The position numbers and the translations under genes are program-made. DNA of 36,902 nt from Natronococcus sp. A-GB7 (GTDB taxonomy: Archaea; Halobacteriota; Halobacteria; Halobacteriales; Natrialbaceae), in assembly GCF_029688865.1 (NCBI RefSeq), contig NZ_JARUKV010000036.1, forward strand, positions 1-36,902, read 5' to 3'. This document shows positions 1 to 36,902 of the stretch, piece by piece. Within the stretch, counting starts at the first letter, position 1. Every line of letters begins with the position of its first letter. The notes under the pieces are model-generated. The model was given only the letters and a program-made list of their open reading frames with translations. It was not told the DNA's origin and did not search any database.

Positions 1-243
1 GCCGACGCGGCTCTTCTCGTCTTTCTCGGCGGCGTCGAACGCTCGCCACTCGGGGCCGCGGTCGATCTCGTCTTCCTCGACGACGAGTCCGCAGTCCTGA
101 CACACCGTCTCGGCGTGCTCGGTGTCGGAAATGAGCCGGCCGTTACACTCCGGACACTGCTCCTTTTCGCCCTGTTCGGTCCGGGTCTCCTCCTCGGTCG
201 TTGCTTCGTCCTCTCGGGTGTAGGTTCGAATGTTGTCTGTCAT
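1..243 (-). CDS. tfb: Transcription initiation factor IIB (TFB), N-terminal part, runs off the left edge
   Basis: This archaeal general transcription factor bridges TBP on the TATA box and RNA polymerase. Only the first 81 residues are inside the window. They contain the N-terminal zinc ribbon, with CPEC at residues 30-33 and CQDC at 48-51, followed by the start of the B-reader/linker (RGPEWRAFD). The cyclin-like repeats lie beyond the edge. An acidic, Thr/Glu-rich tail of about 28 residues precedes the zinc ribbon, as is usual in haloarchaeal TFBs. ATG at 243 is the first in-frame start and fits the family. Haloarchaea carry several tfb paralogues, so which one this is cannot be told from the N-terminus. 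Two TATA-like boxes lie upstream at 329-356. Confidence 0.93.
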   Translation of the reverse strand, partial: MTDNIRTYTREDEATTEEETRTEQGEKEQCPECNGRLISDTEHAETVCQDCGLVVEEDEIDRGPEWRAFDAAEKDEKSRVG

Positions 244-328
244 AGTTGGGATGGTTACTCGGGGCTACCGGGTGGGGGTGCCAGAAGAAACCCGGCTGCC
301 TCAGTTAACATATTGTAAGACCGTAATC

Positions 329-356
329 CATATAAAGGTTTCGCCTACTTTATAAA
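329..356 (-). promoter_or_regulatory. Tandem TATA-like boxes upstream of tfb
   Basis: Read on the minus strand, this AT-rich stretch holds TTTATAAAG (about 348-356) and CTTTATATGG (about 329-338) in an otherwise GC-rich genome. Either box would give a leader of roughly 60-80 nt before the tfb ATG at 243. Two boxes suggest alternative start sites or dual control. This is inferred from composition and position only. Confidence 0.5.
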
Positions 357-421
357 CTAACCGGTGCTTCTGGTATATACGTTTCGGTTACATAGTGATT
401 GATCGTGTACGATCTCCCGAG

Positions 422-709
422 CTACTCGACGGTAAACAGGTGTCCCTCCGTCGGCACCTCGAAGAGACCGATCCGAGCGCCCGCATCGAGCCAGGCGTGG
501 CCGTACGAGAACGACGCGAGCGCGTTGACAGGGTCGTCTCGCTCGCGAAAGTGGCGACCGTCCTCGAGGTAGGACCCTGCCATCTCGTAACAGTCCTCGG
601 CGGCGTCCGCCATCGGCGTTCCGTCCGGCGGCGCGATCGACGCCGCCTCGAGCGCCTCCGCGAGCAGTTCGCCGTACCGGTCCGTCTTCTCCTCGAGATC
701 CGCGGCCAT
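422..709 (-). CDS. DUF357 domain protein
   Basis: This 95-residue acidic cytosolic protein belongs to a family found widely in Euryarchaeota and named DUF357, whose function is not established. The core is helical: an EKTDRYGELL helix near the start, then AEDCYEMAGSYLEDGRHF, then the characteristic DPVNALASFSYGHAWLDAGARIGLF segment that makes the family recognisable. I place the start at ATG 709 (MAADLEEKTD) rather than at 778, because the upstream extension is Arg-rich and not conserved in style. A TATA-like stretch (ACTTACGG on the minus strand) lies about 27 nt before 709. The gene follows tfb on the same strand with a gap of about 180 nt, and is divergent from the DUF389 gene at 807. Confidence 0.85.
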   Translation of the reverse strand: MAADLEEKTDRYGELLAEALEAASIAPPDGTPMADAAEDCYEMAGSYLEDGRHFRERDDPVNALASFSYGHAWLDAGARIGLFEVPTEGHLFTVE

Positions 710-806
710 GGTACGTTCTCGTCGCTCGAGACCGTAAGTGCGTCGTCGAGCGCGTCGCGGCCGGACAGCGGTACGCATTTGAGAGTGGACGAGAGAGTCG
801 TTCGGA

Positions 807-2102
807 ATGCGATTACTCCAGGTGCTCGTTCCCGACGAGAAGCGGGACGACGCACTTCGGGCCCTCGACGAGGAGAAACTCGACTACGTCCGAACCAGCG
901 AGTGCAGCGACGAGGTCGAGGCCGAACTCGTTACACTTCCGGTTCCGACTCAGGCCGTCGAACACGTTCTCACGTCCCTCCGTGAGGTCGGTATCGAGGA
1001 CGAGTTCATCGTCGTCTCCTCGATCGAAACCGCCCGCACCCCGGGAATCGAGGACCTGGAAGAGCGGTTCGTCAACGGACGGGAAGAGGACGACAGCATC
1101 GCCCGGGACGAGATCCGGACGAAGGCGCTGAACATGACGCCGGGTCGGGTTACCTACTACGCGATGACCCTGTTGAGCGCGGTCGTCGCGACGGCCGGCC
1201 TGCTTCTCGATTCGCCGGCGATCGTCGTCGGCTCGATGGTGATCGCCCCGCAGATCAGCGCGGCGCTGACCGGTACCGTCGGTCTCGTTCTCGACGATCG
1301 GCGGATGTTTTTCGACGGCGTCACCTCGCTGGTGATCGGTCTCGGAGTCGCCATGGTCGGCGCGTTCGCGTTCGCCTGGCTGGTCCGTGCGGGTGGACTC
1401 GTGCCCGGAATCATCGATATCACCGCTATCGGGCAGGTTCAAAACCGGATCTCCCCGGGACTGCTCGCGCTCGTCGTCGGGGTCTGTGCCGGCGCTGCGG
1501 GCGCGTTCGGCCTCGCGACGGCGATCCCCGTCTCACTGGTCGGCGTGATGATCGCCGTCGCCCTCATCCCGGCCGCCGCGGCGGTCGGTATCGGGGTCGC
1601 GTGGGGTGATACCGGCGTCGCGCTCGGCGCGTTCGTGCTGGTCGCGATCAACGCCACTTCGATCCTCCTCTCGGGGCTCGCCGTCTTCTGGTACCTCGGC
1701 TATCGGCCCGACGAGTGGACCCCCGGAACCCTCACCGGAAATCTCACTCGCGATCGCCTCGGAACGGTCGCCGTCATGATCGCTATCAGTCTGATCGTCC
1801 TGGCCGGCGCCGGGGTCGTTCTCGGTCAGCACGTCGCCTTCGAAAACGAGGTCAACGACGAGGTTCGAGCGGTGCTCGACGACGACGACTACGAGGAGCT
1901 CGAACTGGTCGAACTCGAGACCGAGTTCTACGACGGCGGTGCCGTCACCGACGAAACCGGCGTGACGGTCGCGGTCCGTCGTCCGGCGGACGCCCCCTAT
2001 CCCGATCTCGTTCCGGATCTACGGGAGTCGCTCGAGGAGCGGACCGATCACGACATCGCGATCGTCGCGGAGTTCGTCGAAGGCGCAGCTACGGACGAGT
2101 AG
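807..2102 (+). CDS. DUF389 / TIGR00341-type membrane protein
   Basis: This 431-residue integral membrane protein belongs to the DUF389 family, which is common in haloarchaea and some bacteria and has no settled function. Residues 1-100 form a soluble ferredoxin-like domain (MRLLQVLVPDEKRDDAL...), which resembles a regulatory or sensing module. A block of about six or seven hydrophobic helices spans roughly residues 115-345 and includes the family signature SPAIVVGSMVIAPQ (near 135-150), followed by Gly/Ala-rich helices. The C-terminal 90 residues are acidic and soluble. The start at 807 is supported by a TATA-like GCATTTGAG about 27 nt upstream, which implies a leaderless or nearly leaderless message. 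It is divergent from the DUF357 gene. A transport or channel role is possible but unproven. Confidence 0.85.
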   Translation: MRLLQVLVPDEKRDDALRALDEEKLDYVRTSECSDEVEAELVTLPVPTQAVEHVLTSLREVGIEDEFIVVSSIETARTPGIEDLEERFVNGREEDDSIARDEIRTKALNMTPGRVTYYAMTLLSAVVATAGLLLDSPAIVVGSMVIAPQISAALTGTVGLVLDDRRMFFDGVTSLVIGLGVAMVGAFAFAWLVRAGGLVPGIIDITAIGQVQNRISPGLLALVVGVCAGAAGAFGLATAIPVSLVGVMIAVALIPAAAAVGIGVAWGDTGVALGAFVLVAINATSILLSGLAVFWYLGYRPDEWTPGTLTGNLTRDRLGTVAVMIAISLIVLAGAGVVLGQHVAFENEVNDEVRAVLDDDDYEELELVELETEFYDGGAVTDETGVTVAVRRPADAPYPDLVPDLRESLEERTDHDIAIVAEFVEGAATDE

Positions 2103-2170
2103 ACCGGTTCTACACCGCGAACGGCGCTGAGAACGCAAGGGGTTTAGGTCCAGTTTCCTAACAACGGTGT

Positions 2171-3490
2171 ATGAGCGAGCAGCCACGCGTCGAGATCTAT
2201 ACCAAGACGCAGTGTCCCTACTGCGACAAGGCGAAGGACCTCTTCGATAGCAAGGGCATCGAGTACGAGACGTACAACGTCACCGGCGACGACGACCTGT
2301 TCGAGGAGATGGTCGAGCGCGCCGAGGGCCGCAAGACCGCACCCGAGGTCTTCATCGACGACGAGCTGATCGGCGGCTGGGACGAGACGAGTGCGCTCGA
2401 GGAAACCGGCGAACTCGACGAGAAGCTCGGGCTCGTTACTGACGGTGGCTCGGAGACCGAACACCGCAAGCTGATCATCGCCGGCACCGGGATCGCCGGC
2501 CTCACCGCGGCCATCTACGCCGGGCGGGGCGACAACCAGCCGCTGGTCATCGAGGGCGACGAGCCCGGCGGCCAGCTCACGCTGACCACCGACGTCGCCA
2601 ACTACCCCGGCTTCCCCGAGGGAATCAGCGGTCCCGACCTGGTCAACAACATGAAAGAGCAGGCCAAGCAGTTCGGCGCCGAGCTCAAAAACGGGATCAT
2701 CGAATCGGTCGACGCCGACCAGCGCCCGTTCCGCGTCGAACTCACGAACGGCGACGTCTACACGACCGACGCGCTCATCGCCGCCTCGGGCGCCAGCGCT
2801 CGCACGCTGGGCATCCCCGGCGAGGACGAGCTGATGGGCTACGGCCTCTCGACGTGTGCGACCTGTGACGGCGCGTTCTTCCGCGACGAGGACATGCTCG
2901 TCGTCGGCGGGGGCGACGCCGCCATGGAGGAAGCCACCTTCCTCACAAAGTTCGCCGACACCGTCTACATCGCCCACCGGCGCGAGGAGTTCCGCGCCGA
3001 GCAGTACTGGATCGACCGCGTCCACGAGAAGGTCGAGGAGGGCGAGATCGAGATCATGAAAAACACCGAGGTCACGGAGATCCACGGCTCCCAGGAGGAG
3101 GGCGTCGACCACGTCACCCTCGTCGAGAACGAGCAGGGTCACCCGACCGACCGCCTCGACGACCCCGAGACCAACGAGTTCGAGTTCGACGTCGGCGCCG
3201 TCTTCTTCGCCATCGGTCACACGCCGAACACGGAGTACCTCGAGGGCACCGGCGTCACGATGGACGACGAGGGCTACCTCCGCACCCAGGGCGGCGACGG
3301 CGGCGGCCAGACCGAGACCGACGTGCCCGGCATCTTCGGCGCCGGCGACGTCGTCGACTACCACTATCAGCAGGCCGTGACGGCTGCGGGGATGGGCTCG
3401 AAAGCAGCACTGGACGTCGACGAGTACCTCGAGGATCTCGAGCGCGCCGAGTCGAGCGCCGAGACCGAGGCCGCCGCAGCCGACGACTGA
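2171..3490 (+). CDS. Glutaredoxin-thioredoxin reductase fusion
   Basis: This 439-residue flavoprotein fuses two redox modules. Residues 1 to about 85 are a glutaredoxin-like domain with a CPYC dithiol at 15-18 and a TAPEVFIDD cis-Pro segment. Residues from about 98 onward are a low-molecular-weight thioredoxin reductase: FAD-binding GTGIAGLTAAIYAGR, redox pair C229-A-T-C232 followed by DG, pyridine-nucleotide-binding GGGDAAMEEA, an HRREEFRA motif typical of NADPH-using TrxR, and the second FAD motif GIFGAGDVVD. The reductase may pass electrons from NADPH through FAD and the CATC pair to the attached dithiol, so that the N-terminal domain acts as a built-in acceptor. A TATA-like GGTTTAGG lies about 25 nt before the start. 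It is convergent with the small membrane protein at 3493. Confidence 0.92.
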   Translation: MSEQPRVEIYTKTQCPYCDKAKDLFDSKGIEYETYNVTGDDDLFEEMVERAEGRKTAPEVFIDDELIGGWDETSALEETGELDEKLGLVTDGGSETEHRKLIIAGTGIAGLTAAIYAGRGDNQPLVIEGDEPGGQLTLTTDVANYPGFPEGISGPDLVNNMKEQAKQFGAELKNGIIESVDADQRPFRVELTNGDVYTTDALIAASGASARTLGIPGEDELMGYGLSTCATCDGAFFRDEDMLVVGGGDAAMEEATFLTKFADTVYIAHRREEFRAEQYWIDRVHEKVEEGEIEIMKNTEVTEIHGSQEEGVDHVTLVENEQGHPTDRLDDPETNEFEFDVGAVFFAIGHTPNTEYLEGTGVTMDDEGYLRTQGGDGGGQTETDVPGIFGAGDVVDYHYQQAVTAAGMGSKAALDVDEYLEDLERAESSAETEAAAADD

Positions 3491-3492
3491 GA

Positions 3493-3690
3493 CTAGTTCC
3501 CGTCTTCCCAGCGGCCGGCCAGTAATGCTGCGATCACGACGCCGAACGTGAGTCCCGACGACGCACCCAACAGGAGGTCGTCGAAGACGGCGACGAACCC
3601 GACGGCGATGATGACCCCGCAGGCGAGCCCGACGGCAAGCGCCTTCGCGGTCCGTTCCCGATCGGTCATCGCCTCGCCCGTTCCGCTCAT
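3493..3690 (-). CDS. Small two-helix membrane protein
   Basis: This 65-residue protein of unknown function has two predicted membrane helices (roughly residues 17-35 and 41-58) separated by a short DDLLLGASSG loop. A basic N-terminus (DRERTAK) suggests the N-terminus stays inside. Its stop lies 2 nt past the end of the convergent TrxR gene. The start at 3690 gives MSGTGEAMTDRER, and the internal ATG at 3669 (MTDRER) is an equally good alternative. No clear TATA box is visible. Short membrane proteins of this shape are very common in haloarchaea, and I cannot name a family. Confidence 0.6.
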   Translation of the reverse strand: MSGTGEAMTDRERTAKALAVGLACGVIIAVGFVAVFDDLLLGASSGLTFGVVIAALLAGRWEDGN

Positions 3691-3870
3691 TACCGGACGT
3701 GGGTTCGACGAGGGGTTGAGGCTACTGGTCGGCTCGAGGAAACGACCGTCGTCTCAGCGATAGGGAGTTCGAATTACATCGCGTTCGTCGCTCGGTCTGC
3801 GTCGGTAACAAATTACAACGGACAGTCCCTTCTCCCGGACTACTCGGGCCACGCTGCGGTGGCGCGCGCT

Positions 3871-3906
3871 GGCAATCAGTTCGAGCGACAGCGAGAACTG
3901 ATTGCC
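3871..3906. repeat. Perfect 12-bp inverted repeat
   Basis: GGCAATCAGTTC (3871-3882) is exactly complemented by GAACTGATTGCC (3895-3906), with a 12-nt spacer. It could fold into a hairpin in RNA from either strand or serve as a protein-binding site. It lies in the middle of a 510-base gene-free interval, not next to a start codon, so an operator role is less obvious. Confidence 0.85.
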
Positions 3907-4134
3907 AACGTTGCGTGAGGGATGAACGAGGGAACGGAGTGACCGAGAGAATCGGCTGGGGAGGGCGTGGAAATCCCGCGTGTCCAGAAGTAGCAGAACG
4001 CTGTTTTCACTCACAGTACTACACAAGCCAACACGTCCGTATCTTCGTCTACCAAGTTAGAGTCACGGCTCTACTACGCGTTGGTGGCCAGAATCAGCAA
4101 CTCCCGAGGAACGTCGCCACTTCGGGGTATGACG

Positions 4135-4187
4135 GTTTTCAAAAAAGGCGGAATGTCGCGAATCGCAAGGACCGGACGGAGTCCGGT
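4135..4187 (-). terminator. Probable terminator of the S-layer gene
   Basis: Just past the S-layer stop, ACCGGAC (4171-4177) and GTCCGGT (4181-4187) can form a 7-bp hairpin with a 3-nt loop. About 25 nt further downstream on the minus strand is a T-rich tract (CCTTTTTTGAAAA, from A-runs at about 4137-4146 of the plus strand). U-tracts are the main archaeal termination signal, and the hairpin may add stability to the 3' end of an abundant transcript. Confidence 0.55.
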
Positions 4188-4199
4188 AGTTAGTCGGCG

Positions 4200-6656
4200 T
4201 TAGTTCTGACGGCGGAGCGCGAGCATCGCGGCGCCGAGCAGTGCGACGATGGCGACGGCGACACCGAAGCCGGGCACGGTCTCGTCGTCGTCAGCGGAGC
4301 TGTCGTCAGCACCGTTGGCGTCGTCACCGTTGGCACCGTTCTCGCCGTTCTCACCGTTGGCACCGTTCTCGCCGTTCTCACCGTTGGCACCGTTCTCGCC
4401 GTTCTCACCGTTTGCCTTCTCCTTGTCGCCGACAGTCAGCGTACCGGAGTCGCTGTCGTCGCCGGTCTCAACGGACCAGTCGATCTCAGCTTCCTCGCTG
4501 GTGTCGAAGTCGAAGGACTCGGTCACGGAGTCACCGGCGTCGAGCTCGAGCTCCTCGGTGTACTCCTCGTCACCGACGGTGGCCTCGAGCGTCGCGTTGC
4601 CGGCCTCGTCGTTGTTGTTCACGACGGTCACGTCGAGGCTGGCGTCGTCGTCGACGTTAACCTCGGACGGAGCGTCGGCGTCAATCTTGAAGCCGTCCTT
4701 CTTGTCGGTGTCGTCGTCAGCGGAGACGAAGACACCCTCGGCCTCGTGTTCAGGCTCCTCGCCAGCGGTCACGCGGAGGGTTCGGATCTCGTCACCTTCC
4801 TCGTGCTCGCTGAGGTCGAAGGTCGTCATCAGCATACCGTCACCGTCGACCTCGGCGTCTGCCGTGTAGACCTCGGAGGTCGTGCGGAGGCGGAAGTCAC
4901 CGTCCGTGCTGGGCGCGAGGTTCGTCTCGGCGGTCAGCTCGGACTCGTTGTCAGCTTCGATCTGGAAGCGGTCGTCCTCGTCCTGGTCGCCGACGAGTTC
5001 GACGTAGGCTTCCTCGATGTTGATCTGGGCGTCAGCGGTCTCGTCGTCATCGACGTAGTCGTTGTCGTCACCGACAGTGAACGTAATGTCCCAGGTTTCG
5101 TCAACATCCATCTCGTCCTCGGTTGCGTCAACGACGACGAAGAAGCGGTTCTCGTCCTCGTCAACGATGACCTCGTCACCCTCTTCGAGGCTGAAGTCGT
5201 CAGCGCTACCGTAGCGCGGCTCGTCAGTGTCCTCGAAGGTGAGGTTCAGGTCGCCTTCGTCGGCCCACTGACCGTCATCGTCGAATGCGTAGCCGTAGAT
5301 ACCGGACGCTTCGACACCGACAACGAGGAGGTCCTCGTCAGCAACGGAGTCGGTGGAGGTCGCGGAGTCTTCGATGTCGTCGAGTTCGACGTCGTCGGCA
5401 TCGAATTCGTCACCCGCGAGGGCCCACGTGTTCATGTCGCCAGTCGATCGCTCCTCGAGGAGGAGGACCGCGGCGTCAGTTTCTTCTTCGTCGAATTCAC
5501 CCTCATCGTCCGCGATGGCCGGGATGACTTCGAGCTCGTAGTCACCGTGGAGGAGTCGCTCACCCTCGTCGAGGGTGTCGCCCTCGTCACCGTCGAGTTC
5601 CTCGGTGACGGTCACGTCCTCGACAGCCAGCTCGTCGCCTTCGTCGTCGAGAACGGTCACGACGTCGTCACCGTTGTCCTGACCCGCGAGGTACGTGTTG
5701 TACTGCACCGTCACGTTGTCCTCGTTCTCAACGCCCTCGATCTCGATGGTGGCGTTGTAGAACTCTTCCTCGTCGGTCATCTCGACGGTAAGGTCGTCGG
5801 TTCCGGAGTGCTCGATTTCGAACTCGGCGACGTCACCGACGTTCTGCTCGTAGGTGGAGTCGCTGAACTGCGCGTCAATCTCCGGTGCCTCGCCGACCGT
5901 GATCTCAGCCGTATCCTCGGCCGTCGTGTCAGCGACGTCGACCGTGAACTCGTAGTCGCCGGAGCTCTGGTCGGAGAAGTTAGCCTCGATGTCCGAGTCG
6001 ACGCCCTCGATCAGGACTTCATTGTCGTCGGCATCGAGGTCGTCCCCGAAGATTGCCTCGAGGTCGTCATCGTCGACGGACTCGTTTCCGAGTTCACCGC
6101 TCACGTAGACATCGACCTCTTCGCGGTCAGTGTCAACGATAAGGTCAGTGGTGGCTTCGTCGGAGTCGTCGTTGAGCTCGACGGAGTCGTCGTCGAACTC
6201 AACGTCGATGACGTCATCAGATGCCCAGAAGGTTGCTTCCAGGTTCGTCTCAAGCTCGTCCTCGTCGTTGAGGTACTCACCGTGGACGTAAACGTGGTAC
6301 GCGTCACCGTCCTCGAGGTCGTCCGTCTCGAAGGTGACAACGTCGACGTTCTCACCATCGACCTCGATCGTTTCGACGCTCGAGGTGTCGACGGTGTCGC
6401 CGTCACTGTCCGCGAATCCTTCGCGGATCTCGGCGCCGTCGGCGTCATCGAAGCCGCCGATAGCTATCTCTTGACCGACCAGGACGCCCTCTTCGCTGAG
6501 TTCGTCAAGGTCTTCGTAATACTCATCAAAGTCATCGGTGTCCTCAGCAGCCGCCCCGCCCGCAAACGCTGCGGACATGGCGAATACGGAGAGGACCATC
6601 AGCGCGGCCAGGAACACTGCACGTCCCTTTTCGCGGAATGAAGTTTCGCTTGTCAT
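4200..6656 (-). CDS. csg: Major cell-surface (S-layer) glycoprotein
   Basis: This 818-residue, extremely acidic secreted protein should form the cell's S-layer lattice. Residues 1 to about 35 match the haloarchaeal surface-glycoprotein signal peptide (FREKGRAVFLAALMVLS...AGGAAA). The mature part is a series of Asp/Glu-rich beta-domains. At least seven N-glycosylation sequons are visible (NES, NFS, NAT, NVT, NLT, NES, NAT). The C-terminus has a PGF-CTERM archaeosortase signal: VPGFG, a hydrophobic helix, then RRQN, so the protein is probably cleaved and lipid-anchored. Before it lies a linker of three exact GENGENGAN-type units encoded by 27-nt repeats, in place of the Thr-rich O-glycosylated linker of well-studied S-layer proteins. 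I chose ATG 6656 because the upstream extension would bury the signal peptide. It resembles TIGR04216-type glycoproteins, and the symbol is by analogy. Confidence 0.93.
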   Translation of the reverse strand: MTSETSFREKGRAVFLAALMVLSVFAMSAAFAGGAAAEDTDDFDEYYEDLDELSEEGVLVGQEIAIGGFDDADGAEIREGFADSDGDTVDTSSVETIEVDGENVDVVTFETDDLEDGDAYHVYVHGEYLNDEDELETNLEATFWASDDVIDVEFDDDSVELNDDSDEATTDLIVDTDREEVDVYVSGELGNESVDDDDLEAIFGDDLDADDNEVLIEGVDSDIEANFSDQSSGDYEFTVDVADTTAEDTAEITVGEAPEIDAQFSDSTYEQNVGDVAEFEIEHSGTDDLTVEMTDEEEFYNATIEIEGVENEDNVTVQYNTYLAGQDNGDDVVTVLDDEGDELAVEDVTVTEELDGDEGDTLDEGERLLHGDYELEVIPAIADDEGEFDEEETDAAVLLLEERSTGDMNTWALAGDEFDADDVELDDIEDSATSTDSVADEDLLVVGVEASGIYGYAFDDDGQWADEGDLNLTFEDTDEPRYGSADDFSLEEGDEVIVDEDENRFFVVVDATEDEMDVDETWDITFTVGDDNDYVDDDETADAQINIEEAYVELVGDQDEDDRFQIEADNESELTAETNLAPSTDGDFRLRTTSEVYTADAEVDGDGMLMTTFDLSEHEEGDEIRTLRVTAGEEPEHEAEGVFVSADDDTDKKDGFKIDADAPSEVNVDDDASLDVTVVNNNDEAGNATLEATVGDEEYTEELELDAGDSVTESFDFDTSEEAEIDWSVETGDDSDSGTLTVGDKEKANGENGENGANGENGENGANGENGENGANGDDANGADDSSADDDETVPGFGVAVAIVALLGAAMLALRRQN
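4326..4406 (-). repeat. Three perfect 27-bp tandem repeats inside the S-layer gene
   Basis: Three identical 27-bp units (4326-4352, 4353-4379, 4380-4406) are followed by a degenerate partial unit to about 4415. They are in frame and encode the nine-residue Gly/Glu/Asn/Ala linker unit near the C-terminus. Perfect identity at the DNA level indicates recent expansion by slippage or unequal recombination, so copy number may vary between strains. Confidence 0.95.
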
Positions 6657-6802
6657 TTGTTGTCTTGTTGGTTGGTTTGCGTGCGATCGAGCGGAGAGCG
6701 AGTCAACCATCAGCGGTGTCGCAGCCGACTCGCCCCGGGTAGGGGTAATCGCCTCTTTTGGCAACTGTGTAATAAGCTTTCTGAACAAACTCTCCGCTTT
6801 CT

Positions 6803-6810
6803 AATATATT
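6803..6810 (-). promoter_or_regulatory. Likely TATA box of the S-layer gene
   Basis: The minus strand reads AATATATT after a purine-rich BRE-like stretch (CGGAATCG). Transcription would start about 25 nt downstream, near 6780, leaving a leader of roughly 120 nt before ATG 6656. Most other genes here look leaderless, so this 5' UTR stands out. A second candidate near 6940 would give a leader of about 250 nt. Confidence 0.5.
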
Positions 6811-7059
6811 CGATTCCGTTCGACAGCTGTAGCTGGAGCTGTTTTAGCGCTCTTCGGGTATCTCATAGCACTATACTGTAAACTACCGATTAGCTGATCC
6901 TACGTCTCTGGCGTACGTATTTCTTAGTTATGAGTATAAATTAGATGTAACTCGAAGTCGCTATTGGAGTTAGCTCGACAACGGTATCAATCACAGAAAA
7001 CGCCCTCGAGCCACCTCCTCGAGAACACCGAACAACCACAACGAAACCGCGCTAGAACG

Positions 7060-7085
7060 ACGTGAAAAACCACGCGCGAAAAGAG
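7060..7085 (-). terminator. U-tract terminator after the DUF457-type gene
   Basis: Downstream of the stop at 7100 the minus strand carries TTTT (from 7079-7082) and TTTTT (from 7065-7069) in a GC-rich setting. This is typical of archaeal U-tract termination and would close the three-gene operon 8947-7100. Confidence 0.45.
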
Positions 7086-7099
7086 CCGACCGCCGACGT

Positions 7100-7594
7100 C
7101 TACCCTCGAGTCCCTCGATACCGATGCAATGCCCACACCGCGACGGACGCGAGCCCCGCAACCAGCGCGGGCCAGCGGTCGCTGCTCAGGTAGAGCCCGC
7201 CCGCGGGCGGGCGGTAGTCCAGCAGGGGCCAGAAGACGGCGTAGGCCTGCCCCGACGGCGTGATGAGCGCGACGTCCAGGACGTGGTGGGAGGCGGCGCC
7301 GAGCAGAAACAGCGCGAACGCCTGGCGGCGGTACTCGGGCGCGAGCAGCAACGCCGTCAGCAGGCCGAGCAGGATCGTCCCCCCGAGGGTGTGCAGCGGC
7401 GCCCAGGAGAACGGAATCCCGAGGAGGTACTGCATCAGGCCGTCGGGCAGAAAGATCTCGGCCTTAACGAAGTCGGGCGCGAGCGCGCCGACCATAACGA
7501 TCGTGACGTGGGCGGGACCCATCCAGTCGTAGCGGAAGGCGAGCACCATCCCCAGCACGTAGCCCGCCAGCACGTGGGTGAGGACGTCAGCCAC
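7100..7594 (-). CDS. DUF457/YdjM-type membrane-bound metal-dependent hydrolase
   Basis: This 164-residue membrane protein resembles the YdjM/DUF457 family of predicted inner-membrane metal-dependent hydrolases. The early conserved His in VLTHVLAGYVLG, the PDFVKAE segment, and the SHHVLD motif preceded by a membrane helix are the family-like features. About four hydrophobic segments are present. I place the start at GTG 7594, which overlaps the stop of the upstream gene (GTGGCTGA, 7587-7594) and begins just before ADVLTHVLAGY. The longer in-frame alternative starts in Arg/Pro-rich sequence that overlaps the neighbour. It is the last gene of a three-gene operon with the OB-fold and PAP2 genes. 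The substrate is unknown. Confidence 0.78.
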   Translation of the reverse strand: MADVLTHVLAGYVLGMVLAFRYDWMGPAHVTIVMVGALAPDFVKAEIFLPDGLMQYLLGIPFSWAPLHTLGGTILLGLLTALLLAPEYRRQAFALFLLGAASHHVLDVALITPSGQAYAVFWPLLDYRPPAGGLYLSSDRWPALVAGLASVAVWALHRYRGTRG

Positions 7595-8192
7595 CGCGAT
7601 CGCCTCCCGTGGACGGCTCGAGCGCGTCGTCGGTCCGCCCGCGGCGACCCTCGGCGGCCGAATCATCGTTGGAGTCACTACGCGAGCGTGCACGCTCGCG
7701 CGGAACGAACGCGAGTCGCTCGAGGTCGAACCGCCAGTCCCGAAGCACGCGGCCGACGACCAAGAACCCGCCGAGCAGCGAGATCAGCATCATGTACCGC
7801 GTGTCGCCGGGCTCCTGAACGGTCGCCCGCTCCGCGGCGAGGGTCTCCTCGTCCTCGAGCGTGCCGGAGGCGGTGACCTGGTCGCCGACCTCGAGCGGGT
7901 CGTCGGTGTTCTGGACGGCCGCGTCGGCCTCGAGGACCGTGAACTGGCCGTAGCCGCTGGCCTGCGTCGCGATAACCACGGGCTCGGTTTCGACGACCTC
8001 GCCGCCGAGGACGACCTCCTCGCCGACGTAGCTGGCGCGGTCGGCGGGCACCTCGGTCTCGTCGGGGAGCTCGCTCTCCATCGGATCGGCGGGGCTGGCA
8101 CCGGACCAGACGATCAGCCCGGCGAGAGCCACGACGACGAGTCCGATCGCGACGAGGCGAACGCCCTGTCCGAACGGCTCTCGGCTCGACAT
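7587..8192 (-). CDS. Membrane-tethered OB-fold-like protein of unknown function
   Basis: This 201-residue protein has an N-terminal membrane helix (LVAIGLVVVALAGLIVWSG, about residues 10-28), then an extracytoplasmic segment of about 100 residues that reads like an OB-fold: VGEEVVLGGEVVETEPVVI, then a strand-rich FTVLEAD, then VGDQVTASGTLEDEETLAAER. A second membrane helix follows (YMMLISLLGGFLVVGRVL), then a charged cytosolic tail. The architecture suggests an external domain between two helices. The start at 8192 lies 5 nt after the PAP2 stop, and the stop overlaps the next start, so all three are probably translated from one message. I do not recognise a named family. The OB-fold assignment is from pattern only. 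Confidence 0.72.
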   Translation of the reverse strand: MSSREPFGQGVRLVAIGLVVVALAGLIVWSGASPADPMESELPDETEVPADRASYVGEEVVLGGEVVETEPVVIATQASGYGQFTVLEADAAVQNTDDPLEVGDQVTASGTLEDEETLAAERATVQEPGDTRYMMLISLLGGFLVVGRVLRDWRFDLERLAFVPRERARSRSDSNDDSAAEGRRGRTDDALEPSTGGDRGG

Positions 8193-8197
8193 TCGGT

Positions 8198-8947
8198 TCA
8201 CTCGCGGGGGCGACTCGCCATAGGCGTTGCGCTCTCCTCGCCGAAGCGCGCCCGGAGCCGCCGACGGATCGGCGGCGCCTCGAGGGTGCGCCAGCCGACG
8301 ACGGCGCCGACGGTGCCGACCAGGGAGAGCAGCGCCCGCGTGCTGGCCGTGTCGACGAGAACGGCGAGGACGGCGATTGCGATCGCCACGAGAAACGCTC
8401 GCCAGGGGTCGCCGCGAGCGAGCCAGGCGATCGCGCCGAGATACGCGACGGCGAGGACGATCGAGACGGGGACGTCGACGAGGTAGTGGATGCCGAGCGC
8501 GAGGCGGGCGAAACCGACGACGGCGACGACCGCGCCGGCAGCGAGCAGCCGCCGGGCGCGGGTACTGCGGGTCGTCCACAGCGCGAGCGCGCCCCAGGTA
8601 CTCACTGCCGCCATGACGTGGCCGCTCGGGAAGCCGTGCTCGCTCGAGGACACCGCGTGCAGGCTGGGGTCGGTGCGGGGAAGCGAAAAGACGCCCTTGA
8701 CCAGGACGACGAACGCGAGCCCGCCGAGCGCGACCGCGAGGACGTACGCGGTCCGCTCGGAACAGAGCTGTCGGTCCTCGGAACCGCCCGCCCGGAGCGT
8801 TCGCCCGACGTCCTGGAGGTAGAACAGCCCGAGCACGGGAACGAGCAACGTCAGCTTCCCGGGGTAGGAGAGCGCGACGAACAGCAGCGTCGTCCACTCG
8901 GGGAGAAACTCGCGGAGGAGTTCGGTCGCGCCGACGCTGCGGCTCAT
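8198..8947 (-). CDS. PAP2-family membrane phosphatase
   Basis: This 249-residue multi-pass membrane protein carries the three phosphatase motifs of the PAP2 (type 2 phosphatidic acid phosphatase) superfamily: a KGVFSLPRTDP segment for motif 1, PSGH in EHGFPSGHVM for motif 2, and ARLALGIHYLVDV for motif 3, with the catalytic His and its Asp partner. Motif 3 has Ala in place of the usual Ser before Arg. About six hydrophobic helices surround these motifs. The active site faces the outside in this family, and likely substrates are isoprenoid or archaeal lipid pyrophosphates or phosphates, for example carrier-lipid recycling for glycosylation. It leads an operon with an OB-fold membrane protein and a DUF457-type protein, which suggests an envelope role. 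Confidence 0.88.
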   Translation of the reverse strand: MSRSVGATELLREFLPEWTTLLFVALSYPGKLTLLVPVLGLFYLQDVGRTLRAGGSEDRQLCSERTAYVLAVALGGLAFVVLVKGVFSLPRTDPSLHAVSSSEHGFPSGHVMAAVSTWGALALWTTRSTRARRLLAAGAVVAVVGFARLALGIHYLVDVPVSIVLAVAYLGAIAWLARGDPWRAFLVAIAIAVLAVLVDTASTRALLSLVGTVGAVVGWRTLEAPPIRRRLRARFGEESATPMASRPRE

Positions 8948-9166
8948 ATTTCAGGGCGGGACGGGAGCGAGTAAACGGTTCGCGTTTCAATCGCGCGCCG
9001 GCGCTCGCGACACAGCTCACGTCGAAAAACCGAACCTGTCGCTCAGAGTCGGGGTAGCGCCTCTATACCGAGATCGCGCTCGAGCAACTCGTCTCGTGGC
9101 CGTCGACTGCCGCCTTTTTTCGCTCGTGTCGGGCGCCTGGCGGCGTGAGCGACCGCCTCCCGGTCG

Positions 9167-9183
9167 AAAAACTGGACGAAAAA
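9167..9183 (-). terminator. Double U-tract terminator after the VOC gene
   Basis: Directly after the stop at 9188 the minus strand has two TTTTT tracts (from 9179-9183 and 9167-9171) separated by a GC-rich stretch. This fits archaeal U-tract termination of the NhaC-VOC transcript. Confidence 0.5.
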
Positions 9184-9187
9184 CGGC

Positions 9188-9982
9188 TTAGAACGGGAAC
9201 AGCGAGTCGGCGTCGGGATCCCGCTCGAGTAGCTCGATCTCGTGACCGTCCTGGTCTTTCGTGAAGGCGTACATGTTGTCGTTGCTCTCGGGGTCGCGGT
9301 AGTCGTCGGCCTCGCGAGTCATGAGCTGGTCCCAGTCCTCCTCTAAGTCGTCCATGCGGACACAGAGGTGACCCCAGGCGTCGCCGAAGTCGTAGCTGCG
9401 GCCGTCGTAGTTGTAGGTGAGTTCGACGGCCATCGCCTCCTCGCCGGCGTCCTCGGGTTTCATGAAGTAGTTCGCGAACGAATCCGACTCCCAGCGGCCG
9501 GTGTGTTCGTACTCGAACTTGCGGGTCCAGAAGCCCAGCGCGTCGTCGGCGTCCTCGACGCGGATCATGGTGTGGTCGAGCGACCAGGTCGCGCCCTGAT
9601 CCGGGTCGCGCTGAACGATCTCGACCTCGTGACCATCGGGATCCTTCACGAAGGCGTATCGGCCGCCACAAGACTCGGGATCGCGGTAGTCGTCGACGCC
9701 CTCGTCCATCAGCTGTTCGTAGTGCTCTTCGAGTTCGCCCTCGGGAACCCGGACGGCGATGTGACCCCAGGCGTCGCCGACCTCGACGTCCTCGCCCTCG
9801 TTGTGCGTGAGCTCGAGCATCGCCTCGTCCTCGTGCATCTCCTCGGGGCCGAGGTAGACGATGGTGAAGCCGTCGCCCTCGTGGCGGTCTTTCTCCTCGT
9901 ACTCGAGGTGGGTCTGGTACCAGTCGAGCGATTCCTCGAGATCCGAGACGCGCATCATGACGTGATCGAGCGTGCCCTCCAT
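9188..9982 (-). CDS. Tandem-VOC (glyoxalase-like) protein
   Basis: This 264-residue acidic protein is built from two vicinal-oxygen-chelate domains, about residues 1-125 and 135-264. Each begins LDHxMxRVxDxxxxLxFW/Y and each contains a DAWGHxxVR and a DPDGHEVE or DQDGHEIE segment, which supply the His and Glu metal ligands of the fold. Such proteins are glyoxalase I/fosfomycin-resistance/dioxygenase relatives. A lactoylglutathione-lyase label would be misleading because haloarchaea use gamma-glutamylcysteine rather than glutathione. ATG 9982 is chosen because the sequence before it (MRFPGVGPG) is not family-like. It follows the NhaC gene by 48 nt on the same strand, so co-transcription is likely. 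Confidence 0.88.
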   Translation of the reverse strand: MEGTLDHVMMRVSDLEESLDWYQTHLEYEEKDRHEGDGFTIVYLGPEEMHEDEAMLELTHNEGEDVEVGDAWGHIAVRVPEGELEEHYEQLMDEGVDDYRDPESCGGRYAFVKDPDGHEVEIVQRDPDQGATWSLDHTMIRVEDADDALGFWTRKFEYEHTGRWESDSFANYFMKPEDAGEEAMAVELTYNYDGRSYDFGDAWGHLCVRMDDLEEDWDQLMTREADDYRDPESNDNMYAFTKDQDGHEIELLERDPDADSLFPF

Positions 9983-10030
9983 ACCCGGACCAACACCGGG
10001 AAATCTCAAAAGCGTGGCGAAGCCGGTGGT

Positions 10031-11716
10031 CTACTCGGCGTCGTCGACCGACTCGGCCTCGCGAGCCCCGGAGTCGACGTCGACCGAGGACGCCTTGGGC
10101 TGTACACCCTTCCGTCTCGCGTCGAGTTCCGAGAGCCCGTAGACGAGCCCGACGAGGGCGACGAGTCCGATCGGCAGGAAAATCGCGGGCGAGAGCCCGA
10201 GGTAGCCGTACAGCAGGTAACAGAGGACCACGACGACCATGACGGTCGCGGCGTAGTAGAACTGCGTTCGGACGTGGTCGATCAGGTCCGCCCCGGTGAA
10301 CGTCGAGGACAGCACGGAGGTGTCGGAGATCGGTGAGGTGTGGTCGCCGAAGATCGCCCCTGAGAAGACGGCGCCGACGACGACGGGCATGAGGTCGAAC
10401 GAGCCGGTCAGCTCGTAGACGACCTGGATCGCGATCGGCGTGACGATCCCCATCGTCGCCCACGACGACCCCATGGTGAACGCGACGAACGCCGCGACGA
10501 ACAGGACGACGATCGGCAGCAGCTCGAGCGGGATCGCCTCGCCGACGTAGCCGGCGACGAAGTCGCCCGTCCCAAGGGCATCCGCGACGTCGCTGATCGA
10601 CCACGCGAGAACGAGGATCGTCACCGCCGTCACCATCAGCCGGAAACCGTCGAGGACGGTGTCGACGCCGTCGCCGAGGTCGAAGAGGTCGTAGACGACA
10701 CCGATCGCGATCGCGGCCGCGACCATGGCGAACGAGCCCCAGACCAGCGCGCCGGCGAAGTCGCCGGCGCCGACGATATCGACGAGGACCTGCACCAGCC
10801 CCGCCTCCTCGGCGGCGGCGCCGATCGTCGTCGGCGCACCCTCCTCGGCCTGCTCGCCGGTCCAGGCCTCGTACCCGGTCCAGAACGCGCCGGCCAGCGT
10901 GACGACGACGAGGACGACGACCGGTGCGAAGAACGTCCGCAGCATTGGACGGTCGTCGATCGGCTCCCCCAGATCCTTCTCGACCTCCTGGAGCGGCGTG
11001 GCGTCCTCGCGGCTGACGAGCCCCTGCTTCCACGAGCGGTGTTCGGCATTGAGCATCTCGCCGAAGTCCCGTCGCGTGTAGACGATGATCCCGACCATCG
11101 CGATCGCCAGCAGCGCGTAGGTGTTGTACGGAATCGACCAGACGAACGTCTCGAACGCCGTCGGCGCCTCGCCGTCGACGCCGAGGTCCTCGTAGGCGCC
11201 CGCGATCAGCGAGAGCTGGAAGGCGACCCAGCTCGAGAGCCCGATCGTCGCGACTGGCGCGGCCGTCGAGTCGACGATGTAGGAGAGCTTCTCGCGGGAG
11301 ATCCGGAACTGGTCGGAGATCTCGCGCATCGTGGACCCGACGATCGCCGTGTTGGCGTAGTCGTCGAAGAACATGAGCAGCCCCAGGATCCACGTCGTGA
11401 GCCCGACCTTACGTTGGGTCTCGAGCCGTTCGGTCGCCCAGTTGCGGACGGCGGTTGCGCCACCGAGCCGCCAGATCAGCGCGACGCCCGACCCGAGCAG
11501 GATCGTAAACAGCAGGATCTGGACGTGAAACCCCTCGTCGGCGATGATCGCGCCGACGATCCAGTCGAAGGTCTGTCCGATGCCGAGACTCTCGGTGTAG
11601 ATGATCGCACCCGACCAGACGCCCAGAAACAGCGAGAGCATCGGCCGCCGCGTGACGACCGCGAGAACGATCGCGAGCAGCGGCGGAAGAAGCGATAGTG
11701 CCCCGAACTCTGACAT
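10031..11716 (-). CDS. NhaC-family Na+/H+ antiporter-like transporter (first copy)
   Basis: This 561-residue transporter has about eleven to twelve membrane helices and belongs to the NhaC-like ion transporter superfamily. Recognisable segments are LLMFFDDYANTAIVGSTMREI (roughly 120-140), TAAPVATIGLSSWVAFQLSLI, and the second half-repeat GDHTSPISDTSVLSSTF, which carry the conserved polar residues expected for cation binding. A hydrophilic loop of about 60 residues (KQGLVSREDATPLQEVEKDLGEP) lies in the middle and the C-terminus is charged. It probably extrudes Na+ in exchange for protons, although some relatives exchange organic acids. A small inverted repeat at 11733-11751 overlaps the promoter region. 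A second, distinct NhaC-like gene lies at 31942-33513. Confidence 0.88.
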   Translation of the reverse strand: MSEFGALSLLPPLLAIVLAVVTRRPMLSLFLGVWSGAIIYTESLGIGQTFDWIVGAIIADEGFHVQILLFTILLGSGVALIWRLGGATAVRNWATERLETQRKVGLTTWILGLLMFFDDYANTAIVGSTMREISDQFRISREKLSYIVDSTAAPVATIGLSSWVAFQLSLIAGAYEDLGVDGEAPTAFETFVWSIPYNTYALLAIAMVGIIVYTRRDFGEMLNAEHRSWKQGLVSREDATPLQEVEKDLGEPIDDRPMLRTFFAPVVVLVVVTLAGAFWTGYEAWTGEQAEEGAPTTIGAAAEEAGLVQVLVDIVGAGDFAGALVWGSFAMVAAAIAIGVVYDLFDLGDGVDTVLDGFRLMVTAVTILVLAWSISDVADALGTGDFVAGYVGEAIPLELLPIVVLFVAAFVAFTMGSSWATMGIVTPIAIQVVYELTGSFDLMPVVVGAVFSGAIFGDHTSPISDTSVLSSTFTGADLIDHVRTQFYYAATVMVVVVLCYLLYGYLGLSPAIFLPIGLVALVGLVYGLSELDARRKGVQPKASSVDVDSGAREAESVDDAE

Positions 11717-11732
11717 GAGGACACCTACATCG

Positions 11733-11751
11733 CCAGAACTGATAATTCTGG
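11733..11751. promoter_or_regulatory. Inverted repeat in the NhaC promoter
   Basis: CCAGAA (11733-11738) and TTCTGG (11746-11751) are complementary around an AT-rich centre (TGATAA) that may itself be the TATA element. It lies 17-35 nt before ATG 11716, where a repressor would block transcription initiation. The repeat is short, so chance cannot be excluded. Confidence 0.35.
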
Positions 11752-11835
11752 CTCATCGAAACTGACAGATCTCGGACCGCTGACCGCTTCCGCTCGTCGA
11801 GAGCGTAGCGGCAAACGGAGTCGACGCGGATCGAG

Positions 11836-12951
11836 CTACCGCCGCAGGATGAGTTTCAGCACGTCCTCGTCCTCGAGAACGTGGTCGGTGCCGACCTGCT
11901 GTTCGTCGTGGGTCGCGCTGGGGCCGCTGACGCGGGCGAATCGGAACCGGTCTTCCATCTCGCCACCGAGTTTCTCGATGGCCTCGCCGACGGTCGATCC
12001 CGCCTCGATCACCAGCGGTTCCTCCCAGTCGACGCCCCGTCCCGGTTTTTCCATATAGACCCGGATCAGCCCGAGGTTCTCCCAGATCCGGTCCTTGAGC
12101 GCGTCGAGACCTCGCTCCGCCTCCGCGCTGATGAACGTCACCTCCTCCTCGGGGTCGAGCCCGCGCTCGCGGAGCTGCTCGTCGACCTGCTGCTTATAGT
12201 CGGGTTCAATCAGATCGACCTTGTTGACGCAGGTGATCGACGGGATGTACTCCCGGTTCTCCATCAGCCCGTCGATCAGCCGATCGATGGTGACGTTCTC
12301 CTGGAGGTTCAGGTCGGCGTTGACGTAGCCCTGGTCGCGCAACACGTCCGAGATCGTCTCCTCGTCCAAATCCTGGTCGGTGCTCGAGGTGATCTTGATG
12401 CCGTCTTTGATCTTCGGCCGGACGGTCACCCGCGGGGGCTCCTGGTCGACGCGGATATTGATGTCGTACAGCTCCTCCTGGAGTCGGTCGTACTGGTCGA
12501 TCTCGAACACCGAGAGCACGAAGATGATCAGGTCGGCGTTGCGGACGACCGCCAGCACCTGCTGTCCGTCCCCCTTCCCGGACGCCGCGCCCTCGATCAG
12601 TCCGGGGACGTCGAGCAGCTGGATGTTCGCCCCGCGGTGGTTGAGCATGCCCGGATTGACGTCCAGCGTCGTGAACTCGTAGGACCCCGTCTCGCTCTCG
12701 GCGTTTGTCAGCGAGTTCAGTAGCGACGACTTGCCGACGCTCGGGAAGCCGACGAGCGCGACCGTCGCGTCGCCGTGTTTCTCCACGGAGTAGCCGCCGC
12801 CGCCTCCCGATCCCGACTGCTGGTTCTCGAGTTTCTCCTTCTTCTCGGCGAGCTTGGACTTCAGTCGACCGATGTGGGCCTCGGTCGACTTGTTGTAGGG
12901 CGTGTTGGCGATCTCCTCTTCGATCTCCTCGATATCGTCCTCGAGCCCCAT
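11836..12951 (-). CDS. drg: Drg-family GTPase with TGS domain
   Basis: This 371-residue GTP-binding protein of the Obg/DRG superfamily is conserved across archaea and eukaryotes and linked to ribosome and translation functions. It has an N-terminal coiled-coil and helix-turn-helix segment (residues 1-45), a Gly-rich hinge (GSGGGGG), the G1 motif GFPSVGKS (68-75), the G2 region around TTLDVNPG, G3 DVPG (114-117), and the G4 motif NKVD with ITCV before it. A C-terminal TGS domain follows (from about LVIEAGSTVGEAIEKLG), with the final DEDVLKLILRR. The length fits archaeal Drg. ATG 12951 begins the family-typical MGLEDDIEEIEEEI, whereas the longer frame adds a basic non-conserved leader. A T-rich stretch about 30 nt upstream (GCGTTTTTCGG) could be the promoter. 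Confidence 0.95.
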   Translation of the reverse strand: MGLEDDIEEIEEEIANTPYNKSTEAHIGRLKSKLAEKKEKLENQQSGSGGGGGYSVEKHGDATVALVGFPSVGKSSLLNSLTNAESETGSYEFTTLDVNPGMLNHRGANIQLLDVPGLIEGAASGKGDGQQVLAVVRNADLIIFVLSVFEIDQYDRLQEELYDINIRVDQEPPRVTVRPKIKDGIKITSSTDQDLDEETISDVLRDQGYVNADLNLQENVTIDRLIDGLMENREYIPSITCVNKVDLIEPDYKQQVDEQLRERGLDPEEEVTFISAEAERGLDALKDRIWENLGLIRVYMEKPGRGVDWEEPLVIEAGSTVGEAIEKLGGEMEDRFRFARVSGPSATHDEQQVGTDHVLEDEDVLKLILRR

Positions 12952-13158
12952 TTGTCTGTACTCAGCCGGGCGGACCGAAAAACGCTTTCCATGCGACCCT
13001 GCGACCAGCCACCTCGCCGACAGCGACACGTCGTATCCAGTCTCGAATCGACCTCGGTTCGAGACGACCGATTACCGAATAATACCAGCCGATTTCAGCA
13101 CGATAGACGATGAAGTTCGACACGCATAAACGGCCGGCGACGGTAGCACCGGATAGAG

Positions 13159-13362
13159 ATGCCGGAACCGGCACAGCTGCGAGACAGCACGCAGATCGTG
13201 CTCCCTCGGGAAACCCTCGAGGGCCTCGAGGGGCGCCTCGACGAGGAGTTCACCGTCACCGTCGTCCCCGAGGGCGACGACCGCCGGCGGATCATCGGAA
13301 GCCCGGTCGAAATCACGGACGTAAGCGAGTTCCTCGCTCGCCGTGGTATCGTCGTCCAGTAG
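13159..13362 (+). CDS. Small conserved haloarchaeal protein (VNG_1110C-like)
   Basis: This 67-residue soluble protein has a predicted beta-rich core: RDSTQIVLPRETLEGLEGRL, then EFTVTVVPEGDD, RRIIGSPVEITDVSEFLARRGI. The wording and length recall a small family annotated in haloarchaea as VNG_1110C. That is my recollection rather than a search result, and the function is unknown. A TATA-like GCATAAACGG at about 13121-13130 sits about 30 nt upstream, so the message is probably leaderless. It is divergent from drg and convergent with tiaS. In haloarchaea such short proteins near RNA-modification genes are common, but no link can be drawn from the sequence. Confidence 0.75.
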   Translation: MPEPAQLRDSTQIVLPRETLEGLEGRLDEEFTVTVVPEGDDRRRIIGSPVEITDVSEFLARRGIVVQ

Positions 13363-13405
13363 CCGGCGAATCGACGAACGCTTCGACGCGTCGCCCCTGC
13401 TCGAG

Positions 13406-14698
13406 CTATCGCTCGGGATGTACCGGTGCGTCGAACCCGCCACGCACCAGCGGTTTCGCGACGTGACGGCGCGCACACGGCGGCACCTCGTACCACCCCT
13501 CCTCGAGGTCGCGCTCGAGGGCCACCGTCTCCTTCTCCGCTTTAGCGGTCTTGCAGTCCCGACACCGATACCCCTGGTTCCGCCCGGCGCTCTCCATCCG
13601 TCGCCCGCAGTCGGGACAGGTCGGCGTGACGCGTTCGGTTTCGACGAGTTGCCGAACGGCGAACTTCTCGAGTTTGAGCGTTCCCCGCGAGACCTCCCCA
13701 CAGACGGTGAGCCGGTCGCCGACCCGCAGCGCTCGCACCCGATCTCGGAACCGCTTCGTCGGCTCGAAGGCGGCACACTCGAGCGACGGCCGTTCGTCCC
13801 GCTCGCGGTCGTCCCCGAGCGCCTCGAGGGTGAGGAAGACGTGGCCGCCTCGCCTGGTTTCGGGCTCGCTCGCGACCCGGCCGTCGACCCGGTAGGCTCG
13901 GCCGTCCCGAACCGACTCGAGCGATCCGTCCCGAAGGTGGACGTCGGTCCCCTGGTTGGTGACGAACAGCCGACTCGAGGCGACGGGTTCGCTCTCGATC
14001 CCCTCGGCGACCCGGCCGATCGCGTCCGGATCGTCACCCCTGATCCCGTACAGGATCGGCCCCGGCGCGTTGGGGACACAGACGGTCTCGCCCTCCTCGC
14101 GATCGACGGTGTCCCAGACCCTCGGATACTCCCGGTCGGCCGCGGCGAAGACGCTTTCGGGGTCGACCTCCCGCGGCGTTCCCCACCGATCCGACTGCCG
14201 GTAAGAGATCCGCTCGAAGGTCCACTCCTCGAGTTCTCGCCAGGCGCCGATCGCGGCCAGAGCGCCGATCCGACCGCGGCCGTTGCCGGCGTGCCACGAG
14301 CGGTAGCCGTGGCGGTCGATTAGAGCCGTCGCGTCGGCTCGCTCGAGGTGGGTGCGAATCGCTCGGCGAGCGAACGTGCTCACGTCCGACGGGGCTCTCT
14401 GGGGGCCGTGGTCGGCGACGACCAGTCCGGGATGCGTTCGCTCGTCGGCGGTTTCGGCGAGGGTAGCGAGGCGCTCTCGAGCGATTTCGAACGCTTTCCC
14501 CGGGTCGCAGTCGGTGTGAATCGCCAGCGCTGCGTTGCCGCGGGTCTTGTACTCGACGGCGGGGTTGAGCCGGACGAGCACCAGCCGCGACACGGTCGCA
14601 CCCGCCCGTTCCAATCGGTCGGCGATCGTCTTCGCGACGTAGGTCGTACACATCCCGCGCTCGCGGGAGTCGGTATCGTCGAGCCCGACGACGGTCAT
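13406..14698 (-). CDS. tiaS: tRNA(Ile2) 2-agmatinylcytidine synthetase
   Basis: TiaS modifies the wobble cytidine (C34) of the AUA-reading tRNA-Ile with agmatine and ATP, so that it pairs with A and not G. This function is essential in archaea. The 430-residue protein begins with the family signature GLDDTDSRERGMCTTYVA (residues 5-22), where the Asp cluster is used for ATP-dependent cytidine phosphorylation. A VRLNPAVEYKTRGNAALAIHT segment and the later PGPILYGIRGDDP (FLD-type) region follow. An OB-fold near residues 320-360 (RVGDRLTVCGEVS) and a C-terminal zinc ribbon (CPDC and CRDC) complete the expected domain order. The length is normal. A TATA-like TTTTATAC lies about 65 nt upstream on the minus strand, which suggests a short leader. 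Confidence 0.95.
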   Translation of the reverse strand: MTVVGLDDTDSRERGMCTTYVAKTIADRLERAGATVSRLVLVRLNPAVEYKTRGNAALAIHTDCDPGKAFEIARERLATLAETADERTHPGLVVADHGPQRAPSDVSTFARRAIRTHLERADATALIDRHGYRSWHAGNGRGRIGALAAIGAWRELEEWTFERISYRQSDRWGTPREVDPESVFAAADREYPRVWDTVDREEGETVCVPNAPGPILYGIRGDDPDAIGRVAEGIESEPVASSRLFVTNQGTDVHLRDGSLESVRDGRAYRVDGRVASEPETRRGGHVFLTLEALGDDRERDERPSLECAAFEPTKRFRDRVRALRVGDRLTVCGEVSRGTLKLEKFAVRQLVETERVTPTCPDCGRRMESAGRNQGYRCRDCKTAKAEKETVALERDLEEGWYEVPPCARRHVAKPLVRGGFDAPVHPER

Positions 14699-14794
14699 CG
14701 ACGGAGGGTAGCCGGGCCACTGAGTAACCGCTTTCGGACCCCGACGCCGAATTCCGATCGTATAAAAGCGTACCTCTCCAATTCCCGGCGAATC

Positions 14795-14819
14795 GCCACC
14801 CTGCGGGCGGGGATCGGCG
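14795..14819 (+). repeat. 25-nt element shared with 19176-19200 (copy 1)
   Basis: These 25 nt match 19176-19200 at 21 positions, including a 12-nt identical start (GCCACCCTGCGG) and a 7-nt identical end (ATCGGCG). Both copies are on the same strand and lie 55-80 nt before the start codon of a regulator gene. It may be a shared operator or a relic of a dispersed repeat. Confidence 0.6.
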
Positions 14820-14828
14820 GGACAACAC

Positions 14829-14836
14829 TCATATAG
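14829..14836 (+). promoter_or_regulatory. TATA box of the PRK04140-like regulator
   Basis: TCATATAG is centred about 26 nt before ATG 14859, which is the standard archaeal spacing for a leaderless transcript. It follows directly after the 25-nt element at 14795-14819. Confidence 0.6.
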
Positions 14837-14858
14837 ATGGGCTCACTTACAATCCCCT

Positions 14859-15824
14859 ATGTCCCGCTCGGCACTGGTCGGCAACGTCACCGCGATGCTA
14901 GAGGACGCGGGATTCGTGGTCAGCGACCGGTGTGCGATTCGCCCGAAGAGCTTCGACGTCGCCGCTCGCCGCGGCGACAACCTGTTGCTCGTCAAGATCC
15001 TGGGCAACATCGACGCCTTCAACGAGGAGACCGGTCACGAGATGCGACGCCTGGGGACCTACCTGCAGGCGACGCCGCTGATGATCGGACTGCGCAGCAG
15101 AGACGAGGATCTCAAACCCGACGTCACTTACTTCCGCCACGGCGTCCCCGTCCTCAGCCCCGACACGGCGTACAACCTGTTCATCGAGGACGTCCCCCCG
15201 CTGATCTACGCCGCACCCGGTGGGCTCTACGTCAACATCGACGGCGACCTGCTTGCCGACGAACGCGAGGACCACGAACTGAGCCTCGGACAGCTCGCCG
15301 GTCAGCTCGGCGTCTCCCGGCGAACCGTCTCGAAGTACGAGGACGGGATGAACGCCTCCGTCGAGATCGCGATGGCCCTCGAGGACCTGTTCGACGCCTC
15401 TCTGACCAGCCCCGTCGACGTCCTCGAGGGTGCCGACGACGTCCACGAGAGCGAGTCGACTCCGGAGGATCCCGACGCCGATCCGACCGACGAACGGGTC
15501 GTCGCCGTCTTCACGCGGGCCGGCTACCGAGTTCATCCGACCGTCCGCTCCCCGTTCAAGGCCGTCAGTGAGGACGAGGACGAAAGCGGCGTCGTTCTCA
15601 CCGGCCACTCGGAGTTCACCGAGGCCGCCGAGAAGCGAGCCCGAATCATGAGTTCGATCGGACAGGTGACCCGATCCCAGTCGGTGTACGTCGTCGACCG
15701 GGCGAAACGCGAGTCCGTCGACGGTACGGCCCTCGTCGAACGCGAGGAGCTCGAGGAGCTCCGCGATGCGGACGATCTCCGAGCCGTGATTCGTGAGCGG
15801 GCCGAACGCGAGGAGGCCGTTTGA
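14859..15824 (+). CDS. Archaeal HTH transcriptional regulator (PRK04140-like)
   Basis: This 321-residue DNA-binding protein resembles the conserved archaeal family of putative HTH-type transcriptional regulators. The N-terminal 130 residues form a domain reminiscent of a nuclease-like or restriction-endonuclease fold ([21 protein letters not shown]), which probably serves dimerisation or ligand sensing. A Cro/CI-type helix-turn-helix follows at about residues 140-165 ([23 protein letters not shown]). The C-terminal part from about 205 repeats a similar fold ([20 protein letters not shown] ... [11 protein letters not shown]). ATG 14859 is supported by the TATA box 26 nt upstream. It is divergent from tiaS. 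The target genes are unknown, but the family is widely conserved in Euryarchaeota, which argues for a core role. Confidence 0.88.
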
Positions 15825-15990
15825 GGTCCGACCGGGAACGAGCCTCGAGCATCGACCCATGGTGTCGGCGGCCGTTCTGGTACACTCGAGGCGACCGACC
15901 GAGATAGCTCGTTGCGGCTCACTTTGCCGAGAGAGATCGGACCCGAAGTATCGGCTGCGCCGTACCGACACGGCTGCTATTTGCGTTTCT

Positions 15991-16008
15991 GTTTACGTTT
16001 GCGTAAAC
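15991..16008. repeat. 7-bp inverted repeat GTTTACG-TTTG-CGTAAAC
   Basis: GTTTACG (15991-15997) and CGTAAAC (16002-16008) flank a 4-nt spacer in the gap between two convergent genes. The motif recurs in related form at 19119-19168 and resembles the repeats around the ParA operon. It could be a hairpin terminator for either neighbour, but it lacks an adjoining T-tract, so a protein-binding site is also plausible. Confidence 0.7.
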
Positions 16009-16068
16009 GCTATCGTTCCCGTATCTGTCGACTATCGAGCGCCCGGGCCCGCTCACGGCCGGCCGAGT

Positions 16069-16410
16069 TTAGCACAGAGAGTCGAGCGAGAATCCGGAGG
16101 GATCGATCCGTCCGTTCTGGGGGTCGTAGTCGATGACGTCTGCGTCCGCCATCCGCGGAAGGTGGGTGTGGTGAAGCGTAATCGCGATGCGTTCGACGGA
16201 TACGCCTTCGTCGACCTCGGCGTCGTTCTCAGCTTCGCGTTTCGCGACCGCTACAGCCAGTTCGTCGATTCCCAACAGCTCAGTACGCTCGTCGAGGATC
16301 GCGAGCGCTACTCGTCGCCGGTCCGACATGAGCAGTTCGTGGCGATCGCGTTCGGATAGCTCGACCGTGCGAGTTTCCTCGTCTGCCGTACCGTCTGGGG
16401 TTCGAAACAT
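16069..16410 (-). CDS. DUF7344-like winged-helix regulator
   Basis: This 113-residue acidic protein has the shape of the haloarchaeal DUF7344 winged-helix family. It opens with ELLMSDRRRVALAILDERTELLGIDELAVAVA, which fits helices 1-3 of a wHTH. An EGVSVERIAITLHHTHLPRMADADVIDYDPQNGRI segment follows, which matches the classic recognition helix plus wing (LHHxHLPxLxxxGxIxYD). The DNA-binding role is inferred from this pattern. The gene is divergent from the PAS-GAF-HTH_10 gene at 16601, and the two share a 190-nt intergenic region with a CCTAAG...CTTAGG inverted repeat. It is convergent with the PRK04140-like gene. Confidence 0.82.
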   Translation of the reverse strand: MFRTPDGTADEETRTVELSERDRHELLMSDRRRVALAILDERTELLGIDELAVAVAKREAENDAEVDEGVSVERIAITLHHTHLPRMADADVIDYDPQNGRIDPSGFSLDSLC

Positions 16411-16459
16411 TTCGTGATCATGTCCGTTCGTCGACAGTGTATCGAAGGAGTCACTCGCT

Positions 16460-16486
16460 CCTAAGCAAGGGCTAGAACATCTTAGG
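16460..16486. promoter_or_regulatory. CCTAAG/CTTAGG inverted repeat between divergent regulators
   Basis: CCTAAG (16460-16465) and CTTAGG (16481-16486) are complementary with a 15-nt spacer, giving about two helical turns between centres. They lie 50-76 nt upstream of the DUF7344-like start, in the shared promoter region. Short arms make this a tentative operator. Confidence 0.35.
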
Positions 16487-16600
16487 CAAGACAGGAAAGA
16501 AAAACGGCAAGAGGTCCGATTCTGACCCCCTTTTTCACAACATACTCATCCGGACTCCGTCGACGGAAGACTGATACACACAACCACGGTACACAGAACG

Positions 16601-18823
16601 ATGCGATCGGCATCGCTATCCGACGCGCTTCGAGAGACCCTAGCAGTCTTCGACGAGTCGGGCGAGCCCCGAACGACGCCCGAGGTGGCAGAACAGCTCG
16701 ATCTCGGCCGGCGGAGCACGTACGATCGACTGGACCGGCTCGTCGAGCGAGACTGCCTCGAGACCAAGAAAGTGGGTGCGAACGCTCGAGTCTGGTGGCG
16801 ACCGCTACCGACCGACGACGTGAGCTCGAAGGAGACGGGGACGCCGACCCCCGATTCTGAACGGGGAGTTCGTCAGCACGGGCAGCCGCAATCGACGCTC
16901 GAGGAGGAGATCAGACGGATCAGCGACGGGTTTTTCGCGGTCGACGACGAGTGGCGGCTCACGTACCTCAACGACGCTGCCGCGGCGATGGTCGAGGGGA
17001 CCGAAGCGGAGGCGCTCGGCCAGCGGCTGTGGGACGCGGCGCCGGAGCTGGTCGGGACCACCTTCGAGACGGCCTACCGGGAAGCGATGGAAACCCAGGA
17101 GGCGAACTCCGTCGAGGCGTACTTCCCGCCCCTCGAGGGCTGGTATCGGGACATCGTCCACCCCTCGCCGTCGGGACTGTCCGTTTACTTTACCGACGTC
17201 AGCGAACGCAAGACCCGCCAGCGGACCCTGGAACGGTACGAACGCATCGTCGAAACGGTCGGCGACGGGATCTACGTGCTCGACGGCAACGACCGGTTCA
17301 CGTTCGTCAACGACGCGTTCGTCTCGGTGACAGGGTACGATCGCGAAGAGCTGCTCGGGAGCTCCGCCGAGCTCGTGTTCGGCGACGAGTTCGAGGAGAC
17401 GGCCGCGGAGACCTGGACCGAACTCGAGTCAACGAACCGGAGCGTCGCCGTCCTCGAGGAGCGGCTACGCGGCGCCGACGGCGAATCGTTCGTCGTGGAG
17501 AGTCGGTTCAGCCGGCTCGAACTCGAGGACGGCGAGCGTGGACGCGTCGGCGTCGTCCGCGACGTCACCGACCGCGTCGAGTACGAGCGGGAGCTCGAAC
17601 ACCAGCGCGAGCAGCTGGCGGCGGTGACCAGCCTCGGCGAGGTCGCACGCGAGATCGTCCACGCGATTATCGGACAGCCGACTCGCGGGGGTATCGAGGA
17701 GACGGTCTGTGAGAACCTCGCGAACTCCGACTCCTATCTGTTCGCCTGGATCGGCGAGGTCGACACCGCGACCCGGACCGTGGATCTCCGAACCGAAGCC
17801 GGCGTCGAGGGCTACCTCGACGAGACCACGATCTCGGTCGATCCGAACGACGATCGGAGTCGAGGACCCACGGGACGGGCGTTTCGATCCGGCGAGGTAC
17901 AGACGACGCGGGACGTCGACGCCGATCCCCGGTACGAGCCCTGGCAGGACCACGTCGAACCCTACGGAGTTCAGTCCTCCGCGGCGATCCCGATCACTCA
18001 CGAGGGTGCCATCTACGGCGTGTTGAACGTCTACGCGAAGCGTCCGTACGCCTTCGAGGGACAGGAGGGAAGACAGATCACGCAGCTCGGCGAGGTCATC
18101 GGTCACGCGATCGCCGCCGCCGAGCGCAAGCAGTCGCTGCTGAGCGACGAGCTCGTCGAACTCGAGTTCGAGATCCGGGACGTCTTCTCAGCGTTCGGTG
18201 TTTCGAACGAAACGACTGGGAAAATTACGTTCAACCATACGGTCCCGGTCGGGGACGGCGAGTTTCTCGTCTACGGCACCGCGACGCCGGACGCCGTCGA
18301 GACCGTTCGCGAGCTCGCAACGGCGGTTGACGGAGAGACGGACGTCACCGTTCACTCGGAAGCGACCCCTCCCGGGTTCGAAATTCGGGTGATCGATCCC
18401 CCGATACTCTCGGTTGTCGCCTCTCTCAGCGGATACGTCGATAGCGCGTCGATCGAGGACGGTAACTACCAGCTAACGATCCATCTCGCGCCGAGCGTCG
18501 ACGTCCACCACGTCGTCGACGCCGTCGAGTCGGCGTACCCGGACGCCGAACTGCACTGTCATCGCCAGATCGCTCGGTCGCTGGACGATCCGCGACCCGT
18601 ACAGCGCCGTCTCACGGCCGATCTCACGGACCGACAGCACGCCGTCCTCTCCGCGGCGTACTACGCGGGGTTCTTCGAGTGGCCCCGCGAGAAGTCCGCG
18701 GCGGAACTCGCGGACTCGCTCGACATCGCAGCGCCGACGCTCCACCAGCACCTTCGGAAGGGCCAGCGGAAGGTGTTCGACTCGCTGTTTTCGCCGCCGG
18801 ACGGCTCGAGGGAACGATCGTAA
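16601..18823 (+). CDS. Bat-like PAS-PAS-GAF-HTH_10 sensor regulator
   Basis: This 740-residue one-component sensor regulator resembles bacterio-opsin activator (Bat) relatives. The domain order is: an N-terminal winged helix (residues 1-67, TTPEVAEQLDLGRRSTYDRLDRLVE); PAS 1 (about 100-205, DGFFAVDDEWRLTYLND); PAS 2 (about 210-335, DGIYVLDGNDRFTFVND); GAF (about 350-510, including SSAAIPITHEGAIYGVLNVYA); the Bat-associated domain (about 515-670); and a C-terminal HTH_10 (about 675-730, LTDRQHAVLSAAYYAGFFEWP ... PTLHQHLRKGQRKVF). The PAS and GAF domains probably sense redox, oxygen or a small molecule in the cytosol. A DNA-binding domain at both ends is noteworthy. No membrane segment, kinase domain or receiver domain is present. 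A TATA-like CTGATACAC lies about 30 nt before the start. It is divergent from the DUF7344-like gene. Confidence 0.92.
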   Translation: MRSASLSDALRETLAVFDESGEPRTTPEVAEQLDLGRRSTYDRLDRLVERDCLETKKVGANARVWWRPLPTDDVSSKETGTPTPDSERGVRQHGQPQSTLEEEIRRISDGFFAVDDEWRLTYLNDAAAAMVEGTEAEALGQRLWDAAPELVGTTFETAYREAMETQEANSVEAYFPPLEGWYRDIVHPSPSGLSVYFTDVSERKTRQRTLERYERIVETVGDGIYVLDGNDRFTFVNDAFVSVTGYDREELLGSSAELVFGDEFEETAAETWTELESTNRSVAVLEERLRGADGESFVVESRFSRLELEDGERGRVGVVRDVTDRVEYERELEHQREQLAAVTSLGEVAREIVHAIIGQPTRGGIEETVCENLANSDSYLFAWIGEVDTATRTVDLRTEAGVEGYLDETTISVDPNDDRSRGPTGRAFRSGEVQTTRDVDADPRYEPWQDHVEPYGVQSSAAIPITHEGAIYGVLNVYAKRPYAFEGQEGRQITQLGEVIGHAIAAAERKQSLLSDELVELEFEIRDVFSAFGVSNETTGKITFNHTVPVGDGEFLVYGTATPDAVETVRELATAVDGETDVTVHSEATPPGFEIRVIDPPILSVVASLSGYVDSASIEDGNYQLTIHLAPSVDVHHVVDAVESAYPDAELHCHRQIARSLDDPRPVQRRLTADLTDRQHAVLSAAYYAGFFEWPREKSAAELADSLDIAAPTLHQHLRKGQRKVFDSLFSPPDGSRERS

Positions 18824-18877
18824 ACGAGTCGAGGAGCGAGATATGACCGTTGCTGACCACACCCCACCTCTCTTTTC

Positions 18878-19117
18878 ATGCTAAAGTACATGCATCCAAA
18901 TCACCAAGGTGTCGAAGCTACCCCCTCGAGCGTGTTCTCCTATTTAATTGATAGATACATTAGCTGTACAGAGTGTGGTTTCATCCTCCTGGCGTCGAAC
19001 GCGGAGCGACCACAACCGGAGAGACATCGCACGTGCCCCGACTGTGACGGAACCGAGTTCCGGTTCGAGAGCGACGAACTCACCGCTCTTGAGGAGGAAT
19101 CCGCCCCTCGAAGGTAG
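18878..19117 (+). CDS. Small zinc-ribbon protein
   Basis: This 79-residue protein has a two-knuckle zinc ribbon: CTEC at about residues 30-33 and CPDC at about 52-55, with a strand-like FILLAS between and an EFRFES strand after. The last 15 residues are acidic. Such small zinc ribbons in haloarchaea are usually of unknown function. The start is uncertain: ATG 18878 and ATG 18890 are both possible, and the stretch before the first CxxC is not family-like. A weak TATA-like AGATATGAC lies about 30 nt before 18878. The stop at 19117 is immediately followed by the AAACG motif cluster that precedes the HTH_10 gene. Confidence 0.62.
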   Translation: MLKYMHPNHQGVEATPSSVFSYLIDRYISCTECGFILLASNAERPQPERHRTCPDCDGTEFRFESDELTALEEESAPRR

Positions 19118-19118
19118 T

Positions 19119-19168
19119 CGTAAACGGTTTCGCAGACGATTGCGTAAACGTTTTTGTAAACGTTTGCG
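19119..19168 (+). repeat. Cluster of three GTAAACG-type motifs
   Basis: Three related units occur: CGTAAACGGTTTCGC (19119-19133), GCGTAAACGTTT (19142-19153) and TGTAAACGTTTGCG (19155-19168). All share the core GTAAACGKTT, and the last two contain the self-complementary AAACGTTT. They begin 2 nt after the zinc-ribbon stop and end 86 nt before the HTH_10 start, so they may be operator sites for that gene. The same core appears in the palindrome at 15991-16008, and a CGTTTGCG variant flanks the ParA operon. Confidence 0.75.
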
Positions 19169-19175
19169 TCAGGGA

Positions 19176-19200
19176 GCCACCCTGCGGCCGAAAATCGGCG
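19176..19200 (+). repeat. 25-nt element shared with 14795-14819 (copy 2)
   Basis: This copy matches 14795-14819 at 21 of 25 positions and lies 55-79 nt before ATG 19255. It differs at position 13 and at a GGG-to-AAA triplet (positions 16-18). It sits just after the GTAAACG cluster. Confidence 0.6.
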
Positions 19201-19254
19201 AAGTCGCTTCGGAGAGTCCGACGAAGCCAAGGCGTTTCGTTCCTACTCGAACGT

Positions 19255-19923
19255 ATGGGAGGGACAGTCGCGGAGATCGAACTTTCGCCGGCGGAGTTCG
19301 TCCTCGAGGAGACGATCAACGCCGTCGAGGGACTCGAGTGCGAGGTCGAACGGGTCGTCGCGAACGTCGACGGCGAGGTCATGCCGTTTCTCTGGGTCGA
19401 CGCGCCAGACCTCGAGGACCTCGAGGACGTGCTCGAAGCGGACGAGACCGTCGACAACGTCCGACTGCTTGCGGACGTCGACGGCGAACAGCTCTACCAG
19501 ATGGACTGGGTCCGACGAGTCGACGCGCTCGTCCAGGTACTCGTCGAGGAGGAGGGGACGGTGCTTTCGGCGGTCGGCGACGCCAGCGGCTGGCAGTTCC
19601 GGCTACTGTTTCCCGACCGGGACAGCCTGTCGCGAACGAACGACTACTGTCGATCGAACGGGATCCAGTTCCAGCTTCACGCCGTCTACAGCCTCGAGGA
19701 GGGTCGACAGGGTCGGTTCGGTCTCACCGACGACCAGCAGGACACCCTGGAGATGGCCTTCGAGCGCGGCTACTACGAGATCCCTCGTGATGCCGACATG
19801 ATGGCGCTGGCCGAGGAGATGGACATCTCCCACCAGGCGCTCTCGGAACGGCTCCGTCGAGCCCACCGCAGCCTCGTCCAGAACACCGTCGTGATCGGTC
19901 AGGAGGGTAACCCGGACGAGTGA
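19255..19923 (+). CDS. HTH_10 (Bat-type) transcriptional regulator
   Basis: This 222-residue regulator is of the haloarchaeal HTH_10 family without PAS or GAF domains. Residues 1-155 form the Bat-associated ligand-binding-like domain (AEIELSPAEFVLEETINAV ... GIQFQLHAVYSL). Residues 165-215 are the HTH: GLTDDQQDTLEMAFERGYYEIPR, then MALAEEMDISHQALSERLRRAHRSLVQ, with the recognition helix at DISHQALSERLRRA. ATG 19255 begins the typical MxxTVAEIELSPAEF. Two upstream elements (19119-19168 and 19176-19200) are candidate control sites. It is the second HTH_10 gene within 3 kb and lies upstream of the cupin and FAD enzyme genes, which it could regulate, although the 198-nt gap shows nothing decisive. 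Confidence 0.9.
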   Translation: MGGTVAEIELSPAEFVLEETINAVEGLECEVERVVANVDGEVMPFLWVDAPDLEDLEDVLEADETVDNVRLLADVDGEQLYQMDWVRRVDALVQVLVEEEGTVLSAVGDASGWQFRLLFPDRDSLSRTNDYCRSNGIQFQLHAVYSLEEGRQGRFGLTDDQQDTLEMAFERGYYEIPRDADMMALAEEMDISHQALSERLRRAHRSLVQNTVVIGQEGNPDE

Positions 19924-20121
19924 GGAGGCGACTGTTCTGCCGGTCCGACTCGAGTACGTCGAGAGGCTATCGTCGGCTCCTGTGAGCGTCGACTCGTAGC
20001 GGTGCTGTCACGACTGCAGTCGGCGAGCGATCGGCAGCGGCTGCAGGAGTTCCACCGGCTGGCGACCCGTCATCGGATAGCTATCTGCCGCTCGAGCCCG
20101 TCCCTTCCGTGAGGTTACATT

Positions 20122-20667
20122 ATGGCTACGAACGCGGACGACGGGGTCCGACGCAGAGCGATATTAAAAGCGGGTGTGACGGCGGCAGGAGCGTTCGCGG
20201 TAAGCGGTTCCGCGAGCGCGGCCGGCGACACCGACGACGAGACGAACAACGTCGACGAGCCCGACGGGTTCGAGGTGACAGTCCTGGGGGAACACGCTCC
20301 GTTCGTCGACGACGTTGCCGCGACGTTCGAACTCACCTACGCCGACGGCGAGACGGACGAGCCGACCGTCGTCGAACTCGAGGACGCGTCGACGGTCGTC
20401 GTCGCGGAGGCGACCTGGGAGGCGGGGGCGAGGTCGGGCTGGCACCGCCACCCCGGAATGTCCGTCGTCCACATGGTCGAGGGTGAGATCGAACACACGA
20501 TGGAAGACGACTGCGTCCCCCGGACGTACGCGGCCGGGGACGCGTGGATCGATCCGGGCCACGTCCACAGGGCCGACAGCGAGGACGGCGCGTTCGCCTA
20601 CGTGACGTTCCTCGGGATTCCCGAGGACGAACCGCCGACCGAGTGGGTCGAGCCGGTCGACTGTTGA
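20122..20667 (+). CDS. Tat-exported cupin-domain protein
   Basis: This 181-residue protein carries a twin-arginine signal: RRRAILKAG near residues 10-18, an Ala-rich h-region and a SASA-A cleavage site near residue 33. The mature protein is a single conserved-barrel cupin. Metal ligands are visible in GWHRHPGMSVVHMVEGEIEH (two His and a Glu) and in DPGHVHRAD (last His). Haloarchaea export many proteins by Tat in folded, metal-loaded form, and this one fits. The reaction is unknown: small cupins include isomerases, dioxygenases and binding proteins. The stop is followed 53 nt later by the FAD monooxygenase on the same strand, and a tiny reading frame exactly bridges the gap. Confidence 0.88.
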   Translation: MATNADDGVRRRAILKAGVTAAGAFAVSGSASAAGDTDDETNNVDEPDGFEVTVLGEHAPFVDDVAATFELTYADGETDEPTVVELEDASTVVVAEATWEAGARSGWHRHPGMSVVHMVEGEIEHTMEDDCVPRTYAAGDAWIDPGHVHRADSEDGAFAYVTFLGIPEDEPPTEWVEPVDC

Positions 20668-20724
20668 ATGTCCCCAAATGCCCCATCTCCGATCGGTCGG
20701 GAAGCGGGAGGACCGGAGCCGTGA
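20668..20724 (+). other. 18-codon micro-ORF bridging cupin and FAD genes
   Basis: The cupin stop TGA (20665-20667) is followed directly by ATG at 20668. That ATG opens an 18-codon frame ending in TGA 20722-20724, which overlaps the GTG at 20721 proposed as the FAD enzyme start (GTGA). The peptide (MSPNAPSPIGREAGGPEP) has no recognisable features. The arrangement would suit re-initiation coupling, but this is inferred from positions alone. Confidence 0.3.
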
Positions 20725-22157
20725 CCCTCGCGACCGTTCGGCCAGGCGACGAGGACCGAAGCGGACGGGCGATCGTCGTCGGCGCGGGCGTCGCCGGATT
20801 GACTGCGGCCCGCGTCCTCGCGGACTCGTTCGACTCCGTGACCGTGATCGACCGCGACCCGCTGCCCGACGAGCCCGTCCCTCGGCCCGGGGTTCCCCAG
20901 GCCACCCAGATCCACATCCTCTGGGAAGCCGGTCGGTCGGCGCTCGAGGAGCTGTTTCCGGGGTACACCGAGGAGTTGTGTGCCGCCGGCGGCGTGTCGA
21001 TCGACGGGCGACGCGATCTGCATCTGTACAGTCAGGGCGAGTTCCTGGCGTCGGGATCGTCGCCCTTCCCGCTATATGCGGCGAGCCGACCGCTGTACGA
21101 GCAGCTCCTCCGGCGTCGGGTCGCCGAGCTCGAGGGGGTCAGACTTCGGCCACGGTGCCGGTTCGTTGCCTACGAGACCGACGAGCGGAAAACGGGCGTA
21201 ACGGGCGTGAGCGTTCGACCCCAGGACGGGGATCGCACGGAACTCCCCGCCGAGCTGGTCGTCGACGCGACCGGCAGGACGAGTCGAACCCCGGCCTGGC
21301 TGGCGCGAAACGGCTACGGGCCGCCTCCGGTCGAGGAGGTGACGATCGGGCTGGCCTACACGACGATCGCCCTCGAGCGACCCCCCGACGACCGCCGGAT
21401 GATCGGGATGCTGGCCGAGCCACCCCGGACGAGGGGTGGTGCGGTACTACCTGTCGAGGGCAACCGGTGGCTCGTGAACGTTCACGGGGTCCACGGGGAC
21501 CACCCCCCGACGGACGTCGACGGAGTCGGCGAGTTCGTCGCTCCCCTTCCGACGCCCGTGTTCGACCGATTGCTCGAGGAGTGTCCGCCGCTGGCGGAGA
21601 CGGGCCACCACTACCCGTTTCCCTCGAACCGGCGCTACCGCTACGAGGCCCTCGAGCGGTTCCCCGATGGCCTGATCGTCGTCGGCGACGCGGTCGCCAG
21701 CTTCAATCCCATCTACGGCCAGGGGATGTCCGTGGCCGCGCTCGAGGCGCTGGCGCTCCGCCGCACGCTTCGGGACGGACGGAGCGGGATCCCGACGCGG
21801 TTTTTCGACCGGATGGCGGCGATCGTCGACCCCGCCTGGATGCTGGCGATCGGGGCCGACAGCGCCTTCTCCGAGACGCGGGGCGACGTTCCCCGGGGAA
21901 CCGCAGTCTTCGACTGGTACCTCTCCCGACTGTTTCGGAAGGCCCACGCCGACGGTGCGCTGACGGACGCCTTCCTGGGGGTCCTCTCGATGCAACAGCC
22001 GCCGTCCTCGCTGCTCCGTCCCAGCGTCGCGTGGCGCGTGCTCGGACCGGGGTACGGCGGCAACCGATCGGCTCGAGACCGACCGAACCACCCGCCGTCC
22101 GTTCGAGAGAGCGAGCGCGATCTCTCTCCCCGGCAATCGAGATCGAAACCGCGCTGA
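20721..22157 (+). CDS. FAD-dependent monooxygenase (UbiH/squalene epoxidase-like)
   Basis: This 478-residue flavoprotein of the p-hydroxybenzoate-hydroxylase fold has an N-terminal Rossmann motif (VVGAGVAGLTAARVLADSF, residues 14-32), then RDPLPDEPVPRPGVPQATQIHIL, the GVPQxxxxHxL segment common in group A-like monooxygenases and halogenases. The second FAD motif, GLIVVGDAVASFNPIYGQGMS (about 317-337), carries the GD and P residues of the family. The substrate is unknown but is probably hydrophobic or aromatic, as for polyprenyl-phenol hydroxylases. The start is chosen at GTG 20721 because the Rossmann fold begins soon after. A TTG at 20664 overlapping the cupin stop is an alternative. It is convergent with the MFS gene and probably co-transcribed with the Tat cupin. 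Confidence 0.85.
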   Translation: MTLATVRPGDEDRSGRAIVVGAGVAGLTAARVLADSFDSVTVIDRDPLPDEPVPRPGVPQATQIHILWEAGRSALEELFPGYTEELCAAGGVSIDGRRDLHLYSQGEFLASGSSPFPLYAASRPLYEQLLRRRVAELEGVRLRPRCRFVAYETDERKTGVTGVSVRPQDGDRTELPAELVVDATGRTSRTPAWLARNGYGPPPVEEVTIGLAYTTIALERPPDDRRMIGMLAEPPRTRGGAVLPVEGNRWLVNVHGVHGDHPPTDVDGVGEFVAPLPTPVFDRLLEECPPLAETGHHYPFPSNRRYRYEALERFPDGLIVVGDAVASFNPIYGQGMSVAALEALALRRTLRDGRSGIPTRFFDRMAAIVDPAWMLAIGADSAFSETRGDVPRGTAVFDWYLSRLFRKAHADGALTDAFLGVLSMQQPPSSLLRPSVAWRVLGPGYGGNRSARDRPNHPPSVRESERDLSPRQSRSKPR

Positions 22158-22189
22158 CCCGACGGCAACGGGAACGGAGGACGCCGTCC

Positions 22190-23455
22190 CTACAGGTTCG
22201 GAAGTTCAGTTGCCGGGAGGAGCTGTCCGGTCTCCCGGTAGACGCCGCCGAGAAGGACCGCCGCCGCGACCAGGGGAAGCGCCGCGCAGGCGAGGTACAC
22301 GGGGACGAATCCGACGAGTTCGGTGACCGGAAGCGACACGATCGGGCCGACGCCGCCGCCGACGTCTCCGAGGACGTTGTTCGTTCCGACGGCTCGGCCC
22401 ATCCGACCGTCATCCGTGAGATCGCCGAGCAGCGCCATCATCGGACCGCTCGTCCCGCCCTGTCCGGCACCGATGAACAGGCAGGCGACGGCGAGCGTCC
22501 CGGCCGAGTCGGCGGACGCGAGAAGGACGAACCCCACGAACAGGATCCCGAGAAAGCACAGCAACACCGGGACCCGCGACTGCTGCAGGTCGCTTACGTA
22601 GCCGCCGAGGAACATGAACAGTCCCGCGGTGACGACCGTGATCGCCATGAACAGTCCGGAGGTCCCCTGCGCGTCGAAGCCGAGCAGCCCGATGTCGTTC
22701 TCGCCGAGAAAGAGAACCAGCGTCGAGAACAGGACGCCGAAGTAGACGAAGAGTACGGCGAAGTTGATCAGTCCAACCGTCACCGCGGGGACACTCGTGT
22801 CTACGTCCCACGGCTTCACCGACTCGCGAGCGTCGCCTTCCACGTGCGTCTCCGGGATCGTCGCGTACGCCAGTCCGCTGGCGACGAACGCGAACACCGT
22901 CGCGAGGAGAAACGCCGCGATCTCCCCGCCGATCTCGCTGACGACGCCGCCGACGACCATCCCGGTCGGCGCCCCGAAGAGAACCCCGCCTCTGATGAGG
23001 CCCATACTGGTTCCCCTCGAGCCGCCGTCGCTGACGTCGGAGGCGATCGTGTAGGCGGTCGCGAACACGAGCGCGCTGCCGACGCCCCACAGGAACCGCG
23101 CGGACAGAAACCACACCTCGGGAGCGGGCGCTGGAATAGCGACGACGTACCCGAGCGTGGCGAACCCCTGGACGAACATGCCGACGACGAAGGGCGTTCG
23201 CGTCCCGATCCGATCGACGAGGATACCGGCGGGTGCGTTGGCGACCAGCCGCGAGAAGCGATTCGCGCTGAGGATCACGCCGACCATGAACGGAGAGATC
23301 CCGAGAAGGACCCCAAGATTCGGCAGGATCGGGAAGATCACACCACCGCCGAAGCCGATGAAGAACGTGCTGAGTATCACGGCACCGATGACGACGTACT
23401 GGTCGCTGCCCGCTCCGCTCAGCCGGTCGATCGTTCGTGCTATCGATCCGCTCAT
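22190..23455 (-). CDS. MFS transporter (first copy)
   Basis: This 421-residue permease of the major facilitator superfamily has twelve predicted membrane helices. The signature loop between helices 2 and 3 is visible as GILVDRIGTRTPF (about 77-90), with a related VGTNNVLGDVGG region in the second half. The long internal hydrophilic loop between helices 6 and 7 (PETHVEGDARESVKPWDVDT) splits two six-helix bundles. Small-molecule efflux is the usual role of such haloarchaeal members, and no substrate can be assigned. The gene is convergent with the FAD enzyme. A palindrome at 23537-23552 and a TATA-like CATATATT near 23605 lie upstream. Confidence 0.9.
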   Translation of the reverse strand: MSGSIARTIDRLSGAGSDQYVVIGAVILSTFFIGFGGGVIFPILPNLGVLLGISPFMVGVILSANRFSRLVANAPAGILVDRIGTRTPFVVGMFVQGFATLGYVVAIPAPAPEVWFLSARFLWGVGSALVFATAYTIASDVSDGGSRGTSMGLIRGGVLFGAPTGMVVGGVVSEIGGEIAAFLLATVFAFVASGLAYATIPETHVEGDARESVKPWDVDTSVPAVTVGLINFAVLFVYFGVLFSTLVLFLGENDIGLLGFDAQGTSGLFMAITVVTAGLFMFLGGYVSDLQQSRVPVLLCFLGILFVGFVLLASADSAGTLAVACLFIGAGQGGTSGPMMALLGDLTDDGRMGRAVGTNNVLGDVGGGVGPIVSLPVTELVGFVPVYLACAALPLVAAAVLLGGVYRETGQLLPATELPNL

Positions 23456-23536
23456 TCGGTCTCGCTGCTGCCATCCGGGCGCGTTCGATCCTCACGCCCC
23501 GTACGCATCAGTCCGAACCGTTCGTCGATTCCCATC

Positions 23537-23552
23537 CTGACTGCCTAGTCAG
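23537..23552. promoter_or_regulatory. CTGACT-GCCT-AGTCAG palindrome upstream of the MFS gene
   Basis: Six-base arms are perfectly complementary around a 4-nt spacer. It lies 82-97 nt before ATG 23455. The TGACT...AGTCA form resembles operators bound by TetR-family repressors, which often control MFS efflux pumps. No TetR-like gene is present nearby, so a repressor would have to be encoded elsewhere. Confidence 0.5.
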
Positions 23553-23722
23553 TTAGCGCTGAAAGTGATTGCGATCTCGTCCGAGGAGCGGTTAGTGAAG
23601 CAATATATGGTTTATCAGGGATACGGATGGTCTCTCGTCGAGCCGAAGTCGTCGACGTGCCGACGAGCACGGGCCGAGATATCGAAGGCATCGGTCGGGC
23701 CTACCGCAGCTCGAGGGAGGGT

Positions 23723-23758
23723 CAAACGCAAACGAAAACGCAATCGGAACCGCAAACG
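23723..23758 (-). repeat. CGTTTGCG-type repeats downstream of the ParA operon
   Basis: The plus strand contains CAAACG at 23723-23728, 23729-23734 and 23753-23758, with degenerate copies between (AAAACG, CAATCG). Read on the minus strand these are CGTTTG units in roughly 6-nt steps. They start 4 nt after the stop of the ParA partner. The same CGTTTGC core sits in the promoter of parA (25008-25027). Confidence 0.7.
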
Positions 23759-23761
23759 ACC

Positions 23762-24142
23762 TCAAATATTCCGCTGAGCGTGGCGCCCGACTGCGTCGCT
23801 GAGCTGTTCAGTTTTCTCGGGCGTCGCGGTCTCGAGCCCGACGCGGACGGCCAGCCGGACGATCTCGCTGCGGTCGAACTCCTCCGAGCGCTCGCGTCCG
23901 AGCGCCTCCTCTAAGGCGTTGCCGACCGCGGTCATCTCGGTGTCGTCCTCGTCGAGGGTCGCCAAAAGCGCCGCGACGGGTTGATCGCGGACGGCGACCG
24001 TCTTCGGTCGCTCCCCGCTGTCGACCGCCTCGATAGCGTCGACGAGTTCGTCGACGAACGCGGAGTCGGCCTCGGTTCTGATCTCGTCGTTTCGATCGCC
24101 GCGCTCGGTCTTCTTTCGTAGCTCCTCGAGCTCGTCGCTCAT
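23762..24142 (-). CDS. ParA partner protein, ribbon-helix-helix-like
   Basis: This 126-residue acidic protein starts inside the parA stop codon (four-base ATGA overlap, 24139-24142), so the two are surely co-translated. The N-terminal 30 residues are highly charged and helical. A strand-like KTVAVRDQPVAALLATL follows. The C-terminal part (EEFDRSEIVRLAVRVGLETATPE) resembles the helix pair of a ribbon-helix-helix or CopG-type DNA-binding domain. In ParA-type systems the second gene encodes the DNA-binding or ATPase-stimulating partner, and this position and pattern fit such a role. It does not look like a canonical ParB: the HTH and CTP-binding GxRR motif are absent. The RHH assignment is tentative. 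Confidence 0.7.
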   Translation of the reverse strand: MSDELEELRKKTERGDRNDEIRTEADSAFVDELVDAIEAVDSGERPKTVAVRDQPVAALLATLDEDDTEMTAVGNALEEALGRERSEEFDRSEIVRLAVRVGLETATPEKTEQLSDAVGRHAQRNI

Positions 24143-24999
24143 CGCCGCTCACCCAGCCGGCGCTGGAGTACGGAGGCGCTGTCGAGGAACGCCTCGCGAG
24201 CGCGTTCGGCGGTCGTGGAGGGCTCCTCGAGTGCGAACACCGTCCGGCCCTCGTCGGCGGCGTTCCGGATGTCCTGGCTCGCGGGGACGTGTTCGGGGGC
24301 GATGGCGCCCTCGTACTCCTCGCCGAACCCCTCGAGGTACTCGTTTGCGAGCTTCGTCCGGGTGTCGACCTTGTTCGGCAGGATCATCGCGAGGTCGACG
24401 TCGACGCCGAACTGGTCGTCGATCTTCGCCAGATCGCGCTCGAGGGCCGTCGCCTGCTCGCTCTCGAAGGGGCCCATCTCGACGGGCGCGACGACGTTTC
24501 GGGTCGCCCAGAGCCCGTTGTAGGTGACGTTGTTCGTCAGTCCCGGCAGGTCGATCAGGACGGTATCGTACCGCCCGTCGATGTACTCGTCGAGGAAGCG
24601 CTCGAGTCGAGAGTAGCGCTCTCGAGCATCGTCGATGTTGCCGAGGTCGGCGTCGAGCGAATCGAGCCCGGGGTGGGCAGGGATCAGATCGACGCCCTCG
24701 TCGGTCTCGACGATCAGGCTGTCGACGGCCGCGTCACCGAGCTTCGAGGCGATCTGGTCCCACTCCTCGGCGAATACCGTCGAGATGTTCGGCCAGTCGT
24801 CGTCGTTCTCGATGTCCTCCTGGACCTCCGACCAGACGCCGAAGTGTTTCGCCAGGTCGCCCTGTTTGCCGGCGAGGTCGATGAGCAGGACGTCCTCGCC
24901 CGCTTCGGCGAGTGCGACGCCGAGATGGGCCGCCGAGGTCGTCTTTCCGGTGCCACCCTTGTCGAGAAAGGTCGCGGCTCGATTGGTGCTGACTTCCAT
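24139..24999 (-). CDS. parA: ParA/Soj-family ATPase
   Basis: This 286-residue P-loop ATPase has the deviant Walker A motif of ParA/MinD proteins (K14-GGTGKT-T21), the switch-like DLAGKQGDLAKHFG segment (where ParA usually has D-P-Q-x-N), Walker B in TVLIDLPGLT (about 145-154), and PNKVDTRTKLANEYLEGF later in the chain. ParA proteins form ATP-dependent dimers on DNA and position chromosomes, plasmids or large protein complexes. The short N-terminus (13 residues before the P-loop) means there is no separate N-terminal DNA-binding domain as in type Ia ParA, so any autoregulation would need the partner. The CGTTTGC repeats overlap the promoter. It lies on what looks like ordinary chromosome, with no Orc1/Cdc6 gene nearby. 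Confidence 0.9.
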   Translation of the reverse strand: MEVSTNRAATFLDKGGTGKTTSAAHLGVALAEAGEDVLLIDLAGKQGDLAKHFGVWSEVQEDIENDDDWPNISTVFAEEWDQIASKLGDAAVDSLIVETDEGVDLIPAHPGLDSLDADLGNIDDARERYSRLERFLDEYIDGRYDTVLIDLPGLTNNVTYNGLWATRNVVAPVEMGPFESEQATALERDLAKIDDQFGVDVDLAMILPNKVDTRTKLANEYLEGFGEEYEGAIAPEHVPASQDIRNAADEGRTVFALEEPSTTAERAREAFLDSASVLQRRLGERR

Positions 25000-25338
25000 T
25001 CCGTATCCGTTTGCGCAAGCGTTTGCACCTAATATAAAAGCTCGTCAGACGCTCACAGAACGGCGTTCGGCAGCCGATTACACGCGATAAAACCTCGAAG
25101 GCGCCCGAGCACGACGACTCGAAACGGCGGAGGCGAATCGGCGAGTGCTGTCGACAAATCAGATAGCGCTATACACAATCCCGATCAGCGACCGAAACGC
25201 GAGGGTCGTGAAAGTAGCCACCGGCGACTCGAGGCCGGCTCGCATCGGAGGTAAGCGAGTCGGTCAGTCCGCTCGGAAAGCGACTCGCTGCGTCGAATCG
25301 GGCCCGATAAGTAGCCGTACACGTTTCGATCGGAACGA
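25000..25338. other. 339-nt interval between parA and the MFS gene
   Basis: No gene is supported in this divergent interval. The left end is the parA promoter with its repeat element (25008-25040). At the right end CCCGATAAGTAG (about 25298-25309) may be the TATA region of the GTG-started MFS gene at 25339. I see nothing else in the middle. Confidence 0.6.
25008..25040 (-). promoter_or_regulatory. parA promoter with CGTTTGC operator-like repeats
   Basis: The minus strand has a TATA box (CTTTTATATT, 25031-25040) about 34 nt before ATG 24999, so transcription should start at about 25005-25010. Between them sit two CGTTTGC direct repeats (25008-25014 and 25020-25026) around a TTGCGCAA palindrome (25011-25018). 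A protein bound there would cover the transcription start and repress the operon. Confidence 0.6.
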
Positions 25339-26526
25339 GTGGGAACGATTTCGACACGCTGGCGGTACCGGGAGACGGTGCTGGCGCTGTGTACGCTCGC
25401 CTTCTTCGTCACGATGGTGGGGCGGCTGGCGATCAGCCCGATCATCCCCGACATCGTCGACACGTTCTCCGTCTCGAACGCGGTCGTCGGGCTCTCGCTG
25501 AGCGGGATGTGGCTCGCGTACGGACTGGCGCAGTACCCGAGCGGCGTGCTGGCCGACCGCTACGGGGAGCGGCTGATCATCCTCGTCGCCGTCGGGGGGT
25601 CGGCGCTGGCCGCGCTCGCCGTCTCGCTCACGCCGGCGTTCGCGCTGTTTTTCCTCGCGACGATCGCGCTCGGCGCCGTCGCCGGCCTCCACTACAGCGT
25701 CGCGACGACGCTGCTCGCCCGAACCTACGACAACGTCGGTACCGCCGTCGGCGTCCACAACACGGGCGCGACGATCGCCGGGCTCGTCACGCCCGTCGCC
25801 GTCGCCTGGCTGGCCGTCCGGTTCGGATGGCGGGTGGCCGTCGCCGCCGTCGCCCTGATCGGGATCCCGTCGACGATCCTCTTCGCCTGGAAGGTCCGTC
25901 CCACCGAACCCCGACGCCCGGAGACGCCGCTTCGGGATCGGTTTCAGGTCGCACCCGTCCTCGAGCTCCTCTCGCGGCCGCCGATCGCCTTTACATTGTT
26001 CGTCGCGATCGTCAGCGAGTTCGCCTGGCAGGGAACCGCCTCGTTCCTGCCGACGTTTCTCATCGAACACCAGGGCGCCTCGACGACGTTCGCGGGAGTG
26101 CTGTTCTCGGCGTACTTCGTCGTGCAGGGCGTCGCCCAGATCGGCGTCGGCGCCCTCTCCGATCGGATCGGGCGGGACCGGGCGATCGGTCTCTGTATGC
26201 TCGCCGGCGTGGTCGGGTTCGGGGTGCTGATCGCGTCCTCGAGCACGCTCCCGATCGTCGCCGGAATCGTGCTCGTCGGGATCGGGATGAGCTTCGGGGC
26301 GGCGCTCATGCCCCGATTCTTACAGGAGCTCTCCGCCGAGGAACAGAACGCCGGGTTCGGGCTCGTCCGCACCGTCTACATGATCGTCGCCGCGCTGGGG
26401 TCGGTCGTCGTCGGCGCCCTCACCGACCTGTTCGGCTGGGCCGTCTCCTTCGGCTTTCTCGCCGCCTTGCTCGGCGCGGTCGGGCTGGCGCTCGCGCTCA
26501 ACTCGCTGCTCGGACTCGAGTACTGA
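25339..26526 (+). CDS. MFS transporter (second copy)
   Basis: This 395-residue major facilitator has twelve predicted membrane helices. The helix 2-3 loop signature GVLADRYGERLII (about 68-80) and its second-half counterpart GALSDRIGRDRAI (about 273-285) are both clear. The N-terminal helix contains RLAISPIIPDI, a segment frequent in drug/metabolite MFS members. The start is GTG 25339, supported by a TATA-like GATAAG about 32 nt upstream. It is divergent from parA and upstream of the rhodanese-persulfide dioxygenase on the same strand with a 95-nt gap. The substrate is unknown, and it is not closely similar to the MFS gene at 22190. Confidence 0.88.
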   Translation: MGTISTRWRYRETVLALCTLAFFVTMVGRLAISPIIPDIVDTFSVSNAVVGLSLSGMWLAYGLAQYPSGVLADRYGERLIILVAVGGSALAALAVSLTPAFALFFLATIALGAVAGLHYSVATTLLARTYDNVGTAVGVHNTGATIAGLVTPVAVAWLAVRFGWRVAVAAVALIGIPSTILFAWKVRPTEPRRPETPLRDRFQVAPVLELLSRPPIAFTLFVAIVSEFAWQGTASFLPTFLIEHQGASTTFAGVLFSAYFVVQGVAQIGVGALSDRIGRDRAIGLCMLAGVVGFGVLIASSSTLPIVAGIVLVGIGMSFGAALMPRFLQELSAEEQNAGFGLVRTVYMIVAALGSVVVGALTDLFGWAVSFGFLAALLGAVGLALALNSLLGLEY

Positions 26527-26588
26527 CCGAACACGCGGTCTCGCCGTGGCCCAAACTGCAGTCGGTCGGTGGCGGTTTCGTGCAGCGA

Positions 26589-26596
26589 AGTTAAGA
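26589..26596 (+). promoter_or_regulatory. TATA-like box of the persulfide dioxygenase gene
   Basis: AGTTAAGA lies about 30 nt before ATG 26622, giving a leaderless or near-leaderless transcript independent of the upstream MFS gene. Confidence 0.45.
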
Positions 26597-26621
26597 GCCG
26601 ACGTGCACGATATTGTGGTGT

Positions 26622-27743
26622 ATGAGCAACACCAATCTCGAACCGACGGAGATCGCCCGCCGGATCGACGAGAGCGACGAGGATCTCTTCGTGCTCGACG
26701 TCAGAAACGAGGACGACTACGAGGAGTGGCGGATCGAGGACAGCACGAACCTCCCGATCTACGACGAGCTGCTGGACCACGACTACTCGACGCTGGCGGA
26801 CCATCTCGAGGAGCTCCCCGAGGCTCGAGAGATCGCGATCGTCTGCGTCGCCGGCATCACGTCGGCGCGGGCCGCCGACTTCCTCCGCGAGCGCGGGTTC
26901 GACGCGAAGTCGATCGACGACGGGATGAACGGCTGGGGACGGGTCCATCGCTCCTACGAGGTCGACGGCGCCGACGGCGTCGTCCAGATCGTCCGTCCCG
27001 GAACGGGCTGTGTCTCCCACGTCGTCCACGACGGGACGGCAGCCGTCGTCGTCGATCCGAGCCAGTACGTCGACTACTATCTGAGCGAGGCCGACGAGCG
27101 CGACCTCGAGATCGTCGCCGTCGCGGACACCCACGCCCACGCCGACCACGTCTCGGGTGCCCGGCGTCTCGCCGGCGAACTCGACGTCCCCTACCACCTC
27201 CACGGCGACGACGTCGGCGAACTCGAGGGGGTCGCGGAGCTCGAGGACGGCGACACCGTCCCCGTCGGCGACCGATCGCTCGAGACCGTCCATACTCCGG
27301 GCCACACGCCCGGAAGCGTCTCGTTTACGTTCGGCAACACGGTGCTGTCCGGGGACACGCTGTTTCTCCGCAGCGTCGGTCGCCCCGACCTCGAAGACGG
27401 CGACGAGGACGCGATCCGAGCGGCCTCGAGCCGGCTGTTCGACAGCCTCGGTCGGCTGCTCGAACTCGAGGGCGACCGGATAGTCCTCCCCGGCCACTTC
27501 AGCGACGAGTCGATCCGCCCGCTGGCGACCGGCCTCGAGGAGCTCCGCCAGGAGACGACGAACGAGCTGCTGGGCTACGTCGAGGAGGGTGACGAGGAGG
27601 CGTTCGTCGAAACGATCGTCGAGAGCCTGGCCGACGAGCCGGCGAACTACAACGAGATCAAGCAGATCAACTGGGGAAAGAACCAGCCCGGCGACGACGT
27701 CGAAGAACTCGAGCTCGGACCGAACAACTGCGCGGCGAACTGA
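26622..27743 (+). CDS. Rhodanese-persulfide dioxygenase (MBL-fold) fusion
   Basis: This 373-residue enzyme is probably involved in sulfane-sulfur handling. Residues 1 to about 105 are a rhodanese domain with the active-site Cys75 in VCVAGITS. Residues about 120-340 are a metallo-beta-lactamase fold of the ETHE1/persulfide-dioxygenase type, with the metal motif H171-A-H173-A-D175-H176, then HTPGHTPGS, LSGDTLF and LPGHF. The rhodanese would carry persulfide and the dioxygenase would oxidise it, with sulfite as product. Known bacterial PDO-rhodanese fusions have the opposite domain order, so this arrangement is notable. The tail ends NYNEIKQINWGKN..., as in related haloarchaeal proteins. It is convergent with a glutaredoxin gene. 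ATG 26622 follows a TATA-like box. Confidence 0.9.
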   Translation: MSNTNLEPTEIARRIDESDEDLFVLDVRNEDDYEEWRIEDSTNLPIYDELLDHDYSTLADHLEELPEAREIAIVCVAGITSARAADFLRERGFDAKSIDDGMNGWGRVHRSYEVDGADGVVQIVRPGTGCVSHVVHDGTAAVVVDPSQYVDYYLSEADERDLEIVAVADTHAHADHVSGARRLAGELDVPYHLHGDDVGELEGVAELEDGDTVPVGDRSLETVHTPGHTPGSVSFTFGNTVLSGDTLFLRSVGRPDLEDGDEDAIRAASSRLFDSLGRLLELEGDRIVLPGHFSDESIRPLATGLEELRQETTNELLGYVEEGDEEAFVETIVESLADEPANYNEIKQINWGKNQPGDDVEELELGPNNCAAN

Positions 27744-27788
27744 CGACGGGCCTGGGCTCGGGAAGCAGAAAGCGGACCGAACGGACGA

Positions 27789-28034
27789 TCAGGCGTACGT
27801 CTCTTCGAGGTAGTTGACGATGTCGTCGCTCTCGTGCATCCCCTCGACGTCCTGGGACTCGTCGGAGAGCACCGGGACGCCGGTCTGGCCGCTGACGCGC
27901 TCGACCTCGGTGCGGTCCTCGTGAGACCGGGGGACCTCGATCACGTAGTAGTCGAGCTCGAGTTCGTCGAGTTTCGTTCGCACCTTTGCACAGAACGGAC
28001 AGCCGGGCAGCTCGTACAGCGTGATATCGGACAT
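27789..28034 (-). CDS. Glutaredoxin-like protein
   Basis: This 81-residue thioredoxin-fold protein has a CPFC dithiol at residues 12-15 (ELPGCPFCAKVRTKL), a TGVPVLSDE cis-Pro loop and a final ESDDIVNYLEETYA helix. It would act as a small dithiol oxidoreductase in the cytosol. Because haloarchaea use gamma-glutamylcysteine, the natural reductant is probably that thiol or a thioredoxin reductase, for example the Grx-TrxR fusion at 2171. ATG 28034 gives a compact, typical length. It is convergent with the persulfide dioxygenase gene, 45 nt apart at the stops, and is followed in the same direction by the purine permease upstream. Confidence 0.9.
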   Translation of the reverse strand: MSDITLYELPGCPFCAKVRTKLDELELDYYVIEVPRSHEDRTEVERVSGQTGVPVLSDESQDVEGMHESDDIVNYLEETYA

Positions 28035-28104
28035 GAGCCCGATACGAGATAGACACCAAAGAGGTCACCGATCGGCCGACAGGTTGCCGGAACCGGCGAC
28101 GCGT

Positions 28105-29586
28105 TCAGAACACGACCATCCCGGCCTCGACGGCGAAGTAGACGACGAAGTAGACGACGAACGCGAGCGCCAGGACCCACTGTCCCGGAGAGACGTCCCG
28201 TCGCTCACCCATCGCGGCCTTGAGCAGCGGGTAGCTAATGATCCCGGCGGCCAGCCCGTTCGCGATCGAGGTTGTCAGCGGCATGATCGTGATCGTCAGT
28301 CCGGCGCTGATCGCCCACGCGGGGTTCTGCCAGTCGATATCGGTAACCCCCTGAAGCATGATGATCCCGACGACGACCAGTGCGAGGTAGGTGGCGTACT
28401 GGGGGATCGCCTGCATCAGCGGGACGACGAGCAACGCGAGTCCGAACAGCCCGCCGACGACGAGCGCCGTGAAGCCGGTTCGTCCGCCCTCCTCGAGGCC
28501 CGCCGAGGACTCGATGAACGTCGTCACCGTCGAGGTGCCGATCATCGCGCCGAGGGTCGTGCCGACCGCGTCAGCCATCAGCGGCTTCTCGACGTCGGGC
28601 AGATCACCCTGTTCGTCGAGGAAGCCGCCGATCTGGGAGACGCCGATGAGCGTCCCCGCGGTGTCGAAGAAGTCGACGAAAAAGAACGTGAACACGACCA
28701 GCGCGAACACGAGCGGGTCGTCGGTGATCATTCCCAGGCCGTCGACGAACCCCCAGAACAGCGGCGTGAAGTCGTACTGAACGGAGGCGAGCATCGCGAC
28801 GAGGCCCTCGTTCGTGACGTCCTCGTAGGAGTTCCCGGGCGTGAGGACGCCGGGCGAGACGACGCCGGCGAACGTCAGGAGCCAGCCGGCGATCGCCGTC
28901 GTCACGATACCGACGATGATCGACCCTCGCATACCGCGGGCGTACAACAGCAGCGTCAGGACGAGGCCCGCGAGCGAGAGCGCGGCGACGGGGCTCTGGA
29001 GGACGTTTCCGAGCGTGACCATCGTCGCGTCGTAGGGAACGACGAGTTCGATCTCTTGGAGACCCAAAAAGAGCAGGAAGACCCCGATCCCGGCGCCGAC
29101 GGAGAACTTGACCGGTTCGGGAAACAGCTCGATAATGTACTTTCGCGCGCCGACCGCAGTGAGCGCGATGAAGATCAGCCCCTCGACGAAGACGGCCGCG
29201 AGCGCGACCTGCCACGGAACGCCGAGGACGATGACCACGGTAAAAGTAAAGAAGGCGTTCAACCCCATTCCGGGCGCGAGGCCGAACGGGCGGTTGGCGT
29301 AGAGCGCCATCACGAGGATCGCGACGATCGAGGCGAGGATCGTCACGACGGCGAGCATCTGAAAGATCTCGCCCTCAGTGTAGACCGCGCCGTTGATCGT
29401 CGTCTCCTCCTGGATCTCGCCCGTCTCGTGGTTCCAGAGGATCGCGTCGGTCAGGATCGCCGGATTAACGACGATAATGTACGCCATCGCCAAAAACGTC
29501 GTGACCCCGGCGATCAGCTCCGTTCGCAAGTCGGTGTTGTGTTCGTCGAATCCGAAGTACGCGCCAATACGATCGAAAGCCCCCAT
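28105..29586 (-). CDS. NCS2 (AzgA-type) purine permease
   Basis: This 493-residue permease of the nucleobase-cation symporter-2 superfamily, AzgA/PbuG branch, is expected to import hypoxanthine, guanine or adenine with H+. Signatures seen are TFLAMAYIIVVNPAILTDA near the N-terminus, NRPFGLAPGMGLNAFFTFTV, FFFVDFFDTAGTLIGVSQIGG, and GTSTVTTFIESSAGLEEGGRTGFTALVVG, which matches the AzgA consensus. About fourteen helices are expected. The TATA-like box (AGTTAAAG on the plus strand, 29617-29624) is about 34 nt from ATG 29586, so the mRNA is leaderless or nearly so. It is downstream of, and divergent from, the trkA-like gene. Confidence 0.9.
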   Translation of the reverse strand: MGAFDRIGAYFGFDEHNTDLRTELIAGVTTFLAMAYIIVVNPAILTDAILWNHETGEIQEETTINGAVYTEGEIFQMLAVVTILASIVAILVMALYANRPFGLAPGMGLNAFFTFTVVIVLGVPWQVALAAVFVEGLIFIALTAVGARKYIIELFPEPVKFSVGAGIGVFLLFLGLQEIELVVPYDATMVTLGNVLQSPVAALSLAGLVLTLLLYARGMRGSIIVGIVTTAIAGWLLTFAGVVSPGVLTPGNSYEDVTNEGLVAMLASVQYDFTPLFWGFVDGLGMITDDPLVFALVVFTFFFVDFFDTAGTLIGVSQIGGFLDEQGDLPDVEKPLMADAVGTTLGAMIGTSTVTTFIESSAGLEEGGRTGFTALVVGGLFGLALLVVPLMQAIPQYATYLALVVVGIIMLQGVTDIDWQNPAWAISAGLTITIMPLTTSIANGLAAGIISYPLLKAAMGERRDVSPGQWVLALAFVVYFVVYFAVEAGMVVF

Positions 29587-29616
29587 GTTGGATAGTCAAG
29601 CATACCCAGACGGCTT

Positions 29617-29624
29617 AGTTAAAG
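29617..29624 (-). promoter_or_regulatory. TATA box of the purine permease gene
   Basis: CTTTAACT on the minus strand lies about 34 nt before ATG 29586, which fits a promoter for a transcript with at most a few leader bases. Confidence 0.5.
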
Positions 29625-29791
29625 TTCACGTCTTCGTTTGGGTCTTCTGTATCCCACGTTCGTGAATACACCGTCGGTAGTCGGCGGTGGAGTCGCGGCG
29701 ATCCGTTCCGGCACGTGCCGGGTCGCGGTCGCATCCGTTCGCGGCGAAGCCGAACGAACGTATTTGACCCCCGGGATCGTATTCGGATACC

Positions 29792-30454
29792 ATGAGGTTT
29801 GTCATCGTGGGTTACGGTCGAGTCGGTTCGCACACGGCGCACATCCTCCACGAGGAGGGCCACGACCTCGTCGTCGTCGACGACGATCCCGATCGGATCG
29901 AACGAGCCGCCAACAACGGGTTCGACACCGTCGAGGGCGACGGCGCCGACGAGGACGTGTTACTCGAGGCGGGGATCGACGAGGCGGACGCTATCGGCGC
30001 CTTCACGCCGGATCTCAACGTCAACTTCGCGGCCTGTATGGTCGGGAACCACCACGGCTGTCGGACCGTGCTCCGAATCGACGAGGACTACCGGGAGGAG
30101 ATCTACGAGCGCTACGCCGAGGACGTCGACGACATCATCTACCCCGAGCGTCTCGGCGCGGCAGGGGCGAAGACGGCCATGCTCGGAGGCGACTTCAACG
30201 TCGTCGCGGATCTGGCGGCGAACCTCCAGCTGACCGTCCTCGAGATCCGAGAGGGGTCGCCCGCGGTCGGCAAGCGGATGAGCGAACTCGAGCTTCCGGA
30301 GTCAGCCCGGATCTACGCCCACGGGCGCGCTCGCGAGGCGCTGACGATCCCGCTTCCGGGAACCGAACTCGACGTCGGCGACGAGGTCGCCGTCGTCGCG
30401 GAAACTGAAAACGTCGACGAGCTTCGAGCGGCGCTGCTACCGGCGTCAGCCTGA
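29792..30454 (+). CDS. trkA: TrkA-family potassium uptake regulatory protein
   Basis: This 220-residue cytosolic subunit controls K+ channels such as TrkH/Ktr. Residues 1-125 form the RCK/TrkA-N Rossmann domain with the NAD(H)-binding GYGRVGSHTAHIL (7-19) and an acidic VVVDDDP end of strand 2. The C-terminal TrkA-C domain (about 140-220) includes LQLTVLEIREGSPAVGKRMSELELP and GDEVAVVAET. The length is that of single-RCK proteins. A TATA-like GTATTTGAC about 28 nt before ATG 29792 indicates a leaderless message. No TrkH membrane subunit is adjacent, so its partner must lie elsewhere. It is convergent with the methyltransferase gene. Confidence 0.92.
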   Translation: MRFVIVGYGRVGSHTAHILHEEGHDLVVVDDDPDRIERAANNGFDTVEGDGADEDVLLEAGIDEADAIGAFTPDLNVNFAACMVGNHHGCRTVLRIDEDYREEIYERYAEDVDDIIYPERLGAAGAKTAMLGGDFNVVADLAANLQLTVLEIREGSPAVGKRMSELELPESARIYAHGRAREALTIPLPGTELDVGDEVAVVAETENVDELRAALLPASA

Positions 30455-30456
30455 CA

Positions 30457-30463
30457 AAAAACC
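30457..30463 (-). terminator. U-tract downstream of the methyltransferase gene
   Basis: The minus strand carries GGTTTTTTGTC just at the trkA stop, about 120 nt beyond the methyltransferase stop at 30580. It is a plausible termination site for the minus-strand transcript, and the read-through would be antisense only to the last codons of trkA. Confidence 0.35.
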
Positions 30464-30579
30464 GGGCGGCGCAGAGAGCCGTGGACGCGCAGTCGAGATG
30501 GGATGGGGTATCGTTCGGCGCGTCCGTCGTATTCGTCCACGCTCCGACCAATAAAACCACGTCAGACGGCCGGCTGACG

Positions 30580-31617
30580 CTACTCGTCCTCGAGGCGGAA
30601 GACGAGCACGTTCTGATGGACCATCGAGGGGACAAAGGAGAACGGGTAGCCGTAAACGTGCAGGTCCTTCGTGGGATCGTACCAGACGAGGTTGGCGGCG
30701 AGCGTCAACGGTGCCGTCGATTCGATCGCCCGTGCCAGCTCCGCCGACAGGAACTCGTAGGACTGCTCGCGGTACATATCGCCGATGAAGACGACGACGT
30801 GGCCCGCCGGCGTGACCGCGTTGGCGAACCGATCGAACTTGACAGCCATGTCTTCGAGCCACTCCGCCTTCGTCCCGGAGCCGTCGCCGTTCGTGCTCGT
30901 ATCGTCGTCCTCCGGCTCGGCGCCGTCGAACGCCCCCAACTTGCTCTCGCGGGTCTCGTGCTCGTTTCGCGTCTGCTCGAGTTCGTCCATGTGCCAGTAG
31001 GGGACGTCGGTGAGCAGTAGGTCGACGCTGTCGTCGTCGATCCCGTCGATCAGGTCGGCGCAGTCACCGCACCGAAGCTCCTGTTCGGCCAGCGGCGGCT
31101 CCCCGCGGGCCCGTCGTTCCTCGTTCTCGCGCTCGAGGACCTCCTCGTAGAGGTCGACCCAGCGCTCGTTGCGTTCGAACCCGATCGCCTCGCGGAGTCC
31201 AGTCCCCTCGTGCTCGCAGAAGCTCGCACCCAGCAAGGTGCCGCCGACGCCGGCGAAGGGGTCGAGGACGGTGTCGCCGGCCTTGCTGAATCGGTCGATC
31301 AGATCGGCACAGAGCCGCGGCGGTTTCTGGCCGCCGTGCTCGCTTCGAAGGTCGTGCTGGACGTCCGGCGGATACCCCTCGTCGATGACCGACTTCGTCG
31401 CGTACTTCCACTCCCTGCCGGTGAGGTCGTTGACCCGGTTTCGCTCGTCGTAGACGCCCCGACCCTCGACGTAGCGCTGGTGATCGGCCAGTTCGTCCGT
31501 GTCGATCACCTCGCCGTCCTCGATCGGCAGTGACTCCTCCTGGGCGCGCTCGGCGTCGAACGTCCCGTCGTCGTCGGTCACGAGTCGGCTCTGTCGGTGA
31601 CGGTCCCCGTCGTCCAT
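30580..31617 (-). CDS. DNA methyltransferase with atypical DVPYW motif
   Basis: This 345-residue SAM-dependent methyltransferase resembles the N4-cytosine/N6-adenine DNA methylases. The SAM-binding motif I is VLDPFAGVGGT (117-127), with the family-like GGQKPPRLCADLIDRF before it. The catalytic motif IV is T203-D-V-P-Y-W208, where the usual form is [DNS]PP[YFW]: the first Pro is replaced by Val. Motif I precedes motif IV here. The C-terminus (HVVVFIGDMYR ... LVWYDPTKDLHVYGYPFSFVPSMVHQNVLVFR) resembles DNA-modification enzymes. An RNA substrate (TRM11-like) is an alternative. No restriction endonuclease is adjacent, so it may be a solitary methylase. A TATA-like box lies about 33 nt upstream at 31647-31654. 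Confidence 0.82.
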   Translation of the reverse strand: MDDGDRHRQSRLVTDDDGTFDAERAQEESLPIEDGEVIDTDELADHQRYVEGRGVYDERNRVNDLTGREWKYATKSVIDEGYPPDVQHDLRSEHGGQKPPRLCADLIDRFSKAGDTVLDPFAGVGGTLLGASFCEHEGTGLREAIGFERNERWVDLYEEVLERENEERRARGEPPLAEQELRCGDCADLIDGIDDDSVDLLLTDVPYWHMDELEQTRNEHETRESKLGAFDGAEPEDDDTSTNGDGSGTKAEWLEDMAVKFDRFANAVTPAGHVVVFIGDMYREQSYEFLSAELARAIESTAPLTLAANLVWYDPTKDLHVYGYPFSFVPSMVHQNVLVFRLEDE

Positions 31618-31646
31618 AGCACGTGCTCGACTGTTCGCCAGGACTA

Positions 31647-31654
31647 CTTAAAAG
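31647..31654 (-). promoter_or_regulatory. TATA box of the methyltransferase gene
   Basis: CTTTTAAG on the minus strand lies about 33 nt before ATG 31617, consistent with a leaderless transcript. It falls immediately downstream of the stop codon of the TRAM gene. Confidence 0.5.
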
Positions 31655-31669
31655 CGCGTTCTACGGGGA

Positions 31670-31945
31670 TTAGCTGGTGTAGGAGCTCTCGCCGACGACC
31701 TCGATGAACTCGCCGCGGCCGGTCGTCGACGCTGCGTCGAACTCGGTTACCCGGACGCGAACCTGCCGTTCGACCGTCTCCGGGCCCGCACCCTCGACGA
31801 TCAGGTGCGTGTCACCGATGTAGACGTGTCCTTCCGTCGCACTGTTCGACTCCGCCACGAAGACGTCGATCACGTCGCCTACCTCGAGCGACGGGTTCGT
31901 CTCGCGGAACTGCCAACCCTTGAGATACTTTTTCAGGAAACTCAT
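31670..31945 (-). CDS. TRAM-domain protein
   Basis: This 91-residue protein is dominated by a TRAM domain (about residues 18-85): VGDVIDVFVAESNSATEGHVYIGDTHLIVEGA, then ERQVRVRVTEFDAASTTGRGEFIEVV. TRAM is a small beta-barrel RNA-binding fold, and single-TRAM proteins in archaea act as RNA chaperones or cold-response proteins. The N-terminal 15 residues (SFLKKYLKGWQFRE) are basic and amphipathic. The ATG at 31945 overlaps the NhaC stop (ATGA, 31942-31945), so it is translated with the transporter. Its acidic character is moderate compared with neighbours. Pairing with an ion antiporter is unusual and no functional link is known to me. Confidence 0.85.
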   Translation of the reverse strand: MSFLKKYLKGWQFRETNPSLEVGDVIDVFVAESNSATEGHVYIGDTHLIVEGAGPETVERQVRVRVTEFDAASTTGRGEFIEVVGESSYTS

Positions 31946-33513
31946 AGTCGTGCCACCTCCTCGCTCTCGCGGTCGATAACGTACTCGCGGCCGAAGCCGG
32001 TGATCGCCGCGACCACGAAGACGGCGACCAGCAGCCAGCCCTGGAAGACGAACGGGACGACCTCGACCGGCGTCGCGAGCATGTCGGCCGTGAGCCAGTC
32101 GTACTCGCCGGGAAGGTCCTGCATCGCCGTGTAGCCCGCGAGGACGCCGCCCGACCACGGGAAGATGTAGCCGAGCGCCGCGGTTTGGGCGTCCAGAATG
32201 TTCGCCCGACGGTAGCCGTTCAGGTTGAACCGTTCGCCGATCTTCGAGATGTACGGTCCGATCGCGACCTCCGCGGCCGTGTTGATCGTGATGACGGCAT
32301 TGATCAGCGCGGCCGAACCGACCATCGTCAGTTCGGCGTTGCGGACGTTCGTCGCGAGGTTCTCGATCGACCAGTCCAGGATCGCCTGGAAGGCGCCACC
32401 CCGGATCATGATCTGGGCCGCGGCGATGATCAGCAAGACGAGAATCGCCAGTTCGAAGAAGCCGGCCGCGCCGTTGATCAGACTCCCGCCGACGCTGACC
32501 GCGCCGGGATCCTCGACGATCGTCAACACGGGGAGGAACTCGAGGGGCTGTGCGAGCGGCGCGTCCTCGGGTGCGTTGAACATGACGATATCCCCGAGCG
32601 AGAGCAGTCCGAGCGCGAGCCCCGAGACGGCGGCGACGACGATCCCCCACGAGATCGCCTCGACAATGTGTCGTCCCGCGACCGCCGCACCGATGACGAC
32701 GCCCATCGAGAGCAAGTGGATCAGCCCGATGGGTTCGCTCTCGGCGACGAGCAGTTCCTGGGCGTCGCCGCCGATCCCGAGACCGCCCATGAACTGACCG
32801 GCGACGAGGTAGCCGGCGAACGCGAGGACCGCGGCGACGATCACGTACTTGAACCGCGAGGCGACGACGCCACCGATGTCCGAATCCTGCGTGACGGCGC
32901 TGACGATCGTCGTGTCGCTCACGGGCGCGAGGTTGTCACCGAAGATCGAACCCGAGAGGATCGCGCCGAACAGCAAGACCGGGTTCGCCCCGAGCAGGAG
33001 TCCCGCCGGGAAGAACAGCGTGACGAACGCGATCGCGGAGCCGTACCCGGTCCCGATTCCGGTCGTAAACAGCGCCGCGAGGACGAACGTCATCGCCGGG
33101 AACAGCGTCGCGCCGATCCCGCCGACGTCGGCCAGCCAGACTAGACCGTCGACGAAGCCGCCGTCCTGTAACAGTTCGGCGAACATGCCGGCCCAGATCC
33201 AGGCGACGATCGCCGTCACCGCGACCGGCTGGGTCATCCCCTCGAAGATCGTGTTCGCGTACGTCTTCCAGTTCCCGCGGACGAAGAACATCCCGAATAT
33301 CAGCCCGAGCAGGATCCCGACGACCAGTCCGCCCGTATCGGAGATCCGCCAGAGCGCGGTCTGTGCGATCGCCCAGAGGATGAAAAAGGCGATCGGGAAC
33401 GCGCTCATCCCGCGCCCGCCATAGAACGAGATTCGCGGCTCGTCGTCTTCGTCACCCTGGGTGAACGATTCGGTCGGATCCGACTCGCCCGGCCCGCCGT
33501 TCTCAGTACTCAT
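31942..33513 (-). CDS. NhaC-family Na+/H+ antiporter-like transporter (second copy)
   Basis: This 523-residue transporter of the NhaC-like superfamily has about eleven helices after a hydrophilic N-terminal tail of roughly 35 residues. The duplicated polar segments are visible as SGSIFGDNLAPVSDTTIVSAVTQDSD (about 185-210) and INTAAEVAIGPYISKIGERFNLNGYRRANILD (about 405-435). It differs clearly in order and sequence from the copy at 10031, so it is a distant paralogue rather than a recent duplicate. It probably exchanges Na+ for H+, although organic-acid antiport is also known in the superfamily. The gene runs into the TRAM gene with a four-base overlap and is divergent from the CaCA exchanger. 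A TATA-like ATTTATTT lies about 35 nt upstream. Confidence 0.88.
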   Translation of the reverse strand: MSTENGGPGESDPTESFTQGDEDDEPRISFYGGRGMSAFPIAFFILWAIAQTALWRISDTGGLVVGILLGLIFGMFFVRGNWKTYANTIFEGMTQPVAVTAIVAWIWAGMFAELLQDGGFVDGLVWLADVGGIGATLFPAMTFVLAALFTTGIGTGYGSAIAFVTLFFPAGLLLGANPVLLFGAILSGSIFGDNLAPVSDTTIVSAVTQDSDIGGVVASRFKYVIVAAVLAFAGYLVAGQFMGGLGIGGDAQELLVAESEPIGLIHLLSMGVVIGAAVAGRHIVEAISWGIVVAAVSGLALGLLSLGDIVMFNAPEDAPLAQPLEFLPVLTIVEDPGAVSVGGSLINGAAGFFELAILVLLIIAAAQIMIRGGAFQAILDWSIENLATNVRNAELTMVGSAALINAVITINTAAEVAIGPYISKIGERFNLNGYRRANILDAQTAALGYIFPWSGGVLAGYTAMQDLPGEYDWLTADMLATPVEVVPFVFQGWLLVAVFVVAAITGFGREYVIDRESEEVARL

Positions 33514-33612
33514 CGTAACACACGACAGTACTATCCAAACTCTGCGAAATAAATGTTATCGAATGCCATCAGGAACTGTACGCTTTTGTTTTCCCCTCGA
33601 GATAGGGCTGAC

Positions 33613-34599
33613 GTGTCGGTATCCGTCGGGACCGTCGTCGTCCTGTTCGCAGCGACGCTCGGACTCTGGATCGGTGCGCGCTGGCTCGTAGACGCAGCCT
33701 CGGATATCGCGAGCGCGGCTGGAGTCTCGCCGCTCGTGATCGGCCTCACGGTCGTCGCGTTCGGGACGTCCGCACCGGAGTTCGCCGTCTCGATCACCGC
33801 CGCGCTCGAGGGCAGTGGCGACGTCTCCGTCGGCAACGTCGTCGGCTCGAACGTGTTCAACCTCGGCGTCGTGCTGGGCGTTATCGCCCTGCTTGCCCCG
33901 TTTCGAGCGACCGAGACGATGCTCCGTCGGGACGCGGTCGCAATGGCCGTCGCCACGGCGGTCGCGACGGGCGTTCTCGCGAATCGGATCGTTTCGCGAC
34001 CCGAAGGTCTCGTTCTCGTCTCACTCCTGGCGGGGTATCTCGTCGCGCTCGGCGTCGTCGCACGTCGGGAAGCCGACGACACCGACCGGATGTCCCCGGA
34101 ATCAGGGGAGGAGACCGGATTCGAAACAAGTGCACCGACGATTCGACTCGGACCGGAAGCAGGGCGGCTCCTCGTCGGGCTCGCCCTGGTAATCGTCGGC
34201 GGTCGCCTGCTGGTCGATTCGGCGACGACGCTCGGACTCGCCGTCGGCGTCTCCGAGTGGGCGATCGGCGTCACCGTCGTCGCCGCCGGCACGTCCTTGC
34301 CGGAGCTCGTAACGTCGATCGTCGCCGCGCGTCGGAACGCCGTCTCGATAGCGGCCGGTAACGTCATCGGCTCGAACGTGTTCAATCTCCTCGGGGTTCT
34401 CGGTGTCGCGGCGACGATTCGACCGTTGGCGGTCGACCCAGCGGTACCCGCCAGTCTCGTCTGGCTCGGCGCGATCACCGCGGTCGCGACGGTCGTGTTG
34501 GCGACCGGCAGACGGCTGACCCGGCTCGAGGGTGCGATCCTGCTCGCCGTCGCGGCCGGCTACTGGCTCGCGAGCGCCGTCGGCTGGCCGTCCGGGTGA
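33613..34599 (+). CDS. CaCA-family Na+/Ca2+ exchanger-like protein
   Basis: This 328-residue membrane antiporter of the Ca2+/cation antiporter superfamily (YrbG-like) has two alpha-repeats, which carry the ion-binding core: GTSAPEFAVSITAALEGS with GNVVGSNVFN (first), and GTSLPELVTSIVAARRNA with GNVIGSNVFN (second). About ten helices are predicted. I prefer GTG 33613 (VSVSVGTVVV): a TATA-like CTTTTGTTTT at 33582-33592 sits about 27 nt upstream. ATG 33553 would add 20 residues of non-family sequence and start in the promoter of the divergent NhaC gene. The final four bases overlap an upstream in-frame alternative start of the GST gene. It probably extrudes Ca2+ in exchange for Na+. Confidence 0.88.
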   Translation: MSVSVGTVVVLFAATLGLWIGARWLVDAASDIASAAGVSPLVIGLTVVAFGTSAPEFAVSITAALEGSGDVSVGNVVGSNVFNLGVVLGVIALLAPFRATETMLRRDAVAMAVATAVATGVLANRIVSRPEGLVLVSLLAGYLVALGVVARREADDTDRMSPESGEETGFETSAPTIRLGPEAGRLLVGLALVIVGGRLLVDSATTLGLAVGVSEWAIGVTVVAAGTSLPELVTSIVAARRNAVSIAAGNVIGSNVFNLLGVLGVAATIRPLAVDPAVPASLVWLGAITAVATVVLATGRRLTRLEGAILLAVAAGYWLASAVGWPSG

Positions 34600-34646
34600 C
34601 GTCGATGTCAGCGCGAGCCTTTGTACCCTCGGGACGTACGACGGGT

Positions 34647-35654
34647 ATGAACATGCTCGTCGACGGCGAGTGGCGGACCGACGCCTACGAAACGACGGAC
34701 GACGACGGCTCCTTCGATCGCCAAGAGACGACGTTCCGGGACCGGGTCCGGGACGACCCCGACGCCGAGTTCCAGCCGGAAGCCGGACGCTACCACCTCT
34801 ACGTCTCCTATGCGTGCCCGTGGGCCCACCGAACGCTCGTAACGCGCGCCCTGAAGGGCCTCGAGGACGCGATCTCGGTCTCGGTCGTCGACCCGTACCG
34901 GGGCGAGGACGGCTGGCAGTTCACTCCCGAGAAGGAGGGCTGCACGCGCGATCACGTCCACGGCACCGACTACCTCCGCGAGCTGTACGTCCGCGCCGAC
35001 CCCGACGTCACCGCCCGCGTGACGGTTCCCGTACTGTGGGACAAACGGGAGGACACCATCGTCAACAACGAGTCCAAGGAGATCATGCGGATGCTCGACA
35101 CCGAGTTCGACGCGGTCGCCTCTCGGAACGTCGACCTCTACCCCGACGGCTACCGGGAGGAGGTCGACCGCATCATCGAGGCGATCTACGAACCCGTCAA
35201 CAACGGCGTCTACCGGGCCGGCTTCGCGACTAAGCAGGATCCCTACGACGAGGCGATCGACGAACTCTTCGATGCGCTCGAGCACTGGGACGACGTCCTC
35301 GGGGACCAGCGGTACCTCGCGGGCGACCGACTGACCGAGGCCGATATCGCGATGTTCACGACGCTGGTTCGATTCGACAACGTCTACCACACCCACTTCA
35401 TGTGTAACGTCAGTCAGATCCGCGACTACGAGAACCTGTGGCCGTACCTGCGCGATCTGTACCAGACGCCGGGCGTCGCCGACACCGTCGACATGGGCCA
35501 CATCAAAGAACACTACTACACGACCCATCCCGACGTGAACCCGCACCGAATCGTCGCCCGCGGACCGGACCTCGCGTTCGACGCCCCCCACGACCGGGAC
35601 GAGCTTCCGGGCTCACTGCCGTCGACGCTCGAGGCGGCGAGTTCGGACGACTGA
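34647..35654 (+). CDS. Xi-class glutathione transferase / S-glutathionyl-hydroquinone reductase
   Basis: This 335-residue protein of the xi-class GST family (GS-hydroquinone reductase, YqjG/PcpF-like) has the signature active site YVSYACPWAHR (about residues 52-62), with Cys as the catalytic nucleophile. The thioredoxin-like domain continues with TVPVLWDKREDTIVNNESKEIMRML. The C-terminal helical domain includes YLAGDRLTEADIAMFTTLVRFDNVYHTHFMCN, a family hallmark, and LYQTPGVADTVDMGHIKEHYYTTHPDVNPHRIV. The bacterial enzymes reduce glutathionylated hydroquinones. Haloarchaea lack glutathione, so gamma-glutamylcysteine adducts are the likely substrate. ATG 34647 is chosen because the frame before it is low-complexity and the spacing from a TATA-like CCTTTGTACC (about 34617-34626) suits a leaderless start. 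Confidence 0.93.
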   Translation: MNMLVDGEWRTDAYETTDDDGSFDRQETTFRDRVRDDPDAEFQPEAGRYHLYVSYACPWAHRTLVTRALKGLEDAISVSVVDPYRGEDGWQFTPEKEGCTRDHVHGTDYLRELYVRADPDVTARVTVPVLWDKREDTIVNNESKEIMRMLDTEFDAVASRNVDLYPDGYREEVDRIIEAIYEPVNNGVYRAGFATKQDPYDEAIDELFDALEHWDDVLGDQRYLAGDRLTEADIAMFTTLVRFDNVYHTHFMCNVSQIRDYENLWPYLRDLYQTPGVADTVDMGHIKEHYYTTHPDVNPHRIVARGPDLAFDAPHDRDELPGSLPSTLEAASSDD

Positions 35655-35696
35655 GGCGGACCGCTCGTCGCTGCTTCGATACGACTGCAGCAGTCT

Positions 35697-35921
35697 TCAG
35701 GAGCCGCTTGGAGGCTGGCGCGGCTCGCGGCTGCGGCGCCACTGTTCGAAGCTGTGTTCCTCCTCGTCGGCGAAAAACGCCCGCCAGATCAGCCAGCCGA
35801 CGACGAACAGCGGCAACACCGGCAGGAGAACCAACACGATGAGTATCGCGACGAGATACCCGAACAGCGACATCTGACTGTTCGGTCCGTATCCCGTCGA
35901 CTCGGATACCTTGGTCGACAT
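35697..35921 (-). CDS. Small single-helix membrane protein (DUF7535-like)
   Basis: This 74-residue protein has an N-terminal polar tail, one long hydrophobic segment (about residues 20-48, GYLVAILIVLVLLPVLPLFVVGWLIW) that may span once or hairpin at the double Pro, and a charged tail (FFADEEEHSFEQWRRSREP). The MSLFGY... start of the helix recalls a family I know as DUF7535 in haloarchaea, which is a recollection only. A TATA-like GAATACTA about 25 nt upstream supports ATG 35921. It lies between the convergent GST gene and the SDR gene, on the same strand as the latter. The function is unknown. Confidence 0.65.
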   Translation of the reverse strand: MSTKVSESTGYGPNSQMSLFGYLVAILIVLVLLPVLPLFVVGWLIWRAFFADEEEHSFEQWRRSREPRQPPSGS

Positions 35922-35976
35922 ACGTCGGTGTAGAACCGTTCTAGTATTCGGTCTTTCGGTCTCGAAACCGATCAGG

Positions 35977-36777
35977 TCAGGCGGTATCGAGTCCGTCCCG
36001 CGACGCCTCGTCGCCGTCCAGAACCGCCGCAGCGTCGTCCTGCGGCCGATACTCGAGCGCGAGCATCGTCTCCGACAGCGAGAGAAACCGCTCGCTGTTG
36101 TCGGAGATACCGTGGGCCGTCAACGGCGTTTCGGGAAGCGTCCGCGTCGCCGCCGCATGGATGAGCCGGCGACAGTCGTCCGGACTGAGCCACATCGCGC
36201 GGGCGTATCGCTCCCCGGCTCCGTCTCGGTTCGCAACCGCCTCTCTGAGTTCGTCTCGAGTCAGCAGCCAGCCGATCCGGAGGGTGACCACGTCGAGTCC
36301 GTGACGGTTCGCGTAGTACTGCCCCATCGCCTCGCCAAAGACCTTCGTCACGCCGTAGTACGTGTCGGGGTCCGGCTCGTCCGTCGGACGAACGACCTCG
36401 GGCTGGCCGTTCGTCGACTCCGGACGTGTCGGCGAGACGGTGTTGCCCATGTTGACCGCGTGGTTGGAACTCGCGAACACGACCCGCTCGAGGTCGTGTT
36501 CGACCGCTGCCGCGAACACGTTATAGACTCCCTCGACGTTCGGTCCGGAGACCTCGTCCCAGGCCGCCCTGGGATCGGGGTTCGCCGCGAGGTGGACCAC
36601 GACGTCCTGTCCCTCGAGGGCGTCGAACACCGCCTCGCGGTCGGTGATCTCGATCGGCGTCGTCTCGAGATCCTCGGACTCGCTGTGTGAAAACAGCGTG
36701 AGTTCGGCCCCGGAGAGGGCGTCGATCGCCTCCCTACCGACGCTTCCGGACGCACCGGTGATCGCGATATTTGTCAC
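35977..36777 (-). CDS. NAD-dependent SDR dehydrogenase (uronate/glucose-6-phosphate dehydrogenase-like)
   Basis: This 266-residue extended short-chain dehydrogenase has GASGSVG (8-14) for NAD binding. The segment FASSNHAVNMG (101-111) contains the catalytic Ser and the SSNH motif of uronate dehydrogenases and the haloarchaeal NAD-dependent glucose-6-phosphate dehydrogenase Azf group. The catalytic Y141-GVT-K145 follows. HLAANPDPRAAWDEVSGPNVEGVYNVFAAA is also typical of this branch. The substrate is probably a sugar lactol (uronic acid or sugar phosphate), oxidised to its lactone. Acidic residue 33 after strand 2 suggests NAD preference only weakly. The start is GTG 36777. TTG 36783 is the near alternative. 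Confidence 0.85.
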   Translation of the reverse strand: MTNIAITGASGSVGREAIDALSGAELTLFSHSESEDLETTPIEITDREAVFDALEGQDVVVHLAANPDPRAAWDEVSGPNVEGVYNVFAAAVEHDLERVVFASSNHAVNMGNTVSPTRPESTNGQPEVVRPTDEPDPDTYYGVTKVFGEAMGQYYANRHGLDVVTLRIGWLLTRDELREAVANRDGAGERYARAMWLSPDDCRRLIHAAATRTLPETPLTAHGISDNSERFLSLSETMLALEYRPQDDAAAVLDGDEASRDGLDTA

Positions 36778-36902
36778 GCTCAAGCGTACCTCGCCCGACA
36801 GCAAATAGGTCGGGCCGGCGGGTTCCGGTCTCCGGCTGATCCGCAGTCGTCTCGACTCGAGTGGGATATAAATACGGAAAGCCCACACAGCAGCTGCTGT
36901 GC
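36778..36902. other. Promoter region with TATA box and palindrome at the right edge
   Basis: ATATAAAT (36866-36873) reads as a TATA box on both strands. It could serve the SDR gene with a leader of about 65 nt, or a plus-strand gene beyond the window. The 16-nt palindrome CACAGCAGCTGCTGTG (36886-36901) lies just next to it. No coding sequence is seen in these 125 bases. Confidence 0.5.

Follow-up and report, generated by a model that had tools for sequence, protein, structure and literature searches.

In type Ib plasmid partition, ParA is combined with a ribbon-helix-helix partner and an iterated centromere, as in the delta/omega system of pSM19035, and bacterial chromosomal ParABS systems have several parS sites over one part of the chromosome. 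The SegAB system of Sulfolobales has 46 SegB sites as counted by motif, most of them intragenic, and anucleate cells appear when segB is deleted (excerpts of PMC12284271). For haloarchaea, no centromere or chromosomal partition locus is named in excerpts of PMC5120986, PMC7617429 and PMC7776575, or in the titles and abstract openings that literature searches listed.

Here we analyse a ParA operon in a Natronococcus genome of 4.88 Mb in 77 contigs (G000); the window is one entire contig of 36,902 bp (G000:C30), and its features are collected in Table 1. With type Ib systems the locus shares the gene order, a small partner and a short iterated centromere (here a presumed one) that is also found in the operon leader, whereas its partner best fits SegB with extra helices, and the module is chromosomal with dispersed arrays. 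As in ParABS, the arrays are spread over one part of a chromosome; unlike ParABS, the partner is without ParB resemblance and the sites are hexamer arrays. Haloferax volcanii MinD proteins belong to the same ParA/MinD superfamily of ATPases (excerpts of PMC11588486), but the ParA of the window comes with a DNA-binding-like partner and DNA arrays.

The resemblance to SegAB, as excerpts of PMC12284271 describe it, lies in a ParA-type ATPase and a partner of probable SegB fold encoded by overlapping genes, with sites both near the operon and across the chromosome. In contrast to the 13-bp TCTAGASTCTAGA palindrome of SegAB, the sites here are phased hexamer arrays, few and intergenic rather than 46 and mostly intragenic; moreover, relatives of the module are found on plasmids, and its ParA is nearer to Soj. 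Because the 13-bp TCTAGASTCTAGA motif (up to 3 mismatches) showed no excess in the window (3 matches against 6.35 expected) and ParA is nearer to Soj, we refer to a ParA/SegB-fold partition system and not to SegAB.

Table 1. Coordinates of the partition module and associated elements in the window
Feature	Position	Strand	Remarks
12-kb block holding the module	15820..27780	.	three congeners lack it here
Site D, dispersed hexamer array	15978..16009	+	about 7.7 kb from the module; score 19/22
Site E, weaker array	19120..19168 (start approximate)	+	imperfect hexamers; array-pattern match
Downstream CGTTTN hexamer array	23721..23758	-	presumed centromere; score 20/22
Partner gene	23762..24142	-	126 aa; N-terminal LEELRxxTxxGDR motif and SegB-like domain; presumed centromere-binding protein
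parA-like gene	24139..24999	-	286 aa; deviant Walker A DKGGTGKTT
Leader array	25008..25026	+	flanked by TATA-like box and parA ATG; presumed to serve as centromere and in autoregulation
Promoter element GTCTGACG..TTTTA	25035..25050	-	conserved in many modules irrespective of repeat letters

The parA operon and the fold of the partner

As originally predicted, the parA-like gene and its small partner overlap by four bases (24139-24142, ATGA); in relatives the partner gene likewise follows parA, often overlapping it. The ParA protein (P0001) matched the Pfam families AAA_31 (2.2e-19) and CbiA (3.9e-14), both over the cut-off. By sequence, it matched a Thermus Soj-type protein at E 1.3e-11 and 7dut_A, named Soj in its listing and taken by us to be SegA, at E 0.23; judged by these sequence matches, it is much nearer to bacterial Soj than to SegA. 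Its closest named relatives are from Natronococcus amylolyticus and Natronococcus sp. A-GB1 (99% ParA identity). Both genes of the module are under strong purifying selection, with dN/dS of 0.013-0.130 for parA and 0.041-0.119 for the partner when the window genes are compared with five syntenic relatives, and 0.105 for either gene against the congener G093. The locus had been noted to have no replication-origin gene nearby, and orc1/cdc6 matches are indeed absent from the window contig. Two further ParA paralogues of the host genome (G000:C13:37199, L002; G000:C37:9743, L005) differ from the window ParA in lying about 2 kb or less from orc1/cdc6 genes.

Two features of the partner are conserved across 31 relatives, an N-terminal L..LR..T..GDR motif and, C-terminally, a DRSEIVRLALR block. 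The partner of the window (P0002) gave nothing over the Pfam cut-off and nothing in PHROGs, and it was unmatched by the RHH family model; RHH_1 matched 2 of the 31 relatives weakly (best E 0.02). A profile search of PDB sequences with the partner did not return SegB up to E 10. The WD40 proteins that this search gave, by way of repeated weak matches, were dismissed.

The original prediction had called the partner RHH-like, a description that gains no support from Pfam, whereas structure models back a SegB-like (RHH) fold. AlphaFold (AF2) models were obtained with pLDDT of 87.3 for the window partner and 87.2 for a Halobaculum partner. For the window partner, Foldseek matched SegB 7dv2_A weakly (E 3.5, prob 0.21), and on realignment this entry ranked first (Z 6.3, rmsd 2.9, 76/76 residues; next row 4.5). 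For the Halobaculum partner, the top two Foldseek matches were SegB entries (7duv_A, E 0.15, prob 0.99, TM 0.78; 7dv2_A, prob 0.82) that realigned at Z 6.7 and 6.8, with a 46-residue stretch of a ribosome-assembly protein as runner-up at Z 5.5; Z values of about 6-7 are moderate for a helical protein and denote fold likeness only. The models thus give good, though not conclusive, support for a SegB-like fold of the partner. Segment 47-53 (KTVAVRD) of the window partner, at the place expected for the ribbon strand, is non-helical in the monomer model.

Phased arrays and repeat letters in the module family

Repeats had been described on both sides of the ParA operon, and CGTTTN hexamer arrays do flank the gene pair beyond chance. 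The window contains 7 copies of the motif CGTTTGCG, where 1.48 are expected, and a count of 7 is reached in 0 of 100 shuffles; four of the seven copies are in or beside the locus, and one is within parA at 24342. A three-hexamer array pattern (up to 3 mismatches) has 9 matches in the window against 0.12 expected (0/100 shuffles); the locus accounts for five of them, 15978-16009 for three and 19149-19168 for one. The repeat signal is the 6-bp phasing and not the bare hexamer; the plain count of CGTTTG was rejected as a signal, since it shows no enrichment when the entire window is taken (15 copies, 12.6 expected). Two details of the original description are corrected: the downstream array starts 3 nt and not 4 nt past the last stop, and the CGTTTGC copies said to overlap the promoter are present at 25008-25026 but stand between the TATA-like box and the ATG, off the promoter core.

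Upstream of the operon, G[TC]CTGAC is found within 130 nt in 35 of 59 unique modules, and GTCTGACG with a TATA-like box precedes modules even in nanohaloarchaeal and Halorutilus records; it is a possible shared activator site. A second GTCTGACG copy lies at window positions 30552-30567 (-) and is matched in L123-L127, L187, L189 and L190.

The pair is found well beyond the window. Scanning genome contigs with ParA gave 41 loci, of which 39 (L006-L044) are relatives at 48% identity or more and two (L045-L046) distant matches only, and 47 plasmid records had a ParA match at E 1e-20 or better, the organisms listed coming from the haloarchaea; orthologues of ParA and partner are present in the 39 contig loci, for which some of the partner rows are truncated, and in the 47 plasmid records. 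Of the 125 genomes of the host family, 27 contain a ParA match at E 1e-40. Viral contigs contained no relative, and phage records gave 17 weak matches, each below 60% identity. The earlier reading of ParA, partner and sites as a partition module is strengthened by the orthologues on plasmids, most with arrays on one or both sides. Among the relatives generally, phased repeats with letters specific to the lineage persist on at least one side in most cases; absence of the repeats from relatives, an outcome that had been named as counting against the earlier reading, is therefore not what is seen. In addition, two genera share on their chromosomes (L129 and L130) an 11.3-kb stretch that contains a CTATAGG-type module and is 98% identical, which indicates recent transfer.

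We surveyed the repeats in 59 unique modules from 71 parsed (L076, L083 and L084 were dropped as no ParA was found). Beside the operon, self-matches recur most often at a distance of 6 or 12 bp in most near-family members and of 7 or 13 bp in some distant ones. CGTTTN repeats accompany modules of Natronococcus, Natrinema and Halorussus, and CTATAGG repeats those of Halorubrum, Halobaculum, Halobacterium and others; L041 has ATACAG-like and L043 CGATAACG-like repeats. Where the presumed DNA-reading strand of the partner carries Arg, at least 2 CGTTTN matches are found in 19 of 21 unique modules (exceptions L041, L092), and where it carries Trp, CTATAGG is found in 16 of 19 (exceptions L034, L036, L037); the crossed pairing (Arg with CTATAGG or Trp with CGTTTN) did not occur among these 21 Arg and 19 Trp modules. 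By sequence, then, the repeat letters follow one residue of the partner's presumed DNA-reading strand, an association and not a set of independent events, as the module rows are related and a few strand motifs were read by eye.

The same letters and strand residue are present on plasmids of the same family, for example Natrinema NZ_CP084478 (84% ParA identity). The chromosomal arrays and partner might thereby titrate or mispair incoming plasmids that carry the same CGTTTN centromere; such incompatibility would not by itself need a conserved ParA, and we consider it unlikely as the function of the locus.

Flanking repeats of the two counted motifs were absent from L029, L030, L032-L038 and L044. 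Three of these modules (L029:5878-6300, L030:5866-6303 and L032:5872-6285) encode partners with a duplicated ParA-contact-like N-terminal motif, in which the SegB-like part is replaced by DUF7140 (Cys/His motif); L044 is grouped with them by sequence position only. The DUF7140-type modules are candidate ParA systems for non-DNA cargo, and they lend some colour to the suggestion, part of the original prediction, that the ParA of the window positions a protein array instead of DNA. As the window lineage keeps both the SegB-like domain and the arrays, that suggestion finds no support at this locus, where we regard it as very improbable, and it may apply to the DUF7140 modules.

Residence on the chromosome and dispersed arrays

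The module is present in 7 of 9 Natronococcus genomes, on a contig of 4,013,216 bp in G089 and 4,145,149 bp in G093, and its surroundings are common to six of them (G000, G087, G088, G089, G091 and G092). In line with the impression that the locus is normal chromosome, a finished genus genome shares it on a 4.0-Mb chromosome. The remaining congeners (G090, G093 and G094) lack the 12-kb block at this place, as their counterparts of window positions near 15,820 and 27,780 come within about 130-315 bp of each other; the module of G093 is elsewhere on its chromosome, within 2 kb of an orc1 gene. In a ParA tree, from which the truncated L039 was left out, the syntenic group forms one clade (100/99) inside a group with a Natrinema plasmid. 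At the position of site D, arrays scoring 18-21 lie nearby in four of the five other syntenic genomes, and near site E arrays scoring 18-19 are found in G088, G089 and G092.

Further arrays were sought with a 26-mer pattern (up to 3 mismatches, forward plus reverse) in the nine genus genomes. Matches numbered 15 in G000, 11 in G087, 10 in G088, 5 in G089, 13 in G091, 15 in G092, 6 in G093 and 0 in G090 and G094, and a backward-pattern control gave 1, 2, 2, 0, 2 and 4 in the six syntenic genomes in the same order and 0 in the other three. Collapsed by hand, the overlapping matches of the syntenic genomes make up 30 places: 6 at the module, 6 at a site A, 5 at B, 6 at C, 2 at D, 1 at E and 4 others (L229-L232); these four give GN/EN-type runs when read in an overlapping frame, and two of the runs reach a stop. 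Flank alignments identify A, B and C as orthologous places across the syntenic genomes, with arrays in 6/6, 5/6 (none at B in G088) and 6/6 genomes, respectively, or 17 of 18 genome-site pairs. In G090, G093 and G094 there are arrays at 0 of 9; scores there were at best 12-15 of 22 in the A and C gaps and nowhere 17 or more in the 10-kb stretches around B, and G093 has one score of 17 near A, outside the gap. No position scored 19 or more in 10 Mb of order-3 Markov sequence. Of three G093 places checked, one is an ET repeat and the other two have no obvious reading.

The arrays hold their phase while hexamer order and spacer letters vary between genomes, and all six checked by codon composition are intergenic (0/6 overlap a gene). 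A new finding is that, in six syntenic Natronococcus genomes, the chromosomal module is accompanied by like arrays at three intergenic sites far away from it. In G089, the single finished syntenic chromosome, A is at 925,534, the module at 1,302,707, B at 1,335,196 and C at 1,590,716, a span of 0.67 Mb out of 4.01 Mb. Unlike in ParABS, the best-scoring orc1 gene of this chromosome is at 2.6 kb and the arrays at 0.93-1.59 Mb. Other orc1 genes lie at 893 and 948 kb, either side of A; since the genome has 17 Cdc6_C matches, we draw no inference from them. At site A, four genomes have about 9 kb (L132, 8.8-17.8 kb, and orthologues) between flanks that directly adjoin in G089, and the array is kept with or without this stretch. 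The array of site B (L133, L192) stands just past class III PHA synthase genes phaE-phaC and an SDR gene.

A shorter, 20-mer pattern was rejected as sole evidence, as it matches 75 of 125 family genomes, including genera without a near module (up to 28 matches in genus g3 and 34 in g14). For all seven places fetched from these two genera (L223-L228, L236), a reading as coding repeats (ET, GN or EN) is possible, and the 20-mer pattern alone is therefore not evidence.

A control for the replicon is provided by four Halorussus genomes (3.8-5.2 Mb), in which all 63 array matches (15/15, 10/10, 25/25 and 13/13), some of which may be coding repeats by their letters, are on the replicon of the module. 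The contigs concerned measure 434, 311, 390 and 473 kb, one a named complete plasmid and three draft scaffolds, and many matches are near the module, with some about 60-320 kb distant. The module accounts for 4 of 5 array matches in one Natrialbaceae genome and for 4 of 7 in another. The pattern of A-C in Natronococcus (17/18 against 0/9) together with the Halorussus result indicates that arrays track the module.

These results bear on two other readings. The partner could mainly be a transcription regulator with A, B and C as operators: one array is in the parA leader, and the dispersed ones are near gene starts or ends (an F420-dependent oxidoreductase gene at A, phaE-phaC-SDR at B, purL at C). 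However, the genes beside the three sites are unrelated, the far-side gene of array B differs between G089 and G000, the Halorussus arrays are confined to the module replicon and the partner gene overlaps that of ParA, all of which makes this reading quite improbable. Alternatively, the locus might be the relic of an integrated plasmid, its module working or decaying and its arrays without a chromosomal role. In favour of a relic, members of the family are often found on plasmids, three congeners lack the 12-kb block, and the proximity of the related G093 module to orc1 is what an integrated replicon would show. Yet among ten proteins scanned in and beside the block no plasmid genes were found, only regulators, a cupin, an FAD enzyme, two MFS transporters, a rhodanese-lactamase protein and one without a family; both module genes are under purifying selection; and arrays A, B and C are outside the block and have kept their phase while neighbouring spacer letters changed. 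We therefore judge a mere relic to be rather improbable.

A probable partition system and its possible role on the chromosome

We conclude that the locus is probably a three-part partition system, composed of ParA, a SegB-fold partner and CGTTTN arrays, that derives from a plasmid, has settled on the chromosome and has extra arrays as centromeres. In the proposed mechanism, dimers of the partner would bind the phased hexamer arrays in the manner of parS sites, and the N-terminal LEELRxxTxxGDR peptide of the array-bound partner would stimulate the ParA ATPase. ATP-loaded ParA would bind the nucleoid, and DNA bearing arrays would be moved or kept apart along a ParA gradient. Through the leader array beside the parA promoter, the partner may repress its own operon. 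Haloarchaeal plasmids would be the origin of the module, which would then have become resident on the chromosome of one Natronococcus lineage; there, arrays A, B, C and D/E, over about 0.67 Mb, would serve as additional centromere sites. No feature of the locus is left unexplained by a ParA motor, a SegB-fold adaptor and centromeres made of hexamer arrays.

The original prediction had offered a stabilised chromosomal partition module as one possibility, and this is now well supported: the family is common on plasmids, the module is chromosomal here, and its arrays are conserved and dispersed along with it. More tentative, at somewhat less than an even chance, is the reading as a working centromere system of a haloarchaeal chromosome, in which a captured plasmid module and distant arrays, acquired and selected, organise or segregate about one sixth of the polyploid genome. 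The six syntenic genomes are close relatives, such that a single gain, or a single loss, may account for the site pattern; the dispersed sites number only three to five; and the G093 chromosome has the module yet no array at A, B or C. Haloarchaea are polyploid (excerpts of PMC5120986 and PMC7617429), which makes active partition of the chromosome less of a necessity. A further point against a chromosomal role is that Thermus thermophilus, likewise polyploid, can dispense with its chromosomal par locus (excerpts of PMC4409726).

Looking forward, the question addressed is how the many chromosome copies of haloarchaea are shared out, and the locus may be the first recognisable centromere system of a haloarchaeal chromosome. 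If so, culturable Natronococcus would offer a defined system of three parts for which binding sites are predicted, with the empty sites of congeners as a natural control, and the locus would represent a plasmid sorting system on its way to becoming a chromosomal one. The pairing of strand residue and repeat letters offers a ready test of centromere specificity, and would tie plasmid partition to the archaeal SegB fold.
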